Positions 1-64,000 of a stretch of DNA of 64,000 bases are shown piece after piece. Source of the stretch: Lacticigenium naphthae DSM 19658 (GTDB taxonomy: Bacteria; Bacillota; Bacilli; Lactobacillales; Carnobacteriaceae_A). Both the position numbers and the translations under genes were made by a program. The notes beneath the pieces were generated by a model. The model saw nothing but the letters and a program-made list of their open reading frames with translations, was not told the DNA's origin and did not search any database. How positions within the stretch are numbered: the first letter of the stretch is position 1; the number at the start of each line of letters is the position of its first letter. Location of the stretch: assembly GCF_000425865.1 (NCBI RefSeq), contig NZ_AUEG01000002.1, positions 124,001-188,000 of the forward strand. Direction: 5' to 3'.

Positions 1-122
1 TTACATTTATCACAACGTATTTTTATGTCTGCACCCATTCGGATGATTTCCCAATGATTGGCTCCACACGCATGTGGTTTTTTCATCTCGACATAATCAT
101 GTAAATCATAGTTTTTTTCCAT
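1..122 (-). CDS. DUF951 family small protein (3' end outside window)
   Basis: Reading from an ATG at 122, the minus strand encodes a protein beginning MEKNYDLHDYVEMKKPHACG and continuing with ANHWEIIRMGADIKIRCDKC before the window ends. The K-K-P-H-A-C-G, WEIIRMGADI and CxxC elements are typical of the DUF951 family, small proteins of about 65 residues with a probable zinc-binding cysteine set. The gene lies 34 bp downstream of parB on the same strand, a placement common in Firmicutes. Its function is not established. The C-terminal third is missing because the gene runs off the window. Confidence 0.8.
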   Translation of the reverse strand, partial: MEKNYDLHDYVEMKKPHACGANHWEIIRMGADIKIRCDKC

Positions 123-156
123 TAGTTTTCTCCTTTTGCTTGGATATTCAGTTTCT

Positions 157-1038
157 TTAAGAGTCTAATTGAATATCTAACAATTCAAGTATTCGGGTCA
201 AATCCTCTGTTGAAACATATTCTATTTCTATCTTCCCTTTTTCTTTTTTATCACGAATGACTACACCCGTGCCAAATTTATCCATCAACCGTTCTTCGCT
301 TTCACGGATATAAAAAGGTTTTTCTTGTGTTTTTACTTGTTTTTCTTTTTTTGGTTCATTCATTTGGATAACAAGCTGTTCCAATTGTCTGACCGTCAGG
401 CTCTCTTTGATAGCTTTCTTAGCTAGTGTAGCCATCTTTGTTTTGTTTTTTAAAGAAAGCAACGTTCTCGCTTGCCCCATAGACAATTCATTGTGCTGCA
501 ATAACTGTTTGACCTCGTCAGGCAGACCCAATAACCGAAGATAGTTGGCAATATACGGTCTGCTTTTTCCTAATCGCTTAGCCACTTCTTCTTGCGTCAA
601 TCCAAGTTTGTTCATTAATAAAGAATAGGCTTCAGCTTCTTCTAATGAAGTTAAATCTTCGCGTTGCAAGTTTTCTAAGATAGCCACTTGCATCATCTTT
701 TCTTCGTCAAGTTCACGGACGATTGCAGGAATGGTTTCTTTCTCGGCTAATTTAGAAGCACGGAAGCGTCGCTCTCCGGCAATGATCTCGTATCCCTTGA
801 CAGAAGATTCACGCACGATGATCGGCTGCAGAACGCCGGTTTCCTTGATTGATTCCGCCAATTCCTCTAAAGCAGTTGGATCAAAATTTCTTCTCGGCTG
901 ATACGGATTTGGGCGAATTTCAGTCAATGGAATCTGCTGAACACGTTCATCTTTCGACTCAACATCTTCTAATTCAGGAATATCTCCAAAAAAAGCATCG
1001 ATTCCTCTGCCGAGTCCTTTACCTTTTTTATTCACCAT
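157..1038 (-). CDS. parB: Chromosome partitioning protein ParB (Spo0J-like)
   Basis: This is a 293-residue ParB/Spo0J protein, of normal length. The N-terminal CTPase region carries NPYQPRR and the GERRFRAS phosphate-binding motif (about residues 87-94), followed by ENLQREDL. A helix-turn-helix (TQEEVAKRLGKSRPYIANYL) follows at about 148-167 and a C-terminal dimerisation domain ends the protein. In this family ParB loads at parS sites as a CTP-dependent clamp and helps segregate origins with ParA. It overlaps parA by 11 bp, which suggests translational coupling. No separate Noc paralogue is present between rsmG and parA. Confidence 0.95.
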   Translation of the reverse strand: MVNKKGKGLGRGIDAFFGDIPELEDVESKDERVQQIPLTEIRPNPYQPRRNFDPTALEELAESIKETGVLQPIIVRESSVKGYEIIAGERRFRASKLAEKETIPAIVRELDEEKMMQVAILENLQREDLTSLEEAEAYSLLMNKLGLTQEEVAKRLGKSRPYIANYLRLLGLPDEVKQLLQHNELSMGQARTLLSLKNKTKMATLAKKAIKESLTVRQLEQLVIQMNEPKKEKQVKTQEKPFYIRESEERLMDKFGTGVVIRDKKEKGKIEIEYVSTEDLTRILELLDIQLDS

Positions 1039-1792
1039 TTTGACTCACTTCCTTCGCCAATTCTTGATAGACTTGGGCCCCTTTGGATTTCATATCATAA
1101 TCAATGATCGATAAGCCATAACTTGGAGCTTCAGACAAACGTACATTTCGAGGAATAATGGTTTTATAGACCTTTTCACGAAAATATTTCTTCACTTCTT
1201 CTACTACTTCGTAGCCTAAGTTAGTCCGTGCATCTAACATTGTTAACAATACACCCTCAATTTTGAGGTTTGGATTAAAGTGTTTTTGCACTAGACGGAC
1301 GGTATTCAACAATTGACTGAGTCCTTCTAAGGCATAATATTCGCATTGTACTGGAATCAAAACAGAATCACTAGCTGTGAACGCATTGATCGTCAAGTGC
1401 CCAAGTGATGGTGGGCAATCGATAAGAATATAATCATAAGATCCAGCAACTGTATGAATAGCTGCTTTTAAACGTGTCTCTCTAGCCATTAAAGTCGTTA
1501 ACTCTACTTCGGCTCCAGCCAATTGAATGGTCGCAGGAGCTACAGACAGGTTTTCTCGACTAGAATCTTGAATGACATCTTCTAGGGGGGTTTCATTGAT
1601 CAATACATCATAGATATCTTGACCAACTTCACCCTTACGGATGCCTAGTCCACTCGTAGCATTTCCTTGAGCATCCATATCAATGAGAAGTACACGTTTT
1701 CCTAAATGAGCAAGAGAAGCACCTAAATTAACAGTCGTAGTGGTTTTACCTACTCCGCCCTTCTGATTTGCAACGGCAATAATACGTGCCAT
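1028..1792 (-). CDS. parA: Chromosome partitioning ATPase ParA (Soj)
   Basis: This 254-residue ATPase has the deviant Walker A motif KGGVGKTTTT at residues 11-20, with the signature first lysine, then LLIDMDAQGNATSGLG and the Walker B-like YILIDCPPSLG. It matches Soj/ParA in length throughout. ParA dimerises on ATP, binds DNA nonspecifically and is stimulated by ParB. The start at 1792 is preceded by GGAGG seven bases upstream. It sits 37 bp downstream of rsmG and overlaps parB, so rsmG-parA-parB is probably one transcript. Confidence 0.95.
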   Translation of the reverse strand: MARIIAVANQKGGVGKTTTTVNLGASLAHLGKRVLLIDMDAQGNATSGLGIRKGEVGQDIYDVLINETPLEDVIQDSSRENLSVAPATIQLAGAEVELTTLMARETRLKAAIHTVAGSYDYILIDCPPSLGHLTINAFTASDSVLIPVQCEYYALEGLSQLLNTVRLVQKHFNPNLKIEGVLLTMLDARTNLGYEVVEEVKKYFREKVYKTIIPRNVRLSEAPSYGLSIIDYDMKSKGAQVYQELAKEVSQNGE

Positions 1793-1829
1793 ACTTTATC
1801 CTCCATTTTTTGTTCGAGTTTACTCGGTT

Positions 1830-2549
1830 CTATTTTATCGGTTTTTTGTTTGGCAAACCTGGTTTCCTCGGATACTTATTCGGTGTTTCTTTTCTTTTTT
1901 CAATCATTACGATATGTCTCTCTCCGGCATCGTGCGGAAGGACAAAAGAAATATCTTCAGTTAATTTACCACCAAGTAAAGTGATCGCTTTATTGGCATC
2001 TTGTAATTCTTCCTCTGTATTGGCAGCTTTCATAGCTAGAAATTTCCCGCCTTTTTTTACTAAGGGCAAACACAATTCGGATAATACACTCATTCGCGCA
2101 ACCGCTCGAGCCGTCACAACATCAAAGCTTTCACGAAAGGCTTTATTATGCGCAAAAATTTCTGCTCGATCATGATAAAGGTGTACACCCTCAAGCTTTA
2201 ATTGAGTTGTTAACGCTTCTAAAAATTTTATCCGTTTATTCAATGAATCGACTATCGTAATACTTATTTCGGGATAAAGTATTTTTAGGGGGATACTAGG
2301 GAACCCAGCACCTGAGCCTACATCGCATAGACTGTGGACCCCTTGACTAAAATCTACGTATAATCCCGCAGTCAACGAATCATAAAAATGTTTTAAATAG
2401 ACTTCTTCTTTTTCGGTAATCGCAGTTAAATTAATTTTTTGGTTCCACTCCTGTAACAACTTCAAATAATCAGCAAACTGCTTCATTTTTTCTTCCGTAA
2501 TCGGCAAGCCACGTTTTTGAAGTTCAGCTTTAAATTCTTCCGGATTCAT
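1830..2549 (-). CDS. rsmG: 16S rRNA (guanine527-N7)-methyltransferase RsmG
   Basis: This 239-residue protein matches RsmG/GidB. It carries the SAM-binding motif [17 protein letters not shown] at about residues 75-91, then [16 protein letters not shown] and the VTARAVA motif. The family methylates G527 of 16S rRNA using S-adenosylmethionine, and its loss gives low-level streptomycin resistance. The C-terminal tail is lysine- and proline-rich. In many Firmicutes mnmG lies directly upstream; here the nearest upstream genes are unrelated and mnmG is about 32 kb away on the same strand. Confidence 0.95.
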
Positions 2550-2575
2550 ATTCCAAAACTCCTTTATAGCTTTAC

Positions 2576-2595
2576 GTGAAACATTTTTGTTTCAC
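2576..2595. promoter_or_regulatory. Pair of parS half-sites in everted order
   Basis: The sequence is GTGAAACA-TTTT-TGTTTCAC, a perfect 8-bp inverted repeat with a 4-bp spacer. Each arm equals one half of the consensus parS site (TGTTTCAC-GTGAAACA), but the halves are in reversed order. The right arm extends to ACGTGAAACA, so 2568-2583 also matches parS at 13 of 16 positions. It lies 27-46 bp upstream of rsmG. It could be a ParB site, an operator for rsmG, or a simple hairpin. Confidence 0.4.
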
Positions 2596-2792
2596 AACAC
2601 ATCTTTTTTAACTCTATATCAAATAACTACTAAATACAATGGTTTTAAGCAATTTTTTACTATAAGAATAATAAAATAGAGCGTTGATTTATTTCCCTCG
2701 AATGAGTACTCTGTTCTTAATTGAAATATAGATAAAATGATTGTTGACCCACTTATTTGAGTGCTTTCTGTGAGGTCAAAAGGGTAAATAAA

Positions 2793-2821
2793 TTGCACCT
2801 TTCAATTACACATGATATGGT
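2793..2821 (+). promoter_or_regulatory. Predicted sigma-A promoter of the OsmC-like gene
   Basis: TTGCAC (2793-2798) and TATGGT (2816-2821) are separated by 17 bp. They lie just upstream of the AAGGAGGG ribosome site and the ATG at 2849. Confidence 0.5.
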
Positions 2822-2848
2822 GATCACAAAGAATAAGGAGGGTATTTC

Positions 2849-3292
2849 ATGGCCAATATGACAATTAAAACAACGACCGAGTCTAAAAAGGGATTTAAGG
2901 TAACGGCAACTTCAGGGAAACACGAAATAATCATCGATGAACCTATAGGCATGGGCGGAACCGATAAAGGAATGAATCCTTTAGAAACTCTACTAGCATC
3001 CTTAGGAGGATGTAAATGTATTACTGCTAGAGCTTATGCAAAACCCCACAACATTAATTTAAACAACATTCGGATCGATTTCGAAGGAGATTTTGATCCA
3101 GATGGTTATTTAGGAAAAAATCCTGAAGCTAAAATTGGATTTTCCAAAATTGTTTCTCATTTCTACGTCGATGCTGATAATAGTTTAGAAGAGATCAACG
3201 ATTTCATCGAATTTGTTGATAAAATGTGTCCGGTTCAAGATACATTAGTTAACCCGGCACAATATGAACATAAAGTTCATTTAAACGAATAA
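2849..3292 (+). CDS. OsmC/Ohr family peroxide-reduction protein
   Basis: This 147-residue protein has the OsmC fold features: an N-terminal beta region, GMNPLETLLASLGGCKCITA (first conserved cysteine, about residues 48-67), and DKMCPVQDTL near the C-terminus with the second cysteine. In this family the two cysteines reduce organic hydroperoxides in the cytoplasm, often using a dihydrolipoyl electron donor. The substrate cannot be told from sequence. The gene is monocistronic, with its own promoter and a hairpin terminator 20 bp downstream. Confidence 0.85.
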   Translation: MANMTIKTTTESKKGFKVTATSGKHEIIIDEPIGMGGTDKGMNPLETLLASLGGCKCITARAYAKPHNINLNNIRIDFEGDFDPDGYLGKNPEAKIGFSKIVSHFYVDADNSLEEINDFIEFVDKMCPVQDTLVNPAQYEHKVHLNE

Positions 3293-3312
3293 TTTTCCAA
3301 CAATCTAAAAAA

Positions 3313-3348
3313 GAGCAATCGCTTATATAAATGCGATTGCCCTTTTTT
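3313..3348. terminator. Bidirectional intrinsic terminator
   Basis: The arms GAGCAATCGC and GCGATTGCCC enclose a 10-nt loop and are followed by TTTTTT. An A-run on the other side allows it to serve both the OsmC-like gene (plus strand) and the tautomerase gene (minus strand). Confidence 0.85.
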
Positions 3349-3360
3349 AATTTAATGAAA

Positions 3361-3540
3361 TCATCCCATGTATTCTCCATTTTTTGTTAAGTGTGTTCTT
3401 TGCAGTTCATTCACTATCACATGAACACTTTCTTTTGAGACATTCGTATTTTTCACGACTGCTTCGACAACGTCTTCCATTAACTGTTGTATTTGTTCCT
3501 TTGTGCGTCCCTGCAACAAATCGATCCGTACGTATGGCAT
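3361..3540 (-). CDS. 4-oxalocrotonate tautomerase family protein
   Basis: This 59-residue protein begins MPYVRIDLLQGRTKEQ. After removal of Met it exposes the catalytic Pro1 of the tautomerase superfamily and keeps Arg11. Position 39 is His where the model 4-oxalocrotonate tautomerase has Arg, so the substrate is uncertain. The start at 3540 is chosen over an upstream in-frame start because AAGGAGG lies just before it and Pro1 must follow the initiator Met. Such small tautomerases act as hexamers or trimers on enol/keto acids. Confidence 0.85.
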   Translation of the reverse strand: MPYVRIDLLQGRTKEQIQQLMEDVVEAVVKNTNVSKESVHVIVNELQRTHLTKNGEYMG

Positions 3541-3896
3541 AAAAATCCTCCTTCCCAATTTTTAGCACTATCTTTTCTTTTAAACAAGTTACTTGAAAAA
3601 CATTTTTCTATTTTCATTTAGCGGAAAATCCATCTCTTAGCAAACTTTCTACCATGAATCCTGCTTTACGATATATAAGAACAGCTCTTTGTGTCCTTCA
3701 TCTATTATTGCATGTAGGCCACACATATAAAACATAAAACACCCTACACTTTTTCCATTTATAGTTTTCTCTGTCTACATACTTTTTCCCTGATCATTTT
3801 CCCTTCTGTTTTTTCCGAAACAGTATTATTGAATGGAAAAATCATGATAGTAAGACGAAAATGAGAATTTGATTAGTGAAAAAAACATTTGTGTTA

Positions 3897-3914
3897 TTGT
3901 TATTTATTTCACAA
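3897..3914. promoter_or_regulatory. Rex-type operator 1 upstream of adhE
   Basis: TTGTTATTTATTTCACAA matches the Rex consensus TTGTGA-N6-TCACAA with one half perfect and one mismatch in the other. Rex is the NADH/NAD-sensing repressor of fermentation genes in Firmicutes. Confidence 0.65.
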
Positions 3915-4004
3915 ACTAGTTGTTTCAGTTTACGCATTGTTGATTAAACCAAAAATGTAAGCGTGAAACAAAAGGTTGCTCACTTTTCTCACCTCTTATT
4001 TTTA

Positions 4005-4022
4005 TTGTGAAATAAGTAACAA
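4005..4022. promoter_or_regulatory. Rex-type operator 2, next to the adhE -35 box
   Basis: TTGTGAAATAAGTAACAA keeps the same 18-bp spacing as the Rex consensus, with a perfect left half. It ends 4 bp before the predicted -35 element, where a bound repressor would block RNA polymerase. Confidence 0.7.
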
Positions 4023-4026
4023 ACAG

Positions 4027-4055
4027 TTGTTTTTGTTTGAAACACCCTCTATAAT
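4027..4055 (+). promoter_or_regulatory. Predicted adhE promoter
   Basis: TTGTTT (4027-4032) and TATAAT (4050-4055) have a 17-bp spacer. The expected transcription start near 4062 lies inside the third Rex-type site. Confidence 0.75.
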
Positions 4056-4060
4056 TGGTC

Positions 4061-4078
4061 TTGTGAACAAGATAACAA
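4061..4078. promoter_or_regulatory. Rex-type operator 3 at the adhE transcription start
   Basis: TTGTGAACAAGATAACAA has the same TTGTGA-N6-TAACAA form as operator 2. It covers the predicted +1 region, 18 bp before the start codon and just before the GGGGG ribosome site. Confidence 0.65.
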
Positions 4079-4096
4079 ATCCAAGGGGGAGTCAAG

Positions 4097-6715
4097 ATGG
4101 CTACAAAAACAACTGAGAAAAAAGATAAACAAGTTACAGAAGACGCACAAACAGTCGTAAATACATTAACTCAAAGAGGTCTAGAAGCTTTAAGTGTACT
4201 CGAAACATTTAATCAAGAAGAGGTCGACCATATTGTTCATCAGATGGCCTTAGCTGCAGTTGATAAACATATGGATTTAGCTAAATTGGCTGTGGAAGAA
4301 ACTGGCCGTGGCGTTTACGAAGATAAATGCATGAAAAATTTATATGCTTCAGAAAATATTTGGCATGTAATCAAAAAAAATAAAACCTGTGATATCATCG
4401 AAGACAATGAAGTCGATCAAATTATAAAAGTAGCTGCTCCCGTCGGTGTGGTAGCCGGTCTCATACCAACTACCAATCCAACTTCTACAACGATCTTCAA
4501 AGCTATGATCGCAATTAAAACAAGAAATCCCATCATCTTTTCTTTCCATCCAAGTGCAGAAATTTGTTCAATCGAAACAGCTAGAATTCTATATGAAGCT
4601 GCTATTAAAGCCGGAGCTCCTAAACATTGTATCCAATGGATCGAAAACGGCTCAATGGAAAAAACAGCTGGTTTAATGAATCACCCAGATGTTGCTGTTG
4701 TTTTAGCAACAGGTGGTTCTGCAATGGTTAAAGCAGCTTACTCAACTGGAAAACCAGCCTTAGGCGTTGGACCCGGAAATGTCCCTTCTTATATCGAAAA
4801 AAGCGCTCCTATCAAACGTGCAGTAAATGATATCATTGTTTCTAAAACATTTGACAATGGTATGATTTGTGCTTCTGAACAAGCTGTTATCGTTGACAAA
4901 GAAATCTACGCTGACGTCAAAAAAGAATTTTTAGCACGAAATGTATATTTTGTGAAACAAGACGAGTTAAGTGCATTAGAAAAAGTTATGCTGAATGAAA
5001 ATAAAACAGGTGTAAACGCAAAAATTGTAGGTATGCATGCACGTGGCATTGCTGCTTTAGCTGGAATCAAAGTCCCTGAAACAACTAAAATGCTTATTGT
5101 TGAACTTGAAGGAGCTGGTCCTGACTATCCATTGTCACGCGAAAAGCTTTCTCCTGTCTTGGCAATGATGAAAGCTGAATCACATGAACATGGTTTTGAT
5201 TTATGTAAAAAAATGCTCGATTTAGATGGTCTTGGGCATTCTGCAGCCATTCATACAAGAGACAATCAATTGGTAGAAGAATTTGGAAAACAAATGAAAG
5301 CTTGTCGTATTTTAGTGAATTCTCCTTCTTCACAAGGTGGGATCGGTGACTTATATAATCACAACATCCCATCACTAACCTTGGGTTGTGGAACTTATGG
5401 TAGAAACTCTGTTTCTCATAATGTTTCATCATTCGACTTATTAAACATTAAAACAATTGCGAAAAGGAGAAATAATATGCAATGGTTTAGATTACCAGAT
5501 CGTATCTACTTTGAAGAAAACTCAATCCGTTACTTGAGAGACATGCGTGACATAGAACGCGTCTTTATCGTTTGTGATGATGGAATGATGAAATTGGGTT
5601 ATGTCAATACGGTTATCGAGCAATTGAAACAACGCAATAATCGTATTGCTTACACTATCTTCTCTGATGTGGAACCAAACCCTTCTACAAATACAGTAAA
5701 TAGAGGCGTAGAAAAAATGAACGACTTCCAACCGGATACTATTATTGCTATCGGTGGAGGATCTCCAATGGATGCTGCGAAAGCTATGTGGTTATACTAT
5801 GAACATCCAGAAGCTGACTTCTTTGGAGCAAAACAGAAGTATTTAGATATCCGCAAACGTACCTACAAAATCGATCCTATGTCTAAAGCAAAATTAGTCT
5901 GTGTGCCAACAACATCTGGTACAGGATCTGAAGTTACACCATTTGCCGTTATCACAGACAGCGAAACACACATTAAATACCCACTAGCTGATTATGCTTT
6001 AACACCAGACGTAGCGATCATCGACTCACAATTTGTCTACAGTGTACCTAAATCTGTTGCGGCTGATACAGGTATGGACGTATTAACTCATGCAATCGAA
6101 TCTTATGTTTCTGTTCTAGCAAGTGACTATACCAAAGGATTAAGTTTACAAGCTATCAAATTAGTCTTTGATCACTTACGCAACTCTGTCGAATACGGAG
6201 ACGAAGAATCTCGCGAAAAAATTCACAACGCTTCAACCATTGCCGGTATGGCATTCGCCAATGCCTTCCTTGGAATATCTCACTCCATCGCTCATAAGGT
6301 CGGCGGAATTTGGGGATTGATCCATGGACGGACTAATGCAATCTTACTTCCACACGTTATTCGCTACAATGCAATCGACCCGCAAAAACATACGATGTGG
6401 GCAAAATATGAATACTTCAGAGCACATGAAGATTATGCAATGATTGCACGTTACTTGGGATTTGCAGGAAATACAACCGAAGAATTAGTTGAATCGCTTG
6501 CAACAGAAGTAAACAAATTAGGCGAGGATGTTGGTATCAAAATGAGCTTCAAAGAACAAGGTGTCACAGAGGAACAATTGAAACGTGACGGAGATCGCCT
6601 TGCAGAATTAGCATTTGAAGACCAATGTACAACTGCCAATCCAAAACAACCCTTAATTAGTGAATTAAGAGAAGTCCTCAACCAAGCTTATTACGGTGAC
6701 ACAAACGCAAAGTAA
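4097..6715 (+). CDS. adhE: Bifunctional acetaldehyde-CoA/alcohol dehydrogenase AdhE
   Basis: This 872-residue protein is full-length AdhE. The N-terminal CoA-acylating aldehyde dehydrogenase domain (about 1-445) has its catalytic cysteine at C258 in NGMICASEQ. A linker leads to the iron-dependent alcohol dehydrogenase domain (about 460-872) with GGGSPMDAAKA for NAD binding and the metal-ligand histidine region HSIAHKVGG and HGRTNAILLPH. It reduces acetyl-CoA to ethanol in two NADH-using steps and forms cytoplasmic spirosomes. Three Rex-type sites upstream suggest induction when the NADH/NAD ratio is high. Confidence 0.97.
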   Translation: MATKTTEKKDKQVTEDAQTVVNTLTQRGLEALSVLETFNQEEVDHIVHQMALAAVDKHMDLAKLAVEETGRGVYEDKCMKNLYASENIWHVIKKNKTCDIIEDNEVDQIIKVAAPVGVVAGLIPTTNPTSTTIFKAMIAIKTRNPIIFSFHPSAEICSIETARILYEAAIKAGAPKHCIQWIENGSMEKTAGLMNHPDVAVVLATGGSAMVKAAYSTGKPALGVGPGNVPSYIEKSAPIKRAVNDIIVSKTFDNGMICASEQAVIVDKEIYADVKKEFLARNVYFVKQDELSALEKVMLNENKTGVNAKIVGMHARGIAALAGIKVPETTKMLIVELEGAGPDYPLSREKLSPVLAMMKAESHEHGFDLCKKMLDLDGLGHSAAIHTRDNQLVEEFGKQMKACRILVNSPSSQGGIGDLYNHNIPSLTLGCGTYGRNSVSHNVSSFDLLNIKTIAKRRNNMQWFRLPDRIYFEENSIRYLRDMRDIERVFIVCDDGMMKLGYVNTVIEQLKQRNNRIAYTIFSDVEPNPSTNTVNRGVEKMNDFQPDTIIAIGGGSPMDAAKAMWLYYEHPEADFFGAKQKYLDIRKRTYKIDPMSKAKLVCVPTTSGTGSEVTPFAVITDSETHIKYPLADYALTPDVAIIDSQFVYSVPKSVAADTGMDVLTHAIESYVSVLASDYTKGLSLQAIKLVFDHLRNSVEYGDEESREKIHNASTIAGMAFANAFLGISHSIAHKVGGIWGLIHGRTNAILLPHVIRYNAIDPQKHTMWAKYEYFRAHEDYAMIARYLGFAGNTTEELVESLATEVNKLGEDVGIKMSFKEQGVTEEQLKRDGDRLAELAFEDQCTTANPKQPLISELREVLNQAYYGDTNAK

Positions 6716-6736
6716 AGAGTCACCTTCTCCAAAGAA

Positions 6737-6770
6737 AAAGCCCACCAAAATTTATTTTGGTGGGCTTTTT
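6737..6770. terminator. Bidirectional terminator between adhE and proC
   Basis: The perfect arms CCCACCAAAA and TTTTGGTGGG (loop TTTA) are flanked by AAAG and CTTTTT, so the structure can end transcripts from either side. Confidence 0.9.
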
Positions 6771-6790
6771 CTCTATCAAAAACTTTTACC

Positions 6791-7603
6791 TTATTTTTCT
6801 TTTTCTTCTAACTCTCTAAATTTTTTCGCTGTCTGGCCCAAAGCGTCTATCCAAACGCCCTTAAATCCACTTTTTTCTAAGGCAATGATCCCTTCGATCG
6901 TCGTTCCACCCGGACTAGAAACCTCATCTCGTAGTTGGGCAACATGCTTATCCGACTGCAACACCATTTCTGCGGATCCTTTTACAGCTAATGCTGCTGT
7001 TTTATACGCTAAGTGGCTAGGCATTCCTAAGTGCATACCTTCTTCTGCCATCGCTTCGATCAACATATAAATAAATGCAGGCGCAGATCCAGCCAGAGAT
7101 CCGACTGCCGCCATCCATTTATCTTCTACTTCAATAGCCACTCCAAAGCTGTCAAACAACCCCAGTATCCTTTCCTTTTTATCTAAAGGAAATTCATCTG
7201 GAAAAGCAATTCCCGTTACACCAAGCCCTACTTGTGAAGGCGTATTCGGCATCGTCCGGACAACATAGGCCGGTGATCCAAACAACTCGCGCAGTTGTGG
7301 CAACGTGTAGTTGGGCGTTACGCTGATAAAGACTTTATCCGTCAGATCCAGCTCTTTGATTTCTGTTGAAATGGTGGGGTAACTCATTGGCTTCGTCGCT
7401 AAAAAAATCATTTCACTATTTTCGGCTACTTCTTGATTACTTTTAGCAAGACTGATACCATAAATTTGTTTGAGCCTATTTCCACTTTCTTCTGTCCTGG
7501 TACTCACGACAATGTCTTTTGGATCGATAGTATTTTGAGTTACTATTCCCGCGAGCATGGCTTCACCCATATTTCCACATCCAATAAACCCGAGTTTCTT
7601 CAT
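6791..7603 (-). CDS. proC: Pyrroline-5-carboxylate reductase
   Basis: This 270-residue protein is ProC, of normal length. It starts MKKLGFIGCGNMGEAML (Rossmann GxGxxG for NAD(P)H), continues with VVRTMPNTPSQVGLG and ends with the signature RDEVSSPGGTTIEGI (about residues 226-240). It catalyses the last step of proline synthesis, reducing pyrroline-5-carboxylate. No proA or proB is seen nearby, so the precursor genes lie elsewhere. AGGAAG precedes the ATG. Confidence 0.95.
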   Translation of the reverse strand: MKKLGFIGCGNMGEAMLAGIVTQNTIDPKDIVVSTRTEESGNRLKQIYGISLAKSNQEVAENSEMIFLATKPMSYPTISTEIKELDLTDKVFISVTPNYTLPQLRELFGSPAYVVRTMPNTPSQVGLGVTGIAFPDEFPLDKKERILGLFDSFGVAIEVEDKWMAAVGSLAGSAPAFIYMLIEAMAEEGMHLGMPSHLAYKTAALAVKGSAEMVLQSDKHVAQLRDEVSSPGGTTIEGIIALEKSGFKGVWIDALGQTAKKFRELEEKEK

Positions 7604-7675
7604 TTTATTCTTCCTTTCTTTTCCTCTATTGTGTTAGTATAAACAAAAAAGCGAACAGAAAGTAGGGGGAATCAT

Positions 7676-8116
7676 ATGTGGAGCATTAAAGCTTTTGATG
7701 ACTTGACTGTAAAGGAACTTCATGCAATTTACCGAGAACGTGTGGCTGTTTTTGTTGTGGAACAAACTTGTCCTTATCCAGAAGTCGATGACCTCGATTT
7801 AAGAAGTCTGCACATTTTCAAAATGGAAGCTGGACAGATTCAAGCCTATGCAAGGCTGATTATCGAACCTACCAAAGTAGCAATTGGACGTGTCCTGGTT
7901 CAGCAATCCCAAAGGGGCACAGGATTAGGTGATGAACTATTAAAACGTTCGTTGGATTATATCCTGACCGAACATCCAGACAAAAAAATCGAACTGGCTG
8001 CCCAAACTTACATTCAATCTTTTTATGAAAAGCATGGTTTTCAAAGCGTTGGCGAATCTTTCCTGGAAGATGACATCCCCCACATTCAAATGGTTTATGT
8101 AAGAAAACCTCACTGA
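7676..8116 (+). CDS. ElaA-like GNAT family N-acetyltransferase
   Basis: This 146-residue protein begins MWSIKAFDDLTVKELHAIYR and has VFVVEQTCPYPEVDDLD, both characteristic of the ElaA subgroup of GNAT acetyltransferases. The acetyl-CoA loop follows (IGRVLVQQSQRGTGLGDELL, about 71-90), and FYEKHGFQSVGESFLEDDIPH lies near the C-terminus. The physiological substrate of ElaA proteins is not known. It is divergent from proC and followed by a hairpin shared with hsp20. Confidence 0.85.
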   Translation: MWSIKAFDDLTVKELHAIYRERVAVFVVEQTCPYPEVDDLDLRSLHIFKMEAGQIQAYARLIIEPTKVAIGRVLVQQSQRGTGLGDELLKRSLDYILTEHPDKKIELAAQTYIQSFYEKHGFQSVGESFLEDDIPHIQMVYVRKPH

Positions 8117-8190
8117 ACAAAGCAGATCGATTCATACTATTTCATACAAAAAAACACCCTGATAAATTTGGGTGTCCCATCGTTTATAAA

Positions 8191-8234
8191 TAACAGTGAC
8201 AGAATTTCACTAAAAATTCTGTCACTGTTATTTT
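8191..8234. terminator. Long bidirectional terminator
   Basis: A 17-bp perfect stem (8191-8207 with 8214-8230) with a 6-nt loop, followed on the plus strand by TTTTCTTT, separates the convergent acetyltransferase and hsp20 genes. Confidence 0.85.
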
Positions 8235-8236
8235 CT

Positions 8237-8656
8237 TTATTTAATATCGATTTTTGTAGAAGGTTTAGTCTCTGAATCATGTTTAGGTAGTTGGACTGTC
8301 AAGACCCCATTATTAAAAGAGGCTGAAATATCTTCAGCTTTCACATCTTTCAACAAGAATTGACGGCTATAGTGACTGGATTGTCTTTCTCGGCGAATGT
8401 AATTTCCTTTTTCATCGGTTTCATCTTTTCCAGATTCATGAGAAGCAGAAATAGATAACACATTGTCATGGTAGTCTACTTCAATATCTTCTTTTTCCAT
8501 ACCAGGTAGATCTGCCTCTAGCAAATAACTATTTTCTGTTTCGCGAATATCAGCCTTAAATGCATTTGAACGGGAGAACATGTCATCAAATGAAGAATCA
8601 AAAAAGCGTTTACCCATATCCCAAAAGTCACGATTAGATGGAAATAATTCATTCAT
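8237..8656 (-). CDS. Small heat shock protein, Hsp20/alpha-crystallin family
   Basis: This 139-residue chaperone starts MNELFPSNRDFWDMGKRFFD, with a flexible N-terminal arm and then the alpha-crystallin domain (about 38-130). It has the typical LLEADLPGMEKEDIEVDY and the conserved GVLTVQLPK near the C-terminus. Hsp20 proteins bind unfolding proteins as ATP-independent oligomers. The ATG at 8656 is chosen because AGGAG sits 8 bases before it; an upstream GTG at 8665 overlaps that ribosome site and cannot be used. Two candidate promoters lie upstream. Confidence 0.93.
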   Translation of the reverse strand: MNELFPSNRDFWDMGKRFFDSSFDDMFSRSNAFKADIRETENSYLLEADLPGMEKEDIEVDYHDNVLSISASHESGKDETDEKGNYIRRERQSSHYSRQFLLKDVKAEDISASFNNGVLTVQLPKHDSETKPSTKIDIK

Positions 8657-8702
8657 ATTTTTCACTCCTTTCTTTATAATTTAGTTTCTTCTATCTACTG
8701 TT

Positions 8703-8731
8703 AGTTTAACACCCGGTCCTTAGGAGTCAAA
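8703..8731 (-). promoter_or_regulatory. hsp20 proximal promoter with partial CtsR-like box
   Basis: On the minus strand TTGACT and TAAACT are separated by 16 bp (plus-strand 8725-8730 and 8703-8708). The plus strand 8715-8731 reads GGTC-N6-AGTCAAA, matching one complete and one half heptad of the CtsR operator pattern RGTCAAA-N3-RGTCAAA. The operator assignment is tentative. Confidence 0.4.
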
Positions 8732-8853
8732 AGAAACACCAACGATTTCCCTCTTCACAATTTTCCCAGTTCAGTGAAATTTGTGAAAATCATCAAAGAA
8801 AACAGTCTGTTTTAAGTGACATCTTCTTTCTATGAATAGTTTATCTATCCATC

Positions 8854-8883
8854 ATTATACTTTTAATTCTTTTGTTCTTTCAA
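8854..8883 (-). promoter_or_regulatory. hsp20 distal promoter candidate
   Basis: On the minus strand TTGAAA (8883-8878) and TATAAT (8859-8854) are separated by 18 bp. It lies between the end of cpsD and hsp20 and would give a leader of about 190 nt. Confidence 0.5.
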
Positions 8884-8891
8884 AAAAGATA

Positions 8892-9593
8892 TTATTGATT
8901 GTAACCATAATACCCATTATCATTTTTCCTCATCCTTTTTTTATCGTTAAATATTACTCCTAATATTTTCGCATGGGATTGTTCTAACAACTCTTGGGAA
9001 TGAAAAACATCTGTTTTATTAGTAAAATCTTGCTTAATAATCAAAACGGTCCCATCAACTTTAGATCCCAATATTTGTGCGTCTGATACAGGTAAAATTG
9101 GTGGGGCATCAAAAAATATGAAATCATATTTTTCTTTCAACCTTCCTATCACCGATTCCATTAAATCCGAACCTAATAGTTCGGACGGATTCGGAGGCAA
9201 TGGACCACTGGTAAGTATATCGAGATTCGATTGATTTGAATGCTTTATAACCAAGTCCAGAGGGATAGTTGAATTTGTTAGTAAGGTGGTCAATCCATTG
9301 ACATTATTCAGTTGAAACATCTGATGAATACTTGCATTTCGAAGGTCTGCATCGACTAATAGCACTTTCCCTCCTTGTTTAGCGAAAGAAATTGCGACAT
9401 TTGCTATAGTAGTTGTTTTCCCTTCATCCGGAATTGATGATGTGAATAGGATCGTTTTAATTGGCTTTTCAACCATTGTGAATTGAAGATTCGTTCTCAC
9501 CGTGTTAAATTCCTCAGAAACCGTTGAGTGCGGGTGAGTGAGTGTGATTAGATTTTGAGAACTTTTTCCCTTTTCTACTTGTTGATTAAACAT
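8892..9593 (-). CDS. Capsule/exopolysaccharide tyrosine kinase (CpsD/YwqD-like)
   Basis: This 233-residue BY-kinase has FTSSIPDEGKTTTIANVA (Walker A), VLLVDADLRNASIHQMF (Walker A'), FIFFDAPPILPVSDAQ (Walker B) and a C-terminal tyrosine cluster ending NGYYGYNQ, the autophosphorylation tail. In Gram-positive bacteria the kinase is activated by a separate CpsC-type membrane protein, encoded just upstream here. The ATG at 9593 is preferred over a GTG 18 bases upstream because GAGGAG lies between them. No CpsB-type phosphatase gene was found in the window. It is the last gene of the polysaccharide operon. Confidence 0.9.
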   Translation of the reverse strand: MFNQQVEKGKSSQNLITLTHPHSTVSEEFNTVRTNLQFTMVEKPIKTILFTSSIPDEGKTTTIANVAISFAKQGGKVLLVDADLRNASIHQMFQLNNVNGLTTLLTNSTIPLDLVIKHSNQSNLDILTSGPLPPNPSELLGSDLMESVIGRLKEKYDFIFFDAPPILPVSDAQILGSKVDGTVLIIKQDFTNKTDVFHSQELLEQSHAKILGVIFNDKKRMRKNDNGYYGYNQ

Positions 9594-9613
9594 AATTTTA
9601 GCTCCTCTCACAA

Positions 9614-10390
9614 TTATTGCCTATTTAAATGGCTACTGCTAATGCGATTGCCCCTATCCGATTCTACAGGTGCATTAATTTCTGGATTTTTGATTACGGT
9701 TTGAATAGAAACTTTTTCATTATTTTTTATTGAAGATATACTGCCCAACCGTAACAAGTCTAATTCTTCTGTGATAAACTTCTCATCATGTACTTTAGTA
9801 TCCAGCATTTCACGTAGAAGAATCACAGCGATACCTATAAAAATCCCAGATATTGCACCGATGACACTATTAAATAATATATTGGGTGAAACTGGCTCGT
9901 TATTAGAAACAGCAGGTGATAATATTGCAACATTGTCTATATTCATAATGTCATCTATATTATCTTTAAAAGTTATGGCTACTAAATTTGCTATTTCAGC
10001 ACTTCTTGCTGGATCCGTATCGATTACTTCAATTTCAAATATTTGAGAGTTTTCCTGAATATTAACTTTGATTTTCTTTGAAAGCTCCTCTTCAGTCAAT
10101 ATCCCTGGTATAGCTTCGATTACTTGACTTAATACAACAGAATCACTTATGACATCTCGATAGGTATTTATCAACTGAATATTGGTTTCTATTTCTTGAA
10201 TATTCACATTTTGTTGTCCATTTAAGTTACGACTTACTAGCATATTTGTTGAAGAGGAATATTGGGGAGCCATAAAGTAAGCACTAATTGAATACGCCGA
10301 AAAAAATCCAAATAAGAAAGTGAAAAATAAAATATACCATCTTTTTTTTATTAATTTTATAAGTTCTATAAAACCTATTGTCCCATTCAT
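9614..10390 (-). CDS. Chain-length determinant / kinase activator (CpsC/Wzz family)
   Basis: This 258-residue membrane protein has one transmembrane helix near the N-terminus (WYILFFTFLFGFFSAYSISA, about 18-37), an extracellular Wzz domain and a second helix near residues 176-196 (NSVIGAISGIFIGIAVILL). The C-terminal cytoplasmic segment is expected to activate the CpsD kinase. The two-helix architecture and position directly before cpsD match CpsC/YwqC, which set polysaccharide chain length. Spacing to cpsD is about 20 bp. Confidence 0.88.
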   Translation of the reverse strand: MNGTIGFIELIKLIKKRWYILFFTFLFGFFSAYSISAYFMAPQYSSSTNMLVSRNLNGQQNVNIQEIETNIQLINTYRDVISDSVVLSQVIEAIPGILTEEELSKKIKVNIQENSQIFEIEVIDTDPARSAEIANLVAITFKDNIDDIMNIDNVAILSPAVSNNEPVSPNILFNSVIGAISGIFIGIAVILLREMLDTKVHDEKFITEELDLLRLGSISSIKNNEKVSIQTVIKNPEINAPVESDRGNRISSSHLNRQ

Positions 10391-10403
10391 ATGCTTTTCC
10401 TCC

Positions 10404-11696
10404 TTAATATTCGTTTCTTTTTATTTTTGAGTCCTTAGTTTGATTGGATTGCCGTTGTCTTTCGTATAAAAAAAAGTAAGTTTTCATTCCTACTAGCATC
10501 CAAAACAATCTGGAATAATTAAATGAAATAGCCAACGAGCTAACAAGAAAAATAAAAAACATTTCATTCACAATTTTTTGCTGCTTTGTTTCATTTGAAT
10601 GATTTGTTGATGATACCATAACGAAAAAGTAAGCTAATATTACGCTTGTTATCAACAGTCCCCATTCTGCTGCTATTTGAATATACGTATTATGAGCTAA
10701 GTTTGCAGTCCTATTGATTTCCCTTGCTAAAGTCAAATAATTATCACCGATGCCTACTCCATTTAGTGGTGTACTTTTCATCACTTCCAAACCAACTTCC
10801 CACTGCAGTCCCCTACCCGATCCATCTTGAGAAACGGCTTCTTCAAAGTTCGTCAGTAATAATAGAACTCTTCCTATTGTAGGATACTCTTTAGAAATAG
10901 TTTGTAGGAAAGGTAGCAAACTAACGGTTATAAATAATGTTGAAAGAGAAATGATTGTACAGAAAAGTAGTACGAGCAGTACCGTGTTTTTTCTCATTTT
11001 TTTCCTCGGTAATTTATGAACTAGTTTTAAAACCAAGAAACCGGCCAAGGTTATAAAACCTGTTTTGGACCCGGAAAGCAATACTGAGATTATCAAGATA
11101 GTTACGCTACTGTATCTCAAAAACTTGTTCGGGATTTTTATTCCTAATGCAATAGACAAAGCAGCAATTTGAATAATTGAAAAATAATTAGGATCGTTCA
11201 TAAATCCAGTTAGTCTAGTCTCACCAAACAATAGAATATGTGATAGAAAGGGGACAGGATACACTAGCATAATAACAATTCCAAGGCTTCCTACAAATAC
11301 TGAAAAAATCAAAAAGTATTTTAAGAAAACTTCTAAAAGGTTCAACCTGACCACATGAAAAGCTAATATAAAATATAAAAATAATGTGCATATTTTTATA
11401 TAGTCTCGAATAACGCCTACATTAGAAATTGGCATCCCATATTCTCTGGGAATAATAAAAACAGAGTTTACAATTAATAAAAATGAAAAAACAAAGAAAA
11501 ACAGTAAGTAATAAGAAGGGAAAAACAATTGGTTCTTAACTAATAATAAAATAAAGGCAATCACCATTATGATGTCTGCAATGGATAGATTCAATCCAAA
11601 TAAAACGTTCGATTGATTTAACAATAGCCCCACAAACATGATGGTTATTTTCAAACTATGATTACTCTGATTCTCTTTAAGTGCCAACTCTTCCAA
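10404..11696 (-). CDS. Wzy-like polysaccharide polymerase (O-antigen ligase domain)
   Basis: This 430-residue protein is almost all transmembrane helices (about 10-12). A larger periplasm-side loop includes LTNFEEAVSQDGSGRGLQW and later NGVGIGDNYLTLAREIN and NLAHNTYIQIAAEWG, the region conserved in the O-antigen ligase/polymerase (Wzy_C) family. It should link repeat units on the outer face of the membrane. The start is taken as the TTG at 11696: GGAGGTGA lies just before it, while the upstream ATG at 11711 overlaps that ribosome site. Confidence 0.8.
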   Translation of the reverse strand: MEELALKENQSNHSLKITIMFVGLLLNQSNVLFGLNLSIADIIMVIAFILLLVKNQLFFPSYYLLFFFVFSFLLIVNSVFIIPREYGMPISNVGVIRDYIKICTLFLYFILAFHVVRLNLLEVFLKYFLIFSVFVGSLGIVIMLVYPVPFLSHILLFGETRLTGFMNDPNYFSIIQIAALSIALGIKIPNKFLRYSSVTILIISVLLSGSKTGFITLAGFLVLKLVHKLPRKKMRKNTVLLVLLFCTIISLSTLFITVSLLPFLQTISKEYPTIGRVLLLLTNFEEAVSQDGSGRGLQWEVGLEVMKSTPLNGVGIGDNYLTLAREINRTANLAHNTYIQIAAEWGLLITSVILAYFFVMVSSTNHSNETKQQKIVNEMFFIFLVSSLAISFNYSRLFWMLVGMKTYFFLYERQRQSNQTKDSKIKRNEY

Positions 11697-11820
11697 AAAA
11701 ATCACCTCCATTTACCTAAGATAATTTCTTTATCCTTTCAAAATATAAACCTTAAAACTATTTTCTTCTTGCTTAGAAGCAAATAATACTGAGACTTGTT
11801 TTATGGAAAGTATATGCATT

Positions 11821-13335
11821 TCAATTAATTGACTTTTCATGAACTAAATACTTGAATAAATAAAAAATGCTGATCAATTCTTTTTTATAAAAATACAGTG
11901 ATATACATAAAGTAACTGAAATGGCTAAAATTGTAATTTGCAAAGCGTAGAGAATCCAATAACTGAATGTACTTAGTTCATATGAAGGTAACCATTGTGC
12001 AATTAAAATCGTTACCGCTGAACTAAAGGAAAATACAAGTATTTTTTTAATGAACGCCTTTATACTAAGATAGATAACTTCATTAGATAAATAATAAACT
12101 TCGCTTAAAGTTCTATATAACATTGCACTGAAGGTCCCTATGGCTACTCCAGTCAGGCCGAACCGTAACACGAAAATAACAGAGACAATAATATTTATGA
12201 CTGCCTCGATGATTGCAATATTTCGAGTTTGTCTAAAATGTCCTGCCGCTTTAATAACTATATTATAGGGATTACGGATACAATAGATTGCTTCTGCGAG
12301 AATAAGAATTACAGCAAATTCTGGTCTTATATAATTAACATCGTAAATACCTGAAGTATAAATCTTAATAAAGGGGATAATCAAGATACCCGTTGCCGTA
12401 AACATAATTGTTGTGATTGCAAAAATTAAAAATTCATATATTTCAAAATTTCCTTTCAATGATTCTTTTTCTTGTTTGGCAATTATATTTCCAAAAGCCG
12501 CATCTACTCCTTGAGAGAATAAATAGACGATATTGCGGACACTTGCGACAACCATATAATAGACAGCGTAGACAGACACTTCTTTAATATTAGTAAATAT
12601 TGTTAATAATGTAATGTCTGTATTGATATGAACGATATAGGCTACGTGATGTCCGAATCCATCCCATTTTTGTTTTAAAGCAGTTTTATCCGGTGAAATA
12701 TCCCTAATTAAGTGATAATGGTTCTTCACGTACCATTTCAATAAAAATGGATGCAAGATATAAATGAACAGCATACTTAACATAATGATATGAAGAGATA
12801 CTCCAGAAACTATAAGAAAAATTGTTAAACCTGTACTCGCTAAAACTGTTATCAGCTGAAATATATCTGTGATATATTTTTTTTGACTTGCTTCGAGTAG
12901 GATCTGATAAGTGATTCCCAAATAATATCGGAAAAACATATTGACACCCATTATGACAACTAAGGAGAGTGTAAAGACAAAGTCAAATGATTCCTTTACA
13001 AAATACGGATAGATCAGTGCCAAAAGAAATAGGTAACCTACAAAAAAGTAACCTACAAATTTAAAGAAATTTTGAGTAGCCTTTATAATAGAACTTATTG
13101 CCCTTTCATTTCCATCCGCCAATGGCTTATACAAAGCAGCTCGAATTACTCCTCCTAGACCGGCTTCCATTATCACCATATACGCTAGAAATTGAGTAAT
13201 CGATGCTATTAAACCATTTAGTTCAGACCCAAAATACTCTAACATTAGGCGCGGCACCGCAAAACCGGTCAAAATAGTCACAGCAAGCAGCAATCCAGAA
13301 GATAAAATACTCTTAAAAGCTTGTTTACTGCGCAT
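11821..13335 (-). CDS. Wzx-like polysaccharide flippase (MATE/PST superfamily)
   Basis: This 504-residue integral membrane protein has about 12-14 predicted helices. It begins with MRSKQAFKSILSSGLLLAVT and LMLEYFGSELNGLIASITQF, typical of polysaccharide transport flippases. It should move lipid-linked repeat units across the membrane. It lies between the CapD-like dehydratase and the polymerase in the same operon. Substrate specificity cannot be read from the sequence. Confidence 0.85.
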   Translation of the reverse strand: MRSKQAFKSILSSGLLLAVTILTGFAVPRLMLEYFGSELNGLIASITQFLAYMVIMEAGLGGVIRAALYKPLADGNERAISSIIKATQNFFKFVGYFFVGYLFLLALIYPYFVKESFDFVFTLSLVVIMGVNMFFRYYLGITYQILLEASQKKYITDIFQLITVLASTGLTIFLIVSGVSLHIIMLSMLFIYILHPFLLKWYVKNHYHLIRDISPDKTALKQKWDGFGHHVAYIVHINTDITLLTIFTNIKEVSVYAVYYMVVASVRNIVYLFSQGVDAAFGNIIAKQEKESLKGNFEIYEFLIFAITTIMFTATGILIIPFIKIYTSGIYDVNYIRPEFAVILILAEAIYCIRNPYNIVIKAAGHFRQTRNIAIIEAVINIIVSVIFVLRFGLTGVAIGTFSAMLYRTLSEVYYLSNEVIYLSIKAFIKKILVFSFSSAVTILIAQWLPSYELSTFSYWILYALQITILAISVTLCISLYFYKKELISIFYLFKYLVHEKSIN

Positions 13336-13410
13336 ATTACACCCCCCCTTTCCAATACGTTCTTTTCAATCGGTTATTAATTTTTATCATGGTATTAGTT
13401 ATTTCGTTAA

Positions 13411-15306
13411 CTAACCTTTTTGTAAAACAGGTTTTGCTTCTAGTTTTTTTTCTGAATTTACTACTGATTTTGTATTCATTTGAATTTCATTATCGGTAAG
13501 TATTTCATTTGAATAATGTAACAATGCTGCTTTTACGATATGATCCTCTTCATTTTCCAAACTGGTTAAAAATTCAATCGCTTCGGGAATAGAGCCTTTA
13601 ACTGCTCGACCAACAAAAATTTTATCGTATACTTTTACTCCTGTTTTTTCAGATCCTACCAGCAATTCCTCATATAATTTTTCCCCTGGTCGAATTCCCG
13701 TTTCCACAATGGAGATTTCACTATCAGAATATCCATATAATTTAATCATGCGTTTCGCTAAATCTACTATTTTGACTGGTTTCCCCATATCCAACACAAA
13801 AATTTCTCCACCTTGCGTTAAGGTACCTGCTTGAATAACTAAGCGACTAGCTTCAGGTATCGTCATAAAATACCTCATCATTCGTTTGTCAGTCACTGTT
13901 ACTGGCCCCCCTGATGAAATTTGCTCGCTGAATAACGGAACCACACTTCCTCTACTTCCCAAAACATTTCCAAATCGTACGGCTGTAAATTTGGTTTTCC
14001 CTGGTTCATTTAAAGATGTCACGATCATCTCCGCAATTCTCTTCGTTGCCCCCATAACATTAGGTGGATTTACAGCTTTATCCGTAGAAATCATTACAAA
14101 AGTATCAACGCCTACTTCTTTTGCTGCTTCTGCCATATTTTTAGTCCCGATAACATTGTTTTTAATTGCTTCATATGGATTTGATTCCATCATAGGAACA
14201 TGTTTATGAGCAGCGGCGTGATAGACCACATCCGGATTAAACATTCTCATCACTTGCATTATCCTTTTCTTATCCTGGATATCTGCTATGATCGGAACGA
14301 TATTTATCCGATTAACGTAAGCTTTGTTTAGTTCCCCTTGAATTTTATAAATCGAATTTTCTCCATGGCCAAGAAGAATGAGTTTTTGAGGATTCATTGA
14401 GCATAGTATCCGACAAATCTCAGAACCTATTGATCCCCCAGCTCCGCTTACTAATATGACATTTCCTCGGATATTTTCCTTTATCATTTCCGTGTCCAAC
14501 GTTACTTCGTCTCGTCCTAATAACTCAACTATATCTATTTCTCTAAACCTTTGTACCGATAATTTACCTTCCATTACTTCTTCTACTGAAGGTATCAAAT
14601 TGACTTTTGTCGTTGTTTTTTTGCATATTGAATAAATTCGTTCCAAATCTTGCGACTTTAATGATGGAATGGCAATGGAGATTTGATCAACCTTTTTTTC
14701 TGCAACTATTCTTGGAATAGATTCCGTATTTCCTATGATAGGAACCCCCAGTATTGTCTTGTGTTGTAAATAATACTCATCATCTACCACTCCAATAATT
14801 TTTAAATTTGGAGAGTTTTTCTGAACTTGCTGTATAAATAATTTCCCCCCCTCACCAGCACCTACAACTAATGTATTGATTTTATTTGACCCCTTGAACT
14901 TCATTCTTTTCTTTTGATGTTTTTCATAGACTAATCGTATGAGAACATGTTCTCCAAAAACGAGTAAAAGAAATAACATATAAGAAACAATAATAAATCG
15001 AATACTGATCGTTCGATTAGTTATTAATCCAATCAGCCCTACACTTGTAAAACTAATTGATATAGTCAAAAATATTCTAATCATATCTTTCAGACTCGTA
15101 TAGCGGTATAAACTGGAAGATATCTTTAGAAAAACTGTCATAGCTGTATAGAGCCAAAAAACATTGAGTATAAAATAGAAATAATAATTGATGGGTAAAT
15201 CAACATACGGAACCAGAATAGTGTACGTAACAATACCAGACAGAATTAGTAATATTAATTCCAAACCAATTACACTAAATGTCTTAATATATTGTGATAC
15301 TTTCAT
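13411..15306 (-). CDS. Membrane-bound UDP-sugar 4,6-dehydratase (CapD/EpsC/PglF-like)
   Basis: This 631-residue protein has four N-terminal transmembrane helices (about 5-125) and a nucleotide-binding domain with VVGAGEGGKLFIQQVQ. A second Rossmann domain follows with VSGAGGSIGSEICR (about 288-301), STDKAVNPPNVMGATKR and the Met-x-x-x-Lys form of the SDR active site. Members convert UDP-GlcNAc to a UDP-4-keto-6-deoxy sugar. The aminotransferase of the neighbouring fusion gene is the expected next enzyme. The ATG at 15306 is chosen because GGGAG lies 8 bases before it. Confidence 0.9.
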   Translation of the reverse strand: MKVSQYIKTFSVIGLELILLILSGIVTYTILVPYVDLPINYYFYFILNVFWLYTAMTVFLKISSSLYRYTSLKDMIRIFLTISISFTSVGLIGLITNRTISIRFIIVSYMLFLLLVFGEHVLIRLVYEKHQKKRMKFKGSNKINTLVVGAGEGGKLFIQQVQKNSPNLKIIGVVDDEYYLQHKTILGVPIIGNTESIPRIVAEKKVDQISIAIPSLKSQDLERIYSICKKTTTKVNLIPSVEEVMEGKLSVQRFREIDIVELLGRDEVTLDTEMIKENIRGNVILVSGAGGSIGSEICRILCSMNPQKLILLGHGENSIYKIQGELNKAYVNRINIVPIIADIQDKKRIMQVMRMFNPDVVYHAAAHKHVPMMESNPYEAIKNNVIGTKNMAEAAKEVGVDTFVMISTDKAVNPPNVMGATKRIAEMIVTSLNEPGKTKFTAVRFGNVLGSRGSVVPLFSEQISSGGPVTVTDKRMMRYFMTIPEASRLVIQAGTLTQGGEIFVLDMGKPVKIVDLAKRMIKLYGYSDSEISIVETGIRPGEKLYEELLVGSEKTGVKVYDKIFVGRAVKGSIPEAIEFLTSLENEEDHIVKAALLHYSNEILTDNEIQMNTKSVVNSEKKLEAKPVLQKG

Positions 15307-15406
15307 CAAAACCACTCCCAAAATTCGAGATAGTATAACACTGAATTATATCTATAAACTGATATACTTCTTAGATTTGCGATAGAGATACTATCATATT
15401 AATAAT

Positions 15407-16618
15407 CTAGTTGATTTTTGAATCGATGATCTGTTGAGAGGAAAAGTTTTCAACCATATATTTTTCATATATATCACTCATCTGATTATTGACATTTTGA
15501 ATTTTGTACGGGGAAATAAATCGGGTGCTCCTTTTTCCAAATTTGGTACGTAGTCTATCATTTTGGATCAACCTGATTATCTTATCTTCTAATGTTTCAT
15601 AATTATCGATTTCTACAATATATCCATTTACACCATTTTGAACAAGGTCCCTATTCCCTCTACAATTCGTAACAACTAGTGGCAGTCCAATAGCCATGGC
15701 CTCCATTACATTAACAGGTAGTCCTTCTCGCCGAGATGTCGAGATAGCGATGTCAGAAAGGCTCATTAAGTTTACAATATCCTTGCGATAACCTAATAAA
15801 TGTACTTGTTTAGTTAACCCCATTTGATGGATCATATTGGAATAACGAGTATGATCATCCCCGTCTCCCACAAGAAGTAATTTAGTTTGAGGGAATTTTT
15901 CAATTAAAGTTTTCATCATATTTATGGCTTGCGTTTGATTCTTGTTTTTTGAAAGCTCCGCCACATAAATCAATAGAATATCCTCTTCTGAATAACCATA
16001 TAGTTCTCTTAGATATCTTCTATAATAGTTTGATGTCGGTTTAAATTTTTCGAGATTTATTCCTACTCCATTTACCAATTCAATTTCATTCATTTTAAAA
16101 TGCCTATTTATAGCGTTATGATAATCTTCTGGATTGATTGTGATCAAGTAATCCGTATACGAAGAAAGTAATTTTTCAACCGTGTAAAAAATAAGCCAAT
16201 TTTTTACAGGTGCTCCTTTAAAAAAATGAAATCCGTGAGCAGTATAAATCACTTTTGTCTTTCTATTATGCGTATATCTTGCGGCAAGTCGTCCTAATAC
16301 TCCTCCTATTGGCGAGTGGCAATGAATAAAGGTGTAATCTTCTTGATGAAGAATACTTTTAATTTTTTGATAGACCGATATGTTGCCAAAAGAGAACGGT
16401 TTTCTTTGGATCGGTACATCGAAAACTTTAATGTTATTTCGTTCCAGTTTTTTCTTGAACTCCATGTTTTTTTGAAGCATTTCATTATTCGGATCTTGGA
16501 AGTTGGCCAAGACATGTACCTCGCAGCCCTTGTTCTGCAACAAAGAAATATTCTCCTGATTAAAGCTTTCGATCATAGGCGATATGGAAGCTAATAATAA
16601 CACTTTGACTTTTGTCAA
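15407..16618 (-). CDS. Glycosyltransferase family 4 (EpsD/PglA-like)
   Basis: This 403-residue protein has the GT-B fold of GT4 enzymes: an N-terminal acceptor domain with HCHSPIGGVLGRLAARY and a C-terminal nucleotide-sugar domain with STSRREGLPVNVMEAMAIG (the E-x7-E type motif, about 302-320) and GNRDLVQNGVNGYIVE. It should add a sugar to the lipid-linked intermediate at the inner membrane face. The start is a TTG at 16618 with AGGAGG 8 bases upstream. It is 32 bp after the fused gene. Confidence 0.9.
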   Translation of the reverse strand: MTKVKVLLLASISPMIESFNQENISLLQNKGCEVHVLANFQDPNNEMLQKNMEFKKKLERNNIKVFDVPIQRKPFSFGNISVYQKIKSILHQEDYTFIHCHSPIGGVLGRLAARYTHNRKTKVIYTAHGFHFFKGAPVKNWLIFYTVEKLLSSYTDYLITINPEDYHNAINRHFKMNEIELVNGVGINLEKFKPTSNYYRRYLRELYGYSEEDILLIYVAELSKNKNQTQAINMMKTLIEKFPQTKLLLVGDGDDHTRYSNMIHQMGLTKQVHLLGYRKDIVNLMSLSDIAISTSRREGLPVNVMEAMAIGLPLVVTNCRGNRDLVQNGVNGYIVEIDNYETLEDKIIRLIQNDRLRTKFGKRSTRFISPYKIQNVNNQMSDIYEKYMVENFSSQQIIDSKIN

Positions 16619-16650
16619 TTAGATTACCTCCTATCTAGTTTTGAAGTAAC

Positions 16651-18540
16651 TCAAATTGTCTTACGTTGGACTTTTGCTCGCATACCCTTTTGCTTGTTCC
16701 AATTGAATACATAAACAGGTTTACGGTTACTATTAAATATTTTTTTCATTTCTTCGACAACTCTTTCTTGATCAGTCTCAGACATATTCGTCCCCGATGG
16801 CAAACAGAGACCTGTTTCAAACAATTTTTCACTTATTACTTCCGAACTGAGAGGGTGTTTATAGAATTGACAATCAGAAAATAATGGTTGCATATGAAGG
16901 GGTTTCCATAAAACTCGTGTTTCAATATTCACGGACTCCATTTTCAACATAAATTCTCGCGGGCTAATACGATACTCGCTTAAGTCGATCGTTAATGTAG
17001 TTAACCAGCGGTTCGATGTCGTCTGTTTTAATTCTGGCATAAAATGGATACCTTTCAGTTGGTTCAATTCTTGTTTATAATAATCAAAAATTTCCCTTCT
17101 ACGTTCTACTCGCTGATCTAGCACTTCAAGTTGTGCACGACCAATCCCAGCGCTAACATTGCTCATTCGATAATTGAAACCGACTTGCGAATGTTGGTAA
17201 TAAGGAGCTTTGTCTTTTGCTTGGGTAGCTAGAAATCTTGCCTGATTTACGATTTCTTCATCATTTGAAATTAATGCCCCTCCACCAGAAGTTGTAATGA
17301 TTTTGTTCCCATTAAATGAGTAAATACCAATTTCACTTAATGTTCCACTTTTTTTATGTTTATAGGTCGAGCCTAATGATTCAGCAGCATCCTCAACAAT
17401 CGGGACAGCAAATCTCCGGGCAATATCATTCAATTCATCCATTTTTGCGCTTTGTCCGTATAAGTTTACTACGACTATAGCCTTTGGTAATCGATTCCTT
17501 ATTTTTGCTTCTTTCAGCGCCAATTCTAGCGCCTCTGGTGACATATTCCAGGTATCCGGTTCGGAATCAATAAACACGGGTTCTGCTCCTAAATACAAAA
17601 CCGGGTTAGCACTCGCTACAAAGGTAAAAGTGGAAACAAAAACAGTATCTCCTTTACCCACGCGAAGTGTAGCTAGTGCTAAATGGATTGCTGCAGTACC
17701 GGAACTAGTGACCAAAGCACCTTTTACATCAGAATAGGTTGCTAATTCTTTTTCGAATAAATTCACATTGGGTCCTAAAGGTGCGATCCAGTTTGTCTCA
17801 AACGCTTCTTTTATATACTTCATTTCATTTCCAGACATGTGAGGAGGCGACAAATAAATACGATCAGTCATCAGAATTCTCCTTTCTGTACTCTCTGCCT
17901 TTTTATGCTGCTGAGAATCAGTTTGCTTCTTCATCCGATATTCCGCAAAATTTTGGGTAGTTTCATTACCCGCTTCAATGATATCGCTTCCTTTTAAAAC
18001 TTTTTTAATAGTCAACATAGTGATTTTCACGTCCAAACTAAATGACATATGAGAAACATAGTAGCTATCCAGCTCGAACTTTTCTTCCCAACTCACTTTA
18101 TTTCTACCATTTATTTGAGCCCAACCGCTTATTCCTGGTTTAATACAGTGTCTAATTCGTTCCCTTTCAGTATAATGCGGTAGATATTCTTCCAATAATG
18201 GACGGGGACCAATGAAACTCATATCTCCTTTTAAAACATTAAATAGTTGAGGTAATTCATCTAAACTTATTTCTCGAATAAAGGATCCTATCCTTAACAT
18301 TCTTTCAGAGTCACTTAGTTGGTTCCCATTTTTTTCAGTTTCGACTTTCATGCTACGGAACTTATAAATAGTAAAAAGTTGTTCGTTTTCTCCAATTCTG
18401 GGTTGTTTAAAAATAATTGGACCATGCGGATCTTCTAATTTAATTATGATGGCAACGACTAGAAGAATCGGGGAACTCAAAAGCAACAGGAGCCATGCAA
18501 AATAAAAATCAAGGTGTTTTTTCCATCTATAATAGTTCAC
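16651..18540 (-). CDS. Fusion of phosphoglycosyl transferase (PglC/EpsL-like) and DegT-type aminotransferase (PglE/EpsN-like)
   Basis: This 629-residue protein joins two usually separate enzymes. Residues 1-195 are a sugar phosphate transferase with a membrane-inserting N-terminal helix (FYFAWLLLLLSSPILLVVA), YKFRSMK, the catalytic DELPQLFNVLKGDMSFIGPR and GWAQINGRN. Residues 224-629 are a PLP aminotransferase with TSSGTAAIHLAL, VEDAAESLGSTYKHKKSG and FNGNKIITTSGGG (PLP lysine). The linker (about 196-223) is hydrophilic. An ATG at 17871 (residue 224) has its own AAAGGAG 8 bases upstream, so the aminotransferase may also be made alone as a 406-residue protein. The first start is a GTG after GGGGG. 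Confidence 0.88.
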   Translation of the reverse strand: MNYYRWKKHLDFYFAWLLLLLSSPILLVVAIIIKLEDPHGPIIFKQPRIGENEQLFTIYKFRSMKVETEKNGNQLSDSERMLRIGSFIREISLDELPQLFNVLKGDMSFIGPRPLLEEYLPHYTERERIRHCIKPGISGWAQINGRNKVSWEEKFELDSYYVSHMSFSLDVKITMLTIKKVLKGSDIIEAGNETTQNFAEYRMKKQTDSQQHKKAESTERRILMTDRIYLSPPHMSGNEMKYIKEAFETNWIAPLGPNVNLFEKELATYSDVKGALVTSSGTAAIHLALATLRVGKGDTVFVSTFTFVASANPVLYLGAEPVFIDSEPDTWNMSPEALELALKEAKIRNRLPKAIVVVNLYGQSAKMDELNDIARRFAVPIVEDAAESLGSTYKHKKSGTLSEIGIYSFNGNKIITTSGGGALISNDEEIVNQARFLATQAKDKAPYYQHSQVGFNYRMSNVSAGIGRAQLEVLDQRVERRREIFDYYKQELNQLKGIHFMPELKQTTSNRWLTTLTIDLSEYRISPREFMLKMESVNIETRVLWKPLHMQPLFSDCQFYKHPLSSEVISEKLFETGLCLPSGTNMSETDQERVVEEMKKIFNSNRKPVYVFNWNKQKGMRAKVQRKTI

Positions 18541-18626
18541 TTTCTCATCCCCCTTTCTATCTAATGACTATCAATATCCTGTAGACCTGTTCACTCTTTC
18601 TATTGATTTATTGTCTGTTTCTACGC

Positions 18627-19421
18627 TTACACAAACCGTTCATGTCGCAACAATTTTAAAGCCCTTTGAGGAATCAACCCGACAATTAAAGGTTTAACAA
18701 CATATGGAAATCCAGAAGGTAGCAGACCTAATTGTTTGAATCCAGAATATCTCACTTTCATTTCATCAAAGCGGTAGCGATAAAGACGACGTTTAAAAGT
18801 CGCTGCGTCTTCTCTATATAACAACAATGGCTCAAGTATATTTGCTCCTTTATAGTCTTTAGCATAAAATCGCATAAATAAATCATAATCTTCTGCTCGA
18901 AGAGTAGCTTTATCGACTCTATAACCACCTAATTCATCTAATACTTTTTTACGAATCACTATACTAGGATGAACAAATTGAGACGTTTTTAAGAAGTCTT
19001 TTTTCCCTGGAATCTCTCTTACATTTCTCCGTCCCCAAATTCCCTTGTCATCGAAGAGAAGAACGCTACTTCCTACCAAATCTATTTCAGGATGTTTTTG
19101 CAGATAATCTACTTGCACTTCTAACCGGTTGTATTTAGCTATATCGTCTGCATCCATACGTGCGATGTACTCTCCCATTGCTTCTCCTAAGCAACGATTC
19201 AGCTAGTAAGCTAACCCCTTGTTTGATTTATTTGTGAGTATAATCAGTCTATCTTTCCATATTTCTTGGTACGTGGAAGCAATAGTTAAGGTTTGGTCGT
19301 GAGAGCCATCATCACATAATATAATTTCAAAATCTTGCAGGGTTTGCGCCACTAAAGAATCCAGACTGTCTTTTAACGTTTTCTCACAATTATAAATGCC
19401 CATAATGATTGAAACTTTCAC
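18627..19421 (-). pseudogene. Glycosyltransferase family 2 interrupted by one in-frame TAG
   Basis: The 5' part (19421-19206) encodes MKVSIIMGIYNCEKTLKDSL and ILCDDGSHDQT, the GT-A nucleotide-sugar site. The 3' part continues in the same frame through LNRCLGEAMGEYIARMDADD (the DxD motif) to the stop at 18627. The two parts are separated only by the TAG at 19205-19203, in a position read GLAY*LNRCLG. Without it the product would be a normal GT2 enzyme of about 264 residues. The cause may be a real nonsense mutation (for example from TCG or AAG), a sequencing error, or readthrough. A GTG or ATG restart after the stop would lack the first half of the active site. Confidence 0.85.
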
Positions 19422-19475
19422 GGCAGTTCCTCCTCGTTTATATTATTTAAACAAATTTCAAAAGCACTTAATAAG

Positions 19476-20486
19476 TTATTCTTGAAACGGGAGATTTGGC
19501 TCTTCTAAGTGGGAAACATCAAAACGATAAGCTGGAAAAAAGGATGTGTCAAGTTGATCGATATCCACACTAAATCGTTTTTGTATCAATTTGTTGTATA
19601 CATCCTTGTGATGAATTTTTTTACCGATATAGTAATTATAATTACTGTTTTTAGCAAATCTTTTTTTGAATTCATAGATACCATCTTCTCCCTTGTGACC
19701 TCCTCCTAAGAGATAATAGGAGACATTTTTTTCTTTTAATTTTTTTATAGTTTCTATTGTTACATTGACAAGCGGACTGCAATCGTAAAACCCAGCTTTG
19801 GTACCTCCTAAAAATGCATAAGCATAAACCTCATCGTACAACATCAATCCGCTCGCAATCATAGTCCCTCCCATAAAAACATGTGTGTAAAAAAAATGAT
19901 TTTTTAATTCTTTGTGTATATTTTCAAGAAATGATCGATCAAAATAATAGTATTCATCCGCATTGTTCCGATCCATTGTTGAGTAATAGATTTCCAAAAA
20001 ATCATCTAGATAGTCTCCTGTTTCATCAAAGACTATTTCCATACCTTTTTCTACATTCTTTTTATAGTATCTTAAAATTCTTTTCGAAATATCTATTTCC
20101 AATGGATCATTTATGTCTCGTATTACTTGTGGCCCAACATTGACAATTTCTCCATTAAATCTTGAGCGGACATCATCGTTTTCGATAGGGTGAAATCGAA
20201 CGAATTCTGAGACGATATTTTCTTTAACACAATAAGTTGAGAATGCTTCTAAATAATCTCTTACAAGTTTATTTTTGTCTGAAGTCGAGATGATCACTGG
20301 ACCACCATACCCATATGGTGTGAAAATATCATAATATTTTTGATCGTCAATTTTATAAGGGATTTCTTTTTTTATAAACATGTTCGTTATTTCTCCATAT
20401 TGATTTTTAAAATAAAATGTCTCTGTAGTAGCTTTCTCATGTGCTTCATATAATTTCCCATATTTTTCATTAAAGTAAATATTCAT
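19476..20486 (-). CDS. FemAB/GNAT-fold acyltransferase-like protein, copy 1
   Basis: This 336-residue soluble protein resembles the GNAT/FemAB group (BioF2-like Acetyltransf_6) found in polysaccharide clusters. Visible elements are an N-terminal domain with YDIFTPYGYGGPVI, then FLEIYYSTMDRNNADEYYYF and HVFMGGTMIASGLMLYDEVY, where the acyl donor is expected to bind, and YYLLGGGHKGEDGIYEFKKRFAK. Family members attach acyl or aminoacyl groups to amino sugars or peptides, but the substrate here is unknown. A close paralogue lies 215 bp upstream. AAGGAGG precedes the ATG. Confidence 0.7.
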   Translation of the reverse strand: MNIYFNEKYGKLYEAHEKATTETFYFKNQYGEITNMFIKKEIPYKIDDQKYYDIFTPYGYGGPVIISTSDKNKLVRDYLEAFSTYCVKENIVSEFVRFHPIENDDVRSRFNGEIVNVGPQVIRDINDPLEIDISKRILRYYKKNVEKGMEIVFDETGDYLDDFLEIYYSTMDRNNADEYYYFDRSFLENIHKELKNHFFYTHVFMGGTMIASGLMLYDEVYAYAFLGGTKAGFYDCSPLVNVTIETIKKLKEKNVSYYLLGGGHKGEDGIYEFKKRFAKNSNYNYYIGKKIHHKDVYNKLIQKRFSVDIDQLDTSFFPAYRFDVSHLEEPNLPFQE

Positions 20487-20515
20487 GGGAAGTCCTCCTT
20501 AGTATATGCATATAA

Positions 20516-20700
20516 AAGCCATTATTTTTACTTTCCCGGTGTGTTTATATGTGGTAGCAATTGATAAAATTTGATTAGGAGACCGGCTATCACACAATAT
20601 ATTTTCACAACTTTGAAACGTTTGATCAACGAATAAATTTAATTATTTTTTGCCGTTTTCTCTCAAATCAGATACTTTAGCAAATTCCATGATCATATCC
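20516..20700 (-). pseudogene. Decayed remnant of a second glycosyltransferase family 2 gene
   Basis: Translated on the minus strand, 20640-20516 reads NLFVDQTFQSCENILCDSRS followed by PNQILSIATTYKHTGK. This aligns with the intact-frame start of the downstream GT2 gene (DSLVAQTLQDFEIILCDDGS, HDQTLTIASTYQEIWK). DNA similarity continues upstream (GAGAAAACG shared) to near 20700. It has no usable start and contains a stop. The order acyltransferase-GT2-acyltransferase-GT2 remnant implies a tandem duplication followed by decay of one GT2 copy. Confidence 0.65.
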
Positions 20701-21717
20701 CTAATTACTCTTAAAAAGAGAGCGAATTGGCTCTTCAAGCTGTGTGATATCCGCACGGTAAACCGGGAAAAACGATGTGTCAACTTGATCAACATTCATC
20801 TTAAATCGTCTTTTTACCATTTTTTTATATACATCATTGTGATGAATTTTTTTACCGACATAATAATCATAGTCACTGTTTTTAGCAAATTTTTTTTTGA
20901 ATTGATAAATGCCATCTTCGCCCTTGTGGCCACCTCCTAATAGATAATACGAGATGTTTTTTTCTTTCAACCTTTTGATCGTTTCGATTTCAACATTGAC
21001 GTTGGAATTACATTCGTAAAATCCTTCTCTGGTACCTCCTAAAAATGCATAAGCATAAACCTTGTCATATAGTATCAGTCCACTCGCAATCATAGTTCCG
21101 TCCATAAAAATATGTGTGTAAAAAAAATGATCTTTTAATTCCTTATGGATATTCTCAAAAAATGATCGCTTAAAATAATAGTATTCATCAGCATTATTTC
21201 GGTCCATTGTTGAATAATAGATTTCTAAAAAATCATCTAGATAGTCTCCTGTATCATCGAAGATTACTTCCATTCCTTCTTTGATATTTTTTTTATAGTA
21301 TTTTAACATTCTTTTTGAAATGTTTTTTTCTGATGGCTCGTGCAAATTTCGTATTATTTGTTTTCCAATCCTTTCAACTTTTCCATTAAATTTTGATCGG
21401 ATATCGTCGTTCTCAATAGGATGGTATCGAACAAATTCTGAGACAATATTTTTTTTAATACAATAACTCGAAAATGCCTCTAAATAATCTCTTACTAATT
21501 TATCTTTATCTGTGGTGGACATAATTACAGGGCCACCAAATCCATATGGAGTGAAAATATCATAATATATTTGCTTATCGATTTTATAAGGAATTTCTTT
21601 TTTCAAAAACATGTTTGTTATTTCCCCATATTTATTTTTGAAGCAGAATGTATCAGTAGTAGCTTTTTCATGTGTTTTGTATAATTTCCCATATTTTTCA
21701 TTAAAATAAAGGTTCAC
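20701..21717 (-). CDS. FemAB/GNAT-fold acyltransferase-like protein, copy 2
   Basis: This 338-residue paralogue of the next gene is similar over its whole length (for example MNLYFNEKYGKLYKTHEKAT here and MNIYFNEKYGKLYEAHEKAT there), and keeps the same motifs (YYLLGGGHKGEDGIYQFKKK). The GTG at 21717 is chosen because AAGGAGGG lies 6-7 bases upstream; the upstream region resembles that of copy 1, so promoter-proximal DNA was duplicated too. It is the first gene of the polysaccharide operon. The acyl donor and acceptor are unknown; a role in N-acylating the 4-amino sugar is only a guess. Confidence 0.7.
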   Translation of the reverse strand: MNLYFNEKYGKLYKTHEKATTDTFCFKNKYGEITNMFLKKEIPYKIDKQIYYDIFTPYGFGGPVIMSTTDKDKLVRDYLEAFSSYCIKKNIVSEFVRYHPIENDDIRSKFNGKVERIGKQIIRNLHEPSEKNISKRMLKYYKKNIKEGMEVIFDDTGDYLDDFLEIYYSTMDRNNADEYYYFKRSFFENIHKELKDHFFYTHIFMDGTMIASGLILYDKVYAYAFLGGTREGFYECNSNVNVEIETIKRLKEKNISYYLLGGGHKGEDGIYQFKKKFAKNSDYDYYVGKKIHHNDVYKKMVKRRFKMNVDQVDTSFFPVYRADITQLEEPIRSLFKSN

Positions 21718-23186
21718 GGAATTCCCTCCTTTATATGCAGTCAAAAAACATTTACATACAGTTACTTGTGAGTTTGTTCTATGATTTTCCCAGCGAAAAA
21801 GCATTCTGGAAATAGTGGCACGCTAGATTAAGTACTCTCCATTGACTTGTTATTTTTTTTTTCATTTAGTTGATAACTATTTCAACAGTCTGTATCGTTC
21901 TTCCGTTCTTATCACTGATACCCTACTAATTTTTCTGAGGTATTAACTATCTCTTCAGAATTTTCATTTTTGTAAAAAAACTCATAAATTTAGAGTGGCG
22001 TACTATGGAAATGTATTTTCAGATGATGGGTTGGGGGCCTTATGTGAAAATTTTTAATCGTGGGATTGAAAGAGGGGAAACTATGGATGTATTTCTGCAG
22101 ATTTGAAAAATGTTAGTGCTTTTTTTATTAGTGGCGTCGGTTAAGGTTATCAGATGGTATCCATCTGATAACCTTTTTTCTTTCCATGTTTTTAATAATA
22201 AATCGAGTAGAAGCTCTTCCTGTTTTCATTACGATAATAACTAGCTATGACACACAAAGTTACATCTTCTTTTACTTGGTTTTATTGATATGCTTATTTC
22301 ACTTGAAAATTATATTACTAAAGAATCGCTTCTATGATAAAGATCGACCAAAAAATAGTTCTTTTTCACCTCAAAAATCACTATATATTTGTACGTATCT
22401 ATTCTTTACTCCACCAGGTTTCATTTTCCAAAATACCGCTTACATTATTTTCTTTTTAACTCCTTATCAATAATGGGTATAAGAAACTAGAATAAATTAT
22501 TTTGGGAAAGTTTATACTGAATAGTAGGAAGTTTTTGTAAAGATTCTATAGGTGAGTATTACAAGAAGGGGATTCAAATGGGGATGTTTCACTATTGCTT
22601 TTAAAATATTATCGCGGATCTAACTAAGTATAAAATAGTAGGAAGGTAAAACATGAAGGAGATAGATTTTTGTGAACAAATATCTATTTGAAGATAAGAA
22701 TGGAGAGGGATGTTTAGAGTCTTTGTCAACTGTATTATAACATGTGTTTTTTTTAAAAAAACAATACGCACGGATTTCACTGATTTTAGAGTGTGTTTGA
22801 CTAGGGAGTATAGAACTGAAAAACATTTCTGTGCTAAGTATTCTCAAGTGAGTTTTATTAAAAATCGATTGTACCTAAGAATGCAAATGGGCGGTCAGTC
22901 TTCTGATTTCCTACATTCTTTTTAAAATGATTATATGCATAGTTGTATTATAACTAAATTGAATTATATCTGGAAAGAATTGACTTGAAACTCGCAACAT
23001 TTTCTTGGATTATTATCCAAAGAACAAATTATTACAAAAATCACTGTACTTCTAACGTCTCATTGTATTCAGTTTTTGTAAATAAAAAACAGACTATTCC
23101 AAATGTTCTCCTATATTTAACTCTGTTTTTTTGTTTCCAAAAATTTACAGAGATAAATGAACATTGAAATAGCCTATCATATCAGA
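21718..23186. other. Intergenic region upstream of the polysaccharide operon, no recognised gene
   Basis: This 1.47-kb stretch is very AT-rich except near 22000-22180. It must contain the operon promoter, but no convincing -35/-10 pair was found. A stem-loop (TTTCCAG and CTGGGAAA arms) lies in the presumed leader near 21786-21812. A GC-richer open stretch (about 21979-22103, plus strand) encodes LEWRTMEMYFQMMGWGPYVK followed by IFNRGIERGETMDVFLQI without a good ribosome site; I do not recognise it. The remaining short open frames (22186-22925) lack ribosome sites and look random. Confidence 0.6.
22143..22180 (+). terminator. Orphan plus-strand terminator
   Basis: A 15-bp perfect stem (AAGGTTATCAGATGG paired with its complement, loop TAT) is followed by TTTTTTC. 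It is oriented to end plus-strand transcripts, yet no plus-strand gene is recognised upstream. Confidence 0.8.
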
Positions 23187-23259
23187 TGGTCCCTACTGGG
23201 CTCGAACCAGCGACCCCTACCTTGTCGAGGTAGTGCTCTCCCAACTGAGCTAAGGAACC
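23187..23259 (-). tRNA. tRNA-Val (anticodon GAC) with C at position 33
   Basis: A 73-nt cloverleaf can be folded: acceptor GGTTCCT/AGGGACC, D arm GCTC/GAGC, anticodon stem CTACC/GGTAG with loop TCGACAA, variable GGGTC, and T arm with TTCGAGC. The anticodon reads GAC (Val). Position 33 is C instead of the nearly universal U, and the acceptor has a T4-G69 wobble. CCA is not encoded. It is a single isolated tRNA. It may be slightly decayed, or a functional variant. Confidence 0.8.
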
Positions 23260-23479
23260 TTTTTTTTAATACCTTTCTAGTATACGAAAGTTTGCATCTT
23301 TTGTAAATAGCTGACCAAGATAAAAAATTATATTTATACACATTCCGATTTTTAAGTTAAAAAAACATCTGTTATCTATTTGTTTAAAACAATAGCCACC
23401 AACCTACTTTCTATAGTATACTGAGCATGAAACTTAACCTATTGTATACAAACACACTGCACGATGGAAGGACTCTATT

Positions 23480-24772
23480 ATGAACTCAGATGCGTTAAAT
23501 AAATTCTATAAAAATTCTCTTACTGACAAATTAGATAGCTTACTTTCTGCTGAGGTTATTTCTCAAGCGGACTATCATTTGCTTTCAGAAGACAAACTTG
23601 GTTTAACCGACGAGGTAGCCAATCATATGATTGAGAATCGTATAACCAACTACACTTTACCATTTGGTTTAGGTTTGAATTTTTCTATCAATGCTAAAGA
23701 TTATGTTGTTCCTATGGTCACTGAAGAACCATCTATCATTGCTGCAGCAAGTTATGCTGCTAAAATCATAGGTTCAGCAGGAGGCTTTCAGGCTTCTGTT
23801 TTAAAAAGAGAGATGACGGGGCAAGTGGCTTTGAAAGATGTAGTGAATGTGGAAGAAAAAATAGCCATCCTGACCGACCATCTCCCAGACATTCTTACCC
23901 GGGCAAACGCAAGCCATCCTTCTATTGTAAAGAGAGGTGGTGGGGCAACATCTGTCACTGTTCGTCACTTACAGGAAGAAATCGCAGGAGAGAAGATAGA
24001 GTTCTTAGTTGTGTATGTTTCAGTTGATACAAAAGAAGCTATGGGTGCAAATATCATCAATACAATGATGGAAGGGATCGCTCCTTACTTGGAAGAATTA
24101 ACTGGCGGAACTAGTTTATTACGTATTTTATCAAATTACGCAACCGATTGCCTTGCAACGGCTTCAGTGACCATTCCCGCACATCGCTTGCAAACAATGA
24201 CATTGTCCGGAGAGGAAATCCGTAATCGGATCATAGAAGCGAATCGATTCGCCCAAATCGATCCTTATCGTGCAGTGACGCATAATAAAGGCATTATGAA
24301 TGGCATCGATGCGGTTGTCTTGGCCACTGGGAATGACACGCGTGCAGTAGAGGCTGGTGCTCATGCATATGCTGCGCGAGATGGCCATTATCGTTCCCTC
24401 ACGACATGGGAATGCAATACCAGGGGTGATTTAGTCGGGACATTAACTTTACCTCTAGCTGTGGGGACAGTTGGCGGTTCGATCAGTATTCATCCAACTG
24501 CTCAATTTTCCCATCGTTTGCTCGGTGATCCGTCTGCTGAAGAGTTGGGGGAAATCATCGCTTCTGTAGGTCTAGGGCAAAACTTCTCTGCCTTACGTGC
24601 ACTGGTTACAGAAGGTATCCAAAAAGGACACATGGGTCTACACGCCCGTTCTCTAGCTATCAGTGCTGGTGCAACCGGTGAGGAGATCGATCAAGTAGCT
24701 GCTAAACTCAAACAGGCACACTATATGAACTTAGATACTGCCAAAAGTCTGTTAAAAGCTATTCAACAATAA
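23480..24772 (+). CDS. mvaA: Hydroxymethylglutaryl-CoA reductase, class II
   Basis: This 430-residue protein is a stand-alone class II HMG-CoA reductase. It has ENRITNYTLPFGLGLNF near residue 52 (catalytic Glu and substrate loop), HNKGIMNGIDAVVLATGND (catalytic Lys and Asp) and GHMGLHARSLA (catalytic His region). It makes mevalonate from HMG-CoA for isoprenoid synthesis. In Enterococcus the reductase is fused to a thiolase (MvaE); here it is separate and no thiolase is seen in the window. The partner mvaS lies 3 kb away on the other strand. Confidence 0.93.
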   Translation: MNSDALNKFYKNSLTDKLDSLLSAEVISQADYHLLSEDKLGLTDEVANHMIENRITNYTLPFGLGLNFSINAKDYVVPMVTEEPSIIAAASYAAKIIGSAGGFQASVLKREMTGQVALKDVVNVEEKIAILTDHLPDILTRANASHPSIVKRGGGATSVTVRHLQEEIAGEKIEFLVVYVSVDTKEAMGANIINTMMEGIAPYLEELTGGTSLLRILSNYATDCLATASVTIPAHRLQTMTLSGEEIRNRIIEANRFAQIDPYRAVTHNKGIMNGIDAVVLATGNDTRAVEAGAHAYAARDGHYRSLTTWECNTRGDLVGTLTLPLAVGTVGGSISIHPTAQFSHRLLGDPSAEELGEIIASVGLGQNFSALRALVTEGIQKGHMGLHARSLAISAGATGEEIDQVAAKLKQAHYMNLDTAKSLLKAIQQ

Positions 24773-24797
24773 GTTTAGTGAAAAAGGAGAAAAAAAT

Positions 24798-25217
24798 ATG
24801 ATCAAGGAATTTCAAGAATTTATTATGCGTGGAAATGTTTTAGATTTAGCCGTTGGGGTCGTTATTGGAGGAGCTTTTACAGCCATTGTAAATGCTTTGG
24901 TGGAATTCATTATCACTCCTGTTGTTGTTGCTCTTTCTGGTGAGGCATCGGTTGAAAATTTAGCTGTATCTATTGGTTCTGCGACTATTCAATACGGTCA
25001 ATTTATTCAAGCGATCATTGACTTCCTTATTATCGGGTTGGTGTTGTTCTTATTTGTGAAGTTTATAAACCGCTTTAAACGGAAACAAGAAGAAACAGCA
25101 GAAGTTGAACCAGAAATTTCTTCTACAGAAAAATATTTGCGTGAAATTCGTGATGCTTTAGTCGAAAAAGAAACAGCTCTTCCAAGTAATTTAACGGATA
25201 AAGATTCTTCCATTTAA
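24798..25217 (+). CDS. mscL: Large-conductance mechanosensitive channel
   Basis: This 139-residue protein is MscL. It begins MIKEFQEFIMRGNVLDLAVG with the first transmembrane helix VVIGGAFTAIVNALVEFIITP, followed by the periplasmic loop, the second helix IDFLIIGLVLFLFVKF and a charged cytoplasmic C-terminus. It releases solutes under hypo-osmotic stress. It starts 25 bp after mvaA with AAGGAG, so the two are probably co-transcribed although functionally unrelated. Confidence 0.95.
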   Translation: MIKEFQEFIMRGNVLDLAVGVVIGGAFTAIVNALVEFIITPVVVALSGEASVENLAVSIGSATIQYGQFIQAIIDFLIIGLVLFLFVKFINRFKRKQEETAEVEPEISSTEKYLREIRDALVEKETALPSNLTDKDSSI

Positions 25218-25228
25218 ATTTAACCAAG

Positions 25229-25270
25229 AAAGAGTCACCTTTTCATATTGAAAAAGGTGACTCTTTTTTA
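25229..25270 (+). terminator. Terminator after mscL
   Basis: The arms AAAGAGTCACCTTTT and AAAAGGTGACTCTTT enclose a short loop and are followed by TTTT. Confidence 0.9.
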
Positions 25271-25431
25271 TTTTGTTTTTAGGTGAATTGTCTTACAAGA
25301 ACTCTCCTACTGTAACTGAACCACAACTACCGATCCTCGTTTTGGAACCTTCTGGTATCCTTCATCTTGCATTTAATTACCTTTTCGTATAATAAAAAAT
25401 GGAGCTAGGAGCTTTAGAATCATCTAAAGAT

Positions 25432-26355
25432 TCAGTTAGTGGCCTCCTCTTTTACTCTGATAATTATTTTCCCTCTCACATGACCTGTTTCGCTCAACTC
25501 ATGGGCTGCTCTCAGTCCTTCTTGCGAGAAGGGATAAACTCTTGAAATAACAGGTTTTAATCTTTTTTGCACTAGCCACTCATGAAGTTGTTCGAGCGCT
25601 TCTTTTGTCGGTTTCATTGAGAAGTATTGCGCCTCATAATTTTTTACATCAACAAATTCACTCGGATCTCCGGCAATGGACAGGAGTCTGCCTTTGTTTT
25701 GGATGAGAGACAAGCTTTTTTCCAAGACCCTTCCTCCTATAGTGTCAAAGACGAAGTCGATGCCTGTTAACACCTCTTCGAAGTCTTCCTCTTCATAATC
25801 AATGGGCTGATCAACGCCCAGTGATTGAAGCAGCTCCTGATTGCTGCCGCTCGCCGTGGAGGCGACCCAGGCTCCTTGAATCTTAGCTATTTGAACGGCG
25901 AGCGTCCCGACACCACCTGAGCCAGCATGGATCAGTACCCTCTCTCCGTTTTTCACTTGTCCTCGTCTGACGATTGCTTCATAAGCGGTTTGTCCGGTCA
26001 ACGGAACGGCTGCGGCTATTTCAAATGAGAGAGTGTCGTCCAGCTTCACGGTTCTGTCTGGACGGACTGAAACGACTTCCGCATAGGTTTTGGATCCGTT
26101 AGCCATCACGCGATCTCCAACTTCAAATCCAGTAACGTCAGAACCTATTTCAACCACTCGTCCGGCAATATCTCCACCGACGATCAGCGGTAAACTGCCA
26201 CCGAATGATCCTTTTCGTCGTTTAATATCGATTGGATTCACACTCGTTGCATACACTTCAACAAGCAGGCGATCCGGTTTCAATTCTGGTTTGTTGGCTT
26301 CTTTCAACTTCAATTGTTCTGCTCCACCAAACTCTTCTATAATTATCGCTTTCAT
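25432..26355 (-). CDS. Zinc-independent NADP-dependent quinone oxidoreductase (MDR family)
   Basis: This 307-residue medium-chain dehydrogenase begins MKAIIIEEFGGAEQLKLKE, with an N-terminal GroES-like domain and the cofactor motif VLIHAGSGGVGTLAVQIAK at about 141-159. It lacks the cysteine ligands of zinc alcohol dehydrogenases, which fits the quinone-oxidoreductase/YogA-like group. The reaction is likely NADPH-dependent reduction of quinones or alkenals; the exact substrate is unknown. The ATG at 26355 is chosen because AAGGAG would be only one base from the upstream ATG at 26364. Confidence 0.85.
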   Translation of the reverse strand: MKAIIIEEFGGAEQLKLKEANKPELKPDRLLVEVYATSVNPIDIKRRKGSFGGSLPLIVGGDIAGRVVEIGSDVTGFEVGDRVMANGSKTYAEVVSVRPDRTVKLDDTLSFEIAAAVPLTGQTAYEAIVRRGQVKNGERVLIHAGSGGVGTLAVQIAKIQGAWVASTASGSNQELLQSLGVDQPIDYEEEDFEEVLTGIDFVFDTIGGRVLEKSLSLIQNKGRLLSIAGDPSEFVDVKNYEAQYFSMKPTKEALEQLHEWLVQKRLKPVISRVYPFSQEGLRAAHELSETGHVRGKIIIRVKEEATN

Positions 26356-26625
26356 TTTATACATACTCCTTTAGCCTTTTCTTCTGTATACACTGGTCAC
26401 TGCAAGCTACATTTGCTCTTCGATTCGCATAGATCCATATCAAAGGAACCGTTTATGCGAGCAAGAGACTTTTCTCACTGATATTTAGGGAACCAAAATG
26501 ATACGATCCTGTTTCTTCATAAATAAAATAAACTGAATTTTTAAACAAGTTGGACTTATTTCAAAATATAGCTTATGAAAGGTCAGGGGAGTTGGCCGAT
26601 CTACTATTAGAATGCATCCCCAGAT

Positions 26626-27273
26626 TCATTCTATTTGATCTGGGTCTGAAAATGATTTTAAGCTTGCTATTACTTCTTCATCATCTACTTGTGGAAAATG
26701 ACTATAATAGGCTCCGACTGCACCTAGAAAAACTTCTGGAACGTCTACTGCCACAACCTGATCAACTAAATCTAACAACTCATGATACGTATCCCTCGGT
26801 ATGATAGGGACGGCTACAATTATTTCCTTGGCTTCTTGTTTCCTGACAGCCTCGATCGCCACTTTCATTGTTAAGCCCGTAGCGATCCCATCATCTACTA
26901 TAATAACAATTTTGTCTTTGAGTGATCGTGGGGAAAGCACTTGTGAGTATTTTTTCCGCCGGCTTTCCATCGCTTTACGTAGTCGACTAATTTCCTTGTT
27001 TATCCATTTTTGATCTAGCCGATCGATTACGATTGTGTTTAAAAGGGGGTCTCCGTATTCTGATACTGCTCCTACAGCATACTCAGAATGAAGAGGATGA
27101 CCAATTTTTTTCGACAGAACCATGTCAAAGGGCAGGTGATATTTCTCCGCGATTTCTAACCCTACAGGAATACCTCCTCGCGGCAAAGCCACCACAACAG
27201 CATTATCTGTATCTGTTAGCTGGAGAGCTGAGGCCAGTTGGGTTCCCGCATCTTTCCGATCAATAAATCTCAT
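26626..27273 (-). CDS. Phosphoribosyltransferase-domain protein
   Basis: This 215-residue protein has a type I PRTase fold: MRFIDRKDAGTQLASAL at the start, VVALPRGGIPVGLEIAE, and the PRPP-binding motif VIIVDDGIATGLTM at about 119-132. Similar proteins are widespread and often annotated only as phosphoribosyltransferase. The base substrate and pathway are unknown. GGAGGG precedes the ATG. The gene stands alone; downstream on its strand is the oxidoreductase. Confidence 0.75.
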   Translation of the reverse strand: MRFIDRKDAGTQLASALQLTDTDNAVVVALPRGGIPVGLEIAEKYHLPFDMVLSKKIGHPLHSEYAVGAVSEYGDPLLNTIVIDRLDQKWINKEISRLRKAMESRRKKYSQVLSPRSLKDKIVIIVDDGIATGLTMKVAIEAVRKQEAKEIIVAVPIIPRDTYHELLDLVDQVVAVDVPEVFLGAVGAYYSHFPQVDDEEVIASLKSFSDPDQIE

Positions 27274-27416
27274 TGTTATCCCTCCTAGAAGAAGTAACTA
27301 AGCAATATGATCCACTGTCTATTTCCCCTCTAAATTTCGCATTTAGTATAACATGAATAAAAAATTCCTAATATTAGAACGGTTTAGTCTATTTTAAATC
27401 ACCGTATGCACAAAAA

Positions 27417-27530
27417 GCCCGCTCTCATTGCAGTAGCAACCTGCAAAGTTTAGAGCAACGTTATCTATGTAACCGCAGAGCCAACGGGATTACTCTCTTT
27501 GGAAAGTCGGTTCTCTTGAACAACTGACTG
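27417..27530. ncRNA. Possible structured RNA of unknown family
   Basis: A GC-richer block between the phosphoribosyltransferase and mvaS genes can fold as a branched structure. CCCG (27418-27421) pairs with CGGG (27485-27488) to enclose CTCT/AGAG, TTGCAG/CTGCAA (27428-27446) and GTTA/TAAC hairpins, and is followed by an AGTC-GTT/AAC-GACT hairpin (27505-27529). It has no open reading frame with a ribosome site and does not match riboswitch, 6S, SRP or RNase P signatures I know. The strand is unclear. Confidence 0.35.
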
Positions 27531-27547
27531 ATCGTTATTCTTCACTT

Positions 27548-27602
27548 GTATAAAACAAAGAGCCCCTTTTCCAAAAAGAAAAAGGGGTTCTTTGTTTTAT
27601 AC
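27548..27602. terminator. Very long symmetric terminator hairpin
   Basis: 23-bp arms (27548-27570 and 27580-27602) differ at one base that still forms a G-U pair; the loop is 9 nt. It can end mvaS on the minus strand and any plus-strand RNA from the adjacent structured block. Confidence 0.8.
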
Positions 27603-27716
27603 GCATGACTCTCTAAACAATACTCCAAAGGCAGACGCACTTTTCGCCTCCTGAAGCCTTGCCGTCGTTGTTTCCAACGCAAATACTTGCTTGCTTTATT
27701 CGAGTCTACACACTTT

Positions 27717-28883
27717 TTATTTTTTCATGTACTGACGAATATCATCTGCTATTCCTGCTAAATAAACAGGACCGGGATCTGTTTGTCCATCTAATTCACG
27801 AGTAGATCCATCGATCGGTAAGGCGTCTTCAAACGATGCCTCGTATTCTTCAATGGATAACTCCCTGCGATCATTTAACATTTTTCCATGTTCTGTTGTC
27901 AGTAATTGTTTTTTGTAATTTGGTTGCAGTGTCCCACTGAAGAATTCACCTACTGCACCTGATCCATAACTAAAGAGTCCAATCCTGGAACCTGCTGGTA
28001 ATTCTTCGCCTTGCTCTAAAAGAGAAAGTAAGTTGAGGTAAAGGGCACCTGTATAAACATTACCTACTATACGATTGTAGACAATACTCTCTTCGTAGTG
28101 CCTCTCTAAACGCTCTTTATTTTCTGCGGTGGCTGATTCTAATACAGCACCCAAAGCTTTTCTTCCCATTTTTGTATAGGGAAGGTGAAAACACAAAGCT
28201 TCAAAGTCGTCTAATGAGCGATTCGTTTTTTCTTGGTAGTCTTTCCAGACACGTAGAAAGAATTCAATATACGCTTGATTAGAGAATTTTCCATCAACTT
28301 TAGCTTTATCAGAATACAGGGGACGCCAAAAGTCCATGATATCGCTTGTATACATGGCGCTAGTAGGGTCAATGGCCAATATGCGCGGATTTGCACTGAT
28401 CAATAAGGCAACCGCTCCAGCTCCTTGTGTTGGCTCTCCACCTGTATTCAATCCGTATTTTGCGATGTCTGATCCGACCACCAATACTTTCCTATCCGGA
28501 TTCATCGTGATGTGACCCATGGCCATTTGGATTCCCGCTGTCGCTCCATAACAAGCTTGTTTTAATTCAAAGGCTCGTGCTTGCGATTGGATATCTGTTA
28601 AATGATGGACCCATACGGCTCCAGATTTTGAGTGGTCCACGCCAGATTCCGTTCCAAGCAATACCATGTCGACTGCATTTCTGTCTTCTTCATCTAAAAT
28701 TTTCAAAGCTGCATTCGCTGCCATGGTAACAGCATCTTGTGTGAGCGGTGCGATGGCCATTTTATCTTGTCCAATACCAATCGTATATTTTGCTGGATCT
28801 ATTTTGCGTGCTTCAGCTAGTTTTTTCATATCTACATGTATGTGAGGTGTATAAAATCCAATTTTATCAATTCCAATATCCAC
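27717..28883 (-). CDS. mvaS: Hydroxymethylglutaryl-CoA synthase
   Basis: This 388-residue enzyme is a bacterial HMG-CoA synthase. The nucleophile is C111 in LKQACYGATAGIQMAMGH, the catalytic Glu is E79 in LLGTESGVD, and the histidine lies in ALCFHLPYTKMGRKAL. It condenses acetyl-CoA with acetoacetyl-CoA to give HMG-CoA for mevalonate synthesis. Its partner mvaA is on the opposite strand about 3 kb away, so the two are not one operon. A GGAGGAA ribosome site precedes the ATG. Confidence 0.95.
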   Translation of the reverse strand: MDIGIDKIGFYTPHIHVDMKKLAEARKIDPAKYTIGIGQDKMAIAPLTQDAVTMAANAALKILDEEDRNAVDMVLLGTESGVDHSKSGAVWVHHLTDIQSQARAFELKQACYGATAGIQMAMGHITMNPDRKVLVVGSDIAKYGLNTGGEPTQGAGAVALLISANPRILAIDPTSAMYTSDIMDFWRPLYSDKAKVDGKFSNQAYIEFFLRVWKDYQEKTNRSLDDFEALCFHLPYTKMGRKALGAVLESATAENKERLERHYEESIVYNRIVGNVYTGALYLNLLSLLEQGEELPAGSRIGLFSYGSGAVGEFFSGTLQPNYKKQLLTTEHGKMLNDRRELSIEEYEASFEDALPIDGSTRELDGQTDPGPVYLAGIADDIRQYMKK

Positions 28884-28992
28884 AACTATTCCTCCTCAAG
28901 GCTTCCTTCATTCCTTTACTTTTATTTAGTATACGCTTTGTTCTTTAAAAAAAGATTAAGATAATTTTTTTTCTGGTTCAGAGTATATTATT

Positions 28993-29020
28993 TTGCTATT
29001 TGTAACGCTTTCGTTATAAT
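28993..29020 (+). promoter_or_regulatory. Promoter of the YtxH-like gene with overlapping cre-like sequence
   Basis: TTGCTA (28993-28998) and TATAAT (29015-29020) are separated by 16 bp. The spacer includes TTGTAACGCTTTCG (29000-29013), matching the CcpA cre pattern at about 12 of 14 positions on the reverse strand. The cre assignment is weak. Confidence 0.5.
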
Positions 29021-29059
29021 GATGGAAGAACGTACTAATGATTAAAAGGAGGAAATGAA

Positions 29060-29407
29060 ATGCCCGGTTTTGTAAAAGGTGTTGTGATCGGAGCCGCTTT
29101 AGGATTATTATTAGCTCCTAAATCAGGTCAAGACTTACGTGATGATTTAATGAGTAAAATGAATGAATCAAAAGGAAGAGCAAAAGATTATTCTGGTGTT
29201 GCACGCGAAAAAGGTTCAGATGTTCAACGTACAGCTAAAGAAGCAACAGAAAACATCAAAGTGACCTTAAAAGAAACAGCAGAAGAAATGAAAAGCCAAA
29301 TGAAACAAGCTTCCGAAAAGATTCATCAAGAAGCAGATAAAGTAAAAACAGAAGCACACGATACGAAAGAAGAAATGGATCAAGATGCTCCTTCTACAAC
29401 TGCATAA
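29060..29407 (+). CDS. YtxH domain-containing stress-type protein
   Basis: This 115-residue protein has a short N-terminal hydrophobic segment (GFVKGVVIGAALGLLLAPKS, about 3-22), typical of YtxH/gas-vesicle-like proteins. A long, highly charged, helical Lys/Glu-rich tail follows, predicted to be coiled coil. Members are often general-stress proteins anchored at the membrane; the molecular role is unknown. It has its own promoter, a GGAGG ribosome site and a strong terminator. Confidence 0.8.
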   Translation: MPGFVKGVVIGAALGLLLAPKSGQDLRDDLMSKMNESKGRAKDYSGVAREKGSDVQRTAKEATENIKVTLKETAEEMKSQMKQASEKIHQEADKVKTEAHDTKEEMDQDAPSTTA

Positions 29408-29417
29408 TGTAGATCAA

Positions 29418-29460
29418 GAAAAGACCACGGAAGGATTTCTTCCGTGGCCTTTTCTTTTTT
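29418..29460. terminator. Terminator after the YtxH-like gene
   Basis: AAAAGACCACGGAAG pairs with CTTCCGTGGCCTTTT around a short loop, followed by CTTTTTT. It also lies at the 3' end of the convergent gene. Confidence 0.85.
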
Positions 29461-29463
29461 AAC

Positions 29464-30438
29464 TTACGATTCTCTTTTGACAATTTCTATCCCTGCACTT
29501 GCAGATAAATCGTGTATGGCTGTCCCTTTTTCCTTATCCGTAAAGATGATCTCCACTACACCGGATAAGCCTTCTTTGATCACTTGATTCATTTCACCAA
29601 TAACAGGGGCAATTAATTCACCCGCCTCTGTTTGACGAGCATAAATTTCTAAGCGTGCTCTGCTGTTTTCCAAAATATACGTAACCTCTTGTTCCGTGCC
29701 CGTTACTTTTTCTATTGAAGAGTCAGTGTACGTAGCAAATCGATATTCCTTCCCCTCATGACGGAAGTTACAGATAAACCCATAGAAAGACGTGAAGTGA
29801 AAAGGGATATGTGCTTCTGAAAAGAACAGGCTCATTGTCGGATCAGCAAAGTGATTACTTTGGATCCAGACATACTCCTTTGGAAAAGACGTGCCCCAAT
29901 CTTTTTCAACATAACCTTTGCCCCCATCAAAAGAGATCGCTTCTTCAAATATCCGCATGTTCCCCTTTAGTGAATGATTCATGCTTAAGATCCCGTGGTA
30001 ACACTCCATCTTCGGAAGATAGCTAAACGGACCCATAATAGTTGGTTGACTAGCGGTTGTTTCTATCGGTGTCCATTCGCCAAACTGGAGCTGTCCCTTT
30101 ATATCGACTTGCTCATCTTTTAAATCGACCTGAATAAATTTTTGGGTAAATATATTCCCTCCTATTTGAACACCAAAAGGCGACTCTACAGCAACAAATT
30201 CTTCTACTGCATACCGTTTAAATCCCGTTTTCGTCTGTTTGTGGCCTTTTTCATCCGTATGCACAACAATATATTGCACAAAACTGTGCGGATCTTGCTT
30301 AGTTAGACTAATGCCAGGAATCAAGGATAAGGTGGTTTTTTGATCAGCGGTCACCTGTTTGTAATACCACCCTTCAAAATAATTCTTTTTCTTCCCTTTT
30401 CCCTGAAAGACAATGGGATTCTTCACTTTTTCAAACAT
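29464..30438 (-). CDS. Tocopherol cyclase family protein
   Basis: This 324-residue soluble protein begins MFEKVKNPIVFQGKGKKKNY followed by FEGWYYKQVT. The F-E-G-W-Y-Y-K element and later YVEKDWGTSFPKEYVWIQSN are hallmarks of the tocopherol cyclase-like family. Plant members cyclise tocopherol precursors, but Firmicutes do not make tocopherols, so the substrate here must differ, or the fold may be used for lipid binding. It is monocistronic. No signal peptide is visible. Confidence 0.8.
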   Translation of the reverse strand: MFEKVKNPIVFQGKGKKKNYFEGWYYKQVTADQKTTLSLIPGISLTKQDPHSFVQYIVVHTDEKGHKQTKTGFKRYAVEEFVAVESPFGVQIGGNIFTQKFIQVDLKDEQVDIKGQLQFGEWTPIETTASQPTIMGPFSYLPKMECYHGILSMNHSLKGNMRIFEEAISFDGGKGYVEKDWGTSFPKEYVWIQSNHFADPTMSLFFSEAHIPFHFTSFYGFICNFRHEGKEYRFATYTDSSIEKVTGTEQEVTYILENSRARLEIYARQTEAGELIAPVIGEMNQVIKEGLSGVVEIIFTDKEKGTAIHDLSASAGIEIVKRES

Positions 30439-30529
30439 ATATTTCCCTCCTTTTCCTCACTCTCTTTTAGTATAGACAAAAATAAAGGATGAGCCTATTT
30501 TATCGCTCACTCAAACACAAAACACACCC

Positions 30530-30570
30530 CAAACAAGAGTCTATTGACTCTGTTTGGGGTGCGTTGCTTT
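30530..30570 (-). terminator. Terminator of the CoA-disulfide reductase gene
   Basis: GCACCCCAAACA-GAGTC and GACTC-TTGTTTGGGGTGTG form a long stem with loop TATTG on the minus strand, followed by TTTTGTGTTT. Confidence 0.75.
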
Positions 30571-30584
30571 TATCGTGTAGGTAT

Positions 30585-33068
30585 TTAAATGAAGAGGTTC
30601 ATGTTTGAATTAGTTGTGTCGCCGATATAAGCAGCAACCCCACCAAACTCTACTCCATCGATCAATTCTTCTTCTTGAATACCCATTAGGTCCATACTCA
30701 TGGTACAAGCGACCATTTTGACGCCCATTTTTTGTGCTTGAGCAATCATTTGCGGTAAGGAATCTACATTGTGTTGTTTCATTACTTTTTGAATCATTTT
30801 TGTGCCCATTCCACCCATATTCATTTGTGAAATCGGTAATTCATTGACATTGCTTGGTAAGAACTTGTCGAACATTTTAGCAAAGCCTGTTTTTTTCAAT
30901 TTAGGACCGTTTTCTTTCTTAAGAATATTGAGTCCCCAGAATGTAAAGAACATAGTTACTTCTTTACCATAAGCAGCCGCACCATTTGCAATGATGAAAG
31001 AAGCGATCGCTTTATCAAAATCGCCATCAAAGACGACCATTGTTGCGCCATCTTTTGCTTGAATCGGAGCAGGAGCTGTCTCTGCTGTGTTTCCAGGTGT
31101 GTTCTCAGCTGAAACACGGCCTTTAGCGAGATGAGCTTTCACAATTTTTCCATCTATTTCTGATGAAATCAAGGTGTTGTTCGTATTTTTTGTCCATGCT
31201 TCGATATCTTTCAAGAAACCAAAATCGCTTGCTTCAATATACATTTCTTGACCAGTTTCCATTGCATCGATGGTTTCTTTCACTTTCAAGATCGGGCCTG
31301 GACATTGTAGTCCGCAAGCGTCGACTGTAATGACATTTTGTTTGGCTTGTGTATTGATCTCGCTATTTGGCTGATGATTCAAATTCACTTCAGCTACCTC
31401 TTTTTCTGCTTCCTTGGGTTTAATTTCCACATAAGCAGTTTTATAGGTTTTATATCCGCCGTCTAGATTTTTTACATCGAAGCCGTTTTGCATTAATATA
31501 CGAGCTGCGTTGTAACCGCGGTGCCCTACTTGACAGTAGACATATACCGTTTTATCTTTTGGCAATTCGTTCATGCGTTCACGGATTTGGTCTAGCGGAA
31601 TATTTACCGATCCGGCAAGAGTCCCTGTAGCTTGTTCGAATTCTTCTCGAACGTCTAAGAATAATGCTCCGTCTGCAATGAGTTGATCCACTTCGTGCCA
31701 TTGGAATGAGTGTACAGTTCCTTTTAAGAGGTTGCCAGCTGCATAACCCGCAATGTTCACTGGATCTTTTGCTGAAGAATAAGGCGGTGCATATGCTAAT
31801 TCTAAGGTTGGTAAATCAAATATTGTTGCATGTAATTTCATTGCCGTTGCAATGACATCGACACGTTTTTCTACGCCGTCCATCCCGATTGCCTGAACAC
31901 CATATATTTTTCCTTCTGGTGAGAAGAGTAATTTAATGTCCAATGGAGAAGCTCCTGGGTAGTATCCTGCATGAGAATTTGGATGGATATGAACAACTTC
32001 ATAATCTAATCCTAATCGTTTCAATGTTTTTTCATTGTTACCTGATGAGGCAACAGTCAATTGGAAAACTTTCGCTACAGAAGTTCCTAATGTTCCTTCA
32101 TAAGAGATGTCTTCTCCATTAAAATGGTCAGCTAGAATTCTGCCTTGACGGTTTGCAGGCCATGCTAGAGGAACCAATGTCGCTTGTCCATTGATGAAAT
32201 CTTTGACTTCGATCACATCTCCGATTGCATAAATATCTTCTGCACTCGTTTGCAACTGTTTGTTTACTACGATCGATCCACGTAGTCCGATTTCTAATCC
32301 AGCTTGTTTGGCTAATTCACTTTCAGGTGTCACTCCGATAGACAAGATGGTCATATCTGATGCGACTGTTTTTCCACTGCAGAGACGAATTTCTTTGCCG
32401 TTTTTTTCAAAAGAATCGACACCATCATTCAATACTAAGTTGACGCCATACAATTCGATATGACTATGGATCAATTGCGCCATTTCAAAGTCGACTGGTG
32501 CCATGACCTGATCAGTCATTTCGATAACGGACACATCTAAACCGAGTTCATGTAAGTTTTCCATCATTTCTAATCCGATGAAACCTCCACCAATGACAGC
32601 TACTTTTTTCACTTGATTATTTTCTACATATTCTTTGATAGCATCCATATCCGGTATATTTCTTAATGTGAAAATATTATTCGCTTCATTTACTCCTTTA
32701 ATGGGAGGAGCAATCGGACGTGCACCGGTAGATAATACTAATTTGTCAAATGTTTCTTTATAAGTATTGCCTGTTTGATGATTTTTGATCATGACACTTT
32801 TTTCATCTTTATCTATACTGATTACTTCATTGAAATTGCGAACGTCCAGATTGAATTTTTTAGACATCCCATCAACTGTTTCTAAAAGAAGTGAGTCTCT
32901 CTCTTTGATGGTTCCACCAATGTGATAAGGCAGACCACAGTTTGCAAAGGAAATATATTCCCCTTTTTCTAATAAGATGATTTCGTCTTGTTCATTTAAA
33001 CGTCTTAAACGAGCTGCGGCAGTGGCTCCACCAGCAACCCCTCCAACAATAATAATTTTACGTGACAT
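30585..33068 (-). CDS. Four-domain CoA-disulfide reductase with rhodanese, TusA and DsrE domains
   Basis: This 827-residue protein has, in order, an FAD/NAD(P)H disulfide reductase (1-445) with GGVAGGATAAARLRR and the redox cysteine C44 in FANCGLPYHIGG; a rhodanese domain (about 455-550, C512 in YVYCQVGHRG); a TusA-like sulfur carrier (about 578-650, C585 and C589 in DACGLQCPGP); and a DsrE-like domain (about 674-827, C788 in VACTMSMD). Related CoADR-rhodanese proteins reduce CoA persulfides and disulfides and are induced by reactive sulfur species. Every expected cysteine is present, so sulfur may pass between domains. A CstR-like operator lies in the promoter. Confidence 0.93.
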   Translation of the reverse strand: MSRKIIIVGGVAGGATAAARLRRLNEQDEIILLEKGEYISFANCGLPYHIGGTIKERDSLLLETVDGMSKKFNLDVRNFNEVISIDKDEKSVMIKNHQTGNTYKETFDKLVLSTGARPIAPPIKGVNEANNIFTLRNIPDMDAIKEYVENNQVKKVAVIGGGFIGLEMMENLHELGLDVSVIEMTDQVMAPVDFEMAQLIHSHIELYGVNLVLNDGVDSFEKNGKEIRLCSGKTVASDMTILSIGVTPESELAKQAGLEIGLRGSIVVNKQLQTSAEDIYAIGDVIEVKDFINGQATLVPLAWPANRQGRILADHFNGEDISYEGTLGTSVAKVFQLTVASSGNNEKTLKRLGLDYEVVHIHPNSHAGYYPGASPLDIKLLFSPEGKIYGVQAIGMDGVEKRVDVIATAMKLHATIFDLPTLELAYAPPYSSAKDPVNIAGYAAGNLLKGTVHSFQWHEVDQLIADGALFLDVREEFEQATGTLAGSVNIPLDQIRERMNELPKDKTVYVYCQVGHRGYNAARILMQNGFDVKNLDGGYKTYKTAYVEIKPKEAEKEVAEVNLNHQPNSEINTQAKQNVITVDACGLQCPGPILKVKETIDAMETGQEMYIEASDFGFLKDIEAWTKNTNNTLISSEIDGKIVKAHLAKGRVSAENTPGNTAETAPAPIQAKDGATMVVFDGDFDKAIASFIIANGAAAYGKEVTMFFTFWGLNILKKENGPKLKKTGFAKMFDKFLPSNVNELPISQMNMGGMGTKMIQKVMKQHNVDSLPQMIAQAQKMGVKMVACTMSMDLMGIQEEELIDGVEFGGVAAYIGDTTNSNMNLFI

Positions 33069-33118
33069 ACTGATCCTCTTTTCCTTTTTTAAAAAGTTTG
33101 TGAAATATTTACTTTACC

Positions 33119-33148
33119 ATTATACCTATACGGGTAAGAGTATGTCAA
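33119..33148 (-). promoter_or_regulatory. Strong promoter of the CoA-disulfide reductase gene
   Basis: On the minus strand TTGACA (33148-33143) and TATAAT (33124-33119) both match consensus perfectly, with an 18-bp spacer. The palindrome TACC-N6-GGTA lies between them. Confidence 0.85.
33123..33136. promoter_or_regulatory. CstR/CsoR-like operator candidate
   Basis: TACC-TATACG-GGTA lies in the promoter spacer next to the -10 box. It resembles operators of the persulfide sensor CstR, which controls rhodanese/TusA/CoADR genes in Staphylococcus and Enterococcus. No cstR gene is in the window. Confidence 0.55.
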
Positions 33149-33311
33149 TAGTTTTTCTTTATGTAAGTGATTCCACTCACAACTCTTTGAAGCCAATGGA
33201 CTTCTGGCTTTTTCAGAAAACTGGATAGTTATTATATGCACCTTTTAGCCATTTCAGAATGATCCTTGCTATAATAAGGTATAAGTAAAAATTTAGTTAA
33301 GAAGGTGACAA

Positions 33312-33584
33312 ATGGAAGCGACTATGTATTTGACGGAGCTGGAAATACAGTTCAAGTATATTTTAATTGGGAATAAAGCCACTATCGAATTGGCAGTTGA
33401 TCACACTGACGTATTAGTCAATGCAGATGGAGATTTGGATTGTCCACTAGACACTGTCCTACGAAAAAATGATTATTCTCTTACTCATCTAAACGAGTGG
33501 CAAGCCAAAGTCATACGCTTTGTAAAAGTTTTCCGCAATCAAGAAGAAATCATCCACGAAATTGTTTTAAATCAGAATCTGTAA
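33312..33584 (+). CDS. Hypothetical 90-residue protein
   Basis: I do not recognise this family. The product starts MEATMYLTELEIQFKYILIG and contains HTDVLVNADGDLDCPLDTVL, an acidic middle segment with a single cysteine, then basic and hydrophobic alternation compatible with a small alpha/beta fold. GAAGGTGACAA precedes the ATG, and TATAAT lies upstream near 33272. It is followed by its own terminator and is convergent with the Rgg-type regulator. The coding call rests on ribosome site, promoter and terminator together. Confidence 0.65.
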   Translation: MEATMYLTELEIQFKYILIGNKATIELAVDHTDVLVNADGDLDCPLDTVLRKNDYSLTHLNEWQAKVIRFVKVFRNQEEIIHEIVLNQNL

Positions 33585-33595
33585 ACTAAAAAAAC

Positions 33596-33642
33596 AAGCT
33601 CCTTCATGGCAGACTGTCTGTCTACATGAAGGAGCTTTCTTC
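33596..33642. terminator. Terminator between the hypothetical gene and the Rgg-type regulator
   Basis: AAGCTCCTTCATG pairs with CATGAAGGAGCTT around a 16-nt loop, followed by TCTTC. It is placed between convergent genes. Confidence 0.8.
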
Positions 33643-33648
33643 GCTTAT

Positions 33649-34536
33649 TTAACTAGAATAGTACTCATTCCAATAACTTTTGGGGTTCTGTTCAGCTTCT
33701 TGCCAGATAGTCGTTTGATCGATCAGTTGAAATAAATTTTTAGCCTCTTCTTTTTTTTGCGCAGCTTCTTTTTTATTTTGCAATTCTTCTAAACAAACGG
33801 CTTCTTTGATAAGCGCGATACCTAAAAGTAGCGATGGTGTTTTCTCTTTTGCACTTTCTGTCAATTCACTAAAACAGTTGAGTGCCTTGGTGTATTCTTT
33901 TTCATTTAACAAGCACGTGCCGATTTGGAACAAAAAAATTTTTTTTAGTGTAGCTGCTTCATCAAAATCAGCATATTGAGTGAGTTTTTTCAGTACTTGC
34001 GCTGTTAATGACTGCGCCGTTTCGACAGGAAAAACATACAGTATCCCTGCAAGTAAATACATTTCAGATAGATACCATTCTTCAATATTTTCTAATCTGT
34101 CCCAAACTTTTTGGGCAAACTCTTTTGCTGACTCTGTTTTGTTCGTGGTCAATAGCACTTCATAGCCACGACAAATATTAACAACATCTAAAATCAATTG
34201 ATCGTATCGCTTTTTCAAGAACTCTTCTCCACGTTGAATGATATCTTTTACCATTAAAAGAGTGGGTGCGATCACCACTTGCTTATAATCTTTAAATAGT
34301 GCCTCTTTTTCATTCCATTTGTATCCATTTAAAATATACAGAAACTCTTCATGACTCATGTCCATATGATCCAATATTCTTAAGTACTTTAAGACATTGG
34401 GATTGATCTCATCTAGTTCAAATTTCGTATACGTAGAACGCGACATGCTATGATCAGAGATTTGTTTTTGTGTATAAGCTTTATCTTCGCGGATTTTTCT
34501 AAAAGTTGATCCCATAACAGATTCTGTTTCAGGCAT
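33649..34536 (-). CDS. Rgg/GadR/MutR-family transcriptional regulator
   Basis: This 295-residue regulator has an N-terminal helix-turn-helix (GSTFRKIREDKAYTQKQISD and MSRSTYTKFELDEINPN, about 8-45) and a long helical TPR-like C-terminal domain that in Rgg proteins binds peptide pheromones. The ATG at 34536 is chosen because GGAGGAGG lies 6 bases before it. No adjacent gene for a short hydrophobic pheromone was found, so it could be an orphan regulator with a remote or no peptide ligand. Its target is unknown; the 90-residue neighbour is convergent, not divergent. Confidence 0.8.
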   Translation of the reverse strand: MPETESVMGSTFRKIREDKAYTQKQISDHSMSRSTYTKFELDEINPNVLKYLRILDHMDMSHEEFLYILNGYKWNEKEALFKDYKQVVIAPTLLMVKDIIQRGEEFLKKRYDQLILDVVNICRGYEVLLTTNKTESAKEFAQKVWDRLENIEEWYLSEMYLLAGILYVFPVETAQSLTAQVLKKLTQYADFDEAATLKKIFLFQIGTCLLNEKEYTKALNCFSELTESAKEKTPSLLLGIALIKEAVCLEELQNKKEAAQKKEEAKNLFQLIDQTTIWQEAEQNPKSYWNEYYSS

Positions 34537-34644
34537 TTTCATCCTCCTCCATGCCTTCTTCCCATTATATTTAAACGGAAGTAGTCTCAAATAGTATAGC
34601 ACATGTCGGTATCTATTTTTTATTTACGTTTCCAAAACTACCCA

Positions 34645-34686
34645 CAAAAAAGTGGAGTTTTTCCTATTCAGGATAAACTCCACTTT
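34645..34686 (-). terminator. Terminator of the mnmE-mnmG transcript
   Basis: On the minus strand AGTGGAGTTT pairs with AAACTCCACT and is followed by TTTTTT. Confidence 0.85.
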
Positions 34687-34695
34687 GCACTATTA

Positions 34696-36597
34696 TTATT
34701 CTACTTCAATGGCCACTTTTTGAATTCTACCTTGTTCTACATATACCATCAATATAGCAATATCCGATGGGTTTACGCCACTGATACGACTAGCCTGCGC
34801 AATCGTTTCGGGTTGGATACGCGTCAACTTTTCAATAGCTTCCGTTGCTATTCCATTGATGGCTGAATAATCGATATTCTCTGGAATCCGTTTGTTTTCC
34901 ATCCGTTTCACTTTATCAGCTTTCCGGATCGCTTTATTGATATACCCTTCGTACTTGATCGTGATTTCTACTTGTTCTTTCACTTCTTTAGATAACTCTT
35001 TTCTTTCGACAAATTCCATGACATCATCATATTTCACTTGGGGCCTCTTCAAAAAGTCATAAGCTACTATTCCATCTTTTAAAGGGGGTAGATTCTTGCT
35101 TTCTAAAAATGATTGAATCTCTTCAGTTGGCTTCAATCGAATGTTTTTCAATCTTTCTAGCTCAATTGCTGTCTGTTCTTTTTTATCTAGGAAAAATTCA
35201 AAGCGTTCCTGTGATAGCAAGCCTAAATCATGACCCATTTGTGATAAACGGTAATCCGCATTGTCATGACGCAATAACAACCGATATTCTGCACGTGAAG
35301 TCAATAGACGATACGGCTCATTCGTTCCTTTCGTGACCAGATCATCGATCATGACACCAATATAACTATCACTGCGTTTCATAATAAAGGGTTCTTTTCC
35401 TTGTACGGATAGGGCAGCATTCATTCCGGCGATCAGACCTTGTCCGCCTGCTTCTTCATATCCAGAAGTCCCATTCATTTGACCAGCAGTAAATAATCCT
35501 TTAACCAATTTTGTTTCTAAAGACGTCCTCAACTGATAAGGCTTGACTACATCGTATTCGATCGCATAGCCGGTTCGCATCATTTGAGCATCTTCCAATC
35601 CAGGAACTGAACGCAGCACAGCTAACTGGACATCTTCCGGTAAAGAAGAAGATAAACCTTGAACGTAAATTTCATCCGTATCTCGCCCTTCAGGTTCTAA
35701 GAACAACTGATGACGTGGTTTATCGCTGAACCGGACAACTTTATCTTCGATCGACGGACAATAGCGTGCACCTACTCCCTCTACGATCCCTGTGAACATC
35801 GGAGCCCGATGTAAGTTTTCGCGAATGATTTCATGCGAATTCGTGCTCGTATAGGTCAAAAAACAGGAAATCTGATCTTTTAAATAGACACTATCCGGTG
35901 TTTCGAAACTAAAGTGATGAGGCTCCTCATCCCCCGGTTGTTCTTCAGTAACAGCATAATTTATAGAATTTTTGTTAATGCGGGGCGGTGTGCCGGTTTT
36001 AAACCGATCCAGCTCAAAGCCTAATTCGAGAAGGTTTTCAGATAACTTGATCGACGGTTGTGAATTATTCGGACCCGAAGAATATTTTAGCTCTCCGATA
36101 ATGATTTGTCCGCGCGAAGACGTTCCAGCTGTGAGTACAACCGCTTGGGACCGATAAATCGCGCCTGAATTCGTAATGACACCTTCTATTTTTCCATCTT
36201 CTACGATCAATTCATCGACGATCGCTTGCTTTAAATCAAGGTTCGGTGTTTGTTCGATGGACTTTTTCATTTCCTGCGAGTACATATTTTTGTCTGCCTG
36301 GGCACGTAATGCCCGCACAGCTGGACCTTTGGCCGTATTCAACATCCGCATCTGGATGTACGTTTTGTCGATATTGCGGCCCATTTCGCCACCTAAAGCA
36401 TCGATCTCTCTTACAACGATTCCTTTAGCTGGTCCTCCAATAGAAGGATTACATGGCATAAAGGCGATCATATCCAAATTGATCGTGACCAATAAGGTTT
36501 TGCTTCCCATACGCGCAGCGGCTAAGGCAGCTTCTGATCCTGCATGCCCAGCTCCAACAACAATGACATCATAATTTCCTGCTTCATATTGTTGCAT
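34696..36597 (-). CDS. mnmG: tRNA uridine-5-carboxymethylaminomethyl modification enzyme MnmG
   Basis: This 633-residue protein is full-length MnmG/GidA, with the FAD site [21 protein letters not shown] near the N-terminus (about 10-30), [13 protein letters not shown] and the conserved DALGGEMGR, and the C-terminal MnmE-binding region with [17 protein letters not shown]. With MnmE it adds the carboxymethylaminomethyl group to U34 of several tRNAs using FAD and folate. It lies 26 bp after mnmE with AAAGGAG before the ATG, so the two are one transcript. Confidence 0.97.
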
Positions 36598-36623
36598 AGT
36601 CTATCTCCTTTTCTTTATCGCTC

Positions 36624-38012
36624 TTATTTTCCTAAACAGAATTGACTGAAGAGTTGCGTGATCAGTTCATCCTGGACGCTGTCCCCCGTGATTTCACCGA
36701 GATAGTCCCAAGCTCGAGTCATATCGATTTGAACTAAATCGACTGGCATGCCACTTTCGATGCCGTCAATGACTTCTTCCAAAGCTGTTTCGGCGTCTTG
36801 TAATAGGGCAATATGCCGAATATTGGAAACATACGTCGCGTCTTTTTCACCTGTTTGACCGGAGAAAAATAAATCGGCGAGTTTGTTTTCGAGTTCGTCT
36901 AACCCTGCCTGGGTAACGATAGACGTTTGGATGATACTTTCTTTGTCTACTAAACCTTCAAGCTCCGGTATGTCTACTTGTGTTTCTAAATCCATCTTAT
37001 TTAATATAATGATGCGGTTGTGGTCTTCAGTGACTTTGATCAATTTTCTATCTTCCTCAGTGAGCGGCTCACTTTGATTGAACACCAGAAGGATCAGATC
37101 GGCATCGGCCAATGCCTTGCGGCTTCTTTCGACACCAATTTTCTCAACGATATCTTCCGTATCCCGAATTCCAGCTGTATCGATCAACCGTAGCGGGACA
37201 CCTTTCACGCTGACATAATCTTCGATGACATCGCGTGTCGTCCCTGCAACTTCTGTCACGATCGCTTTTTCTTCTTTTAATAAGACATTCAGCAAACTGG
37301 ATTTCCCTACATTCGGTCGCCCAATGATCGCCGTAGCCAAGCCTTCTCTTAATATTTTTCCTTGACTAGCTGTGTCCAATAGTTGGCGAACTTGTTCTTT
37401 CACTTCTTTAGCTTTTTCAACTAAGATCTTGCTCGTCATCTCTTCGACGTCATCGTATTCAGGGTAATCGATATTCACTTCCACTTGAGCGAGGGTGAGT
37501 AATATTTCTTGGCGAAGATTCTTGATCAAGTTGGATAGATTCCCGTCGAGTTGTGTGACAGCCATGTGCATCGCTTTATCCGTTTTAGCACGAATGACAT
37601 CCATAACGGCTTCAGCCTGAGACAAATCGATCCGTCCATTCAAAAAAGCTCGTTTTGTAAATTCACCCGGCTCTGCTAAGCGGCCCCCAAACTGCAATAC
37701 TGTTTGCAGTACTTTGTTGGTTGCCATTACGCCCCCATGGGTGTTGATCTCAACAATATCTTCTCGCGTGTAAGTTTTGGGTGCTCTCATTACTGTTACC
37801 ATGACTTCATCGATCTTTGTATTTGTTTTGGGATTCACAATATTTCCATAATGAATGGTATGCGACACTTGTTCGCTTATTTTTTTGTTTCCGAGTTGAT
37901 ACACTTTATCCGCAATCTCTAAGGCTTCATCGCCACTGATCCGAACGATCCCAATTCCGCCTTCTCCAGGAGGGGTAGAAATCGCCGCAATCGTATCAAA
38001 TTCAATTGACAT
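36624..38012 (-). CDS. mnmE: tRNA modification GTPase MnmE
   Basis: This 462-residue protein is MnmE/TrmE: N-terminal folate-binding domain ([16 protein letters not shown]), a helical domain, and an inserted G domain with [15 protein letters not shown] (P-loop, about 231-245), [13 protein letters not shown] and NKMD. It ends in the conserved FCLGK, where the cysteine is needed for modification. It works with MnmG. The leader holds an attenuator-like terminator. GAAGGAGG precedes the ATG. Confidence 0.97.
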
Positions 38013-38038
38013 ATAGGTTCCTCCTTCATTTTATCCAC

Positions 38039-38110
38039 AAAAAAAAGCGCCTGGTCCACCCTTTGAACAAACAGATAGCCTGTTTTCCGTTCATTGGGCA
38101 GAAAAGCACT
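38039..38110 (-). terminator. Attenuator-like terminator in the mnmE leader
   Basis: The minus-strand RNA folds AAGUGC...GCCC...UGAAC with GUUCA...GGGU...GCGCUU, a long interrupted stem directly followed by UUUUUUUU. It ends only about 27 bases before the mnmE start and lies downstream of a strong promoter, so most transcripts would need to read through it. Confidence 0.7.
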
Positions 38111-38178
38111 TTCACTACTTTACTACAGTAAATTATATCTTTATTCTATCTTATCTTGGGAAACTTCATTCACTGAAA

Positions 38179-38207
38179 ATCATATAGCGAAACGAGCTGG
38201 ATGTCAA
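38179..38207 (-). promoter_or_regulatory. Strong promoter of mnmE-mnmG
   Basis: On the minus strand TTGACA (38207-38202) and TATGAT (38184-38179) are separated by 17 bp. The start near 38172 gives a leader of about 160 nt containing the attenuator-like terminator. Confidence 0.8.
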
Positions 38208-38357
38208 CTCTTTTACTTATTTATTGTCAGAAAATTTGAACGATTTTTGACAACCCTTCCTCTATTCGATAGACTTCTTTGATTACTATGGTAAACTATT
38301 GAAAGAATCGATACAATAAAAGTGTAGTAAGATAATTGAAAGAAAGAGGATCAAGAA

Positions 38358-39080
38358 ATGAGTAAATTCAATGAAATATTCTATGATATCGAATCGGCTA
38401 TTTTGAATCAGGAATACCTTCCTGGTGATCTTCTACCGAGTGAAAATGCATTAGCGAAATACTACAACGTTTCACGTGAAACAATTCGAAAAGCCCTCAC
38501 GCTTTTATTAGAGAATGGGTTTATTCAAAAGAAACAAGGCAAAGGTTCTATTGTATTGGATACCAAACGGTACAATTTCCCCATTGCTGGCCTGACAAGT
38601 TACAAAGAATTGCAACAATCTCAACACATGTCTAGTGAAACGGAAGTATTGACGAATGAACGGTGCACGATCCCCGAAAAAATCGCTTCTATTTTAACTA
38701 TTCCACCCGACACGCCCGTCCATTACATCATGCGCTTAAGAAAAGTAGATGGAGAAGGCGTTATCTTGGATAAAGACTATTTGCTAACTTCCGTCATTCC
38801 CGAGATGCCTACAGCAGAAGCAGAAAATTCATTGTACGATTATATTGAAAATACAATGAAATTAAAAATCGGCTATGCACGCAAAGAGTTTACTGTTGAG
38901 TCCGCCACAAAAGAAGACAGAGAGTTTCTCGCTTTACATGGTGATACACATGTGGTCGTCACCAGAAGCGATGTCCATTTAGAAGATACGACTTTATTCC
39001 AGTATACTGAATCGCGTCACCGCCTCGACAAATTTAAATTTGTCGATTTCGCCCGTCGTAGAGGACCTGTGCAGTATTAA
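38358..39080 (+). CDS. treR: Trehalose operon repressor TreR (GntR family)
   Basis: This 240-residue regulator has a GntR winged helix-turn-helix at the N-terminus (LLPSENALAKYYNVSRETIR, about 27-46) and a UTRA ligand domain. FPIAGLTSYKELQQSQ at the domain junction and the C-terminal DKFKFVDFARRR are typical of TreR, which senses trehalose-6-phosphate. The likely target is the palindrome upstream of treP, about 9 kb away. It has GAGG before the ATG and a terminator after it. Confidence 0.87.
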   Translation: MSKFNEIFYDIESAILNQEYLPGDLLPSENALAKYYNVSRETIRKALTLLLENGFIQKKQGKGSIVLDTKRYNFPIAGLTSYKELQQSQHMSSETEVLTNERCTIPEKIASILTIPPDTPVHYIMRLRKVDGEGVILDKDYLLTSVIPEMPTAEAENSLYDYIENTMKLKIGYARKEFTVESATKEDREFLALHGDTHVVVTRSDVHLEDTTLFQYTESRHRLDKFKFVDFARRRGPVQY

Positions 39081-39087
39081 GAAGTTT

Positions 39088-39125
39088 AAAAAGACCAGAG
39101 AAACTTTCTTCTCTGGTCTTTTTTA
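39088..39125 (+). terminator. Terminator after treR
   Basis: AAGACCAGAGAA pairs with TTCTCTGGTCTT and is followed by TTTT. Confidence 0.88.
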
Positions 39126-39199
39126 GATTCTCTACATTCTCTTACACACTGAAACAAGAGAATGACACTCTACAAATCAGATGGTTAACTATTCGTTTA

Positions 39200-39916
39200 T
39201 TAATTGTCTTTTTTTATATCGATCACGTTGTAACTACGCGTATCAAAGCGATTACGGCTCTTCGAATACTCCATCGGCCTTCCATCTTTCAAATAGACCA
39301 CTTGTTCAACCTCTAGTACAGGATCACCTTCCCGGCAGTTTAAATACAGAAGATCATATTCCTTTGGCTTGTCCGCATGGATCTGGCGAAAAGCTCCACC
39401 AAATTCTAGGCCTAACTCGCCTTTTATATATGCATATATAGAAGACTCTGCATGTTTCCGAGACAACCCTGGGACTAATTTTGCAGGCATATATGTTTCT
39501 TCCAGTATGAGTAAATCGTCGTCTACACTTCTTTGACGCACAATCTTATAAACCGGTTCATTTTCTTCGATCATTAACTTCTTTTGGATCAAAGGCGTAG
39601 GGAACTCAACAGCAAATTCAATTGATTTGGACACTAGCTTGCGTCCTTTCATTTGAGTAGATAACCCGTCATATTCATCCACAGCCGAATCGCGCTCATT
39701 TCTCAGAGCCGTTTTAGTAACAAAGGTTCCTGCTCCTCTTTGACGGTATATGAGTCCTTCCATTGCTAAAATATCTAAAGCTTTTTTTATCGTCATCCGG
39801 CTCACACCAAACGCTCTTGCTAAAGAATTTTGATCAGGGATCATAGAATCTATCGGGTATTCTCCAGAGTAAATACGCTCCCGAACTTTATTTGATATTT
39901 CTTCATACTTAGCCAT
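39200..39916 (-). CDS. GntR-family (UTRA) regulator, probable beta-glucoside regulator
   Basis: This 238-residue protein has the GntR helix-turn-helix (SMIPDQNSLARAFGVSRMTI, about 23-42) and a UTRA domain with YAYIKGELGLEFGGA. It is a second, distinct member near treR. It lies beside the PTS IIC gene and the GH1 enzyme, separated from them by the IS30 element, so control of that operon by a phosphorylated beta-glucoside is likely but inferred. AGAGGG precedes the ATG. Confidence 0.8.
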   Translation of the reverse strand: MAKYEEISNKVRERIYSGEYPIDSMIPDQNSLARAFGVSRMTIKKALDILAMEGLIYRQRGAGTFVTKTALRNERDSAVDEYDGLSTQMKGRKLVSKSIEFAVEFPTPLIQKKLMIEENEPVYKIVRQRSVDDDLLILEETYMPAKLVPGLSRKHAESSIYAYIKGELGLEFGGAFRQIHADKPKEYDLLYLNCREGDPVLEVEQVVYLKDGRPMEYSKSRNRFDTRSYNVIDIKKDN

Positions 39917-40022
39917 ATGATTCCCTCTCTCTTCTTTTATGCATATTTCTTCTAGTTTATCGAAATTTGTCTAAAAATAATAGTCTTTTTTGCTTCATAC
40001 ACGTGTTTCTTTATGTAGGTGT

Positions 40023-41262
40023 GTTGTAAAATGAATTGCAACACTCAGTAATTTCTAAAAATACAAAAAGACATGAAGATTCGTTATACTTAAATCACCA
40101 CAAAATAAGCAAAGGAGAATCTTCATGTCCACAGGTAATTATAACACAAATCAGACTCGATCATTTACTCATTTAGATTTTAAAGAAAGACAGCTGATAG
40201 AAAAATGGTTAAATGAAGATGTTAATAAAGCAGAGATAGGCAGACGCCTTGGGCGTAACCGTTCCACAATTCATAGAGAAATCAATCGAGGAAAAGTAGA
40301 ACAAATCAAACAGATCAATGGCTATAATAAGAAAGTCACTGTGTACTATTCAGATTCCGGTCAATCTATTTATGAAAAACGACGAGCAAAGAGTGTCCGC
40401 AAAAAGATTGTTTCTTTCTCGAGCGCTTTCTTCTCTGCGCTGGAAGATGCCTTCACAAAAGGGTGGTTTAAAGGGAAACAGCGTCTCTACAACATAAAGA
40501 CATTCATAGCCCTTTATAGAAAAAAGCATCCTGTAGAGAATATACCAACGTTTAAAACCGTCTATTCTTATATACGTCAAGGTCTTTTGTCTATCAAACC
40601 ACATGACTTACCTGTCATGTATCGTCTGAAACCAAGAAAAAACCAACATAGTAACCCTAAGGGCAAAAACAAAAGAATCCTAGGTGCCAGTATCACCGAT
40701 CGTCCAGAGGACGTATTATCAAGAGAAACATTTGGACACTGGGAAGCTGATCTGGTTAAAGGGAAGAAAACGAAAAATGAACCGGCAATCATTACCTTGG
40801 TGGAGAGAAAAACACGCTATGCCATTACTAAGAAAATCAGCGACTATAAAAGTCAAACGGTTAAAAATGCCTTTGAAGAGATTCTAGCAGATAACCCTAA
40901 CCTATTTGCTTCAATAACTTTTGATAATGGTTCTGAATTCTCCTTAATGTCTGAACTCAATACAGACGTATATTTTTGTCATGCCTACGCATCCTGGGAA
41001 CGGGGCTCAAACGAAAACTTCAATAAACTGTTGAGGGAATTCATCCCTAAAGGAAAATCCATCCATCTTTTTTCAGAAATGGATATCGATCAAGCCGCTC
41101 AGGCAATCAATAAAAGGATTAGAGAAGTGATAGGGCTACGTTCATCAGAAGAGTATTTTCAACAATGCAGTATTTAAAATTTTTCTTCCCCTAGGGGAAG
41201 AAGTAAAGAGATTTAAGTTCATCGAATCATGTAACAGAAAGTGTTGCATTTAACTTTACAAC
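40023..41262 (+). mobile_element. Complete IS30-family insertion sequence (about 1.24 kb)
   Basis: The imperfect 23-bp terminal repeats start GTTGTAAA and end TGCAACACT (left 40023-40045, right 41240-41262, three mismatches). They bracket one intact transposase gene. A 20-bp perfect palindrome (41183-41202) follows the transposase stop. A 13-bp direct repeat GTTTCTTTATGTA lies 5 bp outside each end (40005-40017 and 41268-41280), much longer than the 2-4 bp target duplications usual for IS30. It separates the GntR regulator from the bgl genes. Confidence 0.85.
40125..41177 (+). CDS. IS30-family transposase
   Basis: This 350-residue transposase has the N-terminal helix-turn-helix typical of IS30 (FKERQLIEKWLNEDVNKAEI then GRRLGRNRSTIHREINRG, about 18-54) and a complete DDE domain: GHWEADLVKGKK, ITFDNGSEF and the E region GSNENFNKLLREFIPKG. 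The length and all three catalytic segments are intact, so it could be active. AAAGGAG precedes the ATG. Confidence 0.95.
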   Translation: MSTGNYNTNQTRSFTHLDFKERQLIEKWLNEDVNKAEIGRRLGRNRSTIHREINRGKVEQIKQINGYNKKVTVYYSDSGQSIYEKRRAKSVRKKIVSFSSAFFSALEDAFTKGWFKGKQRLYNIKTFIALYRKKHPVENIPTFKTVYSYIRQGLLSIKPHDLPVMYRLKPRKNQHSNPKGKNKRILGASITDRPEDVLSRETFGHWEADLVKGKKTKNEPAIITLVERKTRYAITKKISDYKSQTVKNAFEEILADNPNLFASITFDNGSEFSLMSELNTDVYFCHAYASWERGSNENFNKLLREFIPKGKSIHLFSEMDIDQAAQAINKRIREVIGLRSSEEYFQQCSI

Positions 41263-41283
41263 TCAAGGTTTCTTTATGTATAT

Positions 41284-41322
41284 AGAAAAAGGATCTGAGA
41301 AGTATACTCAAATCCTTTTACT
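41284..41322 (-). terminator. Terminator of the beta-glucoside PTS operon
   Basis: AAAAGGATTTGAG and CTCAGATCCTTTT pair on the minus strand around TATACTT and are followed by TCTAT. Confidence 0.7.
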
Positions 41323-41339
41323 TTTTATATCATAATTTT

Positions 41340-42641
41340 TTATTCAGTTTCTGCAACCGTAGATGATACAGCAATATCATCACGTAAATTTGCTTTATCT
41401 AAAGCTTTCAAGAATGGGAACCAGATAATTCCAACTATCACTACATCGATCAATTGCAATACTCCACCCATCAGTGAGTTAGTTGCTAGCGCTCCATTAA
41501 AGAATAATGGCATGGTCCATGGCACAGCTACTCCTGTTGGAATCGGGAAAATTCCTGCAGACATCATAGCATAGTTGAAACTAGTAACCGCAATGGGTGC
41601 TAGTACCCACGGAATCAAAATTGTCGCATTTAAGACAATCGGCATACCAAACGTTACAGGTTCATTCACGTTAAATAGACCGGGAGCTAAAGCTAAACGA
41701 CCAACATCTTTTAATTGACGACTCTTCATGACAAAGGCCATCATGATAACAACGATCAGTGTCATACCCGATCCACCCATACCAACTGTATAGATTTCTA
41801 TAAATGGTTTGGTAACGATATGTGGCAATGTTTCTCCAGCTTCAAAAGCTTCGAGGTTATCAAGCATCAATGTATTCCAAATTGGATCCATAACAGAGTT
41901 TACGATAACTTGACCGTGCAACCCAAAGAACCAAAGAATTTGAACAAAGAAGATTGCAACTAATGTTGCAGGTAATCCACTACCCAAAGCTGTTAAAGGT
42001 TGTTGAACAGTTGTAAAAATCAAATCATGTAAATTTGTATTCATTACAGCATTCACAAAGGCATTCAATAAAGTAAAGGAACCCAATGTAATAATTGCAG
42101 GGATAACAGCTGAGAATGAACGAGCAACCGCACTTGGAACTTGTTCTGGCATTTTGATCGTTAAGCCGCTCTTCGTTAGACGAACATATATTTCAGCAGC
42201 AATAAACGAAGCAATCATGGCCACGAACATTCCTTGCGCACCTAACCGCGCTGTTGTCAGTACGCCCCCTATTTCTTCACCAGCTTCTGTAAACATGGTA
42301 AAAGGGGTCACGATAAGGAAAGAAGACAATGCTATAGCTCCACCAAATACAGGATCTTCTTTATATGATTGACTCAAATAATACCCTATACCAAAACTGA
42401 CAAAAATTGCCATAATAGACATCGTTGCATTTTGACCATTTCCAAAGAGCGAACCCAACGTTCCCTTTAACTCGTCACTAAAGAATGGAAGGTTATTGAT
42501 TACAACGATCAATGATCCAAACATTGTCAGTGGAAAAGCTAACATAAAGGCATCACGAATGACAAGCAAATAACGATTTTGACCTAATTTCCCGGCAACA
42601 GGAAGTAATTTTTCACTAATACTATCAATTAATTTATTCAT
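41340..42641 (-). CDS. PTS lactose/cellobiose-type transporter subunit IIC
   Basis: This 433-residue permease has about 10 transmembrane helices and the IIC features FGLHGQVIVNSVMDPIWNT and GLFNVNEPVTFGMPIVLN, with the conserved NEP substrate region. It belongs to the Lac family (CelB-like), which imports and phosphorylates beta-glucosides. No matching IIA or IIB gene lies in the window, so it must share those subunits with another locus. The GH1 gene is 66 bp upstream. Confidence 0.9.
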   Translation of the reverse strand: MNKLIDSISEKLLPVAGKLGQNRYLLVIRDAFMLAFPLTMFGSLIVVINNLPFFSDELKGTLGSLFGNGQNATMSIMAIFVSFGIGYYLSQSYKEDPVFGGAIALSSFLIVTPFTMFTEAGEEIGGVLTTARLGAQGMFVAMIASFIAAEIYVRLTKSGLTIKMPEQVPSAVARSFSAVIPAIITLGSFTLLNAFVNAVMNTNLHDLIFTTVQQPLTALGSGLPATLVAIFFVQILWFFGLHGQVIVNSVMDPIWNTLMLDNLEAFEAGETLPHIVTKPFIEIYTVGMGGSGMTLIVVIMMAFVMKSRQLKDVGRLALAPGLFNVNEPVTFGMPIVLNATILIPWVLAPIAVTSFNYAMMSAGIFPIPTGVAVPWTMPLFFNGALATNSLMGGVLQLIDVVIVGIIWFPFLKALDKANLRDDIAVSSTVAETE

Positions 42642-42707
42642 GTATGTTTCTCCTTTTCTCTATCTCTCAATATGGAACAACTACAGTATTCTTACATTAT
42701 TACAATT

Positions 42708-44105
42708 TTATTCTTCATCAAAACCATTTTCATCAGAAACTTCTTTGAACCAATGACCACTCTTCTTAATCGTGCGAGCACCTTCATTATCTAAATCTAC
42801 AGAAATAAATCCATAGCGGTTCTTATAAGCATTCGTCCAAGACCAATTATCCATGCAAGTCCACATATGATATCCTTTTACGTCGCTACCTTCTTGAATT
42901 GCTTGATGAACATATTTTAGATGGTCTTTCACAAATTCGATTCGATAATCATCTTCGATTACACCATCTTTGTTAATGAACCGTTCTTCGCCTTCAACAC
43001 CCATTCCGTTTTCAGAAATGTAACAAGGGATATTCCCGTAATCTTCTTTTAAATTTATGAGTAAATCATAGATTCCTTTTTCATAAATTTCCCATCCACG
43101 ATAAGGATTCATTTTACGTCCAGGCATTTCAAAATTATCAAAATAATCATCTGGCATTGGCCCTGTAGCTGCTTTCACCTTGGATTCTTTGGCTTTGATT
43201 CTGCGTGGCTGGTAATAATTTACTCCTAAAAGGTCCACTGTATTTTCTTTTATAATAGCTAAATCACCATCTTTTACTTCAGGTAAATGGTTGATATTTT
43301 TTAATAAATCAATTAAATCAGCAGGAAATTCTCCTTTGACAGCAGGATCTAAGAATGAACGATTGAAGAATGCATCCGCAATTTCAGCTGCTTTGACATC
43401 CTCTGGATTATTTTCGTCACGAGGATAACTTGGCGTTAAATTAACGATAATTCCGATTTCTCCATCTAGGTTCATTCTCTTATAAGCGGCAATAGCTTTT
43501 GCACTGGCCAGTGCTTCATGATAAGCAACTTGAACCGCTTTTTTCATATTCACTTCTTCAGGGTAGTGGAATTGATATAAATATCCACCTTCTACCGGTA
43601 CGATCGGTTCATTGTGTGTAAACCATTTATTTACACGATCTCCAAATAATTCAAAACATGTCTTTGCATATATTTCATAGGCATCTACTGTTTCTCTATT
43701 ATTCCATCCACCTTTTTCCTGAAGAGCCATTGGCATATCAAAATGATATAAATTTATAAACGGTTCGATACCGTTTTCAATTAATTCGTTAATATACTCA
43801 TTATAAAAAGCAACTGCCTCTTGATTGACCTCTCCCACCCCATTTGGAATCAGACGACTCCACTGGATAGATGTTCTAAATGAATTGTGTCCGGTTTCTT
43901 TCATTAGTGCTATATCTTCTTTGTAGCGTTTATAAACATATGAAGCGTTATCCGGTCCTATTTGATTAAAGAATCGTTCGGGTTCTTGATCGTACCAATG
44001 ATCCCATAAGCTTTGACCTTTTTTATCGCCTTCAAAAGTACCTTCTGTCTGTGGTCCACTAGCGGCTGACCCCCACCAAAAGTCTTTTGGAAAAGTATAC
44101 TTCAT
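42708..44105 (-). CDS. 6-phospho-beta-glucosidase (GH1)
   Basis: This 465-residue GH1 enzyme begins MKYTFPKDFWWGSAASGPQT. The acid/base motif is WFTHNEPIVPVEGGYL (Glu in NEP) and the nucleophile motif CYISENGMGVEGEERF (E in ENGMG), about residue 360. It hydrolyses phosphorylated beta-glucosides delivered by the adjacent PTS. The ATG at 44105 is chosen over an upstream in-frame start at 44144 because AAAGGAGG is 5-6 bases before it. Confidence 0.93.
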   Translation of the reverse strand: MKYTFPKDFWWGSAASGPQTEGTFEGDKKGQSLWDHWYDQEPERFFNQIGPDNASYVYKRYKEDIALMKETGHNSFRTSIQWSRLIPNGVGEVNQEAVAFYNEYINELIENGIEPFINLYHFDMPMALQEKGGWNNRETVDAYEIYAKTCFELFGDRVNKWFTHNEPIVPVEGGYLYQFHYPEEVNMKKAVQVAYHEALASAKAIAAYKRMNLDGEIGIIVNLTPSYPRDENNPEDVKAAEIADAFFNRSFLDPAVKGEFPADLIDLLKNINHLPEVKDGDLAIIKENTVDLLGVNYYQPRRIKAKESKVKAATGPMPDDYFDNFEMPGRKMNPYRGWEIYEKGIYDLLINLKEDYGNIPCYISENGMGVEGEERFINKDGVIEDDYRIEFVKDHLKYVHQAIQEGSDVKGYHMWTCMDNWSWTNAYKNRYGFISVDLDNEGARTIKKSGHWFKEVSDENGFDEE

Positions 44106-44149
44106 AGTAGCCTCCTTTAATTTAAATGTATAGTCTTTTAACATAAAAG

Positions 44150-44178
44150 AGTATACAACGAATTGGAATCGCTCGCAA
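44150..44178 (-). promoter_or_regulatory. Promoter of the beta-glucoside operon
   Basis: On the minus strand TTGCGA (44178-44173) and TATACT (44155-44150) are separated by 17 bp, giving a leader of about 40 nt before the GH1 start. Confidence 0.75.
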
Positions 44179-44730
44179 GTCTTTTTTTTGAAATTTTTCT
44201 GCCGGTTGATCTGCTTTTTAGAATTCTTATGAAACCCCCATTAACTGCCAGAGTCACTCTTCGCTCGCGTTCAATGGTTTGCGCAACACTCGCTTGCCTT
44301 TTTACGCCCAGTAAAATCAGTTACGCTTCAGGAATGAAAAGAAGTGAACGCACCTACAGTCAATTAGCACCTAACCTTAATGGTCTGAAAAAAATGAGTA
44401 CAGAGGGATAGAAAGTGATGTAATTTAAGTAGAATCAAAAAAAGAATCCCTTGTGTAAAAGATTCCGGATACATGATTCTATTAATTTTACGATTTTAGT
44501 TTTTTGAATTCTTTGATATAGGTAAGCCATGGTATTCTTTCGTTCATCGTAGATTCTCTTTTTTACTTTTGGCTCGAATTTTACAAAATCCTCATTTTAT
44601 TACCCAACTAATTGTAAGCTACCCATTATCTCAAACTGAAAATTTATACATATATATATGAGAAATGAATAATAAAATTACCGAGATTATATTAAGATTT
44701 TGTCACTCTTGCCGATAATACTTATATGTA
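44179..44730. other. Intergenic stretch with no supported gene
   Basis: The first part (44179-44411) is GC-richer than its surroundings and holds an 83-codon plus-strand open frame starting at 44163, before the -35 box of the opposite promoter. It has no ribosome site and I do not recognise the product. From about 44412 the DNA becomes markedly AT-rich. A weak hairpin followed by T's on the minus strand lies near 44440-44470. Confidence 0.5.
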
Positions 44731-44990
44731 AAAGATTAACAACATATTTAAATAGTTTAGATTAAAAAAACTCAATAAATAAAATTGCAGAACCAATTAA
44801 TAATACTGCTAATCACACAAATTGACTTGTGTGAAGTATATCAATAAAAACTTCTAGAGTTAGTGAACAAGAAAAGGGGTTTGCATTTGTATCAGATGAA
44901 GTAAATGCTGTTGATAAAAATGTGTTGCTTTTAAATATACGAAGTAACAAATATATATATAGTTGTATCGGAATAAATTAAAATAGGTAA
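44731..44990 (+). pseudogene. Remnant of a methyl-accepting chemotaxis protein signalling domain
   Basis: In one frame the plus strand reads SINKIAEPINNTANHTN, a stop, LV, a stop, then SISIKTSRVSEQEKGFAFVS and DEVNAV. This aligns without gaps to the highly conserved MCP hairpin tip (INSIADQTNLLALNASIEAA, RAGEQGKGFAVVADEV). The two stops (TGA at about 44824 and 44833) replace leucine codons of the model. No start, membrane part or cheA/cheY gene is nearby. The organism has therefore lost, or carries a relic of, a chemotaxis receptor. Confidence 0.75.
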
Positions 44991-45026
44991 CATTATATTA
45001 ATTTTACTAACTAAGGAGGAATATAA

Positions 45027-45998
45027 TTGAATAATCAGGTTCCTGAAAAAATTACACCAAAGAGAGCCCAGATGAATACCATTAGAAAGTATGAACTGTT
45101 GCCAGAGAAGAAGTATAGACTAAAATTGTTTTTTTTGTTAATTATAGACGCATTAATAATATTTACTTACAGGAATTTAAAGCTAGAAGGTTCAGCCAGC
45201 GTACCTATTGATATAAATATTAGTGAGATAAGTAATATTATTATAGCTGTAGTTATCTATACTATGCTTTTTATAGGATTTTTTATTGCGTATTGCATTG
45301 TAAGGAATATATCTAAGATATTAAAAGGTGTCCTCGGTGGTGTAAAGTTTATAATTAATATGTTAAATCCATTTTATTCTGGAGGTAGAACTTATAAAAG
45401 TAAAAATGGGAAAAATTATAAAAAATATCTGCAGGAAGAAACGGAACGGGAAAAAAAACAAGGGAAATCTGAACCATTCTTATATTTTAGGGAAACCTTT
45501 ATAGGTAAGAATTTTAGAGGATATCTACTTCTACTGCATGTGTTGTTCTATCTTGAATTTTTAACGACGGCAACATCTGCGGACATTTTTCGCTCGTTTA
45601 ATATATATAGCATACAATTTATAGTAACTTTCATACTGTATGTTTTATTATCAAAAGAACCTGTTAGAACTAAAAAGATATCCGAAATGCATTTGAAAAA
45701 GGCTTTTAAGTATTACTGTGGTCCCAATGAAGAACCTTTAAGTGACTCAGAAAAAGAGACATTTGATGAAAACTTTAAAGTAAGTATTAATAGACGGTCT
45801 TCCCATAAAAAAGGGTATTTTAAAAGCGGAATTTATCATAACCAAGAGTTCCACTATACAGTGCACGTACATGTATTAGATTTAAAATTAGGATTTCGTT
45901 ACCTTCTTATTTATACAAGTAACAGCAATTACGAATACTGGGATATGTCTAAAGGTATAGAAATACTTACTCAAAAAGGCGTATATACGTATGATTAG
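45027..45998 (+). CDS. Orphan multi-pass membrane protein of unknown function
   Basis: This 323-residue protein is not one I recognise. It has four likely transmembrane helices: LKLFFLLIIDALIIFTY (about 33-49), IIIAVVIYTMLFIGFFIAYC (70-89), GYLLLLHVLFYLEFLTTA (about 163-180) and FIVTFILYVLL (about 196-206). A Lys/Glu-rich cytoplasmic stretch lies between helices 2 and 3 and a soluble C-terminal domain of about 110 residues ends the protein. The TTG start follows AGGAGGA. It is much more AT-rich than the flanking genes and sits between an MCP relic and an IS21-like end, so it was probably acquired horizontally. Confidence 0.7.
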   Translation: MNNQVPEKITPKRAQMNTIRKYELLPEKKYRLKLFFLLIIDALIIFTYRNLKLEGSASVPIDINISEISNIIIAVVIYTMLFIGFFIAYCIVRNISKILKGVLGGVKFIINMLNPFYSGGRTYKSKNGKNYKKYLQEETEREKKQGKSEPFLYFRETFIGKNFRGYLLLLHVLFYLEFLTTATSADIFRSFNIYSIQFIVTFILYVLLSKEPVRTKKISEMHLKKAFKYYCGPNEEPLSDSEKETFDENFKVSINRRSSHKKGYFKSGIYHNQEFHYTVHVHVLDLKLGFRYLLIYTSNSNYEYWDMSKGIEILTQKGVYTYD

Positions 45999-46420
45999 GG
46001 AAGAAAAAAGCGTGAACTTTAGACGATATATTATTTAAAAATAATCTAATTAAACATTAGAACTATATGTCGTTAAGTATAAATTTTTAATAGAATCAAT
46101 TTTGTCAAAATCTAACATATGACAAACTTGTTAAAACAATTATAGAAATTGATACGATTAAGCAGAGTAAGTTTCACACTTTGTCTTTTTTGTTTTGATT
46201 TTTTATATTTCCATAATATTTAAAATAAAGTGGCCACCAAACAAATTATCAGGTCAACATTTAATCAATTATAATACTTCAGTACTTAAATCTCATTCTT
46301 CCATCTGTTCACTACAAAAATCAGCATAATACAGACCACTATAAGTAGGTTAAATTATCTTCTAATAAATGTCGCCTTTCCCGCTCTTTACCGACATTCA
46401 TTTGCTTGGATTTATTGTAA
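45999..46420. other. AT-rich gene-free stretch
   Basis: No open reading frame with a ribosome site and no clear terminator was found after the membrane protein gene. A short minus-strand frame near 46403-46342 (start MNVGKERERRHLLEDNLTYL, then stop) follows the IS21-like end and may be the broken start of a transposase. Confidence 0.4.
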
Positions 46421-46500
46421 TGTCCACATTCAATCGGTTGCGGACACTTACTTCTGATTCTATTGTTAAGTGTTCACATTTACATCATTTCTGGACACTT
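46421..46500. mobile_element. Solitary IS21-like transposon end with two tandem repeats
   Basis: Two 30-bp direct repeats (46421-46450 and 46471-46500) of the form TGTNCACATT-N12-GGACACTT are separated by 20 bp. Repeated internal binding sites with TGT...GGACACTT ends are typical of IS21-family ends. No istA or istB gene remains, so this is a remnant. Confidence 0.45.
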
Positions 46501-46552
46501 GGATGAGATACTTATTCTCACTATCGCTATCATAGCTTTTCGCCATGCAAAG

Positions 46553-46585
46553 AAGGCTCAGCGGATAGCTGAGCCTTTCATTCTA
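46553..46585 (-). terminator. Terminator of the trehalose operon
   Basis: AAGGCTCAGC and GCTGAGCCTT pair around a 5-nt loop (46553-46577). The T-run on the minus strand is interrupted (CTTCTTTG), so efficiency may be modest. Confidence 0.6.
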
Positions 46586-46592
46586 GTTTAGT

Positions 46593-48245
46593 TTATTTTT
46601 TCTTCACGAACGCAATCGTTTCATATGGTTGCAATTCCAATGATTTTTCGAGATTTCTTTCTGGATGATTTCCTATCAAGTGAGAAGCTCCTTGCAACCA
46701 TTCTTCTGGAACTTCAAACAACGCAATTTTTCCATAAAAGTTATTCACCACCAGCACTTCGTGTCTCTCATCTTCACGCAGATAAGCGTAAATACTCGCA
46801 TGATCTAATTGAATGGCGCGATACGTCCCTCTGGAAATTACGGCGTATTCTTTACGGAGCTGAATCAACTGCTTATAGTAGTCTCGGATCTCGTTGGAAA
46901 GTTTGCCGCTTTTCACGTTGATCGTCCGGTAATTCTCCGGAACTTTCAACCAGGGTTCACCAGTTGTAAATCCTGCATGTTCACTCTCGGCCCATTGCAT
47001 AGGTGTCCGACTATTGTCACGTGATTTTTCCCGGATCACTTCCAATATTTCTTTTTCATCCCACCCATTTTCTTTCAATTCCCTATAGGCATTTTTTGTT
47101 TCAATATCCACATAGTCGCTAATGTTTTCATAATTCGGATTGGTCATGCCGATTTCTTCTCCTTGATAAATATACGGCGTTCCCCTTAACAAATGGATCG
47201 TTTGAGCCAGCATAGTAGCCGTTTCAAAAGGATAATTCTTTGGATCGCCAAAGCGACTGTTCGACCGTGGTTGGTCGTGATTGTTCCAGAAGAGTGCGTT
47301 CCATCCATTCCCGTCTGACATTCCTGCTTGCCATTCATCTAATATCTTTTTCAATTCCTGGAAATCAAACGGCATAATCGTCCATTTCTCCCCATCTTTA
47401 TAGTCGACTTTTAAGTGATGAAAACTGAAGATCATGGATAATTCATTTTGCTCCGGATTAGAATACTTGATCCCGTTTTCAACTGTAGTCGAACTCATCT
47501 CCCCTACAGTAATGATGTCATCGTACTGCCCGTATGTTTTTTCATTTAATTCTCTGATAAACTCATGTGCAATAGGGCGATCTGTATACAAATACTTCCC
47601 GACACCATCCGTGGCATCGATCAACTCTTCATCTTTCCCGATCAAATTGATCACATCGAAACGGAATCCTTTTACGCCTTTTTCCAGCCAGAACTTTACG
47701 ACTTTGACCATTTCTTCTCTCACTTCAGGATTGCGCCAGTTCAAGTCTGCTTGAGTTTCATCAAATAAATGCAAATAATACTTGCCCGTATCTGCAAAAG
47801 GAGCCCACGCAGGCCCGCCAAATTTTGAGACCCAGTTAGTTGGATAGCTTCCATCTTCTTTCGGTTCTCTTAAAATGTAATAATCCTGATACTTTTTCTC
47901 ACCTGCTAACGCCTTCTGGAACCATTCATGAGCCGTAGACGTATGATTCAATACCATATCCAACATCAAATCCATGCCCCGTTTTTTCGCTTCTGCTAGT
48001 AGGTCATCAAAGTCTTCCATCGTTCCAAACATCGGATCGACCGAACAATAATCTGCCACATCGTATCCATTGTCATTTTGCGGAGACTGATAAAAAGGAT
48101 TCAGCCAAATCATGTCGACCCCTAAATCAGCTAAATAAGGCAACTTTTCACGCACCCCGTTTAGATCCCCCATCCCATTTCCAGTTGTATCCTTGAAAGA
48201 TTTCGGATAAGCCTGATAAATAACTTTATCGTGAAATTTTTCCAC
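46593..48245 (-). CDS. treA: Trehalose-6-phosphate hydrolase (GH13)
   Basis: This 550-residue GH13 enzyme begins MEKFHDKVIYQAYPKSFKDT. It has the conserved DMVLNHTS, GFRFDVINLIGK (nucleophile Asp), ITVGEMSST (acid/base Glu) and NHDQPRSNSRFGD. Its position after the trehalose PTS gene makes trehalose-6-phosphate hydrolase more likely than oligo-1,6-glucosidase. The product is glucose plus glucose-6-phosphate. The start is a GTG with GGGTG upstream. Confidence 0.9.
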   Translation of the reverse strand: MEKFHDKVIYQAYPKSFKDTTGNGMGDLNGVREKLPYLADLGVDMIWLNPFYQSPQNDNGYDVADYCSVDPMFGTMEDFDDLLAEAKKRGMDLMLDMVLNHTSTAHEWFQKALAGEKKYQDYYILREPKEDGSYPTNWVSKFGGPAWAPFADTGKYYLHLFDETQADLNWRNPEVREEMVKVVKFWLEKGVKGFRFDVINLIGKDEELIDATDGVGKYLYTDRPIAHEFIRELNEKTYGQYDDIITVGEMSSTTVENGIKYSNPEQNELSMIFSFHHLKVDYKDGEKWTIMPFDFQELKKILDEWQAGMSDGNGWNALFWNNHDQPRSNSRFGDPKNYPFETATMLAQTIHLLRGTPYIYQGEEIGMTNPNYENISDYVDIETKNAYRELKENGWDEKEILEVIREKSRDNSRTPMQWAESEHAGFTTGEPWLKVPENYRTINVKSGKLSNEIRDYYKQLIQLRKEYAVISRGTYRAIQLDHASIYAYLREDERHEVLVVNNFYGKIALFEVPEEWLQGASHLIGNHPERNLEKSLELQPYETIAFVKKK

Positions 48246-48268
48246 CTTCTACACCCTTTCTTTTATTG

Positions 48269-48310
48269 AATAAAGAAAGACCGAGACCTGTAAAGTGTCT
48301 CAGCCTCTCA
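48269..48310 (-). terminator. Possible intercistronic hairpin between treP and treA
   Basis: On the minus strand GAGAC-N11-GTCTC is followed by GGTCTTTCTTTATT. It could reduce treA expression relative to treP; the stem is short. Confidence 0.35.
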
Positions 48311-48329
48311 CAATGGTTGACGGAACTGA

Positions 48330-49784
48330 TTAGCTTCCCAATTTTGGAATAGGAAGGTTATCATTTTTATATTCAGTTAAAATTCCGCGTTTTTCAAATA
48401 CTACTGTTAGTGTAAATGGTACAACAATAGCCACTAACATTGCAATGGAGAACATCAACCAACTTCCGTCTTGAATAGACAAAATTCCGGGCAACCCTCC
48501 GACGCCAATCGAGTTGGCTGTGATGTTAAATGTTGTGGAAATCAATCCTGCAATAGCCGACCCAGTCATTGCTGCTACGAATGGGTAAACATATTTGATG
48601 TTGATCCCAAACATTGCAGGTTCCGTAACGCCCAAGTAACAAGAAATGGCTGCAGGGATAGAAATTTGTTCTTCTTTTTTATTCCCGCGGTGGAGATAAA
48701 TGATTGCGAGTACGGCAGAACCTTGAGCGATATTAGATAAAGCAATCATTGGCCACAAGTTTGTTCCACCAAAGTCAGCGATCAATTGTAAGTCGATTGC
48801 GTTTGACATGTGGTGCAGACCAGTAATAACCAGAGGTGCATACAAGCCACCAAAAATGAATCCGAACAACCAACTAAATGATCCAGTTAATCCAGCATAA
48901 ACGACAGTGGAGATCCATGAACCGATTATCCAGCCAATCGGACCTAAAATCAGGTGGGCAGCTAGAACAGCCGGTACCAAAGCGAATAATGGAACAAAAA
49001 TCATTGAAATCGCTTCAGGGATCACTTTTCTCAGCCAGATTTCTAAGTAAACAAGTAAGAAACCAGCTAACATTGCAGGAATGACCTGTGCTTGGTAACC
49101 AATCATTTGTAATTGTGCAAAACCAAAGTCCCACACTGGAATATCAGCAGCAGCAGTACCTGGAGCAGCGTACGCATTTAATAGTTGTGGAGAAACCAAT
49201 GTGATCCCTAATACTATCCCAAGGATCTGAGTGGTCCCCATTTTCTTTGTAATACTCCAAACAATTCCTACAGGCAAGAAATGGAAAATAGCTTCACCGG
49301 GTAACCATAAAAATGCATTTACACCTGACCAGAATTGTGATGATTCAACGATCGTTCCACCTAAAGAGTCAAATTGGACCGCTTCTAAAACGTTCCGGAA
49401 CCCTAAAATCAGCCCCCCAACAACAATGGCTGGGATCAATGGTGTGAAAATTTCAGCTAAGGTGGCCATGAGACGCTGGATCCAGTTCATGTTTTTTTTC
49501 CCAGCGGATTTCACATCGTCTTTTGAACCCCCTTCAATTCCAGAAAGTGCAGTAAATTCATTAAAGAACTCAGCAACTTTGTTCCCTACTATGACTTGAA
49601 ATTGACCCGCTTGTGTAAATGTTCCTTTAACAGACGGAATATCTTCTATCGCATCCTTATCTGCTTTACTTGGATCATTCAGCACAAAACGCATGCGTGT
49701 AGCACAGTGAGTGACAGCAGAAACGTTTTCTTTTCCGCCAACGGCTTTTAACAGAGCCTGAGCATCTTGCTTAAAATCAGCCAT
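48330..49784 (-). CDS. treP: Trehalose-specific PTS transporter subunit IIBC
   Basis: This 484-residue protein has an N-terminal IIB domain (MADFKQDAQALLKAVGGKEN, phosphorylated cysteine in AVTHCATRMRF at about C32) and a C-terminal IIC domain with about 8-10 helices and GLHHMSNAIDLQLIADFGG. No IIA domain is attached, so IIA-Glc from another gene is needed. The ATG at 49784 is chosen because AAAGGAGG lies just upstream. A TreR-type palindrome precedes it. Confidence 0.93.
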   Translation of the reverse strand: MADFKQDAQALLKAVGGKENVSAVTHCATRMRFVLNDPSKADKDAIEDIPSVKGTFTQAGQFQVIVGNKVAEFFNEFTALSGIEGGSKDDVKSAGKKNMNWIQRLMATLAEIFTPLIPAIVVGGLILGFRNVLEAVQFDSLGGTIVESSQFWSGVNAFLWLPGEAIFHFLPVGIVWSITKKMGTTQILGIVLGITLVSPQLLNAYAAPGTAAADIPVWDFGFAQLQMIGYQAQVIPAMLAGFLLVYLEIWLRKVIPEAISMIFVPLFALVPAVLAAHLILGPIGWIIGSWISTVVYAGLTGSFSWLFGFIFGGLYAPLVITGLHHMSNAIDLQLIADFGGTNLWPMIALSNIAQGSAVLAIIYLHRGNKKEEQISIPAAISCYLGVTEPAMFGINIKYVYPFVAAMTGSAIAGLISTTFNITANSIGVGGLPGILSIQDGSWLMFSIAMLVAIVVPFTLTVVFEKRGILTEYKNDNLPIPKLGS

Positions 49785-49802
49785 ACTTTTTCCTCCTTTT
49801 TT

Positions 49803-49840
49803 AACTTGTATATACAAGTTATGTACAAGTTAACTGTACA
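49803..49840. promoter_or_regulatory. TreR-type operators upstream of treP
   Basis: AACTTGTATATACAAGTT (49803-49820) is a perfect 18-bp palindrome of the type known for TreR in Firmicutes. A second, degenerate palindrome TGTACA-AGTTAAC-TGTACA (49822-49840) follows. Both lie just upstream of the ribosome site, in the promoter region. Confidence 0.75.
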
Positions 49841-49855
49841 CCTTCTTAAAAAAAA

Positions 49856-49869
49856 TGCAAGCGTTTTAT
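49856..49869. promoter_or_regulatory. Candidate CcpA cre site of the trehalose operon
   Basis: TGCAAGCGTTTTAT matches the cre pattern TGNAANCGNTNNCA except near the 3' end. Its place upstream of the TreR-type sites fits glucose repression of a sugar PTS operon. Confidence 0.5.
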
Positions 49870-49908
49870 ACTCAGGTATTTCCATCTCTTTGTTTCCACT
49901 ATTTTCAC

Positions 49909-51186
49909 TTATTTCAAAAATTCGCTCCGCATATCGCCCACTAAATAAAGAGAGCCGAATACCATACACACTTCATCTTTTGGGATCTGTGTACGGATGT
50001 ATTGTGCTCCTTCTGCCGGTGTTTTGAAAAAGCGGCTCTTTATTCCCTCTTTTTCTACCAACCGTTCCACCGCCTCAGCATCAAAAGCTCGCTCTGATTT
50101 CGGCGCCAAAAAGAGCAAACTTTTTGCTTTTCCTTCCATCAATGCAATCATTTTTTCATATTCCTTGTCTTCCATTGTCCCAATAAGAAAATGAAGCACC
50201 TGATCAGGAAAGAGCACATCTGCATTTTCTCTCAACATTTCAACACCTTGTAAGTTATGTGCCCCATCCAATAAAACCAGCGGCTCCTCACAAACTTTCT
50301 CTAACCGTCCCGGCCAAAAAGCAGTAGCCAATCCCTCCCGGATAGAATCGATCGTCACCGGCCACCCTTTATCTTGCAATACCCACATAGCTTCGAGAGC
50401 CGTCACCGCATTATATACCTGATGTATTCCTAGCATCTGTATAGCCCATTCGTCCGTTCCTTTATACGTAAATCGCTGCCCGTCTATAGAAGAAGAAAGA
50501 ATGGTCAATTGAGCGGGATCGACAGGGATCCATTTTGTCTCTTTCTCCCATGCTATTTCTTCAACAATGGTTTGAATACTTTTTGAAAAAGGATAGGTGA
50601 CGATTGTGCCTGACTTTTTGATGATACCTGCCTTCTCCTTGGCGATTTCTTCAATAGTGTTGCCTAAAACCTTCATATGATCCATACCAATAGAGGTGAT
50701 CACAGAAACTTCTGATTGAGTGATCACATTTGTAGCATCCAATCTTCCCCCGACACCCGTTTCTAAAATAACGATGTCTACTTCCTTTTCTTTGAAATAT
50801 AAGAAGGCTACAGCGGTTAAAATCTCAAAAGCATACAACTTTTCTCCCAACTCTTCTTCGACTTGGCCTACATATGGTTCAACCAATTGCGTAGTTTGAA
50901 TAAATTCTTCATCTGTGATCTCAGCACCATTGATCTGTAACCGTTCGTTGATTCTTTGCAGATGAGGAGAAGTAAATAAACCTGTGTTCAATCCACTTTT
51001 CTTCAAGATAGAGTCTACAAAGGCTGCAGTCGATCCCTTCCCATTTGTTCCAGCTAAATGAATAAATTTGAGCTCTTTTTGAGGATCTCCTATTTTCTCC
51101 ATCAATAGTCTCATCCGATTTAGATTTTCTTTTCGTCCGTTTCCCCTATTCGTGTTGATCAATGAAATAACTTCCTGCATATCCAA
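49909..51186 (-). CDS. folC: Folylpolyglutamate synthase/dihydrofolate synthase
   Basis: This 425-residue Mur-ligase-type enzyme has GTNGKGSTAAFVDSILKKSG (P-loop, about 46-65), TSPHLQRINERLQING and VILETGVGGRLDATNVI. It adds glutamate residues to folates and may also act as dihydrofolate synthase, with ATP. Length is normal. It is monocistronic here and divergent from the pilus operon. Confidence 0.93.
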   Translation of the reverse strand: MDMQEVISLINTNRGNGRKENLNRMRLLMEKIGDPQKELKFIHLAGTNGKGSTAAFVDSILKKSGLNTGLFTSPHLQRINERLQINGAEITDEEFIQTTQLVEPYVGQVEEELGEKLYAFEILTAVAFLYFKEKEVDIVILETGVGGRLDATNVITQSEVSVITSIGMDHMKVLGNTIEEIAKEKAGIIKKSGTIVTYPFSKSIQTIVEEIAWEKETKWIPVDPAQLTILSSSIDGQRFTYKGTDEWAIQMLGIHQVYNAVTALEAMWVLQDKGWPVTIDSIREGLATAFWPGRLEKVCEEPLVLLDGAHNLQGVEMLRENADVLFPDQVLHFLIGTMEDKEYEKMIALMEGKAKSLLFLAPKSERAFDAEAVERLVEKEGIKSRFFKTPAEGAQYIRTQIPKDEVCMVFGSLYLVGDMRSEFLK

Positions 51187-51293
51187 CTAAAACACTCCTT
51201 CAAATTTGATCGTATCTCCACTATACCGTATATTATTTTTAATTTTCCTATAAAAGCTTTTTCCTTTTGAAATATAATTTCTGAGTGTTTTTG

Positions 51294-51322
51294 TTGAATT
51301 TTATAAAAGTCTATTCTATACT
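51294..51322 (+). promoter_or_regulatory. Predicted promoter of the pilus operon
   Basis: TTGAAT (51294-51299) and TATACT (51317-51322) are separated by 17 bp. It would produce a leader of about 310 nt before the adhesin gene. Confidence 0.65.
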
Positions 51323-51550
51323 TATACTATCAAAGGTGGAAGCGTTACCAATAGTCGCTGGGTTCTTTTCCTCTATACCCATCTCATCTAAAAAGCGACG
51401 AACTTTTCACCGCTATTTTCATCTCGTTTGATACTCCCGCATTATTTTCCCTACTCACTTTTCATCTTGTTTACCCACGTTTTTTTGTCATACCCTGCTT
51501 TGTTACTCTTCTTCTCATTTCTTCCTACTTAATTTCCAAAAAAACCTATA

Positions 51551-51616
51551 AGGAGGTGGCGTCTCTGAAAAAACCTATTGCCCACACTAAGATCACACAC
51601 TCATTGTCTTTATAGT
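51551..51616 (+). other. Long pilus leader with possible 16-codon leader peptide
   Basis: AAGGAGGTG (51551-51559) is followed by CTG (51567) and the short frame KKPIAHTKITHSLSL then TAG (51612-51614). A perfect ribosome site without an ATG/GTG/TTG start is unusual; CTG initiation is uncertain. The rest of 51323-51635 shows no other gene. It could be a translated leader or simply a fortuitous match. Confidence 0.3.
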
Positions 51617-51635
51617 TAATGGAGGTGTATAGGAT

Positions 51636-54600
51636 GTGAAAACACAAAAAAAGCCAGTGCTTACTCATTTTATCACGCTTCTTTTCCTTCTGTTTCAATT
51701 CATTCAATTTATCCCACTGGGTTTAGTTTCCTCTATCACAGCTTCAGCTCAAGCCGCTAATACAACTACTCTGTTTTCAGATGGTTCCGGTTCGAGTAAT
51801 GCAACATGGAGCGCGAGTGCAGATGGAAAACAAATCAATTGGTCTGTTACTGTGAATCAGAATGAAACAGAAAAAGAAGCCTCTCCTTCAGTTGAAATTA
51901 GTATTCCTTCAAATGTCGGAGAACCTAAAATTGTAAGTGCATCTTTAAATGGCACAAATTTAAGTGGTGTAACCTTCTCATCAGTCAATGGACGCTACGT
52001 ATTTAATCCTCAAACATACTCGACCACAGCACAAAAACTTCAAGTTGAATTTATCACTCCAGTAAGTGATAGTTCCTCCACCACTCTCGCTTTTTCCTTA
52101 GGTAGTAACATTAAACTACAAGAAAGCCCTTCTCCGTCTTCGTTAAAAGCTATTTCTGTTCACAATCTATTTGCACAATTAGAAGCTGAACGTTTAGTTG
52201 CTGAAGAAGCCGCTGCCGAAAAAGTTGCGCAAGAAGAGGCTGAACGTGTAGCCGCTGAAGAAGCTGCTGCTGAAATAGCTGCACAAGAAGAGGCTGAACG
52301 TGTAGCCGCTGAAGAAGCTGCTGCTAAAATAGCTGCACAAGAAGAGGCTGAACGTGTAGCTGCTGAAGAAGCCACTGTGCAAGAAGAAATTATTGAGGAA
52401 AAAGTAGAAGAACCAATCACTGAAGAGGATATTTCAGAAGATCTTTCATCTGAAGAACCTGTTCAACCAACAGATGGAGAAGACGCTATCGAAGAGATTT
52501 TACCTGAATCAGAAAACAAAGAAGAGCCTGTTTCAGAAGATGTACAAGCTCCTTTAGTAGATGAAACGGAAGAGAATTCCCAAGCAGTTACTCCTAATGT
52601 AAAAGAAGAAATGACTGACTTCCAAACAATTGAAAAAGCTGCTGTTACTGCTGAACCATCTGATATTTCAATACTATCTGGTGGCAGTTATACGATCGAT
52701 TTCTCTGCATATGATCCTGATTACTATGATTTTAAACTCCCATTAAATTACCCAACGCCCCCTTCTGGACGTGCTGAAGATCCTATGCCTGGTGCAAATA
52801 GTGCGCATACTGTGGAATCATTGCAACCTCGTAACTTAGCATTGGGTCAAATCGTTCCCTTTGAAGCTGAAATCACAGTAAGTGGAACGACCTCACCTGA
52901 GGATGGCACCATTATCTTTACTGCCGGATGGGATACAGTCACTACAAATGGATCCGATTTTGGTTTTGATCCAGACTACAAAGTATTTGCTGCCTTCGTT
53001 GATACGCTGTCTCCATATTCAATCGATCCCGACGGTAATGCTACCGTTGCCATCGTTGGAAACGAAGTCGTTGGAACGGAAATTCAAGGAACGTTTGAAG
53101 TATCCGGACTCAATGATGGAGATACTATTATCGTAGAGATGTGGGTAGTTCTCAAAGATTCATTGCCGGATAAAGTTGGAAACACTGTACAAACACGCTT
53201 GATCAGCGGAGAAACCAGTACAGGAGATACCGTCAATACAGGTAATCAAACCGTTCCGTTAAATCAATCCGGACAATTCACATCTGTAGAAGCGGATGTA
53301 AGCATTATTAAATCAGATGAACCAGATCCATTGTATTCAACTGAAACACTAACTTATACGATCACAGTAACAAATAATTCTACGGATACAGTTGCTAATG
53401 GAATTGTCGTTGAGGACACACTTGATCCTTTCGTTACTTTTGTCAGTGCGAGTGATTCTGGAGCGCATATGACCAGTGATCCTGATGGTAGTGGAGGTGT
53501 GGTTACTTGGCCGGCATTTGCTTTAGAACCGGGCGGATCGAGAGACTTTACATTGACCGTAACAGTTGATGAAGATGCTCCGACTGAAACATTCTTAGGG
53601 ACAACTTCTGACGACCGTGGTTCCGCTTCGGATATACGTTTGGCTACTGCAGACTTATCGAACGTTGTGATCATTGCTTCACTGATCACCAGTGACCCAA
53701 ATCTTGCGAATAATATGTGGCAAGAACCAACCAACGTGCTTCCTCGGATGTCTGTCGAAGCTAGAAAAATTTGGGTGGGTGGCCCAGAAGAAAGCCACCG
53801 TGCTGTTACACTAACACTTAGCCGTACGACAGATGATATAAACTATGAGATCGTCACGGTCACCCCAACCATTACAGATGAAGATGAGACAAATCATAGT
53901 TTCGATTATCTCTGGAGTGGTCTACCTCAATATGATTCACAAGGAAATGAATATTCATATAAAGTCACCGAAGTCGAAACGATTGAAAATTATAAATCCA
54001 CAATTGTTTATGACACTGAAAATGATATCTGGCTAGTCACAAACACCTATGAAAGTCCAAAAGAACCCGTGAATGCTACCAAAACATGGATCAATGGACC
54101 AGAAGATAAACCAACGATCTACTTCCAACTCTATCGTCAAATCGGTGAGGGAACCCCCGAAGCCGTGGGCCAACCTGTTTTAGTAGACGATGTACAAAAT
54201 ACAGGGACCTACTCTATCCCAGTTTATATGGGTGAACATGACGTTTACGATACTAATGGTGTCGCTTACACCTATTATGTAGAGGAATCACCTGATTTGG
54301 ATGATTATATCACTACGGAAAATGGCTTACTGGTTACAAATGAATACACCATCCCTCAAATGTCGATCGCTGGAACAAAATCTTGGTTCAATGACACACA
54401 AGCCCATCGCCCCGACTCTTTGACTGTCACTCTCTACCGCATGATTGCTGGAGGAACTATAGAAGAAGTTACTTCCACAACAACAACTGCGAATGAAAAC
54501 TGGGCTTACGATTTTGGAGAACAAGATGCCACAGATATCAACGGAATAGCTTATAACTACTCTATTACTGAAAGCGTCCCTACAAATTACATTGAGGACT

Positions 54601-55112
54601 ACGCAGAAGCCTACTATATAGAATCTGAGTTGCAACTTGATGTATCCAATACACTTGTAATGGGCGATCTCTTCATCTTGAAAACAGACATGCTTGGTAA
54701 TCCAATAGTGAACAACCCATCCGAATTCAAGCTCACCCGTATTCTCCCCGAAGTTCTAGAAGAGAATCAATTCACACTCACACAATCCACCAATTCATCC
54801 GGTCACTTGATTTTTGAAGACTTATTAGCAGGAACTTATCTCCTAGAAGAATTAACAGCTCCTAGTGGATTCAACTTACTTGAAGAAGATTTAACTATTG
54901 TTATAGAAAAAGGTGAAAATGGAGAAACAATTGTTCGAATGGACGAAACGATTATTACAGAAGAAAATCCATTACTCATCAAAAACAAACCTACACAAAC
55001 TTTGCCTTCTACAGGAAGCATGGGCACAACCCTCTTCACCGTTTTAGGTATCGCGTTGATGGGTGGGACATTATACGGTCTCAGAAAGAAAAATAGAAAA
55101 ACAAACCAATAA
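51636..55112 (+). CDS. Large LPXTG-anchored adhesin (pilus tip-like)
   Basis: This 1158-residue surface protein has a signal peptide (FITLLFLLFQFIQFIPLGLV, cleavage near residue 40) and a beta-rich adhesive N-terminal region. Three 18-residue Ala/Glu repeats (about 184-240) and an acidic Glu-rich stretch follow, then a DUF11 domain (about 552-700, TLTYTITVTNNSTDTV), several Cna-B repeats (from about 705, 810, 907 and 1008), and the sorting signal LPSTG with a membrane helix and RKKNRKTNQ tail. It should be attached to peptidoglycan or a pilus by sortase. The GTG start follows GGAGGTG. Confidence 0.9.
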   Translation: MKTQKKPVLTHFITLLFLLFQFIQFIPLGLVSSITASAQAANTTTLFSDGSGSSNATWSASADGKQINWSVTVNQNETEKEASPSVEISIPSNVGEPKIVSASLNGTNLSGVTFSSVNGRYVFNPQTYSTTAQKLQVEFITPVSDSSSTTLAFSLGSNIKLQESPSPSSLKAISVHNLFAQLEAERLVAEEAAAEKVAQEEAERVAAEEAAAEIAAQEEAERVAAEEAAAKIAAQEEAERVAAEEATVQEEIIEEKVEEPITEEDISEDLSSEEPVQPTDGEDAIEEILPESENKEEPVSEDVQAPLVDETEENSQAVTPNVKEEMTDFQTIEKAAVTAEPSDISILSGGSYTIDFSAYDPDYYDFKLPLNYPTPPSGRAEDPMPGANSAHTVESLQPRNLALGQIVPFEAEITVSGTTSPEDGTIIFTAGWDTVTTNGSDFGFDPDYKVFAAFVDTLSPYSIDPDGNATVAIVGNEVVGTEIQGTFEVSGLNDGDTIIVEMWVVLKDSLPDKVGNTVQTRLISGETSTGDTVNTGNQTVPLNQSGQFTSVEADVSIIKSDEPDPLYSTETLTYTITVTNNSTDTVANGIVVEDTLDPFVTFVSASDSGAHMTSDPDGSGGVVTWPAFALEPGGSRDFTLTVTVDEDAPTETFLGTTSDDRGSASDIRLATADLSNVVIIASLITSDPNLANNMWQEPTNVLPRMSVEARKIWVGGPEESHRAVTLTLSRTTDDINYEIVTVTPTITDEDETNHSFDYLWSGLPQYDSQGNEYSYKVTEVETIENYKSTIVYDTENDIWLVTNTYESPKEPVNATKTWINGPEDKPTIYFQLYRQIGEGTPEAVGQPVLVDDVQNTGTYSIPVYMGEHDVYDTNGVAYTYYVEESPDLDDYITTENGLLVTNEYTIPQMSIAGTKSWFNDTQAHRPDSLTVTLYRMIAGGTIEEVTSTTTTANENWAYDFGEQDATDINGIAYNYSITESVPTNYIEDYAEAYYIESELQLDVSNTLVMGDLFILKTDMLGNPIVNNPSEFKLTRILPEVLEENQFTLTQSTNSSGHLIFEDLLAGTYLLEELTAPSGFNLLEEDLTIVIEKGENGETIVRMDETIITEENPLLIKNKPTQTLPSTGSMGTTLFTVLGIALMGGTLYGLRKKNRKTNQ
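52185..52388 (+). repeat. 54-bp tandem repeats within the adhesin gene
   Basis: Three complete 54-bp units begin at 52185, 52239 and 52293, and a partial fourth starts at 52347. Units 2 and 3 are almost identical. Each encodes AERVAAEEAAAEIAAQEE or a variant, predicted to be alpha-helical. Copy number could vary by slippage or recombination. Confidence 0.9.
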
Positions 55113-55136
55113 AAAAGTAAAGGAGAGTTGAAGACA

Positions 55137-56867
55137 ATGACTAAATACAAAGCAAAAATTATAGGCTTGTTGATGGGACTGATGATGATTCTATCCGTTC
55201 TTGCACCTACAATGGCAATGGCATCTGTTGTACCATCAGATAATGCTCGTCCAGCAACTGGTGATCTAATGATCCACAAAATTCAATACAACGGGCCTAC
55301 AGCTCCGGTTATTACCAACAATGGACTGGAACTCCCATCACTTCCTGCAGATACTAAACCTCTTGCAGGAGTCGAATTTACACTATATCAAGTCGACGAG
55401 GATGCTGTTCTACCTATAGACACCACTGGAATGACTGCTTATCGAGTAGAAACTTCAGATTCTGATGGCTTAGCAGACTTTCTGGAATTACCAGCCGGCC
55501 GCTACTATGTCGTAGAAACTGATTATCCATCCGGTGTCGAAGAATTTAGTGATCCCTTCCTCGTCGATGTACCCATGATGCATCCTGATGGGGACAGATG
55601 GAACGAAGTAGTTCACGTTTATCCTAAGAACCAATTAGTCTTAGGTGCTGTAGAATTGACAAAATGGGCAGAAATGGTAGATGGACCAGTACTTCCTGGG
55701 GCCGTATTCAGTTTATTCCACGCTGAAGATGATTCTTTAGTACAAAGCGGATTAACAACTGATGAATACGGAAAAATATTTGTAGGTGAACTTGAAGTAG
55801 GTAGCTACTATTTCATGGAAACTGCAGCTCCAACAGGATACGGATTAGATCAAACGAAGATTCCTTTTGAAATCACATTAAGTAATCATGCTTACAATGA
55901 CGACGGTTTGATTTTAGATGAAGTTCTTTCAGTCGAACTAATCGACTATGACTTACCAGCCATTGAAAAATTTGTAACGGAAATAGATCGAAAAGTTGAT
56001 ACTGCTGATTACTTTGAAGAAATCACTTGGATAATCAGACCAGAAGTACCAACTAACATTGAAACTTATAGTTCCTTCAAAATTGTCGATACGTTTGGAG
56101 ATACACTCACTTATTTAAATGATATTTCAATAACAGGTGATGGTGTGGCAATTGATGTTGCTGATTTCACTGCATCTGGAGTCGCTTTGAACGATGAAGG
56201 TGGTACTTTGACCATTGACATTACACCGAGCGCACTTGAAGGTGTAGATGAGTTATTGATAACATTTAAAACACATATCAATGAAAATGCAGTTATGGGA
56301 ATAGATTATGAAAATAATGTCATGTTAGAATTTAATAACGGATTTTCCGCCTATACTGCTGAAGAAGAAGATGCTCCTTACGTTCATACTGGCGGTAAAC
56401 CATTTGTCAAAGAAACTAAAGCAGGCGAAGGTTTACCTGGAGCAGAATTTGTTATCTATAAATTGGTAGATGGCGTCAAACAATATTTAGATAGCAATCA
56501 TGACTGGGGCTTGATGGGAGATGCACACCCATTTGTTTCGGATGGGGATGGCTACTTCGAAGTGAAAGGTTTAGCTTACGGAGATTACTATTTACATGAA
56601 ACAAAAGCTCCTGAAGTTGATGGCATTCAATATCAATTGCTTAACAATGATGTACCATTCACTGTGGCTGCTGACAGTTTCTATAGCGACCCAACAAGCA
56701 TTGAGCTTCCAACTGCTACGCCTACTGCTATTCGCGCTAACATCGTAAACAGTCCTGAGATCAATCTACCTCAAACAGGTGGTATGGGCACGTTAGTATT
56801 CAGTCTACTTGGTTTAGGATTGATGGGCTCTTCAGTCAAACTCTATAAAAAAACATCCAAGAAATAA
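55137..56867 (+). CDS. Major pilin (backbone) with LPXTG sorting signal
   Basis: This 576-residue pilin has a signal peptide (IIGLLMGLMMILSVLAP). The pilin motif WNEVVHVYPKN supplies the polymerising lysine, and the E-box regions YYVVETDYPSG and YYFMETAAPTGYGL surround an isopeptide-bond domain. It ends LPQTGGMGTLVFSLLGLGLM plus a basic tail. Class C sortase joins the lysine of one subunit to LPQT of the next. The ATG at 55137 is used because the upstream TTG at 55128 overlaps the AGGAG site. It lies 24 bp after the adhesin gene. Confidence 0.92.
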   Translation: MTKYKAKIIGLLMGLMMILSVLAPTMAMASVVPSDNARPATGDLMIHKIQYNGPTAPVITNNGLELPSLPADTKPLAGVEFTLYQVDEDAVLPIDTTGMTAYRVETSDSDGLADFLELPAGRYYVVETDYPSGVEEFSDPFLVDVPMMHPDGDRWNEVVHVYPKNQLVLGAVELTKWAEMVDGPVLPGAVFSLFHAEDDSLVQSGLTTDEYGKIFVGELEVGSYYFMETAAPTGYGLDQTKIPFEITLSNHAYNDDGLILDEVLSVELIDYDLPAIEKFVTEIDRKVDTADYFEEITWIIRPEVPTNIETYSSFKIVDTFGDTLTYLNDISITGDGVAIDVADFTASGVALNDEGGTLTIDITPSALEGVDELLITFKTHINENAVMGIDYENNVMLEFNNGFSAYTAEEEDAPYVHTGGKPFVKETKAGEGLPGAEFVIYKLVDGVKQYLDSNHDWGLMGDAHPFVSDGDGYFEVKGLAYGDYYLHETKAPEVDGIQYQLLNNDVPFTVAADSFYSDPTSIELPTATPTAIRANIVNSPEINLPQTGGMGTLVFSLLGLGLMGSSVKLYKKTSKK

Positions 56868-56886
56868 CTTCAATCGTTGATCCTCA

Positions 56887-56917
56887 GGGATGGGACTCCT
56901 GTCTCATCCCTCTTCTT
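56887..56917 (+). terminator. Intercistronic hairpin between pilin and sortases
   Basis: GGGATGGGAC pairs with GTCTCATCCC around TCCT and is followed by TCTTCTT. It may partly end transcription so that pilin is made in excess over sortase. Confidence 0.55.
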
Positions 56918-56960
56918 ACATACACATCTTGTATGAAACAAAAGAAGGGAGGGATTCCTC

Positions 56961-57842
56961 TTGAAAAAGTTCCATTTTTCTAAACCTTCTATTTCCTCTG
57001 CTTTACTCCTTATTGGTTTTCTCATCGGTCTTTCCATCTTTCTTTACCCCGTTGTCACTCAGATTTATTCTCAAATGAACCAAACTCATGTTATTGATGT
57101 CTATCAAGATTCTTTAAATGATTTTACTCAAGAGGACTTAGAAGAAATAAAAGATAAAGCTTCTGAATATAATCAGTCTCTAACTGGAGAGACTTCTTTC
57201 ATAGAAGATCCTTTTGCAGAAACAGATGAAGCTGAAGTCTCTGCAATGGACGTAACAAGTTCTTTTAATGTCTTTACGGATTCTTTGGGGGAAGTCCTTG
57301 GATATATTGACATCCCTGATATAGAAGCTTATTTACCCATATATGCTGGTACAAGTGATGCTGTTCTTCAAAAGGGCATCGGGTTATTTGAAAATACTTC
57401 CTTTCCTACTGGTGGCGGAGGAACACATTCCGTTCTTACCGGACACCGAGGGCTTCCCACTTCAAAGTTATTTACCGATTTACCAGACGTGGCTATTGGA
57501 AATGTATTTTATTTGCATGTATTAGATGAAGTTCTTGCTTATGAAGTAAAAGAAACCCAAGTCGTCTTACCTTACGAGACAGATCACATCGCTATTCAAG
57601 AAGGAAAAGACTTGGTTACATTGATTACTTGTACCCCTTACATGATCAATACTCATCGCTTACTTGTCACAGGCGAACGTATCCCCTATACACCTGAAGA
57701 AGAATTAGTATCTTCTAAAGAAACTGATTTACCTCTCTCACCTCTTATCACCATATTCCTTCCAGCGATCATCCTACTGACTCTTTTGATCTCCTTTATC
57801 TGGTATCAAAAGAAAAAAAGGGGAGTGAATTTAAATGAATAA
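56961..57842 (+). CDS. Class C sortase 1 (pilus polymerase)
   Basis: This 293-residue sortase has an N-terminal helix (ALLLIGFLIGLSIFLYPVV), a lid region with DPF (IEDPFAETDE), the catalytic His in VLTGHRGLP, C224 in LVTLITCTPY, Arg in HRLLVTGER and a C-terminal membrane helix followed by a Lys/Arg tail. This is the complete class C layout for joining pilins. The TTG start follows GGGAGGG. Its last 8 bases overlap the next sortase gene. Confidence 0.92.
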   Translation: MKKFHFSKPSISSALLLIGFLIGLSIFLYPVVTQIYSQMNQTHVIDVYQDSLNDFTQEDLEEIKDKASEYNQSLTGETSFIEDPFAETDEAEVSAMDVTSSFNVFTDSLGEVLGYIDIPDIEAYLPIYAGTSDAVLQKGIGLFENTSFPTGGGGTHSVLTGHRGLPTSKLFTDLPDVAIGNVFYLHVLDEVLAYEVKETQVVLPYETDHIAIQEGKDLVTLITCTPYMINTHRLLVTGERIPYTPEEELVSSKETDLPLSPLITIFLPAIILLTLLISFIWYQKKKRGVNLNE

Positions 57843-58587
57843 AAAAAATCTGTTTGCTCTCTTTATTTTTTTGATCGGTCTAGGACTGTTTCTTTATCCT
57901 ACTATTTCTCATTATGTTAATGACTATTCTATACACAAAGAAATCGAAGAATTTCAATTAGTGTCTGCTGAACCCTTGAATCCTGGGGAAAAAGAATCAT
58001 TATGGAAAGATATGGAAGAATACAATGATTCACTAATCGGAAATGAAAACAATGCTGTTCAAGATGCATTCACTGAAGAAGTAGTTGCCTCTAATCCCTT
58101 TTATCAAGTCGAAGACGGAGAAAAACCAATCGAAGCTGAAATTGATGCAGATCAAACTTTTGATGTTCATTCTTCTCTTGCATCCAGTCCTTTTTATTTC
58201 GTCATTCGTATACCCAAAATCAACGTAGAGTTGCCCATCTATATGGGTGCGAGCGATCAGAATCTCTTAAAAGGTGCTGCTCAAATTACAGGTACCTCTC
58301 TCCCACTTGGTGGAGCAAACACGCATTCTGTTATTGCGGGACATCGAGGGACGTTGAATCACCGAATGTTTTTAGATTTAAACAAATTAGGAGCTGGCGA
58401 TACCTTTGAGATTCAAACTTTGGATGGACTGTTAACCTATCGCGTCACTGGGAGTAAAGTCGTTTACCCCAATGAAGTAGATACCTTACAAATCAAAGAA
58501 GGAAAAGATTTGGTTACACTGGTCACTTGTTTGAAATATCCGATGAATTATAAACGATTACTCGTTTATGGCGAGCGTGTCGATTAA
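57835..58587 (+). CDS. Class C-like sortase 2 without C-terminal helix
   Basis: This 250-residue sortase has an N-terminal helix (LFALFIFLIGLGLFLYPTI), the catalytic His (VIAGHRGTLNHR), Cys in LVTLVTCLKYP and Arg in YKRLLVYGER. The lid region has DAF/NPF instead of DPF/W, and the protein ends right after the catalytic barrel, without the usual second membrane helix. It may process a different pilin or anchor the finished pilus. It starts inside the previous gene with GGGGAG upstream. Confidence 0.88.
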   Translation: MNKKNLFALFIFLIGLGLFLYPTISHYVNDYSIHKEIEEFQLVSAEPLNPGEKESLWKDMEEYNDSLIGNENNAVQDAFTEEVVASNPFYQVEDGEKPIEAEIDADQTFDVHSSLASSPFYFVIRIPKINVELPIYMGASDQNLLKGAAQITGTSLPLGGANTHSVIAGHRGTLNHRMFLDLNKLGAGDTFEIQTLDGLLTYRVTGSKVVYPNEVDTLQIKEGKDLVTLVTCLKYPMNYKRLLVYGERVD

Positions 58588-58590
58588 CAA

Positions 58591-58638
58591 TAAAAAGGTA
58601 GCGGCTGGGAAAAATTCCCAACCGCTACCTTTTTTACG
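58591..58638. terminator. Strong bidirectional terminator
   Basis: AAAAAGGTAGCGG-TGGGAA and TTCCCA-CCGCTACCTTTTTT form a long stem between the sortase and carbamate kinase genes, which are convergent. Confidence 0.92.
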
Positions 58639-58640
58639 GA

Positions 58641-59585
58641 TCAACCTTTTACTACGGTAGTTACAGAGCCATCTTCATCAAATAGTTTATCGACATTCTC
58701 TAAAGAAGTAATGATGGCTTTCCCTTCTTCTGTACTCTCGACAAATTGAATAGCTGCTTCAACTTTTGGAAGCATACTACCGGGAGCAAATTGATTGTCC
58801 TTAATGTACTCGCGCAGTTCGCTAGTACTTACCGTTTCTAATTTTTCCTGATTTGGTTTATTCCAATTCACATAAATATTATCTACTCCTGTGAGAATAA
58901 TGAGGTAATCTGCCTCAACTAATTCGCTTAATTTTGCGGCAGCAAAATCCTTATCGATTACGGCTTCTATACCCTTAAATCCTTCTTCTGAAGCAACAAC
59001 AGGAATACCGCCGCCTCCAGCTGAAATGGTGACAACATCATTATTTATCAAACTTTCGACAATAGGATATTCTAAAATATTTACAGGTTTGGGAGAAGGC
59101 ACTACTTTTCTCCAGCCTCTGCCTGCGTCTTCAATAAAAGTGCCCTTGCCATTTTTCATTTCTTCCTCAGCTTTTTGTTCTGATAAAAATGGACCAATCG
59201 GCTTAGATGGTTTTTTAAATGCTGGATCATCCGGTGATACTTGCACCTGTGTGATCAAAGACACTACTTGTTTTTCAATATTATTCGCTATCAGTGCCTC
59301 TCTCAATGAGTTTTGCAACCAATACCCAATACTTCCTTGGGTCATTGCAACACAGCTATCCAATGGTAGCGCCGGATTCTCTTTTGAATCAGTTCCTTGC
59401 TGTTGCAGTAAGAGATTCCCCACTTGCGGCCCATTTCCATGTGTAATAATCAACTTATGTCCCTCTTTAATGAAGTTCACAAGGTATTCACTTGTTTTTC
59501 TTAAAGACTCTTTTTGAGCTTCTGCAGTAGGAACGTCAGATAAAATCGCATTTCCTCCCAAAGCCACCACAATTTTTTTAGGCAT
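58641..59585 (-). CDS. arcC: Carbamate kinase
   Basis: This 314-residue protein begins [20 protein letters not shown]. It has [25 protein letters not shown] and [20 protein letters not shown], the signatures of carbamate kinase. It makes ATP from carbamoyl phosphate and ADP, releasing ammonia and CO2. No arginine deiminase genes are nearby; the neighbours point to carbamoyl phosphate from oxalurate instead. The ATG at 59585 follows AAAGGAG; an upstream start at 59624 lacks a ribosome site. Confidence 0.93.
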
Positions 59586-59625
59586 AGTATTTTCTCCTTT
59601 GCAATTTGTACAGTACCCTATCAAA

Positions 59626-60459
59626 CTAATAACTTCTTAAAACAATAGATAGTCCATACAGAGTATCCCAACCAGAAGTATGACCATACTCAGTAATATC
59701 TTTGATCACTCTATCCAATTGTTTTTCATTACCCTCTTGAACAACAGTCATAAACTCAACAAATCGAGAACTTGTATACCCAGACAATAAAGCTTGATAA
59801 TAAGCCTGACTCACATCCGTCGTATTGTTCCGAGCAAGAGACTCTTTCAAGGAATAATACCATTGCAAAGAATCTTCTAAAGAATATAGCATCATATACA
59901 TACCCATTAGAATATCATCTCCGCTAGGTGTTAACCCTTTTCCTCTTCCTACAAGGTAATCAAATAGTCTTTTATTTGTGGCTGTATTCTTAAATTCATC
60001 TCGGATCACGTCGCTTAGAATGTGTTCATCGGCAATATTTAGACCCATTTTATTTTCTATATCCAACTCTTCTAATTTTGTGCTCACTTTTTTTAAGAAA
60101 AATGGCTCTGCAGTCTTTATCAATGGAATGCGACAATTAAATTCTGTGAAATTCTGAATAGTGACTTTCAAAATTCTGTATTGTGAATAAATCATCATTT
60201 TTTCTTTGTGAACAACAACCTTATTTCCAATTTGGAGAAAAGCGAGGATTGTTTCCATGTCAGTTTCAGATATTCCAAATCCGAAAGCAGAAATCCCCAG
60301 CTCGATCTTTCCAAAGTGAATTAATTTTCCTTGAAGAATTATATTGAAACTGCTCTTAAAAATTGAATGAATTTCTCCCATACCGGTATTTAATAAATCA
60401 TGGGACAAAAAAGTGCTTTTTATCCCATGATCCACGCTAAATATATGATTCGTGATCAT
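59626..60459 (-). CDS. DUF2877 protein, AllH-like oxamate carbamoyltransferase subunit
   Basis: This 277-residue soluble protein contains the DUF2877 region with [20 protein letters not shown] (about 169-188), followed by helices. In E. coli the DUF2877 protein AllH (YlbF) is encoded with FdrA/AllF and AllG and has been shown to form an oxamate carbamoyltransferase. The neighbours here match that gene set. Its individual role (catalysis or structure) cannot be read from sequence. It lies 3 bp after the FdrA-AllG gene. Confidence 0.85.
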
Positions 60460-60462
60460 AAT

Positions 60463-63400
60463 TTATCCGACTGAAATTCCCATTTTTCCAGCATATGCAG
60501 TTAAAGCTTTTTCAAAACAAGCCAATGGGGCTTTTACAGTTCCGGCCCCTACTTGTCCCAATCCTGCAATTTTATGAGCAATACCGGTATTGATCACAGG
60601 GGTTATTCCTGTTTCTACTACCTTGCGGATATCGATCCCCAATGAAGCACCTCGGAAATCCCAAGTTGGAATCGTCCAATTAGGGTTTTGAGAAACACAA
60701 ATTTCAGACATCTCATTTGATACTCTCAATGCATCGCCAAATCCACCGGCACCTACGAAGCGAGTTACTCCTGGAGCTGCTATAATAGCCATGCCACCTA
60801 CGCCAACTGTTTCAGCAATAGCACTATCTCCAATATCAGGATTAGCATCTTCTTCGGAGAACCCTGTAAAATACAATCCATTTGGCGTATTAACAGGAGC
60901 TGTAAACCACTGATCTCCCATACCACTAATACGGATACCAAAGTCTTTACCGTTACGGGTCAATGCTGTCACAATAGTACCCTCTTCTAGTTTACGAGCA
61001 TAATCAGTGATCGCTTTTCCTGTAGCCATCATAATATTCAAAAAGAATTGATCTGTTTTGGCTAAAAACTCTATTACATCTTTTTTATCTTTTTCATCAA
61101 TAGCTAGTTGAACAAGAGTTGGGGTAACCTCTTTAAGGAAAATAAGTGATGCAGCAATGTTTCTTTGGTGGAACTCATCTCCCATTGTGATTGCTTTAGC
61201 TACGATTACATTCAGGTTTAGTCCACCCTCTAAGTTTCTTATTGCTTGTCCTAATACTGGGCCAAGGACATCTCTCATCCATAATAATCTATCAACAACT
61301 TCTTGAGAATATGCTCCAAAACGGAGAACTTTGCCGATACCTTCGTTTAAAGTACAGTACGCTGTCGTATCGTCTTCTTTATTCTTCACAACTAACACAG
61401 GCATATTTCCAGAAGTGATACCTCCCATTGGACCTACAGCATCAACGTGATGACATGGAATAAAGGTTACTTCCCCATTTTCAAGTTGTTCTCTTGCTTC
61501 TTCTTCACTTTTTGCCCATCCTTCAAATAGACTCGCTCCTACACACGATCCTTGCATCGGTCCAGTCATTTCGTTGTACTGAATAGGAGGACCCGCATGT
61601 AATAATACTTTCCCATTTAATTCTTCAATCACAGAATTAGCAGGAACAACATCCGTCAAGAAAGGCTGCGAGTTTTTCATGCGAGAAATGACTTTATTAT
61701 TTGATTCATCAATTTCATTGGCATGATCAGACAGACGATTCAAAATGTTAATTAATTTTTTGTTTCCCCCTGCCATTGGCTTCCAATCATACTGAACAGC
61801 TTTTCCACCATGTTTTTCAATTGATTCAGTAAAACTCTCTAACCCAATATTGATTACTTCGGGAACGCTATTGAATAGACTATCAACTTTAGCACTCAGT
61901 TTAGGGAGCTGCATTTTTGTCCCAGTATATTCTTTAACAATTTTTCTTTGCTCTGAAAATTCTTTGCCCATTAATTTTAATGCTAATTGAACAGCACGTG
62001 CGTTGCTTTTTTCTACTAATACACCCGCTTCTTTCAAAAGAGAAATGCTTTCTTCATAATTTTGAGGATCTAGATTGGTTCCCACAACGGTACCAATAAT
62101 TTTTAGCGGCGTTCTTTTTTCTTTCGCATTTTCTAAAACTTCTTCTATGACCGGTTTTAAAGCCGATGCCATATCTGGATGTGCACCGTATCCTAAAACG
62201 ATATCCAACAAAATAATTCCTGTTGTTTCGTCACTTGCGGCTTCTCGTATTTTTTTGATTCTAACTTCTGGATCGATCATTGGATGTGGTTTTCCTTGTG
62301 TATAAACGTCATCCCCCAAATCCATGATTTCAAATCCTTTAGTGTTAAGAATATACCCCTCTTTTTTGGTTAATTCACCTAAATCTAAGGCTTCTGAAAC
62401 AAGCATTCCTGCTTCGTTAGCTAATGTACCGCCAGAATATAACCCTTTGACCGTTGTTTTTTCTGAAAAATCAACAGTTACCGTTGTATCGATCGGACTG
62501 AAATAAGAATCTTTGACTTTAGTACCATTGGCCAAATCAATAGCTATGTTAGCCGTTTCTTCTAAGGTATGTGCCAAATAGACATTACCAATATGACTTT
62601 CTGGGTTCTCTCCCAAGAAAATTGCAACAACCGGTTTGGAAACGGCTTGTAACAATTCCATTACTTCATCACGCACTCTTTTTGCAGGCGGCTTGGAGAT
62701 TACCACAATAACTTCTGTAGGCTCATGATTTTCCAGACCAATGATTGCATCTTTCATCGTCGTTCCACCAACTTTTTCATGAAGGTCACGTCCACCTGTG
62801 CCTATAGCATGCACGACGCCTCCACCTAAACGCTCAATAATAGTAGTGACTTCTTGTATTCCCGTTCCTGAAGCTCCTACGATCCCAATATTTCCTGGGT
62901 TGACAACATTTGTAAATGCCATCGGAATACTTGAAATGATTCCCGTCCCACAATCAGGTCCCATGAGTAATAGACCCTTTTCATGTGCTTTATTTTTTAG
63001 TCTTACCTCATCTTCTAATGAAACATTATCACTAAAAGAAAATACATGGAGACCTTTGTCTAAAGCTTTCTCGATTTCATCTGCAGCATACGTTCCTGGA
63101 ATTGATATTAAAGCCATATTACTATCTGGAAGTTGCTCTAAAGCGCCTTCCCAATTTCGTACATTTTTTATAGAATCGGTACTTCTCTTAACTGAAAGAT
63201 CATTTAAAAAATTATCGATTACTTCTAATACTTTATCTACTAACTCTTTATCTTCTGTATCCACCACGATCACCATATCATTTGGAGTTGCATTCCCTAC
63301 TTCAGGAGTATACAAATCGGCTGATTGAAAAATATCTTTATTGGCGTCTGTTCCCATCATTACCTGACTCTGATTAACTCCATCAAGAGAACTAACTTCG

Positions 63401-63465
63401 TTAGTCAAAAGCATTAAATTTATTGAATCTTGATAACTATTTTCTTTGATCACTGTATATAACAT
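60463..63465 (-). CDS. Fusion of FdrA (AllF) and AllG (DUF1116), oxamate carbamoyltransferase subunits
   Basis: This 1000-residue protein joins two subunits that are separate in E. coli. Residues 1 to about 505 are FdrA, with a CoA-binding-like fold (NIGIVGASGTGIQEVTTIIE, about 192-211) and the succinyl-CoA-ligase-like region ILLDIVLGYGAHPDMASALK. A linker (about 506-528) leads to the DUF1116/AllG part (about 530-1000), with HAGPPIQYNEMTGPMQGSCV, FIPCHHVDAVGPMGGI and FRGASLGIDIRKVVETGITP. An in-frame ATG near residue 518 has no ribosome site, so it is a true fusion. It likely transfers carbamoyl between oxalurate and phosphate, feeding the carbamate kinase. Confidence 0.88.
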   Translation of the reverse strand: MLYTVIKENSYQDSINLMLLTNEVSSLDGVNQSQVMMGTDANKDIFQSADLYTPEVGNATPNDMVIVVDTEDKELVDKVLEVIDNFLNDLSVKRSTDSIKNVRNWEGALEQLPDSNMALISIPGTYAADEIEKALDKGLHVFSFSDNVSLEDEVRLKNKAHEKGLLLMGPDCGTGIISSIPMAFTNVVNPGNIGIVGASGTGIQEVTTIIERLGGGVVHAIGTGGRDLHEKVGGTTMKDAIIGLENHEPTEVIVVISKPPAKRVRDEVMELLQAVSKPVVAIFLGENPESHIGNVYLAHTLEETANIAIDLANGTKVKDSYFSPIDTTVTVDFSEKTTVKGLYSGGTLANEAGMLVSEALDLGELTKKEGYILNTKGFEIMDLGDDVYTQGKPHPMIDPEVRIKKIREAASDETTGIILLDIVLGYGAHPDMASALKPVIEEVLENAKEKRTPLKIIGTVVGTNLDPQNYEESISLLKEAGVLVEKSNARAVQLALKLMGKEFSEQRKIVKEYTGTKMQLPKLSAKVDSLFNSVPEVINIGLESFTESIEKHGGKAVQYDWKPMAGGNKKLINILNRLSDHANEIDESNNKVISRMKNSQPFLTDVVPANSVIEELNGKVLLHAGPPIQYNEMTGPMQGSCVGASLFEGWAKSEEEAREQLENGEVTFIPCHHVDAVGPMGGITSGNMPVLVVKNKEDDTTAYCTLNEGIGKVLRFGAYSQEVVDRLLWMRDVLGPVLGQAIRNLEGGLNLNVIVAKAITMGDEFHQRNIAASLIFLKEVTPTLVQLAIDEKDKKDVIEFLAKTDQFFLNIMMATGKAITDYARKLEEGTIVTALTRNGKDFGIRISGMGDQWFTAPVNTPNGLYFTGFSEEDANPDIGDSAIAETVGVGGMAIIAAPGVTRFVGAGGFGDALRVSNEMSEICVSQNPNWTIPTWDFRGASLGIDIRKVVETGITPVINTGIAHKIAGLGQVGAGTVKAPLACFEKALTAYAGKMGISVG

Positions 63466-63623
63466 TTAATTGCCTCCTTTGTGTTACGCTCATTATAATA
63501 CGCGTTGTTTACGCATACATTGCAAAGAAACACTAAATAATAGGTTTATTTTTATCCCCTATGGACAATTACTTTTAAATGGGCCATTATTATAATTAGA
63601 AAAATAAAGAAAGTAGGTTTAGT
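63466..63623. promoter_or_regulatory. Divergent regulatory region between fdrA-allG and pucR
   Basis: A TATAAT box for the minus-strand operon lies at 63497-63492, but its -35 region is poor, so activation by PucR is plausible. ATGCGT and ACGCGT motifs flank AAACA. The pucR promoter is not clear. Confidence 0.4.
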
Positions 63624-64000
63624 ATGTCGATCGATATGGAAAAAGTACTTCACTATCCAAGTTTAGAGAAAGCTATATTATTATCAGAAAATGCTGGATT
63701 AAAAAATGAGGTTACCGGAGCAATGGTCATGGAGGCTTTAGATGTATCTAATTGGGGCCGACCAGGATTGATCCTATTTACGAGTTATTACGCTTTTGAA
63801 AACATTTCAGAAAAAGAACTGGAAGATTTTTTCAAAAAAGCTAAAGAAATCGGAATTGCCGGTTTTGTAATAAAAATAGATCGTTTCGTGGATGAAGTTC
63901 CACCTGTTTTTATAGAAAATTGTATAGAGAATGATATGACTCTCATACAAATTGGCAAGCAGACAAGATACGAAAAAATTATAAATGAGATTTTAGAATC
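63624..64000 (+). CDS. PucR-family transcriptional regulator (3' end outside window)
   Basis: The visible N-terminal 125 residues start MSIDMEKVLHYPSLEKAILL and match the PucR N-terminal sensor domain, with SNWGRPGLILFTSYYAF and the Ile/Phe-rich FVIKIDRFVDEVPP. PucR regulators control purine and allantoin degradation in Firmicutes and end in a C-terminal helix-turn-helix that is not visible here. Its divergent position suggests control of the oxamate carbamoyltransfer operon. The ribosome site AAAGTAGG is moderate. Confidence 0.82.
   Translation, partial: MSIDMEKVLHYPSLEKAILLSENAGLKNEVTGAMVMEALDVSNWGRPGLILFTSYYAFENISEKELEDFFKKAKEIGIAGFVIKIDRFVDEVPPVFIENCIENDMTLIQIGKQTRYEKIINEILE

What the first reader, a model, noticed from the sequence alone, without database searches (positions are those of the whole stretch)
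60463..63465. FdrA and AllG (DUF1116) subunits are fused in one 1000-residue protein
The two oxamate carbamoyltransferase subunits known separately in E. coli are joined in frame, with complete domains on both sides and no ribosome site at the junction. The fusion supports a fixed 1:1 contact of these subunits.
Basis: partly seen in the sequence, partly recalled or inferred. Interest (0 to 1): 0.68.

Follow-up and report, generated by a model that had tools for sequence, protein, structure and literature searches.

The report
Fused two-in-one oxalurate-splitting enzyme subunit
Two enzyme subunits that E. coli makes as separate proteins are made as one long protein here and in many Gram-positive bacteria, and this genome has the enzyme without the allantoin pathway that normally feeds it, so it probably gains energy from oxalurate taken up from outside.

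Summary
The fusion is real. Window 60463-63465 (-) is one open 1000-codon frame: a complete AllF/FdrA half (residues 1-578) and a complete AllG/DUF1116 half (about 583-1000), joined almost without linker and with no start site found at the joint. The fusion is not rare: 73 of the 80 related loci fetched carry it, in four phyla. It arose at least twice, or was split again. The AllG half is 62% identical to E. coli AllG and groups with it, not with the paralogous DUF1116 proteins (44-52%; PDB 3CLQ 45%). AllH and carbamate kinase follow in the operon, so the best reading is a fused subunit of oxamate carbamoyltransferase: oxalurate + Pi -> oxamate + carbamoyl phosphate, then ATP. Like 62 of the 80 loci, its cluster has no allB, allC or allE beside it (14 of those 62 keep allD) and instead has PucR, an alpha/beta hydrolase and a carrier, which suggests use of external oxalurate or a close precursor. 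No activity could be tested. The searches made found no paper on the fusion. New variant of a known enzyme.

The parts
61732..63465 (-). AllF (FdrA) half of the fusion, residues 1-578: CoA_binding (190-285) and Ligase_CoA (342-496) domains plus conserved C-terminal piece 535-567
   Evidence: NF004760 1-554/555; Pfam; E. coli AllF 39% identity over 583 columns
61720..61731 (-). junction, residues 579-582, between two helices (569-579 and 582-597)
   Evidence: end of FdrA match and start of AllG match; AF2 model, mean pLDDT 90-95 in blocks 571-600; no in-frame SD/start found
60463..61719 (-). AllG (DUF1116) half of the fusion, residues 583-1000, with stop
   Evidence: PF06545 318.5 bits; 3CLQ TM-score 0.95 by target length; E. 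coli AllG 62% identity
63473..63478 (-). Shine-Dalgarno AGGAGG 7 nt before the ATG of the fusion
   Evidence: sequence read
59626..60459 (-). AllH (DUF2877), third subunit, 277 aa, 3 nt after the fusion's stop
   Evidence: PF11392 85.7 bits; motifs at 171-182, 213-214 and 259-265 with positions unchanged in 35 of 35 aligned members
58641..59591 (-). catabolic carbamate kinase (ArcC/AllK type), 316 aa from the ATG at 59591
   Evidence: TIGR00746 arcC 417.7 bits, over cut-off
63624..63998 (+). start of a divergent PucR-type regulator (543 aa, continues beyond the window; L002:7624-9255), followed beyond the window by an alpha/beta hydrolase (L002:9252-10112) and an MFS transporter (L002:10331-11602, minus strand)
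   Evidence: PF07905 and PF13556; ORFs; hydrolase and MFS Pfam hits

Best explanation
The 1000-aa protein is the fused AllF+AllG subunit of an oxamate carbamoyltransferase. With AllH it splits oxalurate with phosphate into oxamate and carbamoyl phosphate, and the carbamate kinase next door turns carbamoyl phosphate + ADP into ATP, CO2 and ammonia. In this genome the module stands alone: the allantoin genes were not found, so oxalurate (or a precursor one step away) is most likely imported, probably by the MFS carrier that lies beside the cluster, with PucR as the switch. Shown here: the fusion, full domains, operon, grouping with E. coli AllG, absence of upstream genes over cut-off, association with carriers. 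Inferred: substrate, direction, uptake, regulation. The chemistry within AllF/AllG/AllH is not known; an inference is that the succinyl-CoA-synthetase-like AllF half hosts phosphorolysis, the same kind of step as acyl-CoA + Pi -> acyl phosphate, while carbamate kinase does the ATP step.
For: Domain and model matches. AllG half 62% identical to E. coli AllG, part of the purified OXTCase (PMC11326118; abstract, discussion and passages seen), against 44-52% to the other DUF1116 rows. Tree of 124 AllG rows: one branch (SH-aLRT 100, length 1.21) holds E. coli AllG, the split AllG of allantoin operons and all 76 fused rows. The window's own 11-row clade (97) includes members with allC beside them: L019, L027, L028, L033, L056, L059, L073. 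Operon with AllH and arcC. Own genome without AllB/C/D/E over cut-off. Of 62 loci without allB/C/E in the flank, 56 have at least one of three carrier types; in the 18 with them the MFS type occurs in 1, SDF in 2, c13 in 0. The MFS beside the window's cluster is 60-73% identical to an MFS in 33 of those 62 loci. Oxalurate use with oxamate transcarbamylase is on record for E. faecalis (passages in PMC3282769 and PMC6022934).
Against: No activity data. The AllF half is only 39% identical to E. coli AllF, and AllH is far from E. coli AllH (position G180, unchanged in 35 of 35 aligned rows, is His there). The carrier's substrate is unknown, and SDF relatives in this genome are only 25-32% identical. 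Flanks were at most 8 kb and 22 of 80 loci are shorter than 18.9 kb, so absence of upstream genes is genome-wide only for G000 and the 59 relatives searched. treekit warned that the long E. coli branch may be misplaced. The solved E. faecalis V583 protein 3CLQ is of the 45% kind, so the Enterococcus physiology may rest on another gene.
Confidence: 0.7

Rival explanations
1. A catabolic transcarbamylase of the same family that acts on another ureido acid, not oxalurate; the substrate shifted when the module left the allantoin pathway.
For: No allantoin genes over cut-off in this genome. Loci without allB/C/E carry an alpha/beta hydrolase (52 of 62) and in some an amidohydrolase and a carrier (13 and 11 of 62), whose substrates are unknown.
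Against: The AllG half is 72-75% identical to AllG of allantoin operons L067, L068 and L069, and the window's own clade mixes members with and without allC beside them. No separate substrate clade is seen.
Confidence: 0.2
2. An acyl-CoA synthetase or ligase, as the NCBI name of the FdrA model says.
For: CoA_binding and Ligase_CoA domains; weak match to succinyl-CoA synthetase alpha; a His in an H-x-G setting at residue 291 in 39 of 40 fused rows.
Against: No ATP-grasp domain found. For the E. coli protein no succinyl-CoA synthetase activity was seen and oxamate:CoA ligase was argued against (passages of PMC8550087). Operon partners are AllH and carbamate kinase.
Confidence: 0.05
3. The frame is fused on paper only: the cell makes AllG separately by internal initiation, or the fusion is an assembly artefact.
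For: None found beyond possible start codons near the joint (ATG at codons 564 and 596).
Against: No SD-like sequence with an in-frame start in codons 541-640. 73 of 80 relatives share the fused frame. In split relatives a stop ends AllF and AllG opens a new frame.
Confidence: 0.03

Closest known systems
Oxamate carbamoyltransferase AllFGH (FdrA-YlbE-YlbF) with carbamate kinase AllK, Escherichia coli
   Same: Same three protein families in the same order followed by carbamate kinase; AllG half 62% identical; AllF half full length
   Different: AllF and AllG are one chain; a PucR-type gene lies divergent, where E. coli uses AllS (PMC12535856, passages); no allD/allC/allE/allB over cut-off; alpha/beta hydrolase and MFS neighbours
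Split AllF, AllG in allantoin operons of Bacillus, Listeria, Isobaculum, Psychrobacillus (L067-L069, L080, L082)
   Same: AllG 69-75% identical to the window's; carbamate kinase in the locus; alpha/beta hydrolase in L067-L069 and L080
   Different: AllF and AllG in separate open frames with a stop between, 4-49 nt from frame to frame, and allC, allE, allD beside them
Orphan allFGHK of ammonia-oxidising archaea and comammox (PMC12625717, passages seen)
   Same: allFGHK without upstream purine genes, proposed to use oxalurate made by others
   Different: The words fused and fusion do not occur in the main text; beside biuret genes. Whether these are of the E. coli clade was not tested.
E. faecalis V583 DUF1116 protein of unknown function, PDB 3CLQ
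   Same: Fold of the AllG half, TM-score 0.95 by target length, 45% identity
   Different: Stand-alone chain of 421 aa and, by its identity, in the 44-52% group; it was not itself placed in the tree

Membership tests
Oxamate carbamoyltransferase AllFGH | Complete AllF (FdrA) | tested here: met
   NF004760, 694.3 bits against cut-off 433, model 1-554/555
Oxamate carbamoyltransferase AllFGH | Complete AllG, grouping with E. coli AllG rather than with the paralogues | tested here: met
   PF06545 318.5 bits; 62% to E. coli AllG against 44-52% to paralogues; branch SH-aLRT 100 in a quick tree, with a long-branch warning for the E. coli row
Oxamate carbamoyltransferase AllFGH | AllH in the same operon | tested here: met
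   PF11392 85.7 bits against 25; conserved motifs
Oxamate carbamoyltransferase AllFGH | Catabolic carbamate kinase in the operon | tested here: met
   TIGR00746 417.7 bits against 358.25
Oxamate carbamoyltransferase AllFGH | Upstream allantoin genes (allB, allC, allD, allE) in the genome (usual context, not part of the enzyme) | tested here: not met
   None over cut-off in G000, 99.96% complete; E. coli rang as control in each
Oxamate carbamoyltransferase AllFGH | Carbamoyl transfer between oxalurate/oxamate and phosphate | not testable with these tools
   needs enzyme assay
Aspartate/ornithine transcarbamylase fold family | OTCace domains | tested here: not met
   no OTCace hit in the fusion or AllH; three OTCace-family matches lie elsewhere in the genome
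ADP-forming acyl-CoA synthetase / succinyl-CoA synthetase | ATP-grasp domain for nucleotide | tested here: not met
   in the AllF half only CoA_binding and Ligase_CoA found
ADP-forming acyl-CoA synthetase / succinyl-CoA synthetase | Phosphohistidine loop | tested here: inconclusive
   His291 in 39 of 40 fused rows, but the E. coli AllF stretch has no His there; equivalence to the SCS phosphohistidine is recalled, not shown

The most novel reading that the evidence does not exclude
A stand-alone oxalurate-burning module built round a fused AllFG enzyme is widespread in Gram-positive bacteria that cannot degrade allantoin. They import oxalurate, or a cyclic or esterified precursor that the conserved alpha/beta hydrolase or the amidohydrolase opens, and make ATP by substrate-level phosphorylation, much as others do with arginine or agmatine.
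Probability: 0.45. Interest if true: 0.55.

Novelty: new variant of a known kind. Interest (0 to 1): 0.4.

Why it matters
The genes for oxamate carbamoyltransferase were shown only in 2024, and its subunit ratio is unsettled: the E. coli paper estimates equal AllF and AllG from a gel, which the western blot did not show, and AlphaFold gave no larger complex (PMC11326118, discussion). A natural AllF-AllG fusion fixes that ratio at 1:1 and gives a simpler two-chain enzyme for structure work. The clusters without upstream genes point to use of oxalurate as an energy source of its own, and offer candidate carrier and hydrolase genes to test.

Tried and rejected
Rejected: junction at 505-530. Rejected: fusion as rare or as artefact. 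Rejected: the 829- and 850-aa open frames of G067 and G153 as partial fusions; no AllF match in the frames of L119 and L120. Rejected: acyl-CoA synthetase reading.

Led nowhere: fold of AllH. AlphaFold2 gives a confident model (pLDDT 93.0, pTM 0.91), but no PDB chain matches by sequence at E <= 1, Foldseek has nothing at E <= 0.001, and the second look gives at best Z 5.4 over 80 residues, in residues 2-86. This does not show that the fold is new. The C-terminal part was not searched alone.

Literature: no paper on the fusion turned up in searches for oxamate + carbamoyltransferase + fdrA, DUF1116, oxalurate / parabanic acid / transcarbamylase, oxalurate with S. or E. faecalis, FdrA + fusion protein + allantoin (no paper), oxamate carbamoyltransferase + Enterococcus, oxalurate alone, and DUF2877 or OXTCase names. 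These are listings; in PMC11326118, PMC3364942, PMC8550087, PMC12535856 and PMC12625717 I also searched for fused/fusion and found only reporter-gene fusions, gene fusion as a general method, or none. Only open-access papers are held. Domain databases may already list the architecture; I could not look.

Bias to keep in mind: the 80 loci were the best of 395 matches to the fused query, so 73 of 80 is not a prevalence. In the phylum sample 60 of 398 genomes, own included, had an AllG match and, besides the own genome, one (G373, 1013 aa) had an open frame long enough to be fused. All 30 loci fetched from that sample are 48-52% identical to the window's AllG half; they are mostly its best-scoring matches, and G373 was not fetched. 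Among the own genome and 59 relatives, 20 had AllG; of the 19 relatives with AllG, 10 showed a frame of 1000 aa or more, of which two (L091, L092) were checked by sequence.

Full report
OBSERVATION. The frame at 60463-63465 (minus) is open for 1000 codons. AllF (FdrA) fills residues 1-578 and AllG fills about 583-1000: NF004760 matches 1-578, Pfam AllG 666-881 and the two FdrA domains 190-285 and 342-496, PDB 3CLQ 584-992 and 3DMY 94-582. Aligned to E. coli, AllF covers 1-578 at 39% identity and AllG 585-997 at 62%. E. coli AllF ends one residue after the matched part and E. coli AllG starts four residues before its matched part, so there is hardly any linker. A simple scan found no SD-like sequence with an in-frame start in codons 541-640.

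THE JOINT. Across 40 fused rows the stretch 576-600 is variable in letters (mean conservation 0.52) but nearly constant in length: 18 rows lack one residue at position 582, and one insertion column follows 583. The AlphaFold2 model of the fusion (49 rows, pLDDT 87.2, pTM 0.78) puts helix 569-579 and helix 582-597 on either side of a short turn, with mean pLDDT of 90-95 in the blocks 571-600. The AllG half superposes on 3CLQ with TM-score 0.95 by target length; the AllF half matches 3DMY less well as a whole (TM-score 0.56 by target length, rmsd 20). This fits a defined contact between the halves; it does not prove it, and no AllF-AllG-AllH complex was modelled.

HOW COMMON. Of 80 loci fetched with the fused query, 73 are fused and 7 split: L067-L070, L075, L080, L082. 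They span Bacillota, Actinomycetota (Olsenella, Collinsella), Chloroflexota and a Fusobacteriota MAG. These are the best 80 of 395 matches, so this is no prevalence. Among 59 relatives (same family and order) 19 have AllG and 10 of these an open frame of at least 1000 aa; in a phylum sample 60 of 398 genomes, own included, have an AllG match and one besides the own genome a frame that long.

TWO KINDS OF DUF1116. Identity of AllG-like proteins to the window's is bimodal: 66-79% for the 73 fused loci; 69-75% for split AllG in L067-L070, L075, L080, L082, L085-L088 and L090; 62% for E. coli; and 44-52% for the rest (two extra copies in L074, then L084, L089, L096-L125). A second, split copy in L032 stands at 63%. 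In a quick tree of 124 rows the first group with E. coli is one branch (SH-aLRT 100, length 1.21; 90 rows: 76 fused, 14 split). The program warned that the long E. coli branch meets the long paralogue branch and that such joins may be false; the identities point the same way without the tree. The fused protein thus groups with the proven oxamate carbamoyltransferase.

ORIGIN OF THE FUSION. On AllF+AllG of 46 rows, 38 fused rows form one clade (99), and one fused protein, L079 of Paenibacillus radicibacter, is sister to the split genes of P. profundus, L075 (100). Holding all 39 fused rows together is rejected (AU p 1.6e-5). The labels come from the sequences, but I ran the test after one search had already shown L079 apart. 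So fusion arose at least twice, or one old fusion was split repeatedly; the counts cannot tell gain from loss. E. coli is a very long branch (2.26), which makes the rooting unsure.

SURROUNDINGS. Downstream: AllH (PF11392) and carbamate kinase (TIGR00746). Upstream, divergent: PucR regulator, then an alpha/beta hydrolase and an MFS carrier beyond the window. The genome (G000, 99.96% complete) has no AllD match, no AllC match, only a 25-bit cupin for AllE and a 26.5-bit match for allantoinase. E. coli rang as control in all four. Among the 10 relatives with a frame of 1000 aa or more, G005, G006, G014, G032 and G036 also lack all four over cut-off; G038 and G051 have AllD alone; G022 has AllD and AllE in two pieces on two contigs; G028 has AllC, D and E; G058 has AllB, D and E, and AllC just under cut-off (590.8 against 597.75 bits).

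Over the 80 loci (flanks up to 8 kb; 22 loci are shorter than 18.9 kb): 18 have allC at 50% or more identity to E. coli (12 fused, 6 split) and 62 have none of allB, allC, allE at that level (61 fused, 1 split); 14 of the 62 have allD. In the 62: MFS of the window's type 33, SDF carrier 46, carrier c13 11, amidohydrolase c11 13, at least one of the three carriers 56, alpha/beta hydrolase 52, PucR 57, carbamate kinase 45. In the 18: MFS 1, SDF 2, c13 0, c11 0, hydrolase 13, PucR 8, carbamate kinase 18. The identity thresholds were set by me after seeing the table. So loci without the upstream genes mostly carry a carrier instead. Relatedness was not corrected for. Own genome: the MFS lies 218 nt past the hydrolase gene; the amidohydrolase c11 was not found (an empty answer without a control), and SDF relatives are distant, best 32%.

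HOW IT LIKELY WORKS. The three genes were named as candidates in 2012 (PMC3364942, passages). Established for E. coli (PMC11326118; abstract, discussion and passages seen): OXTCase activity was measured with purified AllF-AllG-AllH, in the direction oxamate + carbamoyl phosphate to oxalurate, the reverse of the pathway step; AllK is the carbamate kinase (PMC9843812, passages). Inferred here: the fusion + AllH does the same. Oxalurate would come from outside. Its use as energy source through oxamate transcarbamylase, with E. faecalis as an example, is reported in passages of PMC3282769 and PMC6022934, which cite Vander Wauven 1986 and Tigier & Grisolia 1965 (parabanic acid as inducer); I saw only the titles of those two. 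AllH evolves fast (25-41% identity to the window's) yet keeps G171, G173, G175-P178, G180-D182, T213-T214, G259, S262, G263 and D265 in 35 of 35 rows; E. coli AllH keeps most of these motifs but has His at G180. So AllH probably contributes to the active site. AllG has residues unchanged in all 40 fused rows and all 8 split or paralogous AllG rows of the alignment: H623, H672, D763, E764, H766, R902. The AllF half resembles succinyl-CoA synthetase alpha plus its ligase domain, without ATP-grasp.

VERDICT. Real, correctly named, wrong junction, not rare. Novelty is a new variant (fused, and often without the allantoin pathway) of a known enzyme. The part worth following is the stand-alone oxalurate module with its unassigned hydrolase and carriers.

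Noticed in passing
L002:9252-10112 and 65 of 80 loci: An alpha/beta hydrolase near PucR or the fusion keeps a full catalytic set (HGGG, Ser114, Asp231, His259; 65-66 of 66 rows) and an invariant Arg183; nearest solved chains are 3h04 and 2qru, both uncharacterized. It occurs with and without allantoin genes; role unknown.
   Followed up: partly
L004:2603-3991 and 4017-5246; L071:2510-5289: A carrier-like protein without a Pfam match (c13) and a cytosine-deaminase-like amidohydrolase (c11) occur together in 11 of the 62 loci without allB/C/E; a candidate pair for importing and opening a cyclic ureide such as parabanate.
   Followed up: partly
L079:7944-11000 against L075:9819-11096: Separate AllF-AllG fusion in Paenibacillus radicibacter beside allC, allD and allE.
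   Followed up: yes
genome G000: No dihydroorotase over cut-off: 18 bits with pyrC_multi (11 of 14 controls over cut-off) and 26.5 bits with the allantoinase model, where 52 of 59 relatives reach 175 bits or more and 7 do not; possible pyrimidine auxotrophy. The E. coli-type PyrC model was not tried.
   Followed up: partly
window 51636-58587: LPXTG pilin-like pair (Cna_B/DUF11 protein and GramPos_pilinD1 protein) with two sortases, convergent with the carbamate kinase gene.
   Followed up: no
G197:C46, G277:C75, G425:C60: Tandem pairs of AllG-family genes in other members of the phylum; the paralogue DUF1116 group may be a set of transcarbamylases with other substrates.
   Followed up: no
residue 291 of the fusion (window 62593-62595): A His in H-x-G setting is kept in 39 of 40 fused rows but absent in E. 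coli AllF; it may sit where succinyl-CoA synthetase has its phosphohistidine (recalled, not tested).
   Followed up: partly
window 45027-45998: A 323-aa open frame without any Pfam or NCBIfam match at the thresholds used.
   Followed up: no
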